From: a virus
DNA: 46,167 nucleotides
Reading direction: 5' to 3' (one strand)
IMG/VR virus record: IMGVR_UViG_3300030333_000746
Coordinates: 1 to 46,167 of that record
Part shown: positions 1 to 46,167 of the stretch, one piece after another
How the letters are laid out: each line of letters begins with the position of its first letter
Numbering within the stretch: position 1 is the first letter of the stretch
Notes under the pieces: generated by a model
Database searches by the model: none
What the model was told of the DNA's origin: nothing
What the model saw: only the letters and a program-made list of their open reading frames with translations
Position numbers and translations under genes: made by a program

Positions 1-453
1 CCACCAGAACAAATGGCAGCAGTAGAAGCTTCACAACTTCCAGATAATGAAATGGAAGATAAATATATAGATTATGTAATGAATGAAGCTTTAACAAATG
101 ATGAACAAACATATTTAATGAACGCTTTAGAAGACGATCCTCAACTGAGTATGATATTTGACAAAGTTGTAGGAACGGCTTCTGAGTTTACTGGCTCTGG
201 AGAAGTTGAAGGGCCGGGAACGGGAGTCTCAGATTCAATACCCGCTAGATTATCTGACGGTGAATTTGTGATGACCAAAAAGGCCACTGATCAAATAGGT
301 GCAGACAGACTTCAACGTATGATGGATGAAGCTGAACGTGCTTATGATGGTGGTTTAATGAGGAAGGACGAGGATACTGATTTAGAAGATGATATGAATA
401 AAGTAATGTTATCTGCTAATCAAATGCCTAGTCTAAATGTTAGACAACGATAA
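1..453 (+). CDS. Partial virion-associated protein, C-terminal part
   Basis: The reading frame is open from the first base of the window (four sense codons before the ATG at 13), so this is probably the 3' part of a longer gene cut by the window edge. The visible part is acidic and helical, then carries a motif seen in many marine phage structural proteins: GPGTGVSDSIPARLSDGEFVM, near residues 67-87 counted from the ATG. It lies just before the scaffold gene, where podoviruses usually have portal and portal-associated genes. The function of the motif is not known to me. It could be a small complete gene starting at 13, but I see no ribosome binding site before that ATG. Confidence 0.6.
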   Translation, partial: PPEQMAAVEASQLPDNEMEDKYIDYVMNEALTNDEQTYLMNALEDDPQLSMIFDKVVGTASEFTGSGEVEGPGTGVSDSIPARLSDGEFVMTKKATDQIGADRLQRMMDEAERAYDGGLMRKDEDTDLEDDMNKVMLSANQMPSLNVRQR

Positions 454-553
454 CGGCTACCTTGAAGTAAAAGCACCATTATAAATTATCCGTACAAATA
501 ATTTATTGTAATGGCTACCTTTTAAAACTTACAAGCCCCGTGGAGGAAGTATT

Positions 554-1408
554 ATGGCTGAAGCACAAACTAATCCTGTGGAGGAAAAAGCACCTAACCC
601 TTATAATGCAAAGAAAGCTTGGCACACTCCTGATAAACCAAGAATGGAAAGTGCTGATGGTTTATTTTTTGCACCATCTGAAGAACAACAGGCTACGCCT
701 TCTGAGGAATCAGAAAAGCCCCCTGCTAAAGAATCTAAAGATGTTAATTATAAGAAAAGGTATGATGACCTAAAGAAACATTACGATAATAGAATTGCTG
801 AGTTCAAACAAAAGGAACAAGAGCTTCTTGCGGAGGCTGCTGAAAAAGCACCTAAGTATCAGGCTCCTAAAACTTTAGAAGAACTAGAGGAGTTCAAAGC
901 AAAAAATCCAGACTTGTATGAGACAGTTGAAACTGTAGCTCATTTACAAAGTGAAAATCAAACCGAAGAACTAAGACAGCAACTTACAGCTTTGCAAGAA
1001 CGGGAAGCTGACATTATGAAACGAGAGGCTGAAACAATTCTTAGGGAACGTCATCCAGATTTTGAAGATATACGGGGTGATGATGCTTTTCATGAATGGG
1101 CTAAAGAACAACCTGAAGATATACAAAAATGGATTTATGCTAACAATAGTGATGCTACTTTAGCTAGTCGTGCTATTGACCTTTACAAAATGGAAAAGGG
1201 AATAAATCAGCCACCACAAAAGAGGCAGTCCAAGCAAGAGGAGAATAGGTCTGCTGCCGATATGGTGTCTACAAAAACTACTGCGGTGGATGCGAAAGCT
1301 CCTAAAGTTTGGACAGAAAGTGAAATTGCTAAGATGTCTATTGACCAGTTTGATAAGTATGAAGACGAAATCAAACAAGCATTGGCAGAAGGCAGAATAG
1401 CGAAATAA
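554..1408 (+). CDS. Capsid assembly scaffolding protein
   Basis: A 284-residue charged protein, rich in Glu, Lys and Gln, with long predicted helices and coiled coil (about residues 60-150) and a Pro-rich, disordered N-terminus. It sits directly before the major capsid gene, which is the standard place for a podovirus scaffold (T7 gp9-like). Such proteins guide procapsid assembly and then leave the shell. GGAGG lies 8 nt before the chosen ATG. A shorter overlapping frame from 540 is a shadow. Assignment rests on composition, size and position, because scaffold proteins diverge quickly in sequence. Confidence 0.8.
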   Translation: MAEAQTNPVEEKAPNPYNAKKAWHTPDKPRMESADGLFFAPSEEQQATPSEESEKPPAKESKDVNYKKRYDDLKKHYDNRIAEFKQKEQELLAEAAEKAPKYQAPKTLEELEEFKAKNPDLYETVETVAHLQSENQTEELRQQLTALQEREADIMKREAETILRERHPDFEDIRGDDAFHEWAKEQPEDIQKWIYANNSDATLASRAIDLYKMEKGINQPPQKRQSKQEENRSAADMVSTKTTAVDAKAPKVWTESEIAKMSIDQFDKYEDEIKQALAEGRIAK

Positions 1409-1428
1409 GTTTTTGAGAGGATATTACA

Positions 1429-2418
1429 ATGGCTTATAATCAATCTGACCAATATTTTGAACCGTCTACGGATACTAACGCAAACTTTGCAAATTCCGTA
1501 TCGGGTCAAACAAACTCGTATTTCTTACCTGCAATTTATTCTAAAACTGTTTTAAACTTTTTTAGAAAATCATCTGTAGTAGAAGCAATTACTAATACAG
1601 ATTATGCGGGAGAGATTTCGGCATATGGTGATTCTGTAAGAATTATCAAAGAACCTGAAATTACTGTTTATCAGTATGAAAGGGGACAAGACGTAACTGC
1701 GACTAAGTTGACAGACCAAGAAATTAACTTGGTTGTTGATACAGCAAACGCATTTAAGTTTATCGTAGATGACATTGAAACTAATATGTCACACGTTAAC
1801 TTCCGTGACGTTGCTGCATCTTCAGCAGCTTATTCAATCAAAGATGCGTTTGATGAAGGTGTTCTTGCTACTATGTTTAGTGGTGTATCAGCTTCTAGCC
1901 CTAATCATATATTAGGTTCTGACAACGCAACTGATCTAGCAGCAGGTACTTTTGATGGTACTGGTAATCTAGATATAGGTTTTGCAGCTTCTGAGCATGA
2001 TCCTATTGATGTGCTTTCACACATGGCACGTTTATTGGACGAGCAAAATGTTCCAGAAGAAGGACGATGGTTCTGTGCAAATCCAGAGTTTTATGAGCAG
2101 CTTGTTCAAAGTAGCTCTAAGCTTCTATCTGTTGATTACAACGCAGGTCAAGGTTCAATCCGTAATGGACTAGTATCTTCTGGTAAATTGCGTGGATTTG
2201 ATATGTATAAGACTAACAATATAGCTGCTACTTCTAATGCAGCAGGTAAGTGTATTGCAGGTCATATGTCATCTACTGCAACTGCTCAGACTATTACTAG
2301 TACTGAAGTAATTCGTGATCCTGATAGCTTTGGTGATATAGTACGAGGTCTTCATGTATATGGAGCTAAAGTACTACGTCCAGAAGCATTAGTTTCTGCG
2401 TTCTACGGTATTGACTAA
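1429..2418 (+). CDS. Major capsid protein
   Basis: A 329-residue protein that should form the icosahedral shell. It looks like the HK97-fold coat proteins of T7-like marine podoviruses: an N-arm rich in Asn, Gln and Ser, then a region starting FLPAIYSKTVLNFFRKSSVV, a stretch on DSVRIIKEPEITVYQYERGQ and a conserved C-terminal segment GLHVYGAKVLRPEALVSAFY. It follows the scaffold gene after 20 nt, with GAGAGGA before the ATG. A strong hairpin with a short T stretch follows the stop, as after T7 gene 10, which fits a very highly expressed transcript. The family call is from recognition of the overall pattern and context. Confidence 0.88.
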   Translation: MAYNQSDQYFEPSTDTNANFANSVSGQTNSYFLPAIYSKTVLNFFRKSSVVEAITNTDYAGEISAYGDSVRIIKEPEITVYQYERGQDVTATKLTDQEINLVVDTANAFKFIVDDIETNMSHVNFRDVAASSAAYSIKDAFDEGVLATMFSGVSASSPNHILGSDNATDLAAGTFDGTGNLDIGFAASEHDPIDVLSHMARLLDEQNVPEEGRWFCANPEFYEQLVQSSSKLLSVDYNAGQGSIRNGLVSSGKLRGFDMYKTNNIAATSNAAGKCIAGHMSSTATAQTITSTEVIRDPDSFGDIVRGLHVYGAKVLRPEALVSAFYGID

Positions 2419-2426
2419 ATATTATT

Positions 2427-2449
2427 GGGGGCTGAAATATGCCCCCTTT
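2427..2449 (+). terminator. Terminator-like hairpin after the capsid gene
   Basis: A perfect 6-bp stem (GGGGGC at 2427-2432 and GCCCCC at 2441-2446) with an 8-nt loop is followed by TTT and an AT-rich stretch. The stem is strong but the T tract is short, so it is probably a leaky terminator or a 3'-end stabilising hairpin for capsid mRNA. It lies 9 nt after the capsid stop and 23 nt before the pqqA-like start, so expression of pqqA and the tail genes would depend on read-through. Confidence 0.65.
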
Positions 2450-2468
2450 AATTATGGAGGTAATTATT

Positions 2469-2540
2469 ATGTGGACTAAACCTACTTATGAAAATGTTAG
2501 ACTTGGTTTTGAAATCACAATGTATTACAGCAATAGGTAA
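2469..2540 (+). CDS. pqqA: PqqA-like pyrroloquinoline quinone precursor peptide
   Basis: A 23-codon gene whose product begins [15 protein letters not shown] and ends ITMYYSNR. This matches PqqA family peptides almost throughout: the W-[TK]-K-P start, the RLGFE centre and E-x3-Y with Glu15 and Tyr19. In known PQQ biosynthesis the radical SAM enzyme PqqE, with the chaperone PqqD, cross-links these two side chains, and PqqB, PqqC and a protease finish the cofactor. PQQ then serves periplasmic alcohol and sugar dehydrogenases. GGAGG at 2456-2460 lies 8 nt before this ATG, which decides the start over an in-frame ATG at 2454. No other pqq gene is visible in the window, so the host would have to supply the enzymes. 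The gene lies between capsid and tail genes, so late expression is likely. Confidence 0.88.
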
Positions 2541-2551
2541 GGAAATACAGT

Positions 2552-2692
2552 ATGCCACAAATAGGAAGTGAAAAAAATCCAGTACGGTTTAATGTTAATG
2601 GCAAAGTTAAAATTCGTGCTGCATATATGAAAGGTGAAGATAAAAAGAAATACGATAAAAATTATGATCGTATTTTTAAAAATCGTAAATAG
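2552..2692 (+). CDS. Small basic hypothetical protein
   Basis: A 46-residue lysine-rich protein starting MPQIGSEKNP and ending IFKNRK. It begins 12 nt after the pqqA-like stop, with AAGGAA upstream of its ATG, and ends 15 nt before the head-tail adaptor gene. Tight spacing and a coherent start support a real gene, although I do not recognise the family. It has no cysteine, signal peptide or membrane segment. It could be a minor head protein or a partner of the neighbouring peptide gene; neither is shown. Confidence 0.6.
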   Translation: MPQIGSEKNPVRFNVNGKVKIRAAYMKGEDKKKYDKNYDRIFKNRK

Positions 2693-2706
2693 TTTATGGA
2701 ATAATT

Positions 2707-3477
2707 ATGGCTACTACATTTCTACAACTAACCAATGAGTTACTTATAGAATTGAATGAGGTTCAACTTACCTCTTCTAATTTTGCAAGTGCGGTTGGAA
2801 TCCAACAACACGCTAAAGACTGCGTTAATCGTGCATACTTAGATATAGTTAACGAAGAACCTCAGTGGCCTTTTTTATCTGTAGGTGAAAGCGGTGCTAC
2901 CGATCCAATGTACGGAAATGTTTCTGTTGAAACAACAGCAGCAACTAGATGGTATGAATTAAAAGCAGCAAGTTCAGCATTAAAAGATGATTACTTGTCG
3001 ATAGATTGGGATAATTTTTATTTAACTACAGTAGGAGTCAGTGGTGAATCTGCTCCTTATGTTTCTAAGAATTTAAGTTTTGTAACTATAGAAGAATGGA
3101 AAGATTTTAGAAGGACTAGAGAAAATGCTGATGATGCAGATCAAGCTGTAGGTGGTGAACCCCGCCATGTAATAAGAAGTCCTGATGGTAGAAAGTTTGG
3201 ATTAAGTCCTATACCTGACAAAGCTTATAAGGTTTGGTATTTTGCATATGACTTACCAACACAACTATCAGCGTATGATGACGCTGTAGTTTTTCCAGAT
3301 GTTTACAAAACAGTAGTATTATCTAAAGCAAGATACTATGCACATCAGTTTAAGGATAACCCTCAAATGGCTGCATTTGCTTTAGAAGATTATAGAAAAG
3401 GCTTAAAGAGTATGAAAGAAAATCTTATAGGCCCAACACCAACTTATATATCTGACGATAGAATTAGGTATGTGTAA
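2707..3477 (+). CDS. Head-tail adaptor / tail tubular A-like protein
   Basis: A 256-residue protein resembling the tail tubular protein A (T7 gp11) and P22 gp4 type adaptors that bind below the portal and start the short tail. The N-terminal region (VNRAYLDIVNEEPQWPFL, about residues 41-58) has the typical helix with the Glu-Pro-Trp-Pro turn. The C-terminal half carries the Lys-rich helix KTVVLSKARYYAHQFKDNPQ. It follows the capsid cluster and its stop abuts the start of the hub gene at 3478, as expected for this role. Identity comes from motif and position. Confidence 0.7.
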   Translation: MATTFLQLTNELLIELNEVQLTSSNFASAVGIQQHAKDCVNRAYLDIVNEEPQWPFLSVGESGATDPMYGNVSVETTAATRWYELKAASSALKDDYLSIDWDNFYLTTVGVSGESAPYVSKNLSFVTIEEWKDFRRTRENADDADQAVGGEPRHVIRSPDGRKFGLSPIPDKAYKVWYFAYDLPTQLSAYDDAVVFPDVYKTVVLSKARYYAHQFKDNPQMAAFALEDYRKGLKSMKENLIGPTPTYISDDRIRYV

Positions 3478-5085
3478 ATGCAAGCATTTGGATTATCTTG
3501 TCAAGGTGGATTAAATACTAATTTAAATCAATTTCAAATGCTTCAGCAACCCGGATTTGCTACGGAGCTTTTAAATTTTGAAGTTGACCCCGATGGTGGC
3601 TACCGAAGAATAAATGGCTATACTCTTTTTGGAGGCGGTAGCGCAGCAAGACCTAATAGTTCAAATGGCATATTAGGTCTTTTTGTATATGCAGATGGAG
3701 TGATTGCTGCATCAGGAACTAATTTATATTTTAGTTTAGATGGAACAAGTTGGTTACAAATAAATCGTTCTAGCGTAAGTGGCTCTGGCGATAACTATTC
3801 TACATTTACAGGAAGAAGTGTAGCAGCTAGAACAACACAAGGACAAGTTACATTTGCTTTATTTGAAGGCGATAGTACTTATGGTGAAGTAGTAATTACT
3901 GATAAAGGTTCTGGTTGCAAACCTGCAATATTTAAAATGACAGGTTCAGGAGCGTTAAATACTAGAACTTTCTTTTATGAAGAAGTTACTGTTAGTGGAA
4001 CACACTATCCAAAAGTTTGTACAATACACGACAAACACTTAGTAGTGGCAGGAGCAGCTACGGCAGCTAATACTATCTTTTATAGTGGAACAAGTGATAT
4101 TAATAGTTTTTCATCTACTGGTTCTGGAAGTATTGTATTAGATGATCAAGTAGTAGGACTTAGAAGTTTCCGTGGCGATTTAATTATATTTTGTAAAAAC
4201 AGTATTTATAAATTAGTAAATATTAATGATTCAAATTCTATTGCAGTTGTACCTATAACTAAAAACGTAGGTTGCTTAGATGGACATAGTATTCAGGAAA
4301 TAGGTGGTGATCTTTTATTTCTTAGTCCTGACGGACTACGTTTAGTTGCAGGTACGGCCCGTATTGGTGACGTAGAGTTAAGTTCTGTATCAAGACAAAT
4401 ACAATCTATAATATCTGATATTGCAGCTTCTATAGATTCTTATATAATAACAAGTGCAGTATTAAGAAGTAAATCACAATACAGATTATTTTATAGTTCT
4501 TCTGTAGGGGCAACTAGTTCTTCTAAAGGTATTATAGGTACTATAACACCTCAAGGTTTTGAGTGGTCAGAAACAGAAGGAATACAAGCTCACGGGTTTA
4601 CATCAGGACTTGATAACGATAGTGTAGAGCAAATTTATCATGGCGATAAAGACGGCTATGTTTATAACCATAATACAGGAAATGATTTTAATCCGGCAGG
4701 AACACAAACAAATATAAAAGCTAGATATAAAACACCAAATTTAGATTTTGGAGATGCAGGAACATTAAAGACAATGCACTATGTAAAAATGTCTTTAACA
4801 CCTGAAGGTTCTATACAACCAAACTTAAAAGTTTCTTATGATTTTGACGATAATAATAAACCTCAACCTGCATCGTATTCTTTAGATAGTATACCATTAC
4901 CGACAATATTTGGTTCAGCAACATTTGGTACAGGAGTATTTGGAGCATCAACTGACCCAATGGTTAGACAGGCAGTACAAGGAAGTGGACATAATGTAGC
5001 TTTAAAACTATTTAGTGAAGATACAAAAGCACCGTACTCAATAAATGGATTCTATATAGATTATAGACCTTCTGGTAGGAGATAA
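3478..5085 (+). CDS. Tail hub / tail tubular B-like protein
   Basis: A 535-residue beta-rich protein with an N-terminal pattern common in phage tail hub proteins: a Gly-Gly-Leu start, a Pro-Gly-Phe-Ala turn, then NFEVDPDGGYRRINGYTLFG (about residues 37-56). Many marine podoviruses carry such a protein after the adaptor, with a role like P22 gp10 or T7 gp12, forming the nozzle that the fibers attach to. The ATG directly follows the upstream stop. The downstream fiber gene starts 3 nt after its stop, so the three tail genes are one translational unit. Confidence 0.65.
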   Translation: MQAFGLSCQGGLNTNLNQFQMLQQPGFATELLNFEVDPDGGYRRINGYTLFGGGSAARPNSSNGILGLFVYADGVIAASGTNLYFSLDGTSWLQINRSSVSGSGDNYSTFTGRSVAARTTQGQVTFALFEGDSTYGEVVITDKGSGCKPAIFKMTGSGALNTRTFFYEEVTVSGTHYPKVCTIHDKHLVVAGAATAANTIFYSGTSDINSFSSTGSGSIVLDDQVVGLRSFRGDLIIFCKNSIYKLVNINDSNSIAVVPITKNVGCLDGHSIQEIGGDLLFLSPDGLRLVAGTARIGDVELSSVSRQIQSIISDIAASIDSYIITSAVLRSKSQYRLFYSSSVGATSSSKGIIGTITPQGFEWSETEGIQAHGFTSGLDNDSVEQIYHGDKDGYVYNHNTGNDFNPAGTQTNIKARYKTPNLDFGDAGTLKTMHYVKMSLTPEGSIQPNLKVSYDFDDNNKPQPASYSLDSIPLPTIFGSATFGTGVFGASTDPMVRQAVQGSGHNVALKLFSEDTKAPYSINGFYIDYRPSGRR

Positions 5086-5087
5086 TA

Positions 5088-8000
5088 ATGGCTACAAGTT
5101 ATACTAGACAAAGCAGTTTTTCAGATGGCGATACGATTACTGCTGCCTTATTTAACAATGAATTTAATCAATTACTAACAGCTTTTTCGTATGCTTCTAG
5201 TGGAACCACTGGACATCGACACGATGGTACAGCAGGAGAAGGCGGTAATATTCATACTATTGGTGATCAAGATTTTTTAAATAAAATTCTTACTACTAGT
5301 AATACTTGGGAGTTTTATGTAGAAGTTTCTAGTGCTGCTGCAAAACAAATGGTATTACAAGATGGTGCATTAGTTCCTCATGCTGATAGCGATTTAGATT
5401 TAGGAACATCAAGTAAATATTTTAAAGATGCTTATATAGATAGTATTACAACTACAGGTAATGTAGCTGTTGGTGGTAATCTTACAGTAACAGGCACTAC
5501 AACATTTAATGGAGGTACTCTTACTTTAGGAGATGCAGCAGATGACAATGTTGTGTTTGGTGCAGATGTAAACAGTAATATTATTCCTAATACAGATAAT
5601 AGTTATGACTTGGGTTCTTCTACTCAAGAGTGGAAAGATTTATATGTAGATGGTACAGCATACTTAGATGCTATAAATTTTAATGGCACAGCTATTAGTG
5701 CAACAGCAGCAGAAATAAATATATTAGACGGAGTAACTGCTACAGCTTCAGAACTTAATATAATGGATGGAGTTACTGCAACTACGGCAGAACTTAATAT
5801 CCTTGATGGAGTTACTGCAACAGCAGCAGAGATAAATATACTTGATGGGGTTACTGCAACTGCCACGGAATTAAATATTATAGATGGTGTTACAGCTACT
5901 ACAACTGAATTAAATATAATGGATGGTGATACATCTGCAACATCTACTACATTAGCAGACGCAGATCGTGTTGTTGTAAACGACAATGGCACAATGAAGC
6001 AAGTAGCTTTAACAGATTTTGAAACTTATTTTGAATCTGCCATAGATACTATTGGTGGAAGTTTAACTGTTACAGGTGATCTTACTATTAGTGGTGATGA
6101 TCTTGTAATGGGTACTAATACATCTGGACATTTACTAATAGCAGACGGTACTAACTTTAATCCTACAGCAGTAGGAGATTTGTCAGAAATATCTACAGTA
6201 GCTAATGATGATGTATTACTTGCAGTAGATACTTCTGGTGGTGGGCTAAAGAAAATTTCAAGAAGCACATTAGTTTCAGGACTCGCTTCATCAGGAGCTA
6301 TTTCAAATGTAGTTGAAGATACTACGCCACAACTAGGTGGTGACTTAGATGTTAATGGAAATGCTTTAACTTCTACATCAAATGGTAATATTGCTTTAAC
6401 TCCAAATGGAACAGGAGTAGTTAGATTAGATGGTAATGTAGATATTCAATCTGGAGAAATTGTATTAAAAAATGCAGGTTCAGTATCTAATGTTAAGTTT
6501 TATTGTGAAACAAGTAATGCACATTATACTCAACTACAATCATCTCCTCACGCATCTTATTCAGGTAATGTAACATTAACTTTACCTGCATCTACAGATA
6601 CTTTAGTTGGTAAGGCAACAACAGATACACTGACTAACAAAACACTAACATCTCCAAAAATTAATGAAGATGTAGTAGTTTCTGCTACAGCTACCGAACT
6701 TAATATTCTTGATGGTGTAACAGCTACTACAGCAGAACTTAATATTTTAGATGGTGTAACAGCTACCGCTACTGAATTAAACATTCTTGATGGTGTAACA
6801 TCTACAACAGCAGAACTTAATATTCTTGATGGGGTGACTAGCACCACAGCAGAACTTAATATTCTTGATGGTGTAACTAGTACTGCTGCCGAATTAAATA
6901 TTCTTGATGGAGTTACAAGCACAGCAGCAGAATTAAATATACTTGATGGAGTTACAAGCTCTACTGCTGAACTTAATATACTTGATGCAGTTTCTAGGGG
7001 TTCTTTAATTTATGGAAATTCTAGTGGAGCAACAGCACTTCTTACTAAAGGTAGTGCTAGTACAGTTTTAACTTCTGATGGTACTGATATTGCTTGGGCT
7101 GCACCCGCAGCAAGTGGAGTAACTTATGTTACTAAAACTGCAAATTATACAACTCAAGATTTAGAAGGTGTTCTTGCTAATACTAGTGGTGGAGCATTTA
7201 CAGTTACTTTACCTGCTTCACCATCAGCCGGAGCGCAAGTTATTGTTGCTGATTCTGGTGATGCTTTTGGTACTAATAATTTAACTGTTGCTCGTAATGG
7301 TGAAACTATTGATGGTACTGCTGCTGATTTTGTATTAGATATAACTGGAGTTAGTGTTCAATTTGTTTATAATGGAAGCACTTGGAGGGTTTACGCACAG
7401 GTTGGTGGTAAAGGTGGTAATGCAGTAACTACAACAGGAACACAAACTCTTACAAATAAAACATTAACATCTCCTAAAATAAATGAAGACGTTGCTGTTA
7501 GTGCTACAGCTACAGAGATTAATATTTTAGATGGAGTTACAAGTACTACAGCAGAATTAAATATCTTAGACGGTGTAACGAGTACTGCTGCTGAATTGAA
7601 TATTTTGGATGGCGTAACTGCTACAGCTACAGAACTTAATCTATTAGATGGTGTTACATCTACTACTGCTGAGTTAAATATATTAGATGGTGTTACTGCA
7701 AATGCAACAGAAATTAATAAATTAGATGCTCTATCAAGAGGTTCTTTAATCTATGGTAATGCTTCTGGTGCAACTGCTATTTTAACAAAAGGTTCTGCCG
7801 ATCAAGTTTTAACTTCAGATGGTACAGATATAGCTTGGGCTGATGCAGGAGGAGGTGGTGGTTTTACATCAATGCAAGTCTTTACATCATCAGGTACATG
7901 GACAAAACCTTCTGGTATTACAAAAGTATTAGTAACCGTTGTCGGTGGTGGCGGTGGCGGTGGTGGTGCAGGAGCAGGATATACTGGTTCTGGTGGTGGC

Positions 8001-8462
8001 GGCGGTGGTGGTGCTGCCATTAAATTAATTGATGTTAGCTCTATTTCTTCTGAAACTGTAACTATTGGTGCAGGAGGTAGTGGTACGAGCAGAGCAAGTG
8101 GTAGTAACGGAGGAAATTCATCATTTGGGTCACACGCTACAGGAAATGGAGGTACGGGCGGTACTGGTGGAGATGTTAATAATCCGGATGGCGGTGCAGG
8201 TGGTACTGGTTCTGGTGGGTTACCAAACATTGATGGTGGTGGCGGTGGTGCAGGATCAGGTGGTAGCACCTCAGACTACATCGGTGGAACAGGTGGTTAT
8301 TCAATTTTTGCGGGTGGCGGTAGAAGTGGATCAGGAACTGCTAGTGGTAGTTCTGCGGGTGGTTATGGTGCAGGAGGTGGCGGAAGTGGCAGTCATCCTT
8401 CTTCAAACAGAAGTGGTGGTTCCGGTTCTGGTGGAATAGTTATTGTGAAGGAGTATGCCTAA
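5088..8462 (+). CDS. Repeat-rich tail fiber with glycine-rich tip
   Basis: A 1124-residue fiber. The N-terminus (about 1-70) resembles phage fiber anchoring domains. The shaft contains three blocks of a 13-residue repeat with the core ELNILDGVT (at 5700-5933, 6684-6995 and 7503-7736), separated by beta-rich linkers. A larger unit is duplicated: TLTNKTLTSPKINED, then a repeat block, then RGSLIYGN, then LTSDGTDIAWA. The C-terminus (about 920-1124) begins with TSSGTWTKPSGITKVLV and continues as a very glycine-rich domain, like the polyglycine tips of receptor-binding adhesins such as T4-type gp38. Variation in this tip usually sets host range. The stop overlaps the start of the next gene. Confidence 0.85.
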   Translation: MATSYTRQSSFSDGDTITAALFNNEFNQLLTAFSYASSGTTGHRHDGTAGEGGNIHTIGDQDFLNKILTTSNTWEFYVEVSSAAAKQMVLQDGALVPHADSDLDLGTSSKYFKDAYIDSITTTGNVAVGGNLTVTGTTTFNGGTLTLGDAADDNVVFGADVNSNIIPNTDNSYDLGSSTQEWKDLYVDGTAYLDAINFNGTAISATAAEINILDGVTATASELNIMDGVTATTAELNILDGVTATAAEINILDGVTATATELNIIDGVTATTTELNIMDGDTSATSTTLADADRVVVNDNGTMKQVALTDFETYFESAIDTIGGSLTVTGDLTISGDDLVMGTNTSGHLLIADGTNFNPTAVGDLSEISTVANDDVLLAVDTSGGGLKKISRSTLVSGLASSGAISNVVEDTTPQLGGDLDVNGNALTSTSNGNIALTPNGTGVVRLDGNVDIQSGEIVLKNAGSVSNVKFYCETSNAHYTQLQSSPHASYSGNVTLTLPASTDTLVGKATTDTLTNKTLTSPKINEDVVVSATATELNILDGVTATTAELNILDGVTATATELNILDGVTSTTAELNILDGVTSTTAELNILDGVTSTAAELNILDGVTSTAAELNILDGVTSSTAELNILDAVSRGSLIYGNSSGATALLTKGSASTVLTSDGTDIAWAAPAASGVTYVTKTANYTTQDLEGVLANTSGGAFTVTLPASPSAGAQVIVADSGDAFGTNNLTVARNGETIDGTAADFVLDITGVSVQFVYNGSTWRVYAQVGGKGGNAVTTTGTQTLTNKTLTSPKINEDVAVSATATEINILDGVTSTTAELNILDGVTSTAAELNILDGVTATATELNLLDGVTSTTAELNILDGVTANATEINKLDALSRGSLIYGNASGATAILTKGSADQVLTSDGTDIAWADAGGGGGFTSMQVFTSSGTWTKPSGITKVLVTVVGGGGGGGGAGAGYTGSGGGGGGGAAIKLIDVSSISSETVTIGAGGSGTSRASGSNGGNSSFGSHATGNGGTGGTGGDVNNPDGGAGGTGSGGLPNIDGGGGGAGSGGSTSDYIGGTGGYSIFAGGGRSGSGTASGSSAGGYGAGGGGSGSHPSSNRSGGSGSGGIVIVKEYA
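5700..5933 (+). repeat. Fiber repeat block 1, six 39-nt units
   Basis: Six tandem 13-residue units of the form A-T-x-x-E-[LI]-N-I-[LM]-D-G-V-T. The DNA units vary at third positions, so protein sequence is conserved more than DNA. This is a trimeric fiber shaft element within the first fiber gene. Confidence 0.85.
6684..6995 (+). repeat. Fiber repeat block 2, eight 39-nt units
   Basis: Eight tandem 13-residue ELNILDGVT units, the last ending AVS before RGSLIYGN. It is preceded by the TLTNKTLTSPKINED linker that recurs before blocks 3 and 4. Confidence 0.85.
7503..7736 (+). repeat. Fiber repeat block 3, six 39-nt units
   Basis: Six tandem units between the second TLTNKTLTSPKINED linker and the second RGSLIYGN segment. 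Together with block 2 this is a duplicated module inside one gene. Confidence 0.85.
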
Positions 8463-8806
8463 TGAAAGCACACGTTATTGAAGATGGTGTTGTAGTTAAT
8501 ACAATTATCGTTGATTCATTAGATTTTGCTGACAATCTTGTTGAAGCTACAGAAGGAGGTATAGGTTGGTCTTATGCTGATGGTAACTTTACTGCTCCTG
8601 CCGACACAAGAACAGATGAAGAAAAAGCAGATAATCAAAGAATAAAAAGAAATAATTTATTAACTCAAACAGATTTTTATTCTTTGGGAGATGTCACTAT
8701 GACAGATGCTATGTCTAATTATCGGCAAGCACTTAGAGATTTACCCACGCATTCAAACTGGCCTAATTTAGAAGATAGCGATTGGCCTACAAATCCCGAG
8801 GCATAA
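8462..8806 (+). CDS. Tail fiber assembly chaperone-like protein
   Basis: A 114-residue protein whose C-terminal half (about 60-112) matches the pattern of phage tail assembly chaperones: R-N-x-L-L-x-x-T-D, then an aspartate-rich turn, then YRQALRDLPTHSNWPNL and a final W-P-T-N-P. Such proteins help fold or attach fibers and are usually encoded next to them. Its ATG overlaps the stop of the fiber gene (TAATG). A related protein with the same C-terminal pattern is encoded at 11609-12118 after the third fiber gene. Confidence 0.72.
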   Translation: MKAHVIEDGVVVNTIIVDSLDFADNLVEATEGGIGWSYADGNFTAPADTRTDEEKADNQRIKRNNLLTQTDFYSLGDVTMTDAMSNYRQALRDLPTHSNWPNLEDSDWPTNPEA

Positions 8807-8809
8807 ACT

Positions 8810-9592
8810 ATGACTAATTTATCAGACATTTTACCTCCATCTAATCTTGTTACAGATACAGGTACAGATACATTAACAAATAAAACATTAACATCCCCTA
8901 AGATTAATGAAAATGTAGCAGTTACTTCAACAGCTACGGAACTTAATATATTAGATGGAGTTACAGCGACTACTGCTGAACTTAATATATTAGATGGAGT
9001 AACATCAACTGCTGCTGAACTAAATATCCTTGACGGGGTTACAAGTACCGCAGCAGAACTAAATATACTTGACGGGGTTACATCAACTACAGCAGAACTT
9101 AATATACTTGATGGGGTTACAAGTACTGCAACAGAACTTAACATTCTTGATGGAGTTACAGCAACTACAGCAGAGCTAAATTATTTAGATTTAACAACAT
9201 TAGGAAGTACACAAGCTTCTAAAGTTGTATCAGCAGATGCTAATAATGTTGTAAGATTTACAGGTGGTATACATGAAGAAGCTGTAACTGTAACATCTTC
9301 CTCTAATGCAACTACTGTAAATCTAAGAGATGGTACAAATTTTTTACATACTCTTACTGAAAATACTACTTTTACATTTAGTAATCCTCCTGCTGAAGCG
9401 TGTATATGGACATTAAAAATAGTTCAAGATTCATCAGCTAGAACAATTACTTGGCCCGGAACAGTTGATTGGCCTTCTGCAACTGCACCTACATTAACTT
9501 CATCAAATGCAGGAGTTGATGTATTTGTATTTTTAACTAATGATGGTGGTACAATTTGGTACGGCTTTACTGCCGGACAAGCAATGGGATAA
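8810..9592 (+). CDS. Second ELNILDGVT-repeat fiber protein
   Basis: A 260-residue protein sharing the TLTNKTLTSPKINE linker and the 13-residue repeat with the large fiber at 5088-8462. Seven repeat units (8927-9199) are followed by a beta-rich C-terminal domain containing TWTLKIVQDSSARTITWP-like sequence, similar to fiber head domains. It starts 4 nt after the chaperone stop. It looks like a paralogue produced by duplication of a fiber module, giving either a second receptor-binding arm or a shaft partner. Confidence 0.75.
   Translation: MTNLSDILPPSNLVTDTGTDTLTNKTLTSPKINENVAVTSTATELNILDGVTATTAELNILDGVTSTAAELNILDGVTSTAAELNILDGVTSTTAELNILDGVTSTATELNILDGVTATTAELNYLDLTTLGSTQASKVVSADANNVVRFTGGIHEEAVTVTSSSNATTVNLRDGTNFLHTLTENTTFTFSNPPAEACIWTLKIVQDSSARTITWPGTVDWPSATAPTLTSSNAGVDVFVFLTNDGGTIWYGFTAGQAMG
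8927..9199 (+). repeat. Fiber repeat block 4, seven 39-nt units
   Basis: Seven tandem 13-residue units in the second fiber gene, very close in protein sequence to blocks 2 and 3 of the large fiber. Shared repeats in adjacent genes give material for recombination between them. Confidence 0.85.
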
Positions 9593-9598
9593 AATAGT

Positions 9599-11599
9599 AT
9601 GTCAGGATCAGCTAAAAAATTATTACACGCTGCTGCGGGTTCTGCTAGTGATGATTCGGTTTATGTGGAAGATGTGTTTTCTACGGATCTTAGTGTTGGT
9701 ACAGGTTCAGCCATTACTGTAAATAACGGTATCGACCTTTCTGGTGAAGGTGGTTTGGTTATTTATAGAAGGCGAGATAGTGCTGAAAACTGGAGTTATC
9801 AAGATACTATTCGTGGCGTTGATAGTGTTATATATTCTGATTCAATTAATGCTGCTGCTGACCCCGGTTCTTATGGTTTGGATTCATTTAATTCCAATGG
9901 TTTTACAACTGAAGCTAACACATTTACAAATGCAGGTAATATTGCTTCTTGGACATTCCGAAAACAAGAAGGATTTTTTGATATTGTTACTTATACAGGA
10001 ACAGGTAGTAGCAAAACTGTAAGCCACAATTTAGGTTGTGTTCCCGGCATGATACTCGTCAAGATGACTTCTACAAACGGGTACAAATGGCGTGTATGGC
10101 ATAAGTCTTTAGGTAATAGCAAAGCTCTTTGCTTAAATGATACAAGCGCAGAAAGTGATGATGGTGGTAGCGGTGGAGGTTGGTGGAATAACACAGCACC
10201 AACGTCAAGCGTTTTTAGTGTCGGTACTTATGGTCAAACTAATAACAATGGAGACACTTTTGTAGCGTATCTTTTTGCTGATGGTGATAGTTCAGACGCA
10301 CAAATCTTTGGTGATGATGGTGATGAAGCGATTATAAAAACTGGTTCATTTACGCCTACTGGGAGTGGAACTGCTAAACAAACTATTAATGTTGGATTTG
10401 AACCTCAGTTTTTATTATTAAAAAATGCAACGAGTACGCAGTCAGGTAATTGGTGGATTTTTGACAATATGCGAGGTTTTATAGGAGGAGATGGTAGTGG
10501 CTCTGCATATCTTTTGGCTGATAGTAACGGAGCTGAAAGTACGTTTGGAGCAGGATCAATAAATATTACCAATCAAGGATTTGAAATGACAAATAATGCT
10601 TTTGTCTCAAGCTCGCAAACATTTGTTTACATGGCAATCCGTCGTGGCCCTATGAAAGAACCTTCTGCGGGTACTGATGTTTTTAAAGCAATAAGTAGAA
10701 CAGGTGGCGGTGGCTCTGCAAGTATAACAGGGGTAGGTTTTTCTCCTGATCTATATCTTAGCAAAGCAACTAATCAAGGTAGTTACAATCCGCTTCTTTA
10801 TAATAGATTGAGAGGTAAAAGATACCTACTTACTAGTGCTACGGATGCTCAACCTAGTAGTGATGGTGGTTTAGATTCTTATGATATGGATGGTGTTACT
10901 GTTTCAGGAAGTTCAGCATACGGCTTAGATGGTTCTGGCGATTCAATTATCAATTATTTTTTTAAACGATACCCTAAAGTATTTGATGTGGTTGTATACG
11001 AAGGAAATGGAAGTAATTCGCCTTTTAGAACAATTAATCATAACTTAGGAGTAGCTCCTGAATTAGTAATTATAAAAAATGTAGATCAAGCCTTGCATTG
11101 GGGGGTTAATCAAAATACGGGAGACTCTGATGTTGATGGTGATGTGCTTTATTTAAATCTTAATGGAGCATACTCTGGGGCTGATGGACTAACGGCTTCA
11201 GCAACAACTGTCACCCTAAATGGCGGTTGGGGAGGAACAGCCCAAACTAATGGTAGTGGTGACACACACCTTATGTTGATGTTTGCTTCATTATCAGGAA
11301 TATCAAAAGTAGGGGCTTATACAGGAACAGGTAATGATTTAAATGTCACAGACTTGGGTGCTTCTGCAAGATTTGTATTAATTAAAAGAACTGATGCTAG
11401 TGGTGATTGGTACGTCTATGATTCTACAAGCGGAATTGTATCGGGTAATGATCCTTATTTTTTTATAAATAGTACTGCTGTTTCAGTTACAAATACAGAT
11501 TATATAGACCCTCATTCATCAGGTTTTACAATAACTTCTTCCGCTCCCGATGCTTTAAATGCAAGTAGTGGAAAATATTTATATTTAGCTTTGGCGTAG
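9599..11599 (+). CDS. Third fiber / tail surface protein with repeated domain
   Basis: A 666-residue beta-rich protein. A domain of about 100-120 residues recurs several times. Each copy has a line such as FDIVTYTGTGSSKTVSHNLG, then hydrophobic strands with LVKM or LVIIKN, then a Trp-rich stretch, then a strand ending in Y-x-x-LFA or similar. I recognise this pattern from tail proteins of marine phages (the DUF7483 type, from memory). These are likely receptor-binding or decoration domains on the fiber network. It starts 6 nt after the second fiber gene and is followed by its own chaperone-like gene, so the locus has two fiber-chaperone pairs. Confidence 0.7.
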   Translation: MSGSAKKLLHAAAGSASDDSVYVEDVFSTDLSVGTGSAITVNNGIDLSGEGGLVIYRRRDSAENWSYQDTIRGVDSVIYSDSINAAADPGSYGLDSFNSNGFTTEANTFTNAGNIASWTFRKQEGFFDIVTYTGTGSSKTVSHNLGCVPGMILVKMTSTNGYKWRVWHKSLGNSKALCLNDTSAESDDGGSGGGWWNNTAPTSSVFSVGTYGQTNNNGDTFVAYLFADGDSSDAQIFGDDGDEAIIKTGSFTPTGSGTAKQTINVGFEPQFLLLKNATSTQSGNWWIFDNMRGFIGGDGSGSAYLLADSNGAESTFGAGSINITNQGFEMTNNAFVSSSQTFVYMAIRRGPMKEPSAGTDVFKAISRTGGGGSASITGVGFSPDLYLSKATNQGSYNPLLYNRLRGKRYLLTSATDAQPSSDGGLDSYDMDGVTVSGSSAYGLDGSGDSIINYFFKRYPKVFDVVVYEGNGSNSPFRTINHNLGVAPELVIIKNVDQALHWGVNQNTGDSDVDGDVLYLNLNGAYSGADGLTASATTVTLNGGWGGTAQTNGSGDTHLMLMFASLSGISKVGAYTGTGNDLNVTDLGASARFVLIKRTDASGDWYVYDSTSGIVSGNDPYFFINSTAVSVTNTDYIDPHSSGFTITSSAPDALNASSGKYLYLALA

Positions 11600-11608
11600 G
11601 AGATAACA

Positions 11609-12118
11609 ATGGCAAACGAATACAGATTACAATCAAATGGAGAAATTAAAACTAAGGAAGAACTAATAGCTGCTAATGCTAATACTTCTTTTCCTAAAGT
11701 TTGGGATGATGCAACATATGAATTTTTAGGAGTTGATGTAGTTTTTGAAACTCCACAACCTTCAGCAAGTGGAGCCTATAAAATAGTTGTACGAAATGGT
11801 GTTGAGCAAAATGCTAAAGATCAGTGGGTACAAGCTTGGGTTGAGCAGGATATGTTTGAAAACACTACTGTTGATGGTGTAACAACAACTAAAGCAGAAC
11901 ATGAAGCAGCTTATCAGGCTAAATTAGATGCTGATGCTGCTGCGGCAGTTAGGTCTCAACGTGATGGGTTACTTGTTGAAACAGATTGGATGGGGTTGTC
12001 AGATGTTACAATGTCTTCTGATTGGGCTACTTATAGGCAAGCATTAAGGGATATAACTGCACACAGTAAGTTCCCACATAACTTAACAGAGGATGATTGG
12101 CCTGAAAAGCCTGAGTAA
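11609..12118 (+). CDS. Tail fiber assembly chaperone-like protein, second copy
   Basis: A 169-residue protein. The C-terminal 55 residues share the chaperone pattern of the gene at 8462-8806: R-D-G-L-L-V-E-T-D, then TYRQALRDITAHSKFP and final W-P-E-K-P. The N-terminal two thirds differ and contain an Ala/Asp-rich helix. The pattern suggests one chaperone per fiber, with the variable N-terminus matched to its client. GGAGA lies before the ATG, and the gene follows the third fiber gene after 9 nt. Confidence 0.72.
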   Translation: MANEYRLQSNGEIKTKEELIAANANTSFPKVWDDATYEFLGVDVVFETPQPSASGAYKIVVRNGVEQNAKDQWVQAWVEQDMFENTTVDGVTTTKAEHEAAYQAKLDADAAAAVRSQRDGLLVETDWMGLSDVTMSSDWATYRQALRDITAHSKFPHNLTEDDWPEKPE

Positions 12119-12120
12119 CT

Positions 12121-12318
12121 ATGAAAGTTTTATTTATTTTAATAGTTACTATAGGCGGTCAAAGAGTAGATCAAACTTGTGAGCAAGCTCTTTGTTTCCA
12201 AGATATAAATAGATGTTTGTACTTTGCTCAAAGGTTAAGTAATCAGCCAGAGTATCCAGACATTAAAGCTCATTGTCAGCATATTAATGTTGATGAAGAC
12301 TCAAGGTGGTACAAATAG
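12121..12318 (+). CDS. Small cysteine-rich exported or membrane protein
   Basis: A 65-residue protein with a hydrophobic N-terminus (MKVLFILIVTIGG) that could be a signal peptide or membrane anchor. Four cysteines follow (about positions 20, 25, 32 and 51), which could form two disulfides in the periplasm. I do not recognise the family. It starts 2 nt after the chaperone gene and is 1 nt from the next start. It opens a cluster of small genes leading to the holin, so a role at the envelope is plausible but unproven. Confidence 0.6.
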   Translation: MKVLFILIVTIGGQRVDQTCEQALCFQDINRCLYFAQRLSNQPEYPDIKAHCQHINVDEDSRWYK

Positions 12319-12319
12319 T

Positions 12320-12508
12320 ATGGAAAACATTGTTTATTTAAATCCTAAAAATAAAGATAAATTAATTGAAACTGCCACTAAAGAACTAGTAGATTATCTT
12401 GTTACTCAAGCAGACAGAGGTGTACCTCTTGAAGCTATTATAGGTCTTTTAGATGTTTATAAAACTAATATAACTCTTGAACTTTTATCATTTAGTGAGG
12501 ATAAGTAG
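12320..12508 (+). CDS. Small hypothetical protein
   Basis: A 62-residue, mostly helical protein (MENIVYLNPKNKDKLIETAT...). The ATG at 12320 is preferred because AAGGTGG lies about 8 nt upstream and the upstream gene ends at 12318. A longer in-frame start at 12287 would overlap that gene. No motif is recognised. Confidence 0.6.
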   Translation: MENIVYLNPKNKDKLIETATKELVDYLVTQADRGVPLEAIIGLLDVYKTNITLELLSFSEDK

Positions 12509-12509
12509 T

Positions 12510-12803
12510 ATGGCAACTAAGAAAAAAGGGTCTATGAAAGGCCACACCATTAAAGGTGGTCATAAGCGTCCAACTAAATCTGGTGCAGGTATGACCAAGA
12601 AGGGCGTGGCTAAATACCGTAGAGATAATCCCGGCTCTAAGTTGCAAACAGCAGTTACGGGCAAGGTTAAGAAAGGTAGTAAGGACGCAAAGAGGCGTAA
12701 GTCGTTCTGTGCTCGTTCTGCGGGGCAGATGAAAAAATTTCCTAAAGCTGCTAAGAACCCTAATTCTAGGCTGCGTCAAGCAAGAAAACGGTGGAAGTGT
12801 TAA
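12510..12803 (+). CDS. Small lysine-rich basic protein (DUF6321-like)
   Basis: A 97-residue, strongly basic protein with many Lys, Arg and Gly residues. It has the patterns KGHTIKGGHKRPTKSGAG and RKSFCARSAGQMKKFPKAAK, and ends RQARKRWKC. I recognise it as a small conserved phage and bacterial protein (DUF6321 from memory). The charge suggests nucleic-acid binding or packaging with DNA. The start at 12510 (MATKKKG) is chosen over an upstream in-frame ATG because the preceding gene stops at 12508. Its stop overlaps the next start. Confidence 0.65.
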   Translation: MATKKKGSMKGHTIKGGHKRPTKSGAGMTKKGVAKYRRDNPGSKLQTAVTGKVKKGSKDAKRRKSFCARSAGQMKKFPKAAKNPNSRLRQARKRWKC

Positions 12804-13045
12804 TGATGACTGAACAGGAATTAGAATTACTTATACATAAAGCAGCCCAAGAGGGAGCTAAAGCAGCTCTCAAAGAAGTAGGTTTGTCTGATGAAGAAGC
12901 CTATGATGATGTTAAAGAACTTAGAAGTTTACTAGACTCTTGGAGAGCTACTAAAACTACAGTAGGACAGACTATAGCTAGAATGGTAACAACAGCGTTA
13001 CTGACTGCACTAGCGGTTGGTATTTATATGGGATGGGGAGAATAA
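12803..13045 (+). CDS. Small membrane protein (DUF6127-like)
   Basis: About 80 residues. An acidic helical N-terminal part has the pattern A-A-Q-E-G-A-K-A-A-L-K-E-V-G-L, followed by RSLLDSWRATK, and ends in a single transmembrane helix (VTTALLTALAVGIYMGW). This resembles the DUF6127 family of small phage membrane proteins. The start is TAATGATG overlapping the upstream stop; 12803 or 12806 are both possible. The next two genes also encode membrane proteins, one of them holin-like, so this is probably part of the lysis or envelope set. Confidence 0.65.
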   Translation: MMTEQELELLIHKAAQEGAKAALKEVGLSDEEAYDDVKELRSLLDSWRATKTTVGQTIARMVTTALLTALAVGIYMGWGE

Positions 13046-13047
13046 CT

Positions 13048-13203
13048 ATGTTGACAGCACTACACGCATTACTAGAAAAGTTTCAAGGATTTTTAACACG
13101 CACTAAAGATAAACTAGACTCGCCCTCTAATTTAGATAATAGAGTATTAGTCTATGCAGGTGTTGTAGTCGTTATACTTCTTGGAATCGCAATAGCAATT
13201 TAA
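13048..13203 (+). CDS. Small single-pass membrane protein
   Basis: A 51-residue protein starting MLTALHALLEKFQGF and ending in a hydrophobic helix (VLVYAGVVVVILLGIAIAI). It lies 2 nt after the previous membrane-protein gene and 13 nt before the holin gene. It could be a second holin, an antiholin or a pinholin-like helper. Only the topology is visible: a soluble N-terminus and a C-terminal membrane segment. Confidence 0.6.
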   Translation: MLTALHALLEKFQGFLTRTKDKLDSPSNLDNRVLVYAGVVVVILLGIAIAI

Positions 13204-13216
13204 AAGGACATAAATT

Positions 13217-13624
13217 ATGATTGGACTTGTAGATAAATTAATTGGGCCTGTATCAAGCATCTTAGATAAGTTTATAGAAGATAAAGATCAGCGTTCACTG
13301 TTGGCACATGAAATAGCAACCATGAGCGAGAAACACGCTCAAGCAACTATACAAGCTCAATTAGAAATAAATAAAACTGAAGCAGCACACAACAGTTTAT
13401 TTGTAGCAGGGTGGAGACCCGCTATAGGATGGTCTTGTTGTTTAGGTATGGTCGGTAACTTTCTTATAATCCCATTTGCTAATTTTGCATTAGCATTAAC
13501 TGATACAGATATAGTTATACCATTAATTGATTTACAAACTATGATGCCTGTTCTTCTAGGTATGCTTGGTCTAGGTGGACTAAGAACCTTTGAAAAGGTT
13601 AAAGGTGTTCAAAGAGAGAAATAA
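13217..13624 (+). CDS. Holin, three-transmembrane (GTA-type) family
   Basis: A 135-residue protein with an amphipathic N-terminal half and the signature QLEINKTEAAHNSLFVAGWRP (about residues 54-74), followed by membrane segments around IGWSCCLGMVGNFLIIPFA and MMPVLLGMLGLGGLRTF. This pattern defines the Holin_3TMs family first known from gene transfer agents. The protein should permeabilise the inner membrane and release the endolysin. GGACA lies before the ATG. It sits about 12 kb before the M15 endolysin gene, so the lysis genes are split. Confidence 0.85.
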   Translation: MIGLVDKLIGPVSSILDKFIEDKDQRSLLAHEIATMSEKHAQATIQAQLEINKTEAAHNSLFVAGWRPAIGWSCCLGMVGNFLIIPFANFALALTDTDIVIPLIDLQTMMPVLLGMLGLGGLRTFEKVKGVQREK

Positions 13625-13626
13625 TT

Positions 13627-16600
13627 ATGGCTAGAAAAAGAGCATACAAGAAAAGAGTAGACTATCGTAAAGGTGGTAGAGTTTCTTATCAAATTGGTGG
13701 TATGACTGACGAAGATAGGCAAGAAGCTCTTGGAGCTATTGACCAAAATGTTAATACAAGAACTACACCGTCACCTAGTAATGTACCTACTAAATCTTTT
13801 ACTCAGGCAGATGTAGATAAAGCTGTTGCTGATCTTAATGCAGGTAGAATAACTGCTGCTGATCTTGCAAAAGAGTATGGTGTTTCTACAGATTATGTTA
13901 ATCAAAACTTAGCAGCTATTAATGCTCAAAATACTGCGGCTGCTAAAGCTGCTGCTGATGCTCAAGCTGCTGCTGATGCTCAAGCTGCTGCTAATGCTAA
14001 AGCTGCTACTGATGCTCAAGATGTTACTGGTGTTTATCCTATGCCTAAAGTAATTCCTTCCGGTGCTACTGCTGCCGATATAGCAGCTATACCTGCCGAT
14101 GGTAGATATACTCAGGCTGAAACACAACAAGTAGTTGATGCTCTTAATGCAGGAACAATAACTTCAGCTCAAGTTGCTGATCAATTTGGAGCTACTGTAG
14201 CACAAGTAGAAGCAGAACTAAAACGTCAGAATGAAGTAGCAAATACAGGAGCTACTGATGTTACTGATCCATTTGCAACAGTTGGAGGAGTAGGAGGAGT
14301 TCAAGCAGCTACTAGACCTACATTATTAAATAGAGCACAACAAGCTCAAATGGATGATATTAATTTAAGTAAAGTAGATGATCCTAAAACAGCCGTAGAT
14401 GAATCTAAACAAAAAGTTCCCGGTGCTATATTAAAAGATTATACACGGGTAGACCCAAATTTATTATTTGATGATAGAGTATCAAAAGATTTAAATATAG
14501 AATCAGGAATAACAAAAGACGCAGATATAGAAACAGTAGATGAGTTTGTAGATATAAAAGCACCTACAGGAGTAGATGATAATGATTTTAACGCTGCTAC
14601 AGGTATAGTAAATAAAGCACTTCAAGCAGGAACAATAACTCCTGCAAACTATAATGCAGCTTTAGTAAATGTTTTAAATACTCCGCAGTTTGCACAGAAT
14701 AGAAACAGACCACCTATTACAGTAGATGAATTACCAAATTTATCTGAAAGAACACAGGCAGCACAGTTTAGTGCAGATCAACTAAAAACTGGATTAGGTA
14801 GAAGAACAACAGATGTTGGTTTGTCTGATACTGCATTTGTAGAAAAAGTAGAACCAAGAGGAATGGCTACTCTTTCACCAACTAAAGAAGCTGAAAAACA
14901 AACTAGAGAAGTTTTGACAGAAACAGCAGCCGATGGAGAAGCTGCTAGAATTACAGACACTATAGACTATGAATCTTATAAACGCAGAGAAGTTACAGGT
15001 ACAGCAGCTAAAGATGCAGCAGTTCAGTTTACAGCAGAGACAGCTAATATACCTGCTAACTTAGCAAGGACTATAGTAGAAGACCCTGCTACAGTAGAAG
15101 CACAAATAGATAATGAAGCTCCTGAAGTAGTAGCAGCAGTAGCAGCGTTACCTCAAGAAGCTTTAGTATCTTCACAAATGGAAACACTTTTAGCAGGTAT
15201 GGAGTCTGGTAATATACCTAAATGGGCTAGACCTGCTTATGATGCTGTTAATCAAAGAATGACTCAAAGAGGTTTAGATGCTTCTACAGTAGGTAGAGAT
15301 GCTTTATTTAATGCTATTATACAAAGCTCTATACCTATAGCTCAAAGCAATGCACAAGCATTACAAGCTAGGGCAGCACAAAATCTTTCTAATGAACAGC
15401 AAGCTAATTTACAACAAGCTCAATTAGATGCTACTAGGCGAATGAACAACTTAGCAAATCGTCAGACAGCAGAGTCGCAGTCAGCGCAATTTGCACAGAA
15501 CTTAAATGTTCTCCAAAGTCAGTTTAATCAAGAAAGAGATACTTTATCTGCTAATCAACAACAGCAAATTAGATTACAAAATCTTCAGAACCAACAAAGA
15601 ACTGCTGAACTTAATGCACAGAATGAAGCTGCATCTAGATCACAGAATTTAGGTAATGAACAGCAAATTGAATTAGCTGAGTTACAGATAAAGAATCAAA
15701 CTGAACAAGCAAATTTTACTGCTGAAAACCAAGAGCGTCTTGCTGAGATGCAAGTAGCAGCAGACTTCTTATCTAGAAATGCAGGATTTGCGCAACAAAT
15801 GGAGCTTGCTAATCTTAGTAGTGAACAGCAAACAAGACTAGCTAATTTAACTGCAAAGAATCAAGCAGAAGCACAAGAACTGACAGCAGCGCAACAAACT
15901 GAACTAGCTAATTTAAATGCGAGAATGCAAACTAATTTAGCTCAAGCTCAAATTGCTGAAAGAATGGGTGTAGCATTATTAAATGCAGATCAACAACGTG
16001 CAGTTCAAAATGCTGCTACAGTAGCTCGAATGGATTTAACTAAATTCAATGATGCACAACAAGTTGAATTAGCTAATAGTCGTTTTATGCAAACTGCTAC
16101 TCTTACAGACTTTAATGCAAGACAACAAGGTATTATGCAAGATGCTACAGCGTTAGCTAGTTTAGATATGGCTACCGCAGATCAGCAAACTAAATTAGCT
16201 ATTGCTCAAGCACAAAACTTTTTAAGTAGAGATATGGCTAATTTAAATAATGAGCAGCAAGCATTAATACTTGATACACAAGTAGAGCAACAAAGACTAT
16301 TATCTGATCAAGCAGCTATTAATGCCTCTAAACAATTTAATGCTACATCAGATAATCAAGTTAATCAGTTTAACGAAAGTTTAGCTGCACAAATTGAACA
16401 GTTTAATGCAACACAATCAAATGCAATGGAGCAGTTTAATATTGCTGAAGAAAATAGAGTAGCAGCTATAAATGCAGGTAACGCTATAGATGCTGCAAAG
16501 TTTAATAATCAAATAGATATGCAAGTAAAAACATTTAATGAGCAAGCTGATTTACAACGAGAACAATGGAATGCTGCTAATGCTCAAGCTGTAGAACAAT

Positions 16601-16887
16601 CTAATATTGAATGGAGAAGAAAAGCAAATACTATAGATACAGCTTCTATAAACGCTGCTAATCAAGAAAATGCAGCTAAAGCTTTTCAAATATCAGCAGC
16701 AGATCAATCTTTTATTTGGCAAGAACTTAGAGATGAAGCAACATATTTAAGAACAGCTTATGAAAATGACCAACAAAGAAAAACAACTTTGTATGCCACT
16801 TCACTTGCTAATGAAGGACAAGAAAGGTCTAGTAAGTATTCAGCACTTATAAATTTAGTAGATGGTATTTTTAATAAGACTACATAG
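13627..16887 (+). CDS. Large Ala/Gln/Asn-rich internal virion protein
   Basis: A 1086-residue protein. The N-terminus is basic (KKRVDYRKGGRVSYQIGG, residues 8-25). Two repeats in the first 210 residues share the pattern T-Q-A-x-V-D-x-A-V-A-x-L-N-A-G-x-I-T-x-A. A conserved central segment lies around LLAGMESGNIPKWARPAYDA (residues about 523-542). The last 500 residues are a long helical region of degenerate LANLNAQQQTEL-type repeats with few hydrophobic clusters, likely a coiled coil. Size and position after the tail genes suggest an injected or core protein like T7 gp14-16, but I do not recognise a catalytic domain. Confidence 0.6.
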   Translation: MARKRAYKKRVDYRKGGRVSYQIGGMTDEDRQEALGAIDQNVNTRTTPSPSNVPTKSFTQADVDKAVADLNAGRITAADLAKEYGVSTDYVNQNLAAINAQNTAAAKAAADAQAAADAQAAANAKAATDAQDVTGVYPMPKVIPSGATAADIAAIPADGRYTQAETQQVVDALNAGTITSAQVADQFGATVAQVEAELKRQNEVANTGATDVTDPFATVGGVGGVQAATRPTLLNRAQQAQMDDINLSKVDDPKTAVDESKQKVPGAILKDYTRVDPNLLFDDRVSKDLNIESGITKDADIETVDEFVDIKAPTGVDDNDFNAATGIVNKALQAGTITPANYNAALVNVLNTPQFAQNRNRPPITVDELPNLSERTQAAQFSADQLKTGLGRRTTDVGLSDTAFVEKVEPRGMATLSPTKEAEKQTREVLTETAADGEAARITDTIDYESYKRREVTGTAAKDAAVQFTAETANIPANLARTIVEDPATVEAQIDNEAPEVVAAVAALPQEALVSSQMETLLAGMESGNIPKWARPAYDAVNQRMTQRGLDASTVGRDALFNAIIQSSIPIAQSNAQALQARAAQNLSNEQQANLQQAQLDATRRMNNLANRQTAESQSAQFAQNLNVLQSQFNQERDTLSANQQQQIRLQNLQNQQRTAELNAQNEAASRSQNLGNEQQIELAELQIKNQTEQANFTAENQERLAEMQVAADFLSRNAGFAQQMELANLSSEQQTRLANLTAKNQAEAQELTAAQQTELANLNARMQTNLAQAQIAERMGVALLNADQQRAVQNAATVARMDLTKFNDAQQVELANSRFMQTATLTDFNARQQGIMQDATALASLDMATADQQTKLAIAQAQNFLSRDMANLNNEQQALILDTQVEQQRLLSDQAAINASKQFNATSDNQVNQFNESLAAQIEQFNATQSNAMEQFNIAEENRVAAINAGNAIDAAKFNNQIDMQVKTFNEQADLQREQWNAANAQAVEQSNIEWRRKANTIDTASINAANQENAAKAFQISAADQSFIWQELRDEATYLRTAYENDQQRKTTLYATSLANEGQERSSKYSALINLVDGIFNKTT

Positions 16888-16902
16888 TAATAAGGAGTTA
16901 TC

Positions 16903-18015
16903 ATGGGATTCTTTAAAAAAATATTTAAAGGAATTAAAAAATTTGTTAAGAAAGTTGGCAGAGGAATAAAAAAGGTTGTCGGCAAAGTTGGCAAGTTTAT
17001 GGGTAAAATAGGAATAGTTGGTCAAATTGCTATGTCTTTTATGCTACCGGGAATTGGTACAATGCTAGGGAATACTCTAGGAAGTTTAGGAAGCTTTGGA
17101 GCAGGACTAGCTAATAGTACTAATATGTTAGCTAAAACTGCCGGAACAATTATAAAGGGTGCTGCCGATGCTGCTAGTTGGGCGGGTAGAACTTTTAAAA
17201 CTGTATCCTCTGCTGTTTCTAATCATGTAGGAGAGTTTGCTAAAACTGCTGCAAGTAAATTAGGTTTTAATGTAGAGAACGCAGCAACTAATTTCTTTGG
17301 TGCAGATGGAGCTTTTGCTAAAGCAAATAAACTAACAGGAGAAACATTTAGAAGTGGTTTTGGTAGTTTAGATGCTATTACTAAATCTACTAATAATATA
17401 GTAAATACTATGTCTAGACAAAATACAATCAAAGCTGAAGATTTAGGATTAAGACCTAAAACTGCTCCGGCTGTTGGAGAAGGTACAAGTATTGCAGGAG
17501 AAATATTTGCTAAACCACCTTCTTCTTTACTTACTGATCAACAAAAATTAGCAAGTAATTTTCTTGATCCAGAATTAGGAACAGCACAAATAAAAGATTT
17601 AGTTACTTCTGGTGACTATGCAGCATCTTTTAAACCTACATTTGGAACTGAGATTACTAGTCAAGGTTTAGCTAATTTACCAGTAGAACAACAAAGTTTA
17701 TTAGGAAAAATAGGAGATACATTTGTTGGTGCTAAAGATGCTGTAGTATCTAGAGTTCAAGATAAAGTAGGAGAGTTTTCAGCCGATCCTTTAGGCACAG
17801 CTTGGAGTGCTGTTAAAAGTACCATCCAACCACAAGATGAAGAAGGTTACTATCCGGGTGAAGTTGCTGCTGTTCTTCCACAAGTTTCTCCTAATGAGCT
17901 AGTAGCTTCTCCTTTATTAAGTATGCCACAATACGGTAATGTAGCTTATTTAATGGATAATTATATTTATCAACCTCAAAGTACATGGGTTAATAAAATA
18001 AGAGGATTAACATAA
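16903..18015 (+). CDS. Putative internal virion protein with membrane-active N-terminus
   Basis: A 370-residue protein. Its first 45 residues alternate Lys with Phe, Ile and Val (MGFFKKIFKGIKKFVKK...), like a cationic amphipathic helix. A hydrophobic segment follows (GQIAMSFMLPGIGTMLG), then Ala/Gly-rich helices. This arrangement would suit a protein that enters the host envelope during DNA injection, as T7 gp14 does. AAGGAG lies before the ATG. The stop overlaps the next start (TAATG). The role is inferred from composition and place, since I know no named family. Confidence 0.55.
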   Translation: MGFFKKIFKGIKKFVKKVGRGIKKVVGKVGKFMGKIGIVGQIAMSFMLPGIGTMLGNTLGSLGSFGAGLANSTNMLAKTAGTIIKGAADAASWAGRTFKTVSSAVSNHVGEFAKTAASKLGFNVENAATNFFGADGAFAKANKLTGETFRSGFGSLDAITKSTNNIVNTMSRQNTIKAEDLGLRPKTAPAVGEGTSIAGEIFAKPPSSLLTDQQKLASNFLDPELGTAQIKDLVTSGDYAASFKPTFGTEITSQGLANLPVEQQSLLGKIGDTFVGAKDAVVSRVQDKVGEFSADPLGTAWSAVKSTIQPQDEEGYYPGEVAAVLPQVSPNELVASPLLSMPQYGNVAYLMDNYIYQPQSTWVNKIRGLT

Positions 18016-18566
18016 TGGAAATGAATGAAGAACATTTAAAACAACTTACTCGTTTTAAAAGACCAATTCCGGGTTCATCCTTAACTAATGATCCTGATAG
18101 TCCGTGGCCTTGGGAAAAAGCTCCTGAGTTTACTATACAGCGTGTAGCTATGGAGTATTTATATACTACTCTAATAGAACCTGAAGTTTATATGCCAGTA
18201 CTTCAAAGTGTTAGAAGTGGTATACCTGTTGTAGATATTGCACAGAGTATTTTATTTAAAGGATTTTCAGAAGGTAAATGGAATCCAGATTTAATGATGT
18301 TACTAATAGAGCCTTTGTCTTATATGATAATGGCTTTAGCAGAAAGAGCAGGTATAGACTACAGAGTTTATACTGGTGAAGATGATGATCAAAGAGATTT
18401 AGATGTTAGCAAAAGAAGCAGAGAAAAACTTAAAGAAATGTCATCTCAAAATAAAAATCCATTATCTGCTTTACCTTCTGATATGCAAAATAAAATAGAA
18501 GATTTATCTTTAGATAGCAGCTTGCTTGCTAATCCAAATGATAATTTATTAGGTATGGAGAACTAA
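18015..18566 (+). CDS. Hypothetical virion-region protein
   Basis: A 183-residue protein with a proline-rich start (KRPIPGSSLTNDPDSPWPWE), a helical middle containing PLSYMIMALAERAGI, and an acidic, disordered C-terminus. It begins within the stop of the upstream gene, with GAGGA before the ATG, so the two are translationally coupled. It resembles small structural proteins common next to internal virion proteins in marine phages, but I cannot name a function. Confidence 0.55.
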   Translation: MEMNEEHLKQLTRFKRPIPGSSLTNDPDSPWPWEKAPEFTIQRVAMEYLYTTLIEPEVYMPVLQSVRSGIPVVDIAQSILFKGFSEGKWNPDLMMLLIEPLSYMIMALAERAGIDYRVYTGEDDDQRDLDVSKRSREKLKEMSSQNKNPLSALPSDMQNKIEDLSLDSSLLANPNDNLLGMEN

Positions 18567-18567
18567 A

Positions 18568-20409
18568 ATGTCTATAGATGATACTTATAAAGGTCTTTCT
18601 CGTAGAACTCAAAGAAGAAGAGAAAGAAGAGATTTAGAAGCTCTTGGAACAACAGGGTTGCTTTATGGAATAAAAGAAATAAATAAAAATTTAAAAGAAG
18701 CTAATGAAGATTTTATTCGTGGCAACGAAAATGTAATGCAGCAAATGATAAATTATTCTGATGCTGAAGAAACTTCTGGTAGGTATCAAGCAGAAATAGA
18801 CGAAGCAAAATCTTTAAACCTTAGTATAGGTGACTATCTTGTAAATAAATCAGCAGAAATGAAAGAAGCAGAAATGATTGCTCAATTAGGTGCTAATGCA
18901 CGAAACTTTTATACAAAATCTTGGGCTAGAGATTTAGCAGAACAAGACAGAGAAGAGTTAGTAAGGTTACATACTGAAGGTCGTATGCACGGATTAACTA
19001 CCGATTGGGATAAAGCAGACTTTGAAGATTTTATAAAATTAAATGATGGAAGATCAGACAATGTAGGGTCTGCTATTTTTAATGTAATGACTAGTCCTTT
19101 TAGAAAAAATACACCAGAAATTACTGGCGATATGCTTGCTAAAAGATTAGAAGAAAGTGAGTTTGGTAGAAGTGCTAGTGCTATGAACGCTTACAGATTA
19201 GCTTTAACAAATAAATTAGGTATAGATGATGCACTTGATTTAGCTGATAAAGTATTAAATAGTGAATATAAAATATCAGACAAAGTAACTAAAGCAGTTC
19301 CTTTAAAAGATACTTTTGGGTTAGGAGAAGCGTATACTTTAACATATACAAAGCCTGATGGTTCTGAATATCAACGAGTTCTTTTTGGTACTGTAAGAAC
19401 AAATAAGGAAGGAGACTTACAATTTACTCCTAATCCTGATACAACATCTCAAGAAATATATGATAGCAACCAAATTACAATTGAAAATACAACAAATGTA
19501 GACTTAAACGGAGTACCCGCAGTTAGAAGAACACAACAAATTGTTGATCCAAGTGGACAGGTAATTGCAGAAACTACAGGTAAGTTAATGCTTTCTGGTG
19601 ATTTTACAGCTTATAATGAAGAAGGCGAAATGCCTAGTGAACAAAGATTAGGAGAAACTGCTACTCGTACAGAACTAAATACATTTACTAATAATTTAAC
19701 ACAATCTCTTACTGCTGCTTTTGCTGATACTTCAATAAGACCACATAAAATAGAAGAAGTAAAAAATGCTTTCTTAGGTATAACTGAAATGGCAGGTGAC
19801 CAAGAATTAACTGCTGAACAACGTAATGCTATTAATGAAGGATTTCATAGAGCAGGTGTAGGATTAGCAAAATCATTAAAAATAAGAGGAGGTTTTACTG
19901 ATACTGATGCTGTTAATTTAGCGTCAGCTATGCTTGCACAAGAAATAAAATCTGGTGCAGAATATGATGATGGTTTTTTGGGGTTTAGCGTAGGATTTAG
20001 TGAATACAATCCTGCAAAACAAATAAGTATGCGTGGAGAAAATGCAGGAGCTTTACATTTACTACACGCTTATGTAGCTATGGAGGCTTCTCCTAGACCT
20101 ATAACAATTAATAATTCTAATTTTATAAATGTTTTAAAAACAGGATCAGTTGGTATTGAATATAATGCAGAAAATCAAGAAGAGTTTGACACTGTACGAA
20201 ATAGACAACAACAAGATGGTGTATATATGCCTAATTTAATAGAGTCTTTAATTAATCCTAATAATAGAAATTTATTAAACTTAATGCAAAAAGAAGTAAA
20301 TGAAAATTCTAGGTATAGAGAGTCTTTAATGGATGTTCTTGATCAAGCAGGGCCACAGTTTAAAGATCAAAACGGTGAAGTTGATTTAGGAAAGCTATTT
20401 AGGAGCTAA
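18568..20409 (+). CDS. Putative internal virion protein, 613 residues
   Basis: A mostly helical, charged protein with a basic, Arg-rich N-terminus (SRRTQRRRERRDLEAL, about residues 10-25) and a middle beta-rich region around YTLTYTKPDGSEYQRVLFG. No catalytic motif is visible. It lies in a run of four tightly spaced large genes (13627-24368) that together resemble the internal core/ejection genes of T7-like phages. The basic start might bind DNA. A family name cannot be given. Confidence 0.5.
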   Translation: MSIDDTYKGLSRRTQRRRERRDLEALGTTGLLYGIKEINKNLKEANEDFIRGNENVMQQMINYSDAEETSGRYQAEIDEAKSLNLSIGDYLVNKSAEMKEAEMIAQLGANARNFYTKSWARDLAEQDREELVRLHTEGRMHGLTTDWDKADFEDFIKLNDGRSDNVGSAIFNVMTSPFRKNTPEITGDMLAKRLEESEFGRSASAMNAYRLALTNKLGIDDALDLADKVLNSEYKISDKVTKAVPLKDTFGLGEAYTLTYTKPDGSEYQRVLFGTVRTNKEGDLQFTPNPDTTSQEIYDSNQITIENTTNVDLNGVPAVRRTQQIVDPSGQVIAETTGKLMLSGDFTAYNEEGEMPSEQRLGETATRTELNTFTNNLTQSLTAAFADTSIRPHKIEEVKNAFLGITEMAGDQELTAEQRNAINEGFHRAGVGLAKSLKIRGGFTDTDAVNLASAMLAQEIKSGAEYDDGFLGFSVGFSEYNPAKQISMRGENAGALHLLHAYVAMEASPRPITINNSNFINVLKTGSVGIEYNAENQEEFDTVRNRQQQDGVYMPNLIESLINPNNRNLLNLMQKEVNENSRYRESLMDVLDQAGPQFKDQNGEVDLGKLFRS

Positions 20410-20411
20410 TA

Positions 20412-23400
20412 ATGCCATTAGAAAAATCTAATTCTTATTCTGATATTTTAGAAAGTTATAATTCTATGACTCCTTCTATAGATAAAGAGGAGCAGAAAAA
20501 AATAACTCAAAAAACTATTTCAGATTTAAGAGAAGATAAAAAGTTTTTAGAAAATGCTGAAGTAGCTTTGGGGTGGCTAGGCGATAATATTAATAAAGGT
20601 TCTGAAATAACAGGCTTTGGAAGTTTAAATGCAAAGTCTGATCCTATAGAAGCTATTAGAGATTCTCAATGGAATACAGCAGGTCTAAGTTCTTTAGCTT
20701 GGAATATTAACGATGCTCCTGATGATGTTAAAAAAGCATGGGCTTATATAAGAAAAGAGTATGCTGAAGCAGACACCAGAGGTTTAAAAGAAAATGCAGA
20801 AGCTCTATTTGATATTGGAGTAGATATTGTTTCTGATCCAGTTACTTTAGGAGCTTTAATATCTATTCCTTTTACTGGAGGTACTAGCACAGCAGGAGCT
20901 TTAACAACTAGAGCAGGATTAACAGCAGCAACTAGAACTGCTCTTGGTAAGTTTGCAGGATTAGCTTCTGGAGAAATGACTAAATCCGCAGTTAAGAATG
21001 GTGTAATAGGCGGTACTATGTATGGAGCATTAGAAAGCCATTCAAGACAGAACACAGACTTAGCACTTGGTCTTCAAGACAAGTATAGTCTTATGGATTT
21101 AGGATTAACTACTGCAACAGGTGGAGCTTTTGGAGGAGCAGGAGCAAAGTATATTCCTCAAGCAGCAGGGGGAGCTTATAGACTAACTAAAGATTTTTTT
21201 GAAAATAAACCTAAAGATAAAGTAATAGATAAAATAGGTGATAATGTAGACCCTTCTTATAGATCAGAAGGTGATCCAGAAGCAGAGGAGTTAGCTGCTG
21301 AAACTGCAAATACTTGGAAGCAAAGTAATGCTGTTCCAAGAAACTTTCGTGATCAAGTAATGAATAAATATGATCTTAGCCCAGAAGAAGCAGATGATAT
21401 TTTAACTTCAATATTTGAAATTAAAAGTAAAGATAAGCAAACTCCAGAGGACACTAAAGTTATAAATGAAATAAAAGATTCTTTTGATTTAGATACAAAT
21501 GATATAGATGATATTACTAATGATTATTCTATATGGCTTTCAAATGAATCTGAAAAAGTTCCTCAAGGTTTTATAGATTCTTTTGTTAATAAATGGACTC
21601 CGTTTAAAAATGCAGCAGAGCTAAACAATAATAGAAATTTAACAGAAGGCGCAGTAGAAGAAAAAATACAATTTATTCTTAATACTGGTGGTAGAAAAAA
21701 AATAACACCACAAGAACAAGAAGCTTTAGATGATATTTTAGATGAATTTGATTTAACGGCAGATGATTATACAGAAATATTAGATGATGTTGCTGTTTAT
21801 AAAATAGATAATCCAACGCCTCAAGCTCAAGCAAATAGAAAACTTGCTGAAGAAACATCAGAGAAAGCAGGGCTAGGCGAAAAAACCGCAGATGAAATAG
21901 AAGGTTTATTAGATGGAGCTTCTAAAGACCCTGAGTTAAGAAGGTTTTTACCCAGAAAATTATCAGAGCTAATACATAGAACTTCAGGTAATTTTTATAT
22001 GGGAAGACCCATGAGTAGGTTTAAAGCTTATATAAATGAGTCTCCAAGATTAAAAGAATTAACAAATAGTTTTAGATATGATACTACATATAAAGATTTG
22101 TTTAGTACAAGTCCTACTGTAGATAGAGTTGGAAAAGATTTTTATGAAACATTTTCTACTATAAGAGCAGGTTGGTCTTCACGAATACATACAATATTAG
22201 ATAGTGCAGCTTTTAATTATCATGGAGCTTTATCAGCCCATAATCAAAAAATAATTGTTAATTCTTTTAGAGGCGCAAAAATTAAAGATGTTGATTTTGA
22301 AAATCAAGATAAAAGTTTTAGATTAAATCCTTTTATAAATGATCGTCTTTTAAATCAAGATACTACGAATATTATAGTAACTGAACTAAAAGGGCTATTT
22401 GATGAGATTGGAACAGAACTTTTAAATAGAGGAATTATATCAAATAAAGAAAAAAATTATTTTCCTAGAATGTGGGATGCAGTTGCTATTAGTAAAAATC
22501 AAGATCAATTTGCAAACCTTTTAATGGAGGATATGGGCATTAGTCAAAATGATGCTAATCGTATTATAAATAATATGTTAGAAGAAGGCGAAGGAGATTC
22601 TGTTTTAGTAAATCCAAATCGTAGTCATTTTTTCTATAACAGAAAATTAGATATACAAGATGAATCTAAATTTTCAGATTTTTTAGAACAAGATTTACAG
22701 TATGTTTTACAAAACTATGCTGATGTAGCAGCTAGAGCTATAGCTAAACAAGATATTTTTGGAGTTAAAGTTTACAGTAGTCCACTTGAAAATGTAAAAA
22801 CTTTTCAAAAAGAGTGGGTTAATCCAATTGACGCAGAGTTAGAAAGTGCGGGTATAAGTGAGGGAGAAAGAAAAAGAGTTACAACAAATTTAAAAAATGT
22901 TTGGGAACATTTAACTGGAGAAGGTATACAGCCTGTAGGTCGAGGACAGAGATTAGCTCAAGATATTTGGACTGTTAGTGGAAGAACAGCTTTGCTTCCT
23001 CTTATTACAATTACTAGTTTAACAGAGCCATTAATTAATATTGCTAAAGCAGGGCCAAAAAATGCTGCTTATGGTTTTGTTGATTCTTTAGGTACTGTTA
23101 CCAAAACAATAGGTGTAAATTTTAAAAATAAACTTGCGCGTGAATATAAATATAAAGCACCTGAAGTATGGAGAGAAATGGAAGAAGTTGGTTCTATAAT
23201 GAATACTGCTATGTCTCAAATGTCTCAAAGAACAGGCGATAGAAATATAACAGGAAAATTAGGGCAAGTTAATTATCATTTTTTCAGAGGAGTATTAATT
23301 GATCAATGGACTAAATTTGTTCAATTAGTATCTCACAATACTGCAAAACGTGTTATAGCAGAAAATTTAACTATGTTACATGATGCAGGAGTTACTAGAC

Positions 23401-24368
23401 CACAATCTAAATTAAAAAATAAAACTCTTCAAACTAAACAAGCAGAACTTTTAGAGTTAGATATAGATATTGAACAAGGAATTAATTGGGTTAAAAATGG
23501 ATCGGATACTAAAGACGCTTACTGGCAAGAAGGTGTTCTTAAAAATGTACCAAGATATGTTAGAGAAGTAATTATACCTACAGAAAAAGCAGCAGGAGCA
23601 GTTCCAATGGCCTACAATAATCCTAAATGGGGATGGGTTTTTGATTTACTTTCTTATCCGGCAGCATTTTCTAATACTGTATTAGCTGATTTTTATGGTA
23701 AAGCAATAAGAAATAAATCTGCAAAAGTAACTGCTAATTCATTAGCTGCTTTTATTATTATGACTGAGGTAGCAAGATTTGGTAACTATGTTAGGTCAAG
23801 AGGAGAAAGTGAAGACTACGAAGATGAAGCTGAAATTACTTTAGATGCTATTAAAAGACATGGAGGATATGGCCCTATAGAACCTATTGTTAGAGGGTTA
23901 GATGCTTGGAGATATTCTGGAAATCCTGTTAATATAATTACTGCTTTAATAGGCCCAACAGGTAGTGATTTATCTACAGTACTTCAAAGAGGCACTATAT
24001 TTGAAGCAATAGGTCAGACAAGAGTACCGGGAATACAAGCTCTTAGAACTTTATCTCCTGAATTGTTTGAAGCTTATAGAGAAAGATTAAGAAGCTTAGA
24101 TGATACTATAAAAGAAGGTAGACCTGCATTAGAGCCTCAATATACTAGAGGGTATGCAAAGGGCGGTATAGTTTATGATGTACCACAAGCTCCTGAAGAA
24201 CCTGATGAGCGTGTAGATAAGATGACGGGACTGCCTTATGATGTACAGGCCGGAGAAGCTTTTGTAGACGAAGAAGAAAGAGATGTTAGAAAAGAATTTG
24301 CAAAGGGTAGTTCTGTTAAAAAACATAGAGTTTTATCTAGCCTTACTAAATTAAGAGGTACAGCTTAA
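20412..24368 (+). CDS. Very large internal/ejection virion protein
   Basis: At 1318 residues, this is the largest product in the window. A hydrophobic Ala/Gly-rich stretch near residues 140-250 (SDPVTLGALISIPFTGG..., GGTMYGALES) could insert in a membrane. The rest is helical and charged. The C-terminus carries a motif seen in other marine phage virion proteins (AKGGIVYDVPQAPEEPDERV, then KMTGLPYDVQAGEAFVDE). It fills the place of T7 gp16, the channel and DNA-pulling protein, but I see no lytic transglycosylase motif. The same length as T7 gp16 is probably coincidence. Confidence 0.6.
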   Translation: MPLEKSNSYSDILESYNSMTPSIDKEEQKKITQKTISDLREDKKFLENAEVALGWLGDNINKGSEITGFGSLNAKSDPIEAIRDSQWNTAGLSSLAWNINDAPDDVKKAWAYIRKEYAEADTRGLKENAEALFDIGVDIVSDPVTLGALISIPFTGGTSTAGALTTRAGLTAATRTALGKFAGLASGEMTKSAVKNGVIGGTMYGALESHSRQNTDLALGLQDKYSLMDLGLTTATGGAFGGAGAKYIPQAAGGAYRLTKDFFENKPKDKVIDKIGDNVDPSYRSEGDPEAEELAAETANTWKQSNAVPRNFRDQVMNKYDLSPEEADDILTSIFEIKSKDKQTPEDTKVINEIKDSFDLDTNDIDDITNDYSIWLSNESEKVPQGFIDSFVNKWTPFKNAAELNNNRNLTEGAVEEKIQFILNTGGRKKITPQEQEALDDILDEFDLTADDYTEILDDVAVYKIDNPTPQAQANRKLAEETSEKAGLGEKTADEIEGLLDGASKDPELRRFLPRKLSELIHRTSGNFYMGRPMSRFKAYINESPRLKELTNSFRYDTTYKDLFSTSPTVDRVGKDFYETFSTIRAGWSSRIHTILDSAAFNYHGALSAHNQKIIVNSFRGAKIKDVDFENQDKSFRLNPFINDRLLNQDTTNIIVTELKGLFDEIGTELLNRGIISNKEKNYFPRMWDAVAISKNQDQFANLLMEDMGISQNDANRIINNMLEEGEGDSVLVNPNRSHFFYNRKLDIQDESKFSDFLEQDLQYVLQNYADVAARAIAKQDIFGVKVYSSPLENVKTFQKEWVNPIDAELESAGISEGERKRVTTNLKNVWEHLTGEGIQPVGRGQRLAQDIWTVSGRTALLPLITITSLTEPLINIAKAGPKNAAYGFVDSLGTVTKTIGVNFKNKLAREYKYKAPEVWREMEEVGSIMNTAMSQMSQRTGDRNITGKLGQVNYHFFRGVLIDQWTKFVQLVSHNTAKRVIAENLTMLHDAGVTRPQSKLKNKTLQTKQAELLELDIDIEQGINWVKNGSDTKDAYWQEGVLKNVPRYVREVIIPTEKAAGAVPMAYNNPKWGWVFDLLSYPAAFSNTVLADFYGKAIRNKSAKVTANSLAAFIIMTEVARFGNYVRSRGESEDYEDEAEITLDAIKRHGGYGPIEPIVRGLDAWRYSGNPVNIITALIGPTGSDLSTVLQRGTIFEAIGQTRVPGIQALRTLSPELFEAYRERLRSLDDTIKEGRPALEPQYTRGYAKGGIVYDVPQAPEEPDERVDKMTGLPYDVQAGEAFVDEEERDVRKEFAKGSSVKKHRVLSSLTKLRGTA

Positions 24369-25642
24369 TGGCTACAAAGTCAGACTTTAAAGTTGAAGTT
24401 CCTGAATCTATTACTAGGTCTATAAAAAAACCAAAAATAGAAAAATATAAATTTAAAAAGGAACAGGTTAGACAAAGAAATGTTTTAGAAGAAATAGCAA
24501 ATCAAATGCTAGATCAATCTAAAAGAAAAATGGAAAAGCCTGAAGAATCTGATGCGCCTAAAAGAGAACCTACTTTACAAGTAAGACCTGAACCTGCCAT
24601 CACAGAATATAATGAATCTCAAAATTTATTTGATAGAAATAGACAAGCATTAGAAAATAATAAACATTTAAATTTTGTAAGAAGAGTTTTAATTCCTGAA
24701 AGCAATCCATTAGCTTTAGTTAGTGAGGATGGTCAAGCATTAGAAACTCATAGGATGGCAGCAGATGTTATGGAAGAAGGTAGGCTAAGAGGTAATTGGA
24801 TAGTTTATCCTACAATAGTAGAAAGAGAGTCTGGAAGATTAGAAAAGTTAAATAATCAAGATGCCAGAACATATGCTATAAGTAAAGGGGAGTATATAAA
24901 TTTTGGAACATCTAAAGATACAGCATTAGATTTTTCTAGAAATTATAAATCTGCTTCTCCAGAGTTTAATAATTATTTTAAAGACCGATGGGAAACAAGA
25001 CAAGTAGAACAAGTAAAAGAACCTACTCCAGAAATTATACCCGCAAGAAGTCAGGCTAGTATTTTTAATAAAGTCAAAGAAACTATAGACAATATAGATT
25101 TAAGACTTCCTTTAAATGTTAGACAATTAACATATGATGTGATGGGTGGGGATGATCCTATTACTCAAGCTGATTTAAAAAAGAATGAATATGAAGCTTT
25201 AAGAAATGCAGCTTTAAATGCAATAAATAGAGGAAGCAAATTTATAGAATATGAAGATTACAAAACGCATAGTGAAGGTTCTCAATACGCAGATGTTGGT
25301 GGCGGTGGAAGCAATAAAAATTTTATATCTTTATTAGATAATCCTTCTTATTCTGTAAAAACTACTATAGGTCAAGCTAATATAACTATAAATAAAGATG
25401 GAGAAGTAATCATAAAAGATAGATATAATTTTAATAATGCTCCAGATAAATTTAAATTTATAGATTTTGTTAAAGGTATTAAAAATGCAGGGTTAAGTGG
25501 TTACGCACAAGCAAGAAATGTAGGTACTTATTTTGGAAGTAAACCCGGAGAAGGAAGCATAGTTGAAATTAATTTAGGAAAATTAAATGAAGAAGAAACT
25601 TTTAAATTACAAAATTTAATTGCTTCTGGAGGTGGAGGTTAA
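24368..25642 (+). CDS. Hypothetical virion-region protein, 424 residues
   Basis: Its ATG overlaps the stop of the large virion gene. The N-terminal 80 residues are Lys/Glu-rich and disordered (ESITRSIKKPKIEKYKFKK). The region around NFVRRVLIPESNPLALVSEDG, then RGNWIVYPTIVERESGR, resembles a segment repeated in phage internal proteins. The C-terminal domain (residues about 310-420) is beta-rich and ends with a Gly-rich tail just before the endolysin gene. It is probably the last gene of the structural block. The function is unknown. Confidence 0.55.
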   Translation: MATKSDFKVEVPESITRSIKKPKIEKYKFKKEQVRQRNVLEEIANQMLDQSKRKMEKPEESDAPKREPTLQVRPEPAITEYNESQNLFDRNRQALENNKHLNFVRRVLIPESNPLALVSEDGQALETHRMAADVMEEGRLRGNWIVYPTIVERESGRLEKLNNQDARTYAISKGEYINFGTSKDTALDFSRNYKSASPEFNNYFKDRWETRQVEQVKEPTPEIIPARSQASIFNKVKETIDNIDLRLPLNVRQLTYDVMGGDDPITQADLKKNEYEALRNAALNAINRGSKFIEYEDYKTHSEGSQYADVGGGGSNKNFISLLDNPSYSVKTTIGQANITINKDGEVIIKDRYNFNNAPDKFKFIDFVKGIKNAGLSGYAQARNVGTYFGSKPGEGSIVEINLGKLNEEETFKLQNLIASGGGG

Positions 25643-26011
25643 ATGAAATACTTCACAGAAGATGAACTAAAATGCTCTCACTGTGGTAAGAGTAACATAG
25701 ACGAAAACTTTATGAAGAAAGTAGAAGTCCTTAGAGAGCAGCTAGGTTTTCCTTTTCCTGTTAATAGTGGCTATAGATGTCCAGAACATCCTATAGAAGC
25801 TCGTAAGAAAGTTCCGGGCGCACACGCAACAGGACACGCAATAGACATTGGAGTCTCTGGAGAGAAAGCATATAATCTTGTAAAAGCTGCTATGAAGTCT
25901 GGAGAGTTCACAGGTATTGGTATTAACCAAAAAGGCAGCAGTAGATTTATACATTTAGATGACATAGAAAATTCACCCAAACGGCCTAGACCGTGGATAT
26001 GGAGTTATTGA
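25643..26011 (+). CDS. Endolysin, peptidase M15 family
   Basis: A 122-residue zinc peptidase that should cut peptidoglycan cross-bridges at lysis. The M15 pattern is clear: SGYRCPEHP (residues 42-50), then H61-x2-G-x-A-x-D68, then F-I-H104-L-D-D. His61, Asp68 and His104 are the expected zinc ligands. Two Cys in CSHC near the N-terminus (11 and 14) are common in this phage subgroup. There is no signal peptide, so export would need the holin at 13217. It follows the last structural gene without spacing and is 1 nt before the cytochrome/monooxygenase gene. Confidence 0.88.
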   Translation: MKYFTEDELKCSHCGKSNIDENFMKKVEVLREQLGFPFPVNSGYRCPEHPIEARKKVPGAHATGHAIDIGVSGEKAYNLVKAAMKSGEFTGIGINQKGSSRFIHLDDIENSPKRPRPWIWSY

Positions 26012-26012
26012 T

Positions 26013-27296
26013 ATGAGATATTTACTACTAGTTGGAGCTATGTTGTGTAGCTCTATGGCTCATGGAACACCTACTTATGTAGATGATGTAGCTGAAATAA
26101 TAAATAATAATTGTGTTGTGTGTCACCGTGATGGTGGCATAGGCCCAATGCAGTTTGAAACGTATGATCAAGTTAGACCGTGGAGTCCTTTGATACAACT
26201 TAAAGTTGCTAACAGAGAGATGCCTCCATATGCCTATGATCAGGGTATAGGAATACAAGAATTACATGGTGATTGGAGGCTCTCAGAGGCCGATATAGCC
26301 ACGATAGTAGAGTGGGTGGATGCCGGATCAGAGTATGGAAATACAGATGTTGTAGTACAACCTCCGGCCCTTTCAGACCCCGATCAGTGGAACTTCTACG
26401 AAGACTTTGGAGAACCTACAATGGTTATTCCTTCTACTCCTATAGATATACCTGCCAGTGGCAATGACCTATGGCACAAACATAATGTAGCTAGTGGATT
26501 GACAGAGGATAGATGTATTAAAGCTATCCAAGTTAAACCCAGAGGCGATGCTAAGAGTGTAGTGCATCATGCCAATAGCTCCGTTAATGTTGATGGTGAG
26601 AGGTATGGGATGCTGACAGAGTATGCTATGGGTAAGTGGGGTGAGATAGTACCTGAAGGTGTCTGTCGTACTATACCTGCTAACTCTGAGATAGCTTGGG
26701 ACATTCATATGTTTCCCGGTGGTTTAGGAGCTATAGCACCCGGAACTATTATTGAAGATAATGTTGTAGAAATAGGACTATGGCTATACTCTCCAGAGGA
26801 ATCTAAAGAACTTACATATACTCAAGACCTCAAGCTTTACAGAATAAGTGATCAAGATGATATTGTTATTCCTCCTCATGGTTATCACATGACTCAGGGA
26901 TTCCACTCCTTTGATCACCCTGTTCGCATTGATTCATGGCAACCTCACGGACACCTAAGAATGAATGCAGCAAGCTTTGAAATCTTTTACCCTGATACTG
27001 GAGTAACAGAGCAGATTAGTCAGGTATCTAACTGGAGTGCAACATGGCATCACAGTCACATCTATGATCCAGACTTTGCACCTTTGATTCCAACAGGGGC
27101 AGTACTGGTTCTTAAACAGTGGTACGACAACACTGAAGATAATCCTAACAACCCTGATGCAGATCAGTGGGTTTATGGAGGCAGTAGAACAGGAGATGAA
27201 ATGACTCATGCTTGGATAGCAGTAACTCATCTTGATGAAGAAGGTTATCAGGAAATGCTAACCGAAAGAAACAACAGGAGATTAGTAGCACAATGA
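26013..27296 (+). CDS. Secreted cytochrome c / PHM-like copper monooxygenase fusion
   Basis: A 427-residue protein with a Sec signal peptide (residues 1-18, cleaved near AHG). Next is a c-type heme domain with C34-V-V-C37-H38 and Met70 in a REMPPY motif as likely axial ligand. Then come two domains like the catalytic core of peptidylglycine hydroxylating and dopamine beta monooxygenases. Candidate CuH ligands are H185, H186 and H232. Candidate CuM ligands are H312 and H314 (QPHGHLRM) and M397 (GDEMTHAW). The family motif YDNTEDNPNNPDAD is at 371-384. These enzymes hydroxylate C-H bonds using O2 and two copper ions. Here heme c could replace ascorbate as electron donor (inference). GGAG lies 8 nt before the ATG. 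The gene is visibly more G+C-rich than its neighbours. The substrate is unknown. Confidence 0.82.
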   Translation: MRYLLLVGAMLCSSMAHGTPTYVDDVAEIINNNCVVCHRDGGIGPMQFETYDQVRPWSPLIQLKVANREMPPYAYDQGIGIQELHGDWRLSEADIATIVEWVDAGSEYGNTDVVVQPPALSDPDQWNFYEDFGEPTMVIPSTPIDIPASGNDLWHKHNVASGLTEDRCIKAIQVKPRGDAKSVVHHANSSVNVDGERYGMLTEYAMGKWGEIVPEGVCRTIPANSEIAWDIHMFPGGLGAIAPGTIIEDNVVEIGLWLYSPEESKELTYTQDLKLYRISDQDDIVIPPHGYHMTQGFHSFDHPVRIDSWQPHGHLRMNAASFEIFYPDTGVTEQISQVSNWSATWHHSHIYDPDFAPLIPTGAVLVLKQWYDNTEDNPNNPDADQWVYGGSRTGDEMTHAWIAVTHLDEEGYQEMLTERNNRRLVAQ

Positions 27297-27496
27297 GATA
27301 CTTACTTATTGCTTTAGTTATAACTGGTTGCAGTAGTTTGCCGGAAAGGTCTGCTCAAGATTGGGCCATGCAAGATGCCAGAAACCAAGATATTTTTATG
27401 CGTAATATTCCAAGCAATCAAAATATTTTAAACTTAGGTGGCTGTACTAATATTAATTATTGCAATATAGATAGGAGGATGATGGCAGGTCAATGA
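27293..27496 (+). CDS. Small lipoprotein, first of a related pair
   Basis: A 67-residue protein with a lipoprotein signal (MRYLLIALVITGC, Cys13 being the lipidation site) and a mature part rich in Asn, Asp and Gln. It ends with two cysteines, C51 and C57, in the segment GGCTNINYCNIDRR. It overlaps the upstream monooxygenase gene by 4 nt (ATGA), so the two are translationally coupled. Its mature part resembles that of the next gene. It could be an outer-membrane spanin partner or an accessory of the copper enzyme. The usual Pro-rich spanin pattern is missing. Confidence 0.65.
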   Translation: MRYLLIALVITGCSSLPERSAQDWAMQDARNQDIFMRNIPSNQNILNLGGCTNINYCNIDRRMMAGQ

Positions 27497-27675
27497 GAAG
27501 ACTATTAATAATAATTTTACTATCACTTACAGGATGTTCGTTAAGCGAAGTTAGTATGCAGATGTCAGATTATCCTGAGTGGAATTGGATGGATCAACAA
27601 TTATATATGCAAAACGTAAGGATTTGCAGAACTATGGATCACTGTGCTGCTGAAGATTTATTTAGAAGATATTAA
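27493..27675 (+). CDS. Small lipoprotein, second of a related pair
   Basis: A 60-residue protein with a lipoprotein signal (MRRLLIIILLSLTGC, Cys15). The mature part WNWMDQQLYMQNVRICRTMD, then HC, resembles the preceding lipoprotein (a Trp-x-Met helix, then [YF]-M-x-N, then two Cys six residues apart). It overlaps that gene by 4 nt. The pair looks like a tandem duplication. Both should be anchored in the envelope, facing the periplasm, close to where the copper/heme protein would act. Function is unknown; an outer-membrane spanin remains an alternative. Confidence 0.62.
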   Translation: MRRLLIIILLSLTGCSLSEVSMQMSDYPEWNWMDQQLYMQNVRICRTMDHCAAEDLFRRY

Positions 27676-27692
27676 ATTGAGGAGAGGCAGTA

Positions 27693-28163
27693 ATGGTAGA
27701 AGTTACAGTAGCTATTGCTGCTGCCTCAAGAGCAGTCACCATAATCAAAAAAGGTCTTGCATTAGGTAAGGACACCCAAGAGTTATCATCTCAGTTTGCA
27801 CAATTCTTTGATGCAAAAGACAAAATAGATAAAGCTAAAGCAGATTCAGATCATGCACCTATAGGTAAGAAGGTGTTTGCTGCACAGTCTGTGGAGGCTT
27901 ATGCGCTTGAGGTAGCACTAGCAGAACATAAAGCAAAAGAACTAGAGAAACAATTAAGAGAACTATTTGTATACTCAGGACAAGCTGATGTTTACAAATC
28001 TATGATGAGAGCTAGACAAAAAGAAAGACAAAGAAGATTAGTAGTTGCAAGAAAAATAGCAGAACGTAGAAAATTTTTATTAGACTTAACACTAATAGGC
28101 ACAATGATTATTTCGGGAATGATGTTTTTAGGATTTATAGTTACGTCAGTAATGGGGAGTTAG
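27693..28163 (+). CDS. Coiled-coil protein with C-terminal membrane helix
   Basis: A 156-residue protein. Residues 40-125 are strongly helical with many Lys, Glu, Ala and Gln residues, and end in a very basic run (RARQKERQRRL...ERRKF). The last 30 residues form one transmembrane helix (LTLIGTMIISGMMFLGFIV). GAGGAG lies before the ATG. It resembles membrane-attached proteins found at the end of late operons in marine phages. With the two lipoproteins upstream it could form a spanin-like system of inverted topology, but nothing proves this. Confidence 0.6.
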   Translation: MVEVTVAIAAASRAVTIIKKGLALGKDTQELSSQFAQFFDAKDKIDKAKADSDHAPIGKKVFAAQSVEAYALEVALAEHKAKELEKQLRELFVYSGQADVYKSMMRARQKERQRRLVVARKIAERRKFLLDLTLIGTMIISGMMFLGFIVTSVMGS

Positions 28164-28164
28164 T

Positions 28165-28344
28165 ATGTTAGCACTGTACACGGAAGATCAACTAGGAGCA
28201 GCTTACCAGATATATGCTAGAACACACGCTGCTAGAGGACTAGACATAGTAGACTTTGAAACCTACAGAGAAATATTTGAGACTCAATTTGTAGCTATGT
28301 CAGAGCCTCATAAAATATTTGATGGTAAGGAGAAGACGCACTAA
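28165..28344 (+). CDS. Small hypothetical protein
   Basis: A 59-residue protein beginning MLALYTEDQLGAAYQIYART and ending KIFDGKEKTH. It is acidic and helical, with no cysteine or membrane segment. It fills the space exactly between two membrane-protein genes, 1 nt after the first and 2 nt before the second, and the AAGGAG inside its end is the ribosome binding site of the next gene. This tight packing supports a real gene. The family is not recognised. Confidence 0.6.
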   Translation: MLALYTEDQLGAAYQIYARTHAARGLDIVDFETYREIFETQFVAMSEPHKIFDGKEKTH

Positions 28345-28346
28345 CA

Positions 28347-28676
28347 ATGTCTCCAAAGAAACTAGAACTACAGTCTAAGTACGAGAAGTTTGATCTAAAC
28401 AATGATGGCATCATCAGTGATGAAGAACTAGATAGAGCTAAAGAAATGGTAGACTTAGAACTAAGAGAAGAAAAGTCTGAAGCTCAAAAGATGATGGCTT
28501 GGTTAGCTATCATTATTATGGTGGTAACTACGGTAGTTTTATTTACGCCCCTCATATCTGATAGTAGAGTAAACGCTCTGTCAGATTTGTTGGGGCTTTT
28601 TTATTTTTCTATGTGTGGCATTGTTGGTACATACATGGGGGCTACCGCATTTATGCACCACAAAGCTACTAAGTAA
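28347..28676 (+). CDS. EF-hand protein with two membrane helices
   Basis: A 109-residue protein with one canonical EF-hand loop, D-L-N-N-D-G-I-I-S-D-E-E (residues 16-27), whose acidic positions fit calcium binding. An acidic helix follows, then two transmembrane helices (about 48-66 and 82-103). It could be a calcium-sensing membrane protein or a holin-like helper. Seawater is rich in calcium, but the domain's side of the membrane is not clear. It is the last gene of the plus-strand block and overlaps the facing minus-strand gene by 8 nt. A terminator-like structure lies inside its coding sequence. Confidence 0.65.
   Translation: MSPKKLELQSKYEKFDLNNDGIISDEELDRAKEMVDLELREEKSEAQKMMAWLAIIIMVVTTVVLFTPLISDSRVNALSDLLGLFYFSMCGIVGTYMGATAFMHHKATK
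28547..28602 (+). terminator. Terminator-like structure inside the EF-hand gene
   Basis: A long imperfect hairpin: GCCCC (28547-28551) with GGGGC (28592-28596), ATCTGA (28556-28561) with TCAGAT (28581-28586), and AGAG (28566-28569) with CTCT (28576-28579), followed by six T then A then five T. It reads as a Rho-independent terminator for rightward late transcription, yet lies about 80 nt before the stop of the last gene. The stem is broken by internal loops, so strength is uncertain. Confidence 0.5.
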
Positions 28677-28896
28677 TTGTCGTTAAGTTTTTAACTTCTT
28701 TTTCTATGTAATCGTGTAGCCCCTCTAGTTTAAAAAATCCTTCTTTAATTACTTTTTGTATAATAGGTATTTCATTTTCTGGAAATACTTTACCTATATC
28801 TTCTATTGGTAGATATTTAAACTCAGATAAAATATTTCCATCTCTAGCTAAAAACACTCTAAAAGAAACAAGATTCCCTTCTTCTTTACTGTCCAT
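28669..28896 (-). CDS. Small hypothetical protein after nrdB
   Basis: A 75-residue acidic protein (MDSKEEGNLVSFRVFLARDG...) with a short beta-rich N-terminal half and a helical C-terminus. It starts 5 nt after nrdB and is the last gene of the minus-strand operon, overlapping the facing plus-strand gene at its end. No motif is recognised, and it has no CxxC, so it is not a glutaredoxin. Confidence 0.55.
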   Translation of the reverse strand: MDSKEEGNLVSFRVFLARDGNILSEFKYLPIEDIGKVFPENEIPIIQKVIKEGFFKLEGLHDYIEKEVKNLTTIT

Positions 28897-28901
28897 ATTT
28901 A

Positions 28902-29882
28902 TTACCCCTCTACTGCTATTCCTTTAAATTGAACAGACTCCATGCTGCCCTTTAGACCGCCCTTCATATAAGTTGTTGCTCGGCCTTCAAAAAAGTTTTG
29001 ATGTTCTACTCCTAGTACATCATCTATCCAATCAATAGGGTTATCCTTTACCCCAAAGTTAGTTTTTAATCCTAGCTGCAACAGTCTCCTGTCTGCTATG
29101 TATCTTATATATTCTTTCATTTCAGATTTAGTAAGACCTTGTATGTCTCCCATCTCAAATACTAAATCCAGAAACTTATCTTCTAGTTTAACCATCTGCC
29201 TACAAACAGTATATATTTCTTTCTTGAAATCATCTGTCCAAAGGTTAATGTTTTCCTGCATAAATTCTCTAAAGAGTTTAGTCATTGCTTCTACATGAAG
29301 GGACTCATCCCGAATACTATAAGTAACTATCTGCCCCATACCTTTCATCTTACCAAACCGGGGGAAGTTTAAGAGTATTGCAAAGCTACTAAACAGTTGA
29401 AGTCCCTCAGTAAACGCTGAATAGATTGCTAAGTTTTTAGCAATAGATTCTTTGTTATTTATTTTTAATGGAGAGCTACTTATATATTCATGCTTGTCAG
29501 CCATAGCCTCATACTCAGCAAATGCCTTATACTCAATCTCAGGCATCCCTACAGTATCTAACAGTAGACTATAAGCGTGTTGATGTATTGACTCCATGTT
29601 AGCAAACGAAGACATCATCATCCTAGACTCAGGCTTTTTAAAGACCCTCATATATCTATCTATATATCCTGATGCTACATCTACATCTGATTGTGTGAAC
29701 AATCTAAATATTTGTGTAAGTAAATTCTTTTCCGTGTCGTCCATTTCTTGCCAATCTTTCACATCATTGTGAAGCGGAACATCTTCTGGTAGCCATATCA
29801 TTTGATTTTGTTGGACGTAGTAATCAAACATCCACGGATAATCAAAAGGCTTATAATAATCTCTAGTTCCTAATAGACTCAT
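28902..29882 (-). CDS. nrdB: Ribonucleotide reductase class I, beta subunit
   Basis: A 326-residue protein that carries the diiron-tyrosyl radical needed by the alpha subunit to make deoxynucleotides. The expected metal ligands are present: D66, E97 and H100 (MESIHQ), E159 (FTEGLQ), and E193 and H196 (RDESLH). Y104, seven residues after E97, is at the place of the radical tyrosine (Y122 in E. coli). The length is a little below the usual 340-380. It overlaps the 88-residue gene upstream by 20 nt, in the order nrdA, small gene, nrdB. It supplies dNTPs for phage replication. Confidence 0.93.
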   Translation of the reverse strand: MSLLGTRDYYKPFDYPWMFDYYVQQNQMIWLPEDVPLHNDVKDWQEMDDTEKNLLTQIFRLFTQSDVDVASGYIDRYMRVFKKPESRMMMSSFANMESIHQHAYSLLLDTVGMPEIEYKAFAEYEAMADKHEYISSSPLKINNKESIAKNLAIYSAFTEGLQLFSSFAILLNFPRFGKMKGMGQIVTYSIRDESLHVEAMTKLFREFMQENINLWTDDFKKEIYTVCRQMVKLEDKFLDLVFEMGDIQGLTKSEMKEYIRYIADRRLLQLGLKTNFGVKDNPIDWIDDVLGVEHQNFFEGRATTYMKGGLKGSMESVQFKGIAVEG

Positions 29883-30129
29883 TTATTTCATACTCCCAAT
29901 ATTGTATTATCATACCTTTAGGTATAACCATTATTGCATTAACATACTCTTTGTCTTTGTCATTGTGGTACATATCAGTAGCTAGTATCAATTCATTTTC
30001 ATTGTCAGATACTAACCACCCTACAGTAGAACGAGACACAGCTTTTAATTTCTTAGCTTCAGATATTAAAACATCTTCAGTATCAATCCAAGCATCGTCC
30101 CATTTTACTTCTATGACTTTACCCTTCAC
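29863..30129 (-). CDS. Hypothetical protein between nrdA and nrdB
   Basis: An 88-residue protein starting MKGKVIEVKWDDAWIDTEDV, beta-rich, with a conserved-looking STVGWLVSDNENELILATD core (about residues 34-52). It overlaps both neighbours (11 nt with nrdA, 20 nt with nrdB), so it is expressed with ribonucleotide reductase. The position is where a glutaredoxin or thioredoxin gene is often found, but there is no CxxC, so it cannot be that reductant. It may be a small regulator or an unrelated conserved phage protein. Confidence 0.6.
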   Translation of the reverse strand: MKGKVIEVKWDDAWIDTEDVLISEAKKLKAVSRSTVGWLVSDNENELILATDMYHNDKDKEYVNAIMVIPKGMIIQYWEYEINESIRN

Positions 30130-31948
30130 AACTTAGACACCCCTCTTCTTCTAAATTAATTTTAGGAATTTTGATATTAACATTCTCTGTATTACGAGCA
30201 GCATTAGAGCGCAAGTAATATAAAGATTTAAGTTTATGTATTCCCGCCCAGTGTACATCATTTAGATACTGTAAGAAAACATCATGGGTTTCTTGGTCAG
30301 CTTCTATTGATGGAGTCTTAAAAAATAAGTTTACGCTTTGACTTTGGCAAACATATTTTTGTCTCATAGCAGCGTGTTCTATTATCCATATCTGATTTAT
30401 TTCAGGAGCAGTTTTAAACATCTCTTTTTGTGCATCTGATAATATATCTAAATGTTGTACTGATCCTTCATGTGCTGCTATATCTTTCCATATCTCATCA
30501 CGTTTCTTTTTACTAGGTACAAGCTCAAGTAAAAGATCGTCTAAGTATTTGTTCTTAACTTTAAAGCTCCCTGTTAAAGTCTTGTGTGTATATACATTAG
30601 CCCTGTTAGGTTCTATAGAGGGGCTAGTACCACCACATATAATAGAGCTAGAAGCATTAGGAGCTATAGCAAGTAAGTGTGCATTACGTTTACCACTACC
30701 CTTCATGTCAGGGGCTTCTCCTCTTTCTTCTGCAAGTTTCCTAGTGGTAGCAGAAGCTCTATCTTTTATGTAAGAAAACGCTTTGTTATTAAAAGAAGAT
30801 GCGTACATACTTTCAAAAGCTATATTGTTCTTCTGTAAATAACTGTGGAATCCCATAGCTCCAAGTCCCACAGACCTTTCACGCATAGCAGAATAAGCTG
30901 CTTTACTGTAACCGCTTTGTCCTGCAACGCCATCAATAAAGTTTTGAAGTACATTATCTAGCATAGTTATAAGGTCAGGAATAAATGTATCTACTTTAGA
31001 CCACTCATCAAAATATTCTAGATTAACACTAGACAAACAACAGACAGCAGTTCTTTCTTCATTGGTAGGTAAAGTTATTTCAGAACATAAGTTACTTTGT
31101 TTAATCTCTAACCCTAGTTTCTTTTGTTCTTCTGGTAGAGCAGTATTACAGTTATCTATATTAATAAGATAAGGCTCTCCAGTTTCCATACGAGTCTGTA
31201 GTATTTGAAACCATAAGTTTCTGGCAGATACTATCTTAACTGCGGTATTAGTCTTAGGGTCTATTAGTCTCCACTCAGAATCTTTTTCTACTGCATCTAA
31301 AAATTCTTTAGATATATTGACAGCGTTATGTAAATTCAAACATTTTCTATTTAAATCACCGCCAGTAGTTTTCCTCATATTTATAAACTCTTCTATCTCA
31401 GGATGAGATATATTCATATAAGCAGCATAGCTTCCTCTTCTTGTAACGCCTTGATTGAAAGCTAACATCTGAGAGTCTACAACGTGCATGAAAGGTATAG
31501 ATCCAGTAGACCTGCTACCGTTAGAAGTGTCCACACCATTGCTCCGAATATCACCCCAATATCCACCGATGCCTCCACCTCCACTTGCAAGCCATATGTT
31601 CTCATCATAGTGAACAGAAAGACCATCCCTTGAATCAGGTACATAATTAAGAAAGCAACTGATAGGTAAACCGCGAGAGGTTCCCCCGTTAGAAAGTATA
31701 GGAGTGCTGAAGCTGAACCAAAGATTACTAGCGTACTCGTAAAGTCTCTGTCCAAGATCAAAGTCAGTATTCCCCATATAAGTTCCACCAAAAATACTGG
31801 CACGTGCAAAAGCCTCTTGAGCATGAGTTTCTCCTTCCCATAAGTATCTATCTTTTATGGTTTCTTTTGTAAAAGTATTTAATAAATCTTCCTTGCCGTA
31901 ATCTATTCTTATCCCTAAGTATGGCTGAACTCCAATCTTCTCAGTCAT
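30119..31948 (-). CDS. nrdA: Ribonucleotide reductase class I, alpha subunit
   Basis: A 609-residue catalytic subunit. Active-site residues are in place: C98 (GLPISCF), N286, C288 and E290 (SNLCSE), C303/C304 (AVCCLSS), and Y577-Y578 (YYLRS) for radical transfer. The C-terminal CLSC (604-607) is the shuttling cysteine pair. It lacks the N-terminal ATP cone found in E. coli NrdA (761 residues), so it probably escapes inhibition by dATP, as several phage enzymes do. AAGGAG lies 11 nt before the ATG. Within one operon with nrdB and DNA replication genes, it makes dNTPs from host ribonucleotides. Confidence 0.93.
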   Translation of the reverse strand: MTEKIGVQPYLGIRIDYGKEDLLNTFTKETIKDRYLWEGETHAQEAFARASIFGGTYMGNTDFDLGQRLYEYASNLWFSFSTPILSNGGTSRGLPISCFLNYVPDSRDGLSVHYDENIWLASGGGGIGGYWGDIRSNGVDTSNGSRSTGSIPFMHVVDSQMLAFNQGVTRRGSYAAYMNISHPEIEEFINMRKTTGGDLNRKCLNLHNAVNISKEFLDAVEKDSEWRLIDPKTNTAVKIVSARNLWFQILQTRMETGEPYLINIDNCNTALPEEQKKLGLEIKQSNLCSEITLPTNEERTAVCCLSSVNLEYFDEWSKVDTFIPDLITMLDNVLQNFIDGVAGQSGYSKAAYSAMRERSVGLGAMGFHSYLQKNNIAFESMYASSFNNKAFSYIKDRASATTRKLAEERGEAPDMKGSGKRNAHLLAIAPNASSSIICGGTSPSIEPNRANVYTHKTLTGSFKVKNKYLDDLLLELVPSKKKRDEIWKDIAAHEGSVQHLDILSDAQKEMFKTAPEINQIWIIEHAAMRQKYVCQSQSVNLFFKTPSIEADQETHDVFLQYLNDVHWAGIHKLKSLYYLRSNAARNTENVNIKIPKINLEEEGCLSCEG

Positions 31949-32054
31949 TAGGTTTCTTCTCCTTCTTTTTTATAGGTTGCTTCTTAGGTTTAGGTTTTAT
32001 TGAGTTCTTTTTTCTGTTGTACCTTTCGGTTCTTTCAGCTTTCCGATCCCACAT
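31941..32054 (-). CDS. Possible short lysine-rich peptide
   Basis: A 37-codon frame beginning MWDRKAERTERYNRKKN, then very rich in Lys and Pro. It starts inside the end of the DUF3310 gene and ends 8 nt into nrdA (ATGACTGA overlap). Its 3' part also holds the AAGGAG ribosome binding site of nrdA, which alone might explain the base composition. The overlaps at both ends fit translational coupling, but no family is recognised and the frame may be chance. Confidence 0.35.
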   Translation of the reverse strand: MWDRKAERTERYNRKKNSIKPKPKKQPIKKKEKKPND

Positions 32055-32370
32055 CTTTGTTTACCTTTTCTATAAGTTTGTCTAAATACCAACGAGCTTT
32101 ACGCAAGTCTTTAATATTATCTTTGTATTTAAACCGCCAAACATATTTTAATACATTGCCTCTTAAATATCCTTCAAATTCTTCTTGAGTAGAAGCAGCT
32201 TCTATTGCTTCAATACATTCGATCTTGCCATTATTATAATGACTAGGATGATTTACTTCATCATTCGTTTGGCTGTTCCAAAGGTCAGCAAGAAAAGATT
32301 TTCCTCCATCTTTTTTAAATTCTTCATTAACATTATCCCACTCTTTAGGTGTTGCATCATCAATACTCAT
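32035..32370 (-). CDS. DUF3310 family protein (phage nucleotide kinase-like)
   Basis: A 111-residue protein with the DUF3310 signature: V-N-H-P-S-H-Y-N-N-G-K-I-E-C-I-E-A-I-E (about residues 39-57), then YLRGNVLKYVWRFKYKDN and KARWYLDKLIE. In T7 the related gene 1.7 product has been described as a nucleotide kinase acting on dTMP and dGMP. Its place beside the RNR genes fits a nucleotide-metabolism role, although enzyme activity is not proven for most family members. It lies 8 nt after the endonuclease gene. Confidence 0.8.
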   Translation of the reverse strand: MSIDDATPKEWDNVNEEFKKDGGKSFLADLWNSQTNDEVNHPSHYNNGKIECIEAIEAASTQEEFEGYLRGNVLKYVWRFKYKDNIKDLRKARWYLDKLIEKVNKDVGSES

Positions 32371-32378
32371 AGTGTCTC

Positions 32379-32870
32379 CTATTCACTTTCAATATTTAAA
32401 GTATTATCTTTACGATAGTTTATGTCTATCCACTTATCAGGTAATGAGTCTTCACTATACCAATCAAATCCATTTGCGGAAGCCCATTCACCATGACTTC
32501 TTTTAGTACCATCCTTTCTTCTTTTAGCCTGTGGCATTGGAGCAGAAGGATTGGCAAACAAAAATACTAATGAAGTATTGGGCGGTAAAGCCTTTTTAAT
32601 CCATATGTATTTACTGTATTCTGCAAAGTCCCAGAACCTACCTTTAGCTTCTAAAAGAATTATTTGATTACCCATAATTCTAACAAAGTCAGGTTCGTAA
32701 ACGTGCTCAATTATATAAGCTACTTCTTTAGTGTGATGATCCCATTGTTTAAGAAGGCCGTTATGAAGTTCATGTTCCCAGTTAGAATCATAACTAGGAG
32801 GAACATTCTTTTCTTTAGGCCGTTTAACTCTAGGCTTTCTAAATCCTTTGCGTACTCTTTTTTTGGTCAA
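32379..32870 (-). CDS. Endonuclease I-like Holliday junction resolvase
   Basis: A 163-residue protein like T7 gp3. After a basic N-terminal tail it has an acidic helix SNWEHELHNGLLK (E32 and E34), then YEPD61FVR, then ILLE74AKG with K76. This D-x(n)-E-x-K arrangement is the phage endonuclease I active site (E20, D55, E65 and K67 in T7), with somewhat different spacing. It resolves branched replication intermediates before packaging and helps degrade host DNA. A tail after residue 90 with PMPQAKRRKDG resembles other marine relatives. Confidence 0.85.
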   Translation of the reverse strand: MTKKRVRKGFRKPRVKRPKEKNVPPSYDSNWEHELHNGLLKQWDHHTKEVAYIIEHVYEPDFVRIMGNQIILLEAKGRFWDFAEYSKYIWIKKALPPNTSLVFLFANPSAPMPQAKRRKDGTKRSHGEWASANGFDWYSEDSLPDKWIDINYRKDNTLNIESE

Positions 32871-33129
32871 TGTCCTTTAACCTCACTTTGTCAACGTCCA
32901 TATTAGTTTTCTTTACTAAAGCTTTGATTCTCTTAACAGTCCATTTAAAAGAGTAAGCACTTAATCTCATTTGATTGTTAGCAAAGATGTGTGTTTGATG
33001 TGATAGGTACGAAAGTATATTACGTTCGTTTATATCTTTAGATTGTTCTTCAGATACTAAAGTCTTAAACCATTCTACTAGTACAACTTTAGATTGCTTC
33101 CGTATCTTCTTGCAAGTTTTTGAATTCAT
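32839..33129 (-). CDS. Small basic hypothetical protein
   Basis: A 96-residue, Lys-rich, helical protein (MNSKTCKKIRKQSKVVLVEWF...). It overlaps the exonuclease gene upstream by 41 nt and the endonuclease I gene downstream by 32 nt. The size of these overlaps is unusual and suggests strong compaction or coupled translation. It could bind DNA. No family is recognised. Confidence 0.5.
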   Translation of the reverse strand: MNSKTCKKIRKQSKVVLVEWFKTLVSEEQSKDINERNILSYLSHQTHIFANNQMRLSAYSFKWTVKRIKALVKKTNMDVDKVRLKDIDQKKSTQRI

Positions 33130-33979
33130 GGTCTAGCTCCTGTACTTTAGGTTCTACTACAACTTTAGTAAGAAAAGCGTAGCCTTTAGAATACTGGAAG
33201 ATTCTTAAACCTTTACCATTATTAGAATCTTTATAGCATTCAAACTTATGTGGACACCAAGCACAGTTTTTGTGTAGCTTTTCATTACCTTTAACTCCAT
33301 CAGGTATAGTGTTATAACAATATTCTGCCGGAGGATTTGAATCTTTTAATGCTTTATCTATAGCTTTAATTTTATTTCTTATGTTTGGTTTATCTAAATC
33401 TTCTGGTTGATAGAAACAAAGCTCACCGTTCTCTTTATTAATAACAAGAAGACCACCATTACTTGTACCTTCAGACTCTTCATAACCTGCAAGCTGTCCT
33501 AGATAACCAAAAGGATCATCATCTCTTAGTGTTCCGTTTTTAAATTTATTAAATGCAAACCCGGATGCAGTTTTAATATCAACTACTTCATCATCTATTA
33601 TACAATCTATATGTCCTGATACGCCATCAACAACAACTTCTTTTTGTTCCCCGGTTAAATCATGATCAGATATAACAACAAATAATTTAACTAATTCTTC
33701 TAACATATGACCATAAAGAAATTTAATCTGTGTTTGAGCACTAGGTTTAGAATCAGATTGTTTATATTTATTATCAAACCATAAACGTCTAACAGGCTTA
33801 CCAACATTAGACATTCTAATATTAAAGTTAGAATCCCTATGAGTTGGGTTGGCCCAAGATCGAAGTACAGATTTCATAGACTCGCCAAAGTTTTCTATAT
33901 CTTGATCAGTTATATCTATGGCTTTACCATCTGATAAAGGTTCTATAGTTTTGTATATGTCTTGAACTAAGTCATCCAT
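33089..33979 (-). CDS. PD-(D/E)XK exonuclease with possible Fe-S cluster
   Basis: A 296-residue RecB/Cas4-like nuclease. The catalytic core is visible: an acidic helix E94-E95, G-H123-I-D125, D134-I-K136, and a Q162-x3-Y166 motif. C221 with C239, C242 and C248 (CAWCPHKFEC) form a four-cysteine set like the Fe-S cluster of Cas4 and AddB nucleases. The gene lies where T7 has gene 6 exonuclease, so it may remove primers or degrade host DNA. It overlaps neighbours on both sides by a few codons. Confidence 0.8.
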   Translation of the reverse strand: MDDLVQDIYKTIEPLSDGKAIDITDQDIENFGESMKSVLRSWANPTHRDSNFNIRMSNVGKPVRRLWFDNKYKQSDSKPSAQTQIKFLYGHMLEELVKLFVVISDHDLTGEQKEVVVDGVSGHIDCIIDDEVVDIKTASGFAFNKFKNGTLRDDDPFGYLGQLAGYEESEGTSNGGLLVINKENGELCFYQPEDLDKPNIRNKIKAIDKALKDSNPPAEYCYNTIPDGVKGNEKLHKNCAWCPHKFECYKDSNNGKGLRIFQYSKGYAFLTKVVVEPKVQELDHEFKNLQEDTEAI

Positions 33980-34254
33980 TTTCTATGCCTCACAAATCTA
34001 CACTTGCGACTTTTAGAATTGTAATGTAAGTATTGCACATTTAGTTTTTTCTGTACATCTGTTTTTGATGCTAGTCTTCCATCCTTATAAGACTTAACAT
34101 CTATTAAAGTTATCTCTCCTTCTGGAGACATAGCCACAATATCTACAGGGCCAGTACACCCACAGTTTTTAAAAACATGATAGCCGTTATCCCATAGCCA
34201 TGTAATAGCATAATGTTCTGCTAGATCACCTACTCTACTTGGATTATGTTTCAT
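33967..34254 (-). CDS. Small PD-(D/E)XK endonuclease
   Basis: A 95-residue nuclease-like protein. The pattern is GDLAEHYAITWLWDNGYHVF with an acidic residue in the first helix (E13), then G-P-V-D37-I-V-A, then L-I-D-V-K-S (D52 and K54). This matches small PD-(D/E)XK proteins of the Holliday-junction-resolvase-like or VSR-like kind. CGC (31-33) is close to the active site. It overlaps its neighbours by 4 and 13 nt. The substrate is unknown; it may act with the other nucleases in host DNA breakdown or recombination. Confidence 0.7.
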   Translation of the reverse strand: MKHNPSRVGDLAEHYAITWLWDNGYHVFKNCGCTGPVDIVAMSPEGEITLIDVKSYKDGRLASKTDVQKKLNVQYLHYNSKSRKCRFVRHRKWMT

Positions 34255-34526
34255 AATACTAACCTGTATTTATAAAGTGTTCCCTTTATATGCTTTCTCT
34301 CTACTGTGTAACTACCAAATTTAGGCATTCGTAAGTTTCTCATACAGGCAGAAGCTCCTGAACCTGTCATTCCTACTTTCTTAGCCAGAGTCTCTAAGGT
34401 TATCCACTTTCCATCTTTCATAGCGTCATATATTTTTTGATGACTTCCTTTTAATTCGTTGCCTTCTATATCATAAGCCTTAGTAAACATCTCTACTTGA
34501 CTATTTAAATTATCAGTGTGTTTCAC
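34251..34526 (-). CDS. Small winged-helix DNA-binding protein
   Basis: A 91-residue protein with a helix-turn-helix-like stretch, WITLETLAKKVGMTGSGASA (about residues 41-60), followed by a beta wing ERKHIKGTLYKYRLVL. This looks like a winged-helix fold. It could regulate phage genes or act on the replication complex. It lies between the polymerase and nuclease genes, overlapping them by 14 and 4 nt, so it is produced in the middle phase. Only the fold is supported. Confidence 0.62.
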   Translation of the reverse strand: MKHTDNLNSQVEMFTKAYDIEGNELKGSHQKIYDAMKDGKWITLETLAKKVGMTGSGASACMRNLRMPKFGSYTVERKHIKGTLYKYRLVL

Positions 34527-36261
34527 TCCAGTTATCTCCTATATGATATTCACCATCTAAAGGACACTTCATGTCAAACTCAAGTCCCGCCTGTTGTATA
34601 GCTTTAACTCCTAACTTACCTACCTGCTGTGCATCTTTTTCAACTACTTCTATCTGCCATTCATCATGTATGTTAGCGACAAAGTGAGCATCAAGATTAT
34701 GTTCTATAATATATTGGTTTAAAAGTTCTAAAGCTTTCTTCATTACTATACTACCACCGCCCTGTAGTAAAGCATTAAGGGCTGAGTGTGCTGATCTAAT
34801 ATAAATCTTACGACCATCTAACCCTTTGATGAAGCCTTTTGCTGCTGCTCTCGTAACTCTGTTTTTAAGAGTTCTAAGTGATGGGAGATTATCAAGGAAA
34901 CGTTGTTTAAGTCTTTGACCATCTTGTTTGCTTCCTCCAACCACGCTTCCAATTTTTTCATTTCCCGCTCCGTATATGAAGGCGTATATAAAAGTTTTTG
35001 CCTGATTTCTAGATTTAAGTCCTGCAATTTTTTGATTAGCGGAGTGTATGTCTCCATGTAAAATTTCATCAGTGAACTCCTTGTCGTTCATATAATGTGC
35101 AAGCATCCTAAGTTCTAGCCCCGAAGCATCTATACCTACTAGGTTATAACCTTTGGGTACTATCCAACAAGCTCTACAATCTTTTCCATAAGGAGAGCTA
35201 GAACTAGGAACTTGTGCAAGGTTAGGTTCTCGATGAGTCATACGCCCTGTTATAGTTCCATTAGGATTAACAAAGCCATGAACTCTACCATCATCATCTG
35301 CATTATCTAACCAAGATTTAATTTGAGCTATACGTTTTTGGTACATCAAATAGTCAGCTATAAGTTTAGCTTGAGGTATAGAATCTATTCTTTTAAGAGT
35401 TGATTCATCTACAATAGGCTGACCAGTGGGAGTAAACTTACTAGGTTTCCAACCAAACTTCTGTAAGTATTCTCCTATTTGTTTTCTAGAACCTAGATTA
35501 AACTCTGTTCGACTAATTCTTGCGACTTGATCGTGAGCTTCTAAAGCATCGTACTCATCAGAGTTTAACCTATACTTAGTACCATCAGAAGCCACAGCCA
35601 TCCTAGATAGTTTACCTGCTTTAGTTTTAACAGGATAAAGAATTAAAGTATGTTCCTCTGGCTTAAATTCTTTATGTACTTCTGCAACTGTAGCATCTAA
35701 CTTATCTTTTAATGTAGCCAACAAAAGCGTAGCAAACTTAACATCTAACAAGAATCCCTTATCTCTTTGTTTAGTTAGTATACCTGCTATGCTTTGTTCT
35801 AAGTTTATAGAGTCTCTAGAAAACCCATGCTTCTCTTTACTCAAAGCATCATAAACTCTTTTGTTAAGTAATACATCTTGCTCACAATACTTAACCATAT
35901 CAATAGAGAATGTTTGGTAATCATTAAACTCTATCTTAGGACAATCTAATCTAAAACCCCAAGACTCAAGGCCATGATTACCTTCTCGTACTGGATTGAA
36001 TAATCTAGAAAGAACTAAAGTATCTATTAGTTTTTTGCCGGACAAATCAACGCCAGTAAGTTTCTTCAGTACAGGTATATCAAAACCTATAATGTTATGA
36101 CCTATAAGTTTATCAGCATCCTGTAATGCTTGAAGACCCTTATCAAGTTTGTCACCCCAATAAGAACAAACGTGTTCTGTATCGACATCACAGGTACTTA
36201 AACACCAAATCTTAGTGGCATTTAAGTCATCTGTTTCTATGTCAAATACTAAAGAGGTCAT
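34513..36261 (-). CDS. DNA polymerase, family A (T7-like)
   Basis: A 582-residue replicative polymerase, shorter than T7 gp5 (704). The 3'-5' exonuclease motifs are D7-I-E9, GHNIIGFD61 and Y125-x3-D129. Polymerase motif A is D378-A-S-G-L-E-L-R, motif B is K422-T-F-I-Y426-x4-YG, and motif C is H532-D533-E. Tyr426 equals E. coli position 762 and T7 Tyr526, a residue reported to be typical of virulent marine phages. There is no separate 5'-3' exonuclease domain. It overlaps the helicase gene by 4 nt. Like T7 it probably recruits host thioredoxin, but the thioredoxin-binding loop is not obvious. Confidence 0.95.
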   Translation of the reverse strand: MTSLVFDIETDDLNATKIWCLSTCDVDTEHVCSYWGDKLDKGLQALQDADKLIGHNIIGFDIPVLKKLTGVDLSGKKLIDTLVLSRLFNPVREGNHGLESWGFRLDCPKIEFNDYQTFSIDMVKYCEQDVLLNKRVYDALSKEKHGFSRDSINLEQSIAGILTKQRDKGFLLDVKFATLLLATLKDKLDATVAEVHKEFKPEEHTLILYPVKTKAGKLSRMAVASDGTKYRLNSDEYDALEAHDQVARISRTEFNLGSRKQIGEYLQKFGWKPSKFTPTGQPIVDESTLKRIDSIPQAKLIADYLMYQKRIAQIKSWLDNADDDGRVHGFVNPNGTITGRMTHREPNLAQVPSSSSPYGKDCRACWIVPKGYNLVGIDASGLELRMLAHYMNDKEFTDEILHGDIHSANQKIAGLKSRNQAKTFIYAFIYGAGNEKIGSVVGGSKQDGQRLKQRFLDNLPSLRTLKNRVTRAAAKGFIKGLDGRKIYIRSAHSALNALLQGGGSIVMKKALELLNQYIIEHNLDAHFVANIHDEWQIEVVEKDAQQVGKLGVKAIQQAGLEFDMKCPLDGEYHIGDNWSETH

Positions 36262-37925
36262 AACTCTACTCCATCATCTTCAAAGTCTGCGGCATCTAAC
36301 TCTTTAAGTCTACCAGTGTCCTGATTGTACAGCAAATGGGTAGCCATACCAACGTCCCCGGTATATCTAGATTTAAGTATCCGCATATGAGTTGTTTGAG
36401 AATCTATAGGATCATCAGACTGTTGGTTACGTTCAAGAGCTATAACACAATCAGATAACTGAGCGATAGACTGAGAACCTCTGAGGTGATTGAGTCCTAC
36501 TGTCACTCCATTCTCATGTCCTCTATTACCTTCAACCCTTCTTAGGTGTGAAACTAATAGCATACCCGCCCCTGTTTCTTCAACGATAGATCGTAGCTTA
36601 GTCATAATACTATCTATGGTTCTACGTTCATCGCCCTCAGTGGTAGCTGATACAAGCATATGTAAGTGATCTACTACTACCCACTTACAGTCACAACCTA
36701 TAATCATAAACCTAATCTTACTAAAGATTTCATCTATATCATTAGAGCCAAAGTGAGCATGAATCCACACTCTACCATCACTATAAATTTTATTATAAAT
36801 TTCATCTAAATATTTTTGATCATAGCCTTCTCTAACATGATCTATATACAGTCTATCATTAGCCTCAATAGACATAAGACAATCCAATGTTCTCATATCA
36901 TGTTCTTCAAGAGCTACGATTCCTACATTATCTTGAGTCTGAGTTATAAGCCAATGCTCTAGCTCTCTAGTAATACTAGACTTACCTAGACCAGTACCAC
37001 CAGTTAGGGTAACTAGCTCACCTGATCTAAGACCATGAAGCTTTTGATTTAAACCTTCCCACGGATAAGGGACAGACTCTTTCTTTTCTCTATTAAAGTA
37101 TTTCTCTTTTAAATCTCCGGCATTAACCACACCGCTAGGAGTATATATCTTAGCACTCCACCAAGCAGTAGTATAAGCATGGGAACTCCCTTTGCGTAGC
37201 ATATCATTGGCATCTTTAAAGTCCTCTGGTAAATTCATTATCTTAGCTTTACCGGGGCTTAATATTCTAGCTACCTTTTTAGCTGCATCCCTGCCCGGTT
37301 TATCATTGTCAAAATTAATTACAACTGTGTCGAACTTCTCTAAGAACTCAAGGGATTGTTTAACATCTTTGACTGCACCACCCGCCCCATTCTTAATAGA
37401 AACTACAGGCCACTTGGAACCAAGCAATTCGTATGCTGCCATTGCATCACACTCACCCTCAACAAGAGTTATAAACTTACCGCCTGATTGACATAGCTGT
37501 TCACCAAACAATCCACTACCTTGTCCAGTTCCCTTCCATGTAAACATTTTGTTTTGTTCTCTTACTTTATAACCTACAATTTCATTGGCTATATAATAAG
37601 GATAAAGATGTTTAACTATTTCTCCTTGTAAGTTCTTTATAGCTTTGACTCCAAAAGTCTTAGCTGAGTTTAAAGATATACCTCTATCAGTAAGAGCTAC
37701 AAACTCTCCTTCTGCATTATTCATAGCATTATTCCTGTAAGGTTTAATATCTACAGGCTGTTTACAAAAATCATTTTCAGGAGTAAAGCTACTTCTACAA
37801 GCTGACTCATAGTTCTTAAAGAACTTTGTGCAACTAAAACAATAGCCTGACCCGTCATCATTTACTGAGACAGGATCACTTCCCCCACACTCAGGGCAGG
37901 GTAAATGATACTTAGCAAATCCCAT
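36258..37925 (-). CDS. Primase-helicase, T7 gp4-like
   Basis: A 555-residue bifunctional enzyme. The N-terminal zinc ribbon uses C10, C13, C29 and C32 and reads the primer start site. The TOPRIM primase domain has E157 (VEGECD) and D206/D208 (FDNDKP). The C-terminal RecA-like helicase has Walker A GGTGLGKSS (309-317), a hydrophobic Walker B, and the HLRGSQSIAQLSD motif near the sensor. The length is close to that of the T7 full-length protein (566). It unwinds DNA and primes the lagging strand at the fork with the adjacent polymerase and SSB. Confidence 0.95.
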   Translation of the reverse strand: MGFAKYHLPCPECGGSDPVSVNDDGSGYCFSCTKFFKNYESACRSSFTPENDFCKQPVDIKPYRNNAMNNAEGEFVALTDRGISLNSAKTFGVKAIKNLQGEIVKHLYPYYIANEIVGYKVREQNKMFTWKGTGQGSGLFGEQLCQSGGKFITLVEGECDAMAAYELLGSKWPVVSIKNGAGGAVKDVKQSLEFLEKFDTVVINFDNDKPGRDAAKKVARILSPGKAKIMNLPEDFKDANDMLRKGSSHAYTTAWWSAKIYTPSGVVNAGDLKEKYFNREKKESVPYPWEGLNQKLHGLRSGELVTLTGGTGLGKSSITRELEHWLITQTQDNVGIVALEEHDMRTLDCLMSIEANDRLYIDHVREGYDQKYLDEIYNKIYSDGRVWIHAHFGSNDIDEIFSKIRFMIIGCDCKWVVVDHLHMLVSATTEGDERRTIDSIMTKLRSIVEETGAGMLLVSHLRRVEGNRGHENGVTVGLNHLRGSQSIAQLSDCVIALERNQQSDDPIDSQTTHMRILKSRYTGDVGMATHLLYNQDTGRLKELDAADFEDDGVEL

Positions 37926-37927
37926 AT

Positions 37928-38245
37928 CTAATCCTCTTTATCGGGCTGAACGTATGCTTCGTTTACATCCGGTGTAGAAGGATCATCAGCTTTATATTGT
38001 CCTGTAGCAGTCCTCGCTCTTTCAGGTTTAATAAGTGTATCATCATTACATTCATTATCTATAATGCTTTGGCGTAATGATTGTAATGCTTCTCGTTGTA
38101 TCATAACTCTATCACTTAAATCAGACAGTTCAGCAACAGCTTTCTGCGCTAATTTAAATTTTAATTTACCTTCATCGCTGAAAAGGGAGACATTAAAGTC
38201 TCCCTCGTCAGTCCTGAATCTTGGAGTTTCAGGAGTTACACTCAT
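37928..38245 (-). CDS. Hypothetical protein between SSB and primase-helicase
   Basis: A 105-residue acidic, mostly helical protein (MSVTPETPRFRTDEGDFN...). It overlaps the SSB gene by 4 nt and is 2 nt before the primase-helicase gene, so it is expressed with the replication fork proteins. The central part (about 35-70) is a heptad-like helix with LSDLSDRVMIQREALQSL. The ends are disordered. It could be a small fork accessory; no family is recognised. Confidence 0.55.
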   Translation of the reverse strand: MSVTPETPRFRTDEGDFNVSLFSDEGKLKFKLAQKAVAELSDLSDRVMIQREALQSLRQSIIDNECNDDTLIKPERARTATGQYKADDPSTPDVNEAYVQPDKED

Positions 38246-38673
38246 AGTTCATCATCCTCCTCTAAGGATTCTTCGACATCAAATTCATCACCTGCTTGAT
38301 TGTAGGATACCAAGTCAAGAACTTGTACAGCTTGAAGATCAAGACCCTTAAAGGTTTGTCCTTGTCGCTGAACTTCCCACTCCTTGTATTGAACATTACA
38401 GGTTGATCCATTACCTACTGATACATCTATTTCATTCTTAGATTTATCAAATAGTTTTGGAGCCGGACGAGTCATACCATTCGGGCCATTAACCTTTCTT
38501 TTAATAACAATTGCTTTACCGTTCTCAGTTTCTTTTATTTTGAAGCCACGCTTCTCAAAGTCACTAGCAGTATTGTTATCCAATAATACATTAACTGTAT
38601 ATACTGGTTCATAGGTTGTGTTTGGGACAGTTATAGAAGCCCACTCTACTTTGCAGTTTTTAAGTACCGCCAT
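38242..38673 (-). CDS. Single-stranded DNA-binding protein, gp2.5-like
   Basis: A 143-residue OB-fold-like protein. The N-terminal part (CKVEWASITVPNTTYEPVYTV) and middle basic segment resemble T7-type SSB, and the C-terminus is a short acidic tail (ESLEEDDEL) that in T7 gp2.5 contacts the polymerase and helicase. GGAGG is 8 nt before the ATG. It binds exposed single strands at the fork and in recombination. It lies upstream of the primase-helicase in the same operon. The family is inferred from the tail, size and place. Confidence 0.82.
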   Translation of the reverse strand: MAVLKNCKVEWASITVPNTTYEPVYTVNVLLDNNTASDFEKRGFKIKETENGKAIVIKRKVNGPNGMTRPAPKLFDKSKNEIDVSVGNGSTCNVQYKEWEVQRQGQTFKGLDLQAVQVLDLVSYNQAGDEFDVEESLEEDDEL

Positions 38674-38715
38674 GTGTTATACCTCCATAGGTATGTTGTT
38701 GATAATTCTATTAAA

Positions 38716-39006
38716 TTAGACATCCTTGTCTGTGTTTCTTCCTTTATGCTTTATATAACCTTTCTTTGATTCCTTATATTGATCTGAGTGTATCATAGAT
38801 TTGTTGAACTTCCTAGCATTTTTAGCTACAGGATTACTTTTAATTAATTCATGTGGAGATTTTCTACGCATATCTTCTTCCTCGTATCTATCTACGATTA
38901 ACCGAACTGCATCTACATATGCTATATCTTTTTGAGATTCATAAGGTAATCCTTCTAAAGTATCTAGAAGTAACCTTAGATCATCATAAGTTTTTTTCTG
39001 TATCAT
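38716..39006 (-). CDS. Hypothetical helical protein
   Basis: About 96 residues (MIQKKTYDDLRLLLDTLEGL...), helical, with a basic C-terminal tail rich in Lys, His and Arg. An in-frame ATG eight codons earlier (39030) is possible; neither has a clear ribosome binding site. Its start lies inside the small membrane-peptide gene (38984-39109), so it may be translated by coupling. No family is recognised. Confidence 0.5.
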   Translation of the reverse strand: MIQKKTYDDLRLLLDTLEGLPYESQKDIAYVDAVRLIVDRYEEEDMRRKSPHELIKSNPVAKNARKFNKSMIHSDQYKESKKGYIKHKGRNTDKDV

Positions 39007-39109
39007 TATGGATTTTATCCCAAGTACCATCCATATAGGAGTCTATCATAAGATAAATAGCTATGTCAATAAAAAGAATAAGTATAAAAAATACTGAACC
39101 TAATATCAT
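38984..39109 (-). CDS. Small transmembrane protein
   Basis: A 41-codon gene. The product starts MILGSVFFILILFIDIAIYL, a single membrane helix, followed by a short acidic, soluble tail ending EKNL. Its ATG overlaps the TGA of the upstream gene (ATGA at 39106-39109), a typical coupled start. It is one of several micro-proteins with membrane helices in the early region. It might act on the host membrane early in infection, for example in superinfection exclusion, but this is only inferred from topology. Confidence 0.55.
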   Translation of the reverse strand: MILGSVFFILILFIDIAIYLMIDSYMDGTWDKIHNDTEKNL

Positions 39110-39354
39110 TTAATAGCCCCGCAAACTCTATTTCTTTGGTTACTAGTCATTACTATTCTTTGACCATCTGAATAAGTACAGGGAGTACACTTCTGTATTT
39201 GACCTCCAGAGTTTACATAGGCTTTAATTTGAACCTCTAACTTTTTACTGAGTTCTCTTTTGTTTTCTACAAACTCTTCCTTTTTGTGGTTCTTTCTACT
39301 AAACAAAAAGTTTCTGTCACTTGTTAAATTTTTATGTCGTTGCTTTGAAGTCAT
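39106..39354 (-). CDS. Small basic protein with SGGQIQKC motif
   Basis: About 82 residues (MTSKQRHKNLTSDRNFLFSRKN...). The C-terminal half has I-K-A-Y-V-N-S-G-G-Q-I-Q-K-C-T-P-C and then a short basic end. A Ser-Gly-Gly segment after a helix also occurs in the product at 44042-44317 (FFKSGGDITKVDTG), so the two may share a short domain. In-frame ATG codons up to 39381 allow a longer start. Function is unknown; small DNA-binding proteins of this shape occur in podoviruses. Confidence 0.5.
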   Translation of the reverse strand: MTSKQRHKNLTSDRNFLFSRKNHKKEEFVENKRELSKKLEVQIKAYVNSGGQIQKCTPCTYSDGQRIVMTSNQRNRVCGAIK

Positions 39355-39577
39355 TTTTAGTCCATCCATATTTATCATCATTAATATCTATATTAGTTTT
39401 AAAATGTAGAGTACCAGTATCCATTAGCTCAAGTTCTAATACTCTAAACTCAGCGTTATGTTTATCTTTCATAGTTTTTTGTATAGACTCAGCATTTTTT
39501 TTATTAATATAACATAGCTTATGGTTTTCACCTATAAAGTTTGCTGCCTTTACATCTACTAACATATATACATTCAT
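39332..39577 (-). CDS. Small hypothetical protein
   Basis: An 81-residue mixed alpha/beta protein (MNVYMLVDVKAANFIGENHK...). It overlaps the upstream 54-residue gene by 4 nt (ATGA) and the downstream gene by about 23 nt. It has no recognised motif. It belongs to the early minus-strand set of small proteins that sit between the methyltransferase and the SSB. Confidence 0.5.
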   Translation of the reverse strand: MNVYMLVDVKAANFIGENHKLCYINKKNAESIQKTMKDKHNAEFRVLELELMDTGTLHFKTNIDINDDKYGWTKNDFKATT

Positions 39578-39738
39578 ATCACATCTCCAGTATCTTTAGT
39601 TACAAAGTTACCTGATCTCTTATCATAGTATACACCAAGAGCCTCAGTAATATCATTAAAAGCTTTCTGCCATTCTATGTCATCAGGATCATAGTCTGAA
39701 TAGTTAAGCATTATTTTTAGTGCTTCATTAATTTTCAT
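39574..39738 (-). CDS. Small acidic hypothetical protein
   Basis: A 54-codon gene (MKINEALKIMLNYSDYDPDD...), acidic, with one predicted helix at each end. GGAG lies 7 nt before the ATG and the stop overlaps the next start as ATGA. Both features support translation. It starts 17 nt after the methyltransferase-like gene. No family is recognised. Confidence 0.6.
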   Translation of the reverse strand: MKINEALKIMLNYSDYDPDDIEWQKAFNDITEALGVYYDKRSGNFVTKDTGDVI

Positions 39739-39755
39739 TTTGTACTCCACATATA

Positions 39756-40412
39756 TTAGGTCGGGTTAAGTATAAAGTTTCCGTACTGTGTAGCTATAGC
39801 CTCACCTATTCCCTGATAAGTCTTTGATCTTAACTTCCACCTATCTTTAGATGGTGAAAGGTAGTGCATTTTCATTTGTTCTTTACGGGGTAGTGTATCA
39901 TATATCTCCTTAACATTTTTAGTTGGTTTTAATTTAGGTAGATTATGTAACCATAGTCCTGTTTTTTTAGATTCAGGATGTCCAAACTCATATGGTTGTA
40001 CATACTGAGAAGGTTTAAAAGGTAACACTCCAACAGGATTCTCCATTATAGCATGATAACTATAATTTTTAACTAAGTTCCAAAAGTCAGTTGTCCACTC
40101 AATAGCCTTTAACCTTTCATTATTCTTAGGCATATTCTTACCATACCAAGCATTCCCGCTAACAGCTAACGCTGTGCATGGTGGATGAGCTAAAATTAAA
40201 TCCCATTTTTTTTCTAAAGTTTCTAAGTTTGTTGGAGTCATGTACTTAATAACTTCAACAGCATCACCAACAATATGATTAGCAGAGTTATCATCAGCAG
40301 GTAATAGATCACAGCTAATTATATTCCAAGAAAACAAATCGTTGTCTTGTGCAAAAGATTCAAATGCTCTACGAGTTACGCCACTTGTTTCCATAGCTAT
40401 AAGTATATTCAT
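39756..40412 (-). CDS. C5-cytosine methyltransferase-like protein
   Basis: A 218-residue protein. It starts MNILIAMETSGVTRRAFESF, a Gly-rich SAM-site motif. Then come CDLLPAD, GDAV and H76-P-P-C79-T, where C79 matches the catalytic Cys of the PC motif, then E124-N-P (ENP motif), and later FGHPESKKTGLWL and DRWKLRSKTYQGI. These are marks of small phage DNA cytosine methyltransferases that lack the large recognition domain. It could modify phage DNA against restriction. The ATG at 40412 is preferred over a TTG at 40424 because GGAG lies 8 nt before it. A terminator separates it from the gene upstream. Confidence 0.72.
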   Translation of the reverse strand: MNILIAMETSGVTRRAFESFAQDNDLFSWNIISCDLLPADDNSANHIVGDAVEVIKYMTPTNLETLEKKWDLILAHPPCTALAVSGNAWYGKNMPKNNERLKAIEWTTDFWNLVKNYSYHAIMENPVGVLPFKPSQYVQPYEFGHPESKKTGLWLHNLPKLKPTKNVKEIYDTLPRKEQMKMHYLSPSKDRWKLRSKTYQGIGEAIATQYGNFILNPT

Positions 40413-40422
40413 TTTATTCTCC

Positions 40423-40450
40423 AAAAAAACGGGGGGTTTTTACACCCCCC
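40423..40450 (-). terminator. Rho-independent terminator after the DUF932 gene
   Basis: On the minus strand, GGGGGG (40450-40445), an 8-nt loop, CCCCCC (40436-40431), then G and seven T. It is the clearest terminator in the window. It divides the minus-strand genes into an early block (44409-40477) and a middle block starting at the methyltransferase, so the second block needs read-through or its own promoter. Confidence 0.85.
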
Positions 40451-40476
40451 AAAGGACTACACCACACGCACCGAAA

Positions 40477-41487
40477 TTAGACTGCTATTTTAAATCCCCA
40501 CTCATCTTTGTTCAAGACCTTTTGAACTTTATTTTCTCTAGTATGTTGAATACTAGCAGAGTATGTAGGAGCATTAGACTTTGAAACATGAGTAGACCAA
40601 TCAGTAAGGGTATTGTAAACACCCCAAAGATTCTGACCTAAAGCATTTTTGTAATGAGTATTCCAACGATTCCAAAGACTCAAAAAGTTTCTATTGTTTT
40701 TGATATGCTCTTGCTCAGTAAAGTGTATACCATCTACAATTTCTATAACTCCATGATTACCATCAGATTCACTTGGAGCCATATGTTTATGTAAAGTATT
40801 AGCAATCTCAGGTTTCTGAACTACATCAGCAAAGATTCGTAAGGCTTTGTAATTATTGCATCTAGTACCATGCCATCTATGCCATACTTCAGACTGCTCC
40901 ATAAATATTGGAACTGCTTTGGTCATCATATCAGCAGCATGATCTAGGTTTAAGTGTATGTTATGTCTAGATTTATAGAGGGTTGCTACATCATTTAAAA
41001 ATAATTGATTGTTCTGACAAGCACCTTGTTTAGCTCCGGCTGAAACTATGTAAGCCCAAACACCATTGAAACTATTAGTAGATAGAAATCTTAGATTTGC
41101 TTTATCACCATCTGGAGTGTACAAATAATGATTAGGTAAATCATGTTTAACATAGCACTTTTTACCTGTCTTATCTAAAGAAATAGTTTCTTTTATAGAA
41201 CCATCAGCTAAACCAGATCGAATAATAATCTCTCGTTGATTATCTATCATTTGTTTATGGGTCAAAGGCTTGTAAGATTTACTGTGAATCCCTAGTATTT
41301 GTCCGTTGTCTTTACGAACACTAGCATATTTATTATCTACAATAGCCCCGGTATTATCTAAACGTAGATTAGAATACTCTACGTCAAAGTCAGCACCATT
41401 ATAACTTGCTTCTCTTAGTGCTAGTCGAGCTTCGATTTGAGCGTCAGTGTTAAAAGATTTAATGTTAAAAGATGTTATATTTTGCAT
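40477..41487 (-). CDS. DUF932 family protein
   Basis: A 336-residue protein of the phage/plasmid DUF932 (TIGR03299-like) type. Recognisable parts are SVRKDNGQILGIHSKSYKPL (about 57-76), RFLSTNSFNGVWAYIVSAGA (133-152), QGACQNNQLFL, and EVWHRWHGTRC. The family is widespread in phages and plasmids; its biochemical role is not established. It may be one of the most expressed early genes, as it has GGAG before the ATG and is followed immediately by the strong terminator. Confidence 0.8.
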   Translation of the reverse strand: MQNITSFNIKSFNTDAQIEARLALREASYNGADFDVEYSNLRLDNTGAIVDNKYASVRKDNGQILGIHSKSYKPLTHKQMIDNQREIIIRSGLADGSIKETISLDKTGKKCYVKHDLPNHYLYTPDGDKANLRFLSTNSFNGVWAYIVSAGAKQGACQNNQLFLNDVATLYKSRHNIHLNLDHAADMMTKAVPIFMEQSEVWHRWHGTRCNNYKALRIFADVVQKPEIANTLHKHMAPSESDGNHGVIEIVDGIHFTEQEHIKNNRNFLSLWNRWNTHYKNALGQNLWGVYNTLTDWSTHVSKSNAPTYSASIQHTRENKVQKVLNKDEWGFKIAV

Positions 41488-41510
41488 GGCATATCTCCAA
41501 GTTTTAAAGA

Positions 41511-41702
41511 TTAATAATCGTCTAAGTAACCTAAAAAAGTATCACCAGATTTGTTTGATACTTTTACTACCCAATAGTCTCCTGTAATACCTAATGATTC
41601 TACAAGTTCTACATTATAGATATAGTCAGAGTCATATTGATTTCTCATTGAATCATATGCACCTTTTAAAGTGCGATATTTAAATGGTTCTTTCAGAAAC
41701 AT
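41511..41702 (-). CDS. Small hypothetical protein
   Basis: A 63-residue protein (MFLKEPFKYRTLKGAYDSMR...) with a helix followed by three likely strands (YNVELVESLG, DYWVVKVSN, DTFLGYLDD). It overlaps the upstream gene by 23 nt and lies before the DUF932 gene. No family is recognised. Confidence 0.5.
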   Translation of the reverse strand: MFLKEPFKYRTLKGAYDSMRNQYDSDYIYNVELVESLGITGDYWVVKVSNKSGDTFLGYLDDY

Positions 41703-42321
41703 TATAGTCTCCAGTTAAGTATGTGTAATGTAATTCAGATACATGATGGGCATCAACAAAATCTTTAGGATACTTGTCTGCTATCATTGAACACCAAGAG
41801 TTCCAAAGATTTCTAGTGCCGTAGTCATGGCATAGTTTTATATATTGTTTTATTTTTTTCTCATTGTTTTCTATACCTCGCTTGCTAGTTAAATTTTTAT
41901 TTAAAACCAATGACTTAGGATCGACACCATAAGTTTTTATATTATGACTATCCATACATCCAACTAAACCAGATACTAATTGACAAACAAATCCGGCTTT
42001 AGCTATACCTAAACCATCTATCTTTAAAAATATTTTCATCAATGAAAATGCTTTAAGATCATTAGAGTAATATGAATTTAATGCAGCCATCATTTGACCA
42101 TACATAAAATGTTTATGTGTAGATATATAATCATAAGTTGCTGCTTTGTTACCCCAAACATATATAGAATCTTTCTTTTCTCGTTTAACATTTGACAACA
42201 TATGACCAACTGTAGACCATTTTTGTTGTATGCTTAACGAAACCATTAGTATAACTAAGGCTAAGTTATCAGCGTTTCTTTGAGCAAAAGAATTTATTTT
42301 AAAATTGTGGTCGCGAAACAT
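41680..42321 (-). CDS. Hypothetical protein with helix-hairpin-helix-like segment
   Basis: A 213-residue protein. The region FLKIDGLGIAKAGFVCQLVSG (about residues 97-117) has the Gly-x-Gly-x-x-K-A-x-F pattern of a helix-hairpin-helix, followed by GCMDSHNIKTYGV. This resembles DNA glycosylase or DNA-binding folds and is conserved in marine T7-like phages as I recall. The rest is helical. GGAG lies 10 nt before the ATG. A DNA-binding role is plausible; no catalytic residue can be proposed with confidence. Confidence 0.58.
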   Translation of the reverse strand: MFRDHNFKINSFAQRNADNLALVILMVSLSIQQKWSTVGHMLSNVKREKKDSIYVWGNKAATYDYISTHKHFMYGQMMAALNSYYSNDLKAFSLMKIFLKIDGLGIAKAGFVCQLVSGLVGCMDSHNIKTYGVDPKSLVLNKNLTSKRGIENNEKKIKQYIKLCHDYGTRNLWNSWCSMIADKYPKDFVDAHHVSELHYTYLTGDYNVSERTI

Positions 42322-42475
42322 AACGAACTCTCCGTTTATTAGAAGTTCTTCTTAAATAATCAGTATAACAATTGGCACACCACCATACTTTACTACCGCC
42401 ATCATCTTGATAAACTACAATACCATCAGTGCGTTTACAAGCTATACATTTTTTATTTTCTTTTTTATCAGTCAT
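42299..42475 (-). CDS. Small zinc-ribbon protein
   Basis: A 58-residue basic protein with C-I-A-C and W-C-A-N-C spaced 20 residues apart, a typical zinc ribbon, and an Arg-rich tail (RRTSNKRRVRYVSR). It could bind DNA, RNA or a host polymerase early in infection. The ATG at 42475 is chosen because GGAG lies 8 nt before it; a TTG four codons earlier is less likely. It overlaps genes at both ends. Confidence 0.6.
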   Translation of the reverse strand: MTDKKENKKCIACKRTDGIVVYQDDGGSKVWWCANCYTDYLRRTSNKRRVRYVSRPQF

Positions 42476-42695
42476 ATCTATCTCCAACTATTTCTACAGG
42501 GTCTTCAGTTTGTATCCATACTTTAGCCCCACATGACAATGGTTTGTCAGGACTATAAACAACTCTTCCATTAGTAAACTTAACTTCATTACATTTAATA
42601 TTTTGTTTATAATTTTTTACAGTTAGTACAGGCTTGTTAGCCCCTTTATTATTAGCTTTAATATTGTGTTGGTTTACATGGATGTAGGTCTTCAT
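42468..42695 (-). CDS. Small conserved phage protein
   Basis: A 75-residue beta-rich protein: MKTYIHVNQHNIKANN, then VLTVKNYKQNIKC, then VVYSPDKPLSCGAKVWIQTE. I have seen this pattern as a hypothetical protein in several marine phages, where the CGAKVW segment is the most conserved. No function is known. It lies 1 nt after the upstream gene, in the early block. Confidence 0.6.
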   Translation of the reverse strand: MKTYIHVNQHNIKANNKGANKPVLTVKNYKQNIKCNEVKFTNGRVVYSPDKPLSCGAKVWIQTEDPVEIVGDRYD

Positions 42696-42696
42696 A

Positions 42697-42960
42697 TTAA
42701 TGTAACTCCTCGCTAATATTATTTATTGCTCCAAGTTTTTTTGCATAAGCATTAAATATTTCTGCATCCCATTCTTTTTCTCTTAGAATTTTGTTTACTA
42801 AAAGTTGCATGGCTATAGTTCCATCTAAAATACTCATATCCATTTTCCCTAAAAGCATAGCTATCCCAGTTTGAGCCATATCAATCTGATGTAGTTTTGT
42901 TTCTACTTCATCTTTATCTTTTTTAGTTCTTACAGCTTCTAAATCTATTACCTTATCCAT
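42697..42960 (-). CDS. Small helical hypothetical protein
   Basis: An 87-residue helical protein (MDKVIDLEAVRTKKDKDEVE...). The ATG at 42960 is preferred because AGGAGAA lies 6-8 nt before it, over a longer frame from 43035 that would overlap the upstream gene. The centre IAMLLGKMDMSILDGTIAMQ may pack as a helical bundle. No family is recognised. Confidence 0.58.
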   Translation of the reverse strand: MDKVIDLEAVRTKKDKDEVETKLHQIDMAQTGIAMLLGKMDMSILDGTIAMQLLVNKILREKEWDAEIFNAYAKKLGAINNISEELH

Positions 42961-42973
42961 TGTGGTTCTCCTA

Positions 42974-43174
42974 TTAACAATATTGTTTTTTAACTCCAGA
43001 TTTTTCTTGGTCATCATAACCTTTATTGTAGTCACTAATTTCTTTAGTATTTAAATCTGTTATTTTATTTGATTTTAAACTACGACCTTCATAATAATGA
43101 GGTTCTCTAGGTTTACCATAATAACAATCAGAAGAACCTCTATCATATGGGCCACCATGTCTTAAACTAATCAT
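42974..43174 (-). CDS. Small conserved phage protein with HGGPYDRG motif
   Basis: A 66-residue protein beginning MISLRHGGPYDRGSSDCYYG, then KPREPHYYEG. I recognise this Gly/Tyr-rich pattern from small proteins of many phages. The rest is charged, ending with a cysteine. Function unknown. Its start overlaps a possible 18-codon leader frame with a strong ribosome binding site, so it may be translated by coupling. Confidence 0.6.
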   Translation of the reverse strand: MISLRHGGPYDRGSSDCYYGKPREPHYYEGRSLKSNKITDLNTKEISDYNKGYDDQEKSGVKKQYC

Positions 43175-43223
43175 GTATTTCTCCCATTAATTTTACAAAA
43201 GTATAATGATCTAAATCTTCCAC
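43167..43223 (-). CDS. Possible 18-codon leader peptide
   Basis: A GTG-started frame (VEDLDHYTFVKLMGEIHD) with a perfect GGAGG 5 nt upstream. Its stop lies 8 nt inside the next gene, whose own start lacks a ribosome binding site apart from GGGAG inside this frame. It could be a coupling leader or chance. Confidence 0.3.
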   Translation of the reverse strand: MEDLDHYTFVKLMGEIHD

Positions 43224-43253
43224 ACTAACCTCCAAACTAACTCTTAAAGTGAT

Positions 43254-43367
43254 GGGCAAGGTAGGAATCGAACCTACAATATCTCAAAAATAGGATTTGT
43301 TATCTAATCCAGTATTCATATTGTGTATGCTTTTTATCTTGAGATATTCTCATGACCTTGCTTGCCC
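43254..43367 (-). ncRNA. tRNA-like RNA of unusual 114-nt form
   Basis: Minus strand, 5' to 3': a 7-nt GGGCAAG (43367-43361) pairs perfectly with CTTGCCC (43260-43254) as an acceptor stem. A perfect T arm has stem GTAGG/CCTAC and loop TTCGATT, fitting TTCRANY. Between them are 83 nt instead of the usual 40-55. A 10-bp stem, AATATCTCAA with TTGAGATATT, directly joins the T arm, enclosing a 51-nt loop that itself holds GGATT/AATCC. No standard D or anticodon arm fits well. A stem abutting the T arm recalls the tRNA domain of tmRNA, but the G3-U70 pair, pseudoknots and a degradation tag are not seen. CCA is not encoded. It could be a decayed or novel tRNA-like RNA. Confidence 0.6.
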
Positions 43368-43445
43368 TTAAAATAATATATTAACTACCATAAATACTAC
43401 AAATAAAACTGCTACAGCCATTCCCATAGCCCCTAGATTATCCAT
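43368..43445 (-). CDS. 25-residue membrane micropeptide
   Basis: A short frame (MDNLGAMGMAVAVLFVVFMV, then VNILF) that is almost entirely one transmembrane helix. AGAGAGGA lies about 10 nt before the ATG and the upstream gene stops 1 nt before it. Its stop codon is directly next to the first base of the tRNA-like RNA, so RNA processing there would remove the 3' end of this message. Translation is not proven, but a helix this clean with a ribosome binding site is unlikely by chance. Confidence 0.5.
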   Translation of the reverse strand: MDNLGAMGMAVAVLFVVFMVVNILF

Positions 43446-43446
43446 A

Positions 43447-43830
43447 TCAATAGTCCTCTCTCCAATTTTTAGGCAACCTTCTACGTCTAGGTTTATTTAC
43501 ATGAAAAGTTTTAGTGTCATCAAGGTAATATGGTTGAGTTACACAGTGTTTTCCAAAAGCATCACTAGCAGCTTTGCGCCAATAGTAATTTTTTAAATGC
43601 ACTCTAGCTTTACCTACACTAAGTTTAATCACTCCATAGCCATAAGCCTGTCTGAATGTAGCCCATTTTCTACCCCAAGTTACATTATAATATCGCTGTC
43701 CATTTTTAATATTAATATCTATAGAGAATTTATCTCCAGACTTAGGGCTAAGTAACTGATCTTTATAAGATTTAAAGTTACTCGTATTAATTAAATCATC
43801 AAATAAATATTTGATTATTTTTGTAGTCAT
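43447..43830 (-). CDS. Basic hypothetical protein
   Basis: A 127-residue basic protein (MTTKIIKYLFDDLINTSNFK...), with a beta-rich centre containing YYNVTWGRKWATFRQAYGYG and a very basic C-terminus (NKPRRRRLPKNWREDY). AGGAGA lies 8 nt before the ATG at 43830, so this start is preferred over 43857, which would overlap the upstream gene. It may bind nucleic acid. No family is recognised. Confidence 0.57.
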   Translation of the reverse strand: MTTKIIKYLFDDLINTSNFKSYKDQLLSPKSGDKFSIDINIKNGQRYYNVTWGRKWATFRQAYGYGVIKLSVGKARVHLKNYYWRKAASDAFGKHCVTQPYYLDDTKTFHVNKPRRRRLPKNWREDY

Positions 43831-43840
43831 TTTAAGTCTC

Positions 43841-44029
43841 CTAATAAATACAATCACCTACATTTAAATTATAAACCTTTGATCCAAATTCAATTCTATA
43901 TACTATATAACCATATGATGATGGTCTAGAATATAATGGAGGAATTAATGCAGCATTAGTAGCTTCAGTTAAAGAATGAAACTTCTTTACTATAATACCC
44001 CTACGGTTTACTAAAGCGTGTGTAAACAT
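43841..44029 (-). CDS. Small hypothetical protein
   Basis: A 62-residue beta-rich protein (MFTHALVNRRGIIVKKFHSL...). AGGAGG lies 6 nt before the ATG, a very strong site that fits high early expression. The order strand-helix-strand-strand (YGYIVYRIEFGSKVYNLNVG) could form a small domain. No family is recognised. Confidence 0.58.
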   Translation of the reverse strand: MFTHALVNRRGIIVKKFHSLTEATNAALIPPLYSRPSSYGYIVYRIEFGSKVYNLNVGDCIY

Positions 44030-44041
44030 TTTATCCTCCTC

Positions 44042-44317
44042 TTAAACTTTTAAGATTACTTTTATATTTTTATTTTTAGGATAAGAATCTGTAAACCATT
44101 CTCGTTCTGAAATAGCCCTCACTCCAGTATCAACTTTAGTAATATCTCCACCTGACTTAAAGAACTCTTCTATTTGTTCATTAATATTTAGTGGCTTTGA
44201 AGTTGTAGGTACAACATCTTTCTTTTCAACTTCAGTTTTGGTAGCAGTTAATTGTGCTAGTCCACTAGGAAAAGTAAAATGTTTGACATTACTTTTAAGT
44301 ACATAAGGTATGTTCAT
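44042..44317 (-). CDS. Small hypothetical protein with FFKSGGDITKV motif
   Basis: A 91-residue protein (MNIPYVLKSNVKHFTFPSGL...). The C-terminal half has IEEFFKSGGDITKVDTGVRA, comparable to IKAYVNSGGQIQKCTPC in the product at 39106-39354, so both may carry the same short helical domain. GAGAGG lies 8 nt before the ATG. Early expression is likely because it is close to the leftward promoter. Confidence 0.55.
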   Translation of the reverse strand: MNIPYVLKSNVKHFTFPSGLAQLTATKTEVEKKDVVPTTSKPLNINEQIEEFFKSGGDITKVDTGVRAISEREWFTDSYPKNKNIKVILKV

Positions 44318-44337
44318 ATTACACCTCTCAAATAAAA

Positions 44338-44409
44338 TTACTTAACTCTTTTCCAAACAAGAGTTCCATTAACTACAGTAAGTTTCCAAGTTGGATGATT
44401 GTTGTTCAT
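44338..44409 (-). CDS. First early micropeptide, 23 residues
   Basis: A 23-codon frame (MNNNHPTWKLTVVNGTLVWK, then RVK) with AGAGAGG before the ATG. It is the first frame behind the likely leftward early promoter. The product is basic with two Trp and could form a beta hairpin. It may be an early host-directed peptide or a leader. Translation is suggested by the ribosome binding site only. Confidence 0.45.
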   Translation of the reverse strand: MNNNHPTWKLTVVNGTLVWKRVK

Positions 44410-44466
44410 ATAAACCTCTCTTTATAAGTATTTGATTAATAAGGGAAAACGTCAAAGCAAGCGCAG

Positions 44467-44494
44467 GTTATCAGGATTCGGGAACACTTGTCAA
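44467..44494 (-). promoter_or_regulatory. Likely sigma-70 promoter for the leftward early operon
   Basis: Read on the minus strand: perfect -35 TTGACA (44494-44489), a 16-nt spacer, and -10 GATAAC (44472-44467, 4 of 6 matches). Transcription would start near 44460, about 50 nt before the first micropeptide. With no phage RNA polymerase in the window, host RNA polymerase is expected to use it. Confidence 0.5.
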
Positions 44495-44612
44495 CCCTCC
44501 CGTATTCCGTGGTCTGTAGCTCACTCCACACTCCACGAACCGAGAAAAATCCAACTCGACATATAATCCCAAATATTTAAAAACATATTAGACACTCCAC
44601 AACTACGACCCT

Positions 44613-44722
44613 ATATTATTTGCAAACAAAAATACATATATAACCCGGCTGTAATAGACACGCCATAATTACCACTCAATATTGTTTGCAAAGAAAAATA
44701 CATTTATAGCCCGGCATTAATA
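44613..44722. repeat. 44-nt direct repeats with TTTGCAAA core
   Basis: Copy 1 (44613-44656) and copy 2 (44679-44722) match at 38 of 44 positions, 66 nt apart. Shared parts are the palindrome TTTGCAAA, AAAAATACAT, TATA and CCCGGC. A further TTTGCAA is in the promoter at 44835. They may be operators, twin promoters or origin iterons. Confidence 0.75.
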
Positions 44723-44834
44723 ATTTTTTTATAAAAGTGCCATGTATATTATTTATATATATAGCTAAAATTTTTAAAAATTTAAAATTTAGATGAAAAA
44801 TAAATCTAATAAAATCAATAACTTGCATGATAGT

Positions 44835-44864
44835 TTGCAATCGTTTTTGGTTTGTGTTTATACT
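44835..44864 (+). promoter_or_regulatory. Likely sigma-70 promoter for the gene at 44923
   Basis: TTGCAA (44835-44840) and TATACT (44859-44864) are separated by 18 nt. Transcription would start near 44871, leaving a leader of about 50 nt before the ATG at 44923. The -35 element overlaps a TTTGCAA copy that resembles the upstream repeats, so a repeat-binding protein could block it. Confidence 0.55.
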
Positions 44865-44922
44865 GGAGTCACTTCCAAACGGGAGTACTTAAAATAAACT
44901 TTTAAAATAGGAAATAAATATT

Positions 44923-45534
44923 ATGAATAAATCTAACTACATCATCGAAAACCCAGAGCTTGCTGATAAGCCTCTCAATGTTAGGTCGCTAAATTCTGCG
45001 ATGACGGCATGCAAGCTCAGAGATCAATTCAATATTGAATGCCAAAAACGAAAACTACCATTAGTTCCGGCATTGCCCTATGTTGGATTCCAAGATAATT
45101 CCGGTTTGCAATATACCGGAGATAAATTGGATGGTTTCTCAATAGATTGTTCCGATAATGAGTTTTTGAATGATACCTATACCTTTTTCGTATTAGGAAC
45201 TAAAGGTAATTTGGTAACTCTTTTAAAAACTATTGGCTATGACACGATGGGCGCAGTAAATGATCATGATTTATTTAAGGACATGCCGAATGACGCCTTT
45301 AACATTGTTTACAAATTTGGTGAAGCGGTGCAGCAACTAATTGATGACGGATTAATCAAAGTCAATAAGAAAGCTTCTAAGCCAAAAAGAGAGACAAAAA
45401 TAAATGTAATAAGCTCTCTGAAAGTGACTAGTGTGAAGGCTTCTAAAGCTTCTAAGAAAGCGCCTAAGAAAAAGCCTAGTCTTAACGGAATGAGTAAGGC
45501 TGATTTAATAGCTTTAATTCAAGCTAATAGTTAA
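44923..45534 (+). CDS. Divergent early gene, function unknown
   Basis: A 203-residue protein (MNKSNYIIENPELADKPLNV...). Residues 1-145 form a mixed domain with no motif I recognise. The C-terminus is a Lys/Ala/Ser-rich basic tail (about 148-185), then LNGMSKADLIALIQAN, which looks like a SAP- or Rho-N-like helical DNA-binding motif. It is the only plus-strand gene in the right part and has its own promoter and terminator, so it is probably expressed immediately after DNA entry. DNA binding or host takeover is suggested, not shown. Its base composition is richer in G+C than the control region around it. Confidence 0.6.
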   Translation: MNKSNYIIENPELADKPLNVRSLNSAMTACKLRDQFNIECQKRKLPLVPALPYVGFQDNSGLQYTGDKLDGFSIDCSDNEFLNDTYTFFVLGTKGNLVTLLKTIGYDTMGAVNDHDLFKDMPNDAFNIVYKFGEAVQQLIDDGLIKVNKKASKPKRETKINVISSLKVTSVKASKASKKAPKKKPSLNGMSKADLIALIQANS

Positions 45535-45550
45535 ATATTAGCTAACTAAA

Positions 45551-45598
45551 AAGCCCCTAAAGTTTAAAAGCTCTAGGGGCTTTTTTTTGTCTTGAATA
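45551..45598 (+). terminator. Rho-independent terminator
   Basis: AAGCCCCTA (45551-45559) pairs with TAGGGGCTT (45584-45592), closing a loop that can itself pair partly, and is followed by eight T in total from 45591. An A run on the other side means it could also stop leftward transcription. It ends the single-gene unit at 44923-45534. Confidence 0.88.
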
Positions 45599-46167
45599 AA
45601 ACTACTGTATAAATCCTCAGGTATTTCTAAGCTCCTCAGAAGCTCGCTATTGAATAGCATCATGCCCCTAGTAGGTTGATATTAAAATTGTAATAAAATT
45701 TTAGGGCGGCATCTCTAAGGCTCTCAGAATTGATCTAAGTTTATTTCTCTAGAGTTTATTTTGATCTAGAGCTTGGACTAGTGATTCCTATTAAATACTA
45801 GCTAAGTGATTGAATTATAAAGCTCTCTAGAGTTTTTAAAGTTATTTTAAAGGCTTATTAGACTTTGGAGATCTTTGTTAACTAGATAATTCTAATAGAG
45901 CTTTAAAATTGATCTCATTTAATAGTCTTCAAAGATCTTTGAAGTTAAATAATAAAAAGTTATAAATGACTCCAAAGGGCTAGGCAGGTGGCCATAGGCC
46001 CTCCATAGTATATATACTAATACAAATACATTTTGGAGGGTTTTAGAGTGTCAACCAGTTAGGGCGGGAACTCTAAAGTCTCTAGAGTGTCTTTAGAGGA
46101 AGAGGCGGGGCTGTATGGGATGTAGTGAACCCCGGTGGGTTCTATAGTATTATACATATAAATCTTT
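45599..46167. other. Non-coding, palindrome-rich right end
   Basis: No frame of useful length is present on either strand. The stretch holds three copies of the palindrome CTCTAGAG (45747, 45825, 46080), a related GATCTAGAG (45763), an 18-nt perfect palindrome (45927-45944), TAGTATATATACTA (46006-46019), a near repeat starting TTAGGGCGG (45701 and 46059), and a GAACCC/GGGTTC hairpin (46127-46142). A TTGACA facing left is at 46054-46049. Such a region could hold early promoters, packaging signals or the genome end. Confidence 0.65.
45927..45944. repeat. 18-nt perfect palindrome
   Basis: CTTCAAAGATCTTTGAAG reads the same on both strands. It lies in the non-coding right end and could be an operator for a dimeric protein or a small hairpin in RNA. 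A related half site, GGAGATCTTTG, occurs about 60 nt upstream. Confidence 0.7.

Follow-up and report, generated by a model that had tools for sequence, protein, structure and literature searches.

Synthesis of PQQ begins when PqqE cross-links a Glu and a Tyr of PqqA held by PqqD, and the leader of PqqA is thought to be the part to which PqqD binds (PMC10906245). The precursor gene is not confined to bacteria. A viral pqqA was reported in 2020 in the Lake Baikal methylotroph virus VP_266 (PMC7678222), and pqqA also appears in a virome list of reservoir viruses (PMC13188868), which answers the question, left undecided in the initial annotation, whether phage pqqA had been described. Viral pqqA is thus already known; what is new in the open-licence literature searched is its breadth, the gap in its annotation and its link to Pseudohongiella. 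VP_266 and the phage analysed here are alike in that both encode pqqA and in the role proposed for it, a boost of PQQ for host dehydrogenases. However, pqqA of VP_266 was reported together with a viral methanol dehydrogenase and with methylotroph hosts, whereas the present gene stands without a PQQ enzyme in a podovirus of the HMO-2011 type whose predicted host is Pseudohongiella-like. The cultured methylotroph phages Venkman, P19250A, MEP301, MEP401/402 and Melnitz also carry a solitary 23-aa PqqA preceded by a ribosome-binding site, but theirs is of another sequence type (e.g. MWTKPSATEMRFGFEVTMYVMNK) and is found in other phage groups and at other loci.

The window, that is, the whole 46,167-nt stretch of virus record IMGVR_UViG_3300030333_000746 that we analysed, contains a frame whose product resembles PqqA of PQQ-producing bacteria (PF08042/TIGR02107) in length, whole profile, Glu-x3-Tyr pair and N-terminal leader. 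It differs from the bacterial genes in that a phage genome carries it, among structural genes and without pqqB-E (Table 1). Both family models are covered in full, with 39.4 bits against a cut-off of 21.1 for Pfam PF08042 (E=5.4e-10) and 44.2 bits against a cut-off of 20 for the NCBIfam equivalog TIGR02107 (E=1.1e-11). Glu15 and Tyr19 are both present at the E-x3-Y spacing, and the combination of 23 aa with a ribosome-binding site is that of the family. The usual, though not obligatory, pqqB-E neighbourhood is missing: phage genes lie on either side, and no pqqE model occurs among the 25 listed of the 67 NCBIfam families matched by the 58 window proteins. The initial annotation had read all of this from the letters, namely a PqqA pattern from end to end, the residue pair, the GGAGG site at a suitable distance, a position between capsid and tail genes and the lack of a PQQ pathway of its own, and each of these readings stood, with the addition of a small gene ahead of the tail gene. 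Neither PHROGs nor the solved structures offered a match to the peptide. Because it has no PHROGs match and is too short for a search for relatives, related pqqA genes were sought by degenerate DNA patterns. The profile scores, an identical peptide in near-complete relatives and conservation in unrelated phages exclude a chance match; judged from its sequence, the frame is a phage-borne, full-length PqqA gene.

Table 1. Features of the pqqA locus and of the cytochrome/monooxygenase locus in the window
Feature	Position	Strand	Remarks
Major capsid protein gene, HMO-2011-type, upstream neighbour	1429..2418	+	phrog_267 E=4e-70
Terminator-like hairpin GGGGGC-N8-GCCCCC, then TTT, behind capsid gene	2427..2446	+	
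Ribosome-binding site GGAGG	2456..2460	+	8 nt before pqqA ATG
pqqA, 23-aa PQQ precursor peptide	2469..2540	+	24 codons = 23 aa + TAA; profile matches
46-aa conserved small gene (MPQIGSE...), downstream neighbour of pqqA	2552..2692	+	
Tail protein gene	2707..3477	+	phrog_10775 E=4e-68
Putative exported protein, 427 aa, c-type cytochrome motif + PHM-like copper monooxygenase fold	26013..27296	+	
Two small putative lipoproteins after cytochrome/monooxygenase gene	27293..27675	+	

The capsid protein of the window phage, a marine bacterial virus, is 59% identical to that of the pelagiphage HTVC115P, 49% to that of HTVC103P and 44% to that of the Puniceispirillum phage HMO-2011, and DNA polymerase A, a primase/helicase and a class I ribonucleotide reductase are also encoded. 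With the capsid and replication genes of the group present, the phage fits an HMO-2011-type podovirus. Comparison at the same locus, a check proposed at the outset, revealed that pqqA is not fixed there. The gene stands just behind the capsid gene in only 6 of 80 environmental loci with an 87–97% identical capsid protein, a few of these 80 ending before the pqqA site, and the six represent two sequence types, that of the window and a MKWSKPTYQKLRLGFEVTMYFKQV-like one. The near-complete relatives G041-G043 (52–53 kb) encode a peptide identical to the window PqqA, with synonymous differences only. Since most close relatives lack pqqA at this site, the gene is dispensable. The hairpin behind the capsid gene is kept in relatives both with and without pqqA, which locates pqqA just downstream of it. 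In relatives without pqqA the 46-aa small gene comes directly after the capsid gene, and in the alignment, from which the G043 row was left out because a wrong stretch had been aligned, they pass from the hairpin straight into the ribosome-binding site of the small gene; pqqA is therefore a clean insert. A site resembling a promoter upstream of the capsid gene was discarded, as it overlaps the capsid start codon and such sites are equally frequent in shuffles. In another relative (L017), the slot of pqqA is filled by a small Cys-rich frame (MSCTNKSCECKHCTCK), and the site behind the capsid gene may thus be a cargo spot.

How widespread is the gene in viruses? In the IMG/VR pattern scans, whose counts are lower bounds and give no estimate of frequency, 79 of the 80 matches listed from the first scan were short PqqA-like frames; the candidate L154 was rejected as a chance match within a 147-aa frame. 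Among the N-terminal-pattern matches listed, all distinct complete peptides have 23 aa, an RBS-like motif precedes 187 of 188 matches, and E15 and Y19 are kept, without a single loss, in 187 of 187 complete frames, one N-terminal pattern requiring neither residue and part of the loci coming from patterns that do. Neither an insignificant profile match nor a loss of Glu15 or Tyr19 where the gene is present, two outcomes that the initial annotation had named as refuting, was observed. Over 149 distinct pqqA sequences, pN/pS is about 0.32 when the codons fixed by the search pattern are excluded, and the core F-E-[VI]-T-[ML]-Y hardly varies. Viral pqqA is under purifying selection. This conservation bears on the idea that the phage peptide is a decoy, which would occupy PqqD/PqqE or jam host PQQ synthesis by its excess. 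The leader (WTKP...RLG) is intact and binding is to be expected, but a decoy could do without the cross-link residues, and their retention in every complete frame listed, together with the near-invariant core, makes it very unlikely.

The carriers are diverse, comprising T4-like, jumbo and HMO-2011-type phages and several groups of cultured methylotroph phages. T4-type capsid genes were found in 13 of the 50 records searched, and pqqA carriers with such a capsid include G071, G093, G094, G112, G118 and G145 (148–356 kb). A bacterial origin was rejected for the 340-kb contig L407, where a T4 gp23 capsid gene identifies a phage. L309 (PBPT01000016.1, 335 kb) is filed under a Neomarinimicrobiota MAG; it encodes a clamp-loader-like ATPase, ThyX and PhoH, its bin contains pqqA and lacks pqqE, and from this gene content it looks like jumbo-phage DNA. 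Among 50 sampled viral pqqA records, pqqE was found in none and a PQQ alcohol dehydrogenase in one. In the record of L248 (G146, 34049-35731), viral pqqA is accompanied by a near-full PQQ-dependent alcohol dehydrogenase. Could pqqA then be a neutral fragment of host DNA, captured recently and without a role? Its almost complete identity to a host gene and its sporadic presence next to the capsid gene would suit this explanation. Nevertheless, the site holds only the pqqA frame and its own ribosome-binding site, without pqqB, which lies beside pqqA in both host genes examined (L435 and L438), and purifying selection in so many phage groups is not expected of a passenger, which we accordingly consider improbable.

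Why has pqqA escaped notice in cultured phages? A tblastn search of PqqA against 50,697 phage records returned 12 matches, of which nine are in phages of Methylophilales/Methylophilaceae, one is in an uncultured spring genome and two are in 'Acinetobacter phage' contigs. The latter two were not accepted as phages: the one opened, CAKLQF020000010.1 (L460), which is filed as Acinetobacter phage MD-2021a, carries ppk and pqqBCDE and is a bacterial contig, and the other has the same name. Mislabelled bacterial contigs aside, all cultured-phage matches with a known host are methylotroph phages. The methanol dehydrogenases of methylotrophs require PQQ. When a region of MEP301 was used as a DNA query, the pqqA spot was the sole stretch that it had in common with Venkman, P19250A and MEP401/402. 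The prediction that so short a gene would be easily missed proved right, as pqqA is annotated in none of the seven phage records examined (Venkman, ctXG6705, MEP402, P19250A, MEP301, Melnitz-1 and MEP401). In Melnitz-1 and ctXG6705 a frame on the opposite strand is called in its place, and in the other Melnitz records the feature under the match is named 'hypothetical protein'. Nor did a text search find phage pqqA mentioned in the publications that describe MEP301, Melnitz, Venkman and MEP401/402.

Two genes of the window, pqqA and the gene of the 427-aa protein, point to the same type of host. Window pqqA is identical at 68 of 72 nt to pqqA of the Pseudohongiella single-cell genome G023, and of the four differences three are synonymous and one changes Tyr to Phe outside the cross-link pair, so that the two peptides differ by one residue; the G023 peptide is also encoded in a second genome, G025. 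With this similarity and its absence from most close relatives, pqqA is a host-gene homologue outside the viral core. In four genomes, the Pseudohongiella single-cell genome included, pqqA is followed about 1.5 kb downstream by pqqE. A near-identical pqqA in this setting makes a Pseudohongiella-like gammaproteobacterium the likely host of the window phage, and this host likely, though not provenly, possesses the PQQ pathway. Between 4 and 30 PQQ alcohol dehydrogenases per genome occur in 34 of 35 host-type genomes; pqqE was found in only 4 of 39, many of which are incomplete assemblies, and any benefit would therefore be restricted to pathway-bearing hosts if the true host is among these. The Pseudohongiella-type genomes G002-G039 contain many PQQ alcohol dehydrogenases, mostly without pqqE or pqqA, and those with 4–30 of these enzymes are possible PQQ scavengers. 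The closeness to the host peptide also bears on another end use, in which host PqqE would cross-link the phage peptide for a purpose other than PQQ, e.g. as a signalling or exclusion peptide. Nearly all viral pqqA records are orphans without a PQQ enzyme, and a metagenome study lists, as co-expressed with defence systems, a RiPP family annotated as PqqA (PMC11118758), both of which would agree with such a use. We give it little credence, since the window peptide is a single residue away from host PqqA, outside the cross-link pair, and the cultured matches are limited to methylotroph phages.

The 427-aa protein carries a CVVCH haem motif and shares 66–77% identity with proteins from genomes of Pseudohongiella and further Pseudomonadales. 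No solved structure matches it by sequence, and its cytochrome Pfam match is below the cut-off. Its predicted fold has a mean pLDDT of 73.7, the cytochrome part being poorly modelled, and the model finds its best PDB matches in peptidylglycine alpha-hydroxylating monooxygenases, at 14% identity and a Foldseek E of 9e-11, the TM-score being near 0.42 by query and 0.56 by target. The model thus points to a putative exported protein in which a c-type cytochrome motif is combined with a copper monooxygenase fold like that of PHM. Genes of this kind are common to the window phage, jumbo phages and Pseudohongiella-type bacteria. In L309 such a gene is followed by two lipoproteins and then, near by, by pqqA, and in L407 two genes of this type precede pqqA. 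Among the HMO-2011-type relatives tested, G041-G043 have both the cytochrome/monooxygenase gene and pqqA and five (38–52 kb) have neither; the three carriers may be one clade. Of 50 viral records bearing the cytochrome gene, many of them fragments, 10 also contain pqqA. A functional link between the two genes is possible from this co-occurrence.

Taken together, we consider it probable that pqqA is a functional auxiliary metabolic gene, which would supply PqqA to host PqqD/PqqE and so raise PQQ for host dehydrogenases in infection. Supply of the precursor is the simplest reading of a peptide that has kept its cross-link residues and lies one residue from the host type. The gene may have come from a Pseudohongiella-like gammaproteobacterium or by exchange among phages of such hosts. 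Transcription in the late structural region would reach it either by running through the hairpin behind the capsid gene or by starting at another promoter. Host PqqD would then bind the leader of the phage peptide, host PqqE would cross-link Glu15 to Tyr19, and a host protease, PqqB and PqqC would complete PQQ. The cofactor would load periplasmic PQQ-dependent alcohol dehydrogenases of the host and thereby sustain electron flow into the respiratory chain during infection. We infer expression, processing, the rise in PQQ and the benefit to the phage. Overexpression of pqqAB in Acetobacter pasteurianus increased PQQ by 29%, and that of the whole operon about eightfold (PMC7936290); by analogy, the former offers a precedent that an extra precursor gene can raise PQQ. 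Against precursor supply, PqqA may not be limiting for PQQ in these hosts, and transcription of pqqA must pass the terminator-like hairpin.

The presence of pqqA in methylotroph phages, as well as in many unrelated phages from the environment, suggests that supplementing PQQ during infection is widespread among viruses. More tentatively, at somewhat less than an even chance, we propose that solitary pqqA is a general, overlooked gene of phages infecting PQQ-dependent bacteria, in which small podoviruses, T4-like and jumbo phages would repeatedly gain only the precursor peptide and use it to drive a cofactor pathway of the host. With Pseudohongiella-like hosts, pqqA would travel in the company of an exported copper monooxygenase of the cytochrome c/PHM type, the two making up a periplasmic redox package. 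Because cultured methylotroph phages carry unannotated pqqA, phage-host pairs already available allow an immediate test of this idea. If it is true, a 72-base gene missed by standard annotation would mark phages of PQQ-dependent bacteria, pqqA would serve as a clue to host metabolism for uncultured viruses, and viruses would steer a host cofactor pathway by supplying its ribosomal precursor only.

What the first reader, a model, noticed from the sequence alone, without database searches (positions are those of the whole stretch)
43254..43367. 114-nt tRNA-like RNA with a tmRNA-like stem next to the T arm
Acceptor and T arms are perfect, but the middle is 83 nt long, and a 10-bp stem abuts the T arm, enclosing 51 nt. 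This does not fit a normal tRNA, and is reminiscent of a reduced tmRNA tRNA domain without its mRNA part. It could act on tRNA-processing enzymes, on ribosomes, as an RNase P site that separates the early messages, or as an attachment site. It lies exactly between two micropeptide frames.
Basis: seen in the sequence. Interest (0 to 1): 0.75.

Follow-up and report, generated by a model that had tools for sequence, protein, structure and literature searches.

The report
Remodelled, non-decoding phage tyrosine tRNA
In a marine phage, the gene slot where close relatives carry an ordinary tyrosine tRNA holds a 114-nt RNA that keeps the amino-acid-acceptor half of that tRNA but has its codon-reading half replaced by a long hairpin; it is an unusual tRNA derivative whose function, if any, is unproven.

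Summary
The element is real and lies on the minus strand (43367->43254), co-directional with the early genes and abutting the stop codon of a 25-aa frame. It has a perfect 7-bp acceptor, a canonical T arm, no D arm, and a 10-bp Watson-Crick stem (12 bp with one G-U) abutting the T arm. That stem reaches its length in 0.03-0.06% of shuffles. ARAGORN and Rfam call neither tRNA nor tmRNA. Comparative evidence says what it is: the two nearest relatives with an RNA in this slot carry an ordinary tRNA-Tyr(GUA), with related 3' flanks; two other relatives have nothing there. The exact 24-nt T-arm/acceptor sequence belongs to tRNA-Tyr in 4 of 4 other viral genes. So it is a remodelled tRNA-Tyr whose decoding half was replaced. 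It is not a tmRNA by descent: the invariant G3-U70 pair, CCA and tag frame are missing, and tmRNA models score far below cut-off. Its layout, including 12 nt between acceptor and stem, resembles a tmRNA tRNA-like domain by convergence. Only this one genome has it, so covariation of the stem cannot be tested. Most likely it is a non-decoding relic that may still be cut out by RNase P/Z. A convergent SmpB/tmRNA decoy is possible but unproven.

The parts
43254..43367 (-). 114-nt tRNA-like RNA (remodelled tRNA-Tyr)
   Evidence: no ARAGORN or Rfam gathering hit
43361..43367 (-). 5' strand of acceptor stem, GGGCAAG
   Evidence: 7/7 WC with 43254-43260; two compensated pairs relative to L002/L083 tRNA-Tyr (GGACAGG/CCTGTCC)
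43349..43360 (-). 12-nt D-loop-like linker CAAGGTCATGAG without D stem; contains a GG that could contact the T loop (inferred)
   Evidence: sequence; tmRNA linkers are 10-13 nt (PMC1168896)
43337..43348 (-). 5' strand of the long stem, AATATCTCAAGA (10 WC + G-U + A-U)
43317..43329 (-). small hairpin CATA-CACAA-TATG inside the stem
   Evidence: fold
43293..43310 (-). hairpin GGATT-AGATAACA-AATCC (5 bp, 8-nt loop), at the distance from the T arm expected of an anticodon arm; no U33 and no GTA anticodon
   Evidence: fold; the middle has no significant similarity to tRNA-Tyr (p about 0.1-0.2)
43278..43289 (-). 3' strand of the long stem, TTTTGAGATATT, directly abutting the T arm
43261..43277 (-). 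T arm GTAGG-TTCGATT-CCTAC
   Evidence: exact 24-mer with 3' acceptor found otherwise in tRNA-Tyr genes
43254..43260 (-). 3' strand of acceptor stem, CTTGCCC
43250..43253 (-). ATCA in place of the ACCA (discriminator + CCA) of the relatives' tRNA-Tyr
43368..43445 (-). upstream 25-aa micropeptide frame MDNLGAMGMAV..., stop abuts the RNA
   Evidence: conserved in L082, L083, L084
43167..43223 (-). downstream 18-aa micropeptide frame (GTG start)
   Evidence: homologous ATG frames in L082 and L084

Best explanation
The RNA is a remodelled tRNA-Tyr(GUA) gene sitting in an optional tRNA slot of a marine podovirus-type phage distantly related to Pelagibacter phages such as HTVC115P. Acceptor stem, T arm and 3' flank of the ancestral tRNA remain; the D arm, anticodon arm and variable arm were replaced by 83 nt whose two ends pair into a 10-12-bp helix stacked on the T arm. 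It cannot read codons. Most likely it is co-transcribed with the early genes and, if it does anything, it is still recognised through its acceptor/T half by tRNA-processing enzymes (RNase P, RNase Z), which would excise it and cut the early message between the two micropeptide frames. Shown: anatomy, slot homology, loss of decoding parts, compensated acceptor. Inferred: transcription, processing, and whether it is still under selection.
For: Same slot holds an 82-nt (86 with ACCA) tRNA-Tyr(GUA) in L002/L084 (DNA polymerase 99% identical) and L083/L086; L082 and L007 have no RNA there. The window's T arm, 3' acceptor and downstream flank align with the tRNA-bearing relatives; the homologous block runs 43170-43277. 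Of 34 IMG/VR genes with this T-arm/acceptor pattern, 26 are tRNA-Tyr; all 4 with the identical 24-mer are tRNA-Tyr, as is the one complete bacterial case. Four acceptor differences from the relatives fall in two fully compensated pairs; four random changes leave 7/7 pairs in 0.3% of trials. The RF00005 model matches only T-arm positions 46-63, 13.6 bits.
Against: No second copy of the remodelled form was found, so selection on it is unshown. The middle shows no significant similarity to tRNA-Tyr (p about 0.1-0.2), so descent rests on slot, flank and the 3' half. The CCA is lost. The compensated acceptor pairs could predate the loss of the decoding half or come from import of another tRNA-Tyr type. 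A chimeric metagenome assembly at this spot cannot be excluded.
Confidence: 0.62

Rival explanations
1. Convergent tmRNA-domain mimic: the RNA folds like the tRNA-like domain of tmRNA and binds SmpB (or EF-Tu/ribosome), blocking trans-translation of the host during infection.
For: Same layout as a tmRNA tRNA-like domain: 7-bp acceptor, 12-nt linker (tmRNA 10-13 nt), long stem in the anticodon-stem position, T arm, no anticodon. Phage DS6A has a 'TLD only' tmRNA; such RNAs inhibit tmRNA, perhaps by titrating SmpB.
Against: G3-C70 instead of invariant G3-U70; no CCA; RF00023 gives no match at the RNA and RF04321 only 13.6 bits against cut-off 47; the stem abuts the T arm directly, without the GA non-Watson-Crick pairs described for tmRNA. 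One genome only.
Confidence: 0.1
2. Plain pseudogene: a recent recombination or insertion destroyed a phage tRNA-Tyr; nothing acts on the product, and the stem is incidental. (This shares the descent from tRNA-Tyr with the best explanation and differs only on whether the RNA is still processed or used.)
For: Slot is optional among relatives; CCA mutated; single occurrence; other phage contigs hold odd tRNA-like remnants.
Against: A stem this long exactly against the T arm is rare by chance (0.03-0.06%); acceptor and T arm are perfect.
Confidence: 0.35
3. Phage attachment site (attP) carrying a tRNA 3' end.
For: T arm plus 3' acceptor is the usual common core with host tRNA genes.
Against: The 5' acceptor strand is present too; no tyrosine integrase domain (PF00589) in the window record or seven related records, with all 14 control genomes ringing; the identical 24-mer occurs in only two of the held bacterial genomes, an Oscillospiraceae and a Ruminococcus MAG.
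Confidence: 0.03
4. Assembly or amplification artefact joining a tRNA-Tyr 3' half to unrelated sequence.
For: Metagenome contig, single occurrence, inverted repeat at the insert ends.
Against: The 5' acceptor strand complements the 3' strand perfectly, and homology to relatives resumes at once on both sides.
Confidence: 0.05

Closest known systems
Phage tRNA-Tyr(GUA), e.g. L002:3161-3246
   Same: Same slot and 3' flank, T arm, acceptor stem length, discriminator A.
   Different: No D arm, anticodon or variable arm; 32 nt longer; CCA replaced by TCA; two acceptor pairs changed with compensation.
tRNA-like domain of tmRNA (ssrA; RF00023, RF04321)
   Same: Acceptor + T arm + stemless D region of 10-13 nt + long stem in place of the anticodon stem.
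   Different: No G3-U70, no tag frame recognised, no CCA, no GA pairs between stem and T arm; models score far below cut-off; origin in tRNA-Tyr.
Mycobacterium phage DS6A 'TLD-only' tmRNA (PMC4131195, PMC11915505)
   Same: Phage-encoded tRNA-like domain without mRNA part.
   Different: The DS6A form is filed as a tmRNA, little more than its tRNA-like domain; the window RNA is 114 nt and of tRNA-Tyr descent. The DS6A record was not in the collection under the accessions tried, so no direct alignment was made.
tRNA gene fragments and pseudogenes in prokaryotes (PMC9897764)
   Same: T arm and acceptor kept, decoding part lost.
   Different: Those described are mostly partial copies from integration of mobile elements; here both acceptor strands are intact and the middle is a structured replacement.

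Membership tests
Canonical tRNA | Cloverleaf found by ARAGORN / RF00005 over cut-off | tested here: not met
   ARAGORN none at default, intron, mitochondrial and tmRNA settings; only low-quality fits at reduced thresholds; RF00005 13.6 bits, T arm only
Canonical tRNA | Acceptor stem 7 bp and T arm 5 bp with TTCRANN loop | tested here: met
Canonical tRNA | 7-nt anticodon loop with U33 and an anticodon | tested here: not met
   nearest hairpin has an 8-nt loop AGATAACA without U33
tRNA-Tyr by descent | Shared slot, flank and acceptor/T-arm sequence with tRNA-Tyr | tested here: met
tRNA-Tyr by descent | Recognisable similarity of the middle to tRNA-Tyr | tested here: not met
   p about 0.1-0.2 against shuffles
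tmRNA | Invariant G3-U70 pair (alanine identity) | tested here: not met
   G3-C70 in the window; invariance from PMC1168896 and PMC3985003
tmRNA | 10-13 nt between helix 1 and helix 2a, no D stem | tested here: met
   12 nt
tmRNA | Score over RF00023 / RF04321 cut-off | tested here: not met
tmRNA | Tag reading frame | tested here: not met
   no tmRNA by ARAGORN; only 47-51 nt inside the stem
tmRNA | SmpB binding, alanylation | not testable with these tools
   needs bench work
New structured RNA family | Stem kept by compensatory changes in relatives | tested here: inconclusive
   no relative with the stem found

The most novel reading that the evidence does not exclude
Probability: 0.1. Interest if true: 0.78.

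Novelty: new variant of a known kind. Interest (0 to 1): 0.42.

Why it matters
It shows, with close relatives as before/after states (empty slot, ordinary tRNA-Tyr, remodelled RNA), how a phage tRNA can lose its decoding half while keeping the acceptor/T half that processing enzymes, CCA adder and EF-Tu see. If the product is made and stable it would be a natural route from tRNA to a non-decoding regulatory or decoy RNA. Standard tRNA finders miss it, so such RNAs are probably under-counted in phages.

Tried and rejected
ARAGORN with default, intron, mitochondrial and tmRNA settings gave nothing; reduced thresholds gave only implausible fits, one labelled possible pseudogene. All of Rfam, gathering and permissive: only weak chance or T-arm matches. 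Plus-strand reading: folds, but the T arm is then at the wrong end and has no TTCRA loop. Intron-containing tRNA: rejected, no plausible anticodon arm to splice and no GTA. Simple insertion into an intact tRNA-Tyr: rejected, removing the stem-bounded 71 nt leaves no anticodon arm, and the middle has no significant similarity to tRNA-Tyr. Attachment site: no integrase domain. Search for further copies by acceptor/T-arm pattern, stem pattern, DNA similarity in phages and in 26 related records, and neighbouring genes: none. L124 was a chance overlap with a tRNA-Leu. A structural scan of 1.23 Mb of held loci for acceptor + T arm + long abutting stem gave only this RNA with a stem of 10 bp or more. 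DS6A could not be fetched for a direct comparison.

Full report
Observation. The segment 43254-43367 was read on both strands. On the minus strand it reads GGGCAAG (acceptor 5'), CAAGGTCATGAG (12 nt), AATATCTCAAGA (stem), 47 nt with two small hairpins, TTTTGAGATATT (stem), GTAGG-TTCGATT-CCTAC (T arm), CTTGCCC (acceptor 3'), then ATCA. The stem ends exactly at the T arm; shuffling the 83-nt middle gives an equally long stem at that place in 6 of 10,000 cases (2.5 of 10,000 with G-U allowed), and a stem that long anywhere in 0.8% (0.4%). Energy is better than dinucleotide shuffles, z -3.5. At 37 C the tRNA-like fold is within 0.7 kcal/mol of a rival fold that opens the T arm; at 15 C it is the minimum.

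Software fits. ARAGORN finds no tRNA or tmRNA, Rfam nothing at gathering scores. The tRNA model matches only the T arm (13.6 bits, positions 46-63). tmRNA models: RF00023 has no match at the RNA; RF04321 gives 13.6 bits against a cut-off of 47; beta_tmRNA 12.2 bits against 84.

What phage it is. The window is an IMG/VR record of 46,167 bp with a family A DNA polymerase, primase/helicase, ribonucleotide reductase, Cas4-like exonuclease, head and tail genes. The nearest named phages by polymerase are Pelagibacter phages HTVC115P, HTVC104P and HTVC103P (48-49% identity). No tyrosine integrase domain was found in it or in seven related records. The record may be incomplete.

The same place in relatives. 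L002/L084 (polymerase 99% identical) and L083/L086 carry an ordinary tRNA-Tyr(GUA), 82 nt plus ACCA, just after the same 25-aa frame MDNLGAMGMAV.... L082, also closely related, has no RNA: the stop of that frame is followed directly by GGAGGAACT and the next ATG. L007 also lacks it. DNA similarity between the window and L002 runs through the T arm, 3' acceptor and downstream flank (43170-43277, 76%), and stops at the decoding half. L002 and L083 also have a strong hairpin just before the tRNA that the window lacks.

Identity of the ends. Of 34 IMG/VR genes with the pattern GTAGGTTCRAWTCCTACCYTGYCC, 26 are tRNA-Tyr, and all 4 with exactly the window's 24 nt (L097, L107, L116, L119) are tRNA-Tyr. 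In the collection of 84,980 bacterial and archaeal species the 24-mer occurs twice, once in a complete tRNA-Tyr (L127) and once at a contig edge (L126). The acceptor differs from that of L002/L083 at four positions that form two compensated pairs; four random changes would leave all seven pairs Watson-Crick in 0.3% of trials. Either the acceptor was under pairing selection for some time, or a different tRNA-Tyr type was imported. The middle shows no significant similarity to tRNA-Tyr (p about 0.1-0.2), so the decoding half was probably replaced rather than worn down by point changes.

Reading. I conclude that this is a remodelled tRNA-Tyr that cannot decode. The anticodon is gone, the only hairpin at the right distance has an 8-nt loop without U33, and the CCA became TCA. 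What it does is not shown. The acceptor/T half is the part that RNase P and RNase Z read (established knowledge), so the most economical working model is excision from the early transcript, cutting between the two small frames, with or without benefit to the phage. A plain relic is nearly as likely.

Comparison with tmRNA. tmRNA's tRNA-like domain has 10-13 nt between acceptor and helix 2a, a helix 2a in place of the anticodon stem, and a T arm (PMC1168896). The window RNA matches this layout with 12 nt. It fails the invariant G3-U70 pair (PMC1168896, PMC3985003), has no recognised tag frame and no CCA, and has no GA pairs between stem and T arm. Thus it is not a member of tmRNA; it may work like its tRNA-like domain. 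Phage DS6A carries a tmRNA reduced to that domain, and such RNAs inhibit tmRNA (PMC4131195, PMC11915505). A convergent decoy is therefore a legitimate but unproven reading (about 10%).

Score. Not ordinary, since a structured replacement of a tRNA's decoding half with before/after relatives is unusual. But single-genome evidence and no proof of expression keep the interest moderate.

Noticed in passing
L033:53-109 (also L134, L135): A 57-nt tRNA-like RNA with acceptor, D arm and T arm but no anticodon arm in a more distant relative (polymerase 59% identical); RF00005 43.7 bits, over cut-off, missed by ARAGORN. The two contigs are 99.9% identical, so conservation is untested.
   Followed up: partly
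L005:2292-2359 and L021:5669-5737: About 10 nt after a tRNA-Cys(GCA), a conserved ~68-nt element GGGCATGGCTTGCAGAAATGCGTAGCC...CCGGATGCTTGGAATAGGC...TGCCC; its closing stem changes GGGCA/TGCCC to GGGTA/TACCC (compensatory). No Rfam match: a candidate unnamed phage RNA.
   Followed up: partly
L002:1316-1357, 2222-2267, 3092-3139: Three long intergenic hairpins of one design (A/T-rich outer stem, CCCTTC/GAAGGG-type inner stem, no U-run) between early genes, the last just before the tRNA-Tyr; possible RNA-processing sites.
   Followed up: no
L099:3989-4091, L109 (minus strand, T arm at 4689-4712), L125:11045-11159: Other odd long tRNA-like RNAs in viral contigs: 103 nt (RF00005 43 bits, missed by ARAGORN), 98 nt with an 8-nt anticodon loop (ARAGORN tRNA-???), and 115 nt found by neither at cut-off.
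   Followed up: partly
window 44042-44317 (-): 91-aa early protein with a weak match to the SutA RNA-polymerase-binding domain (PF20661, E 9e-6, below the curated cut-off): possible host RNA polymerase modulator.
   Followed up: no
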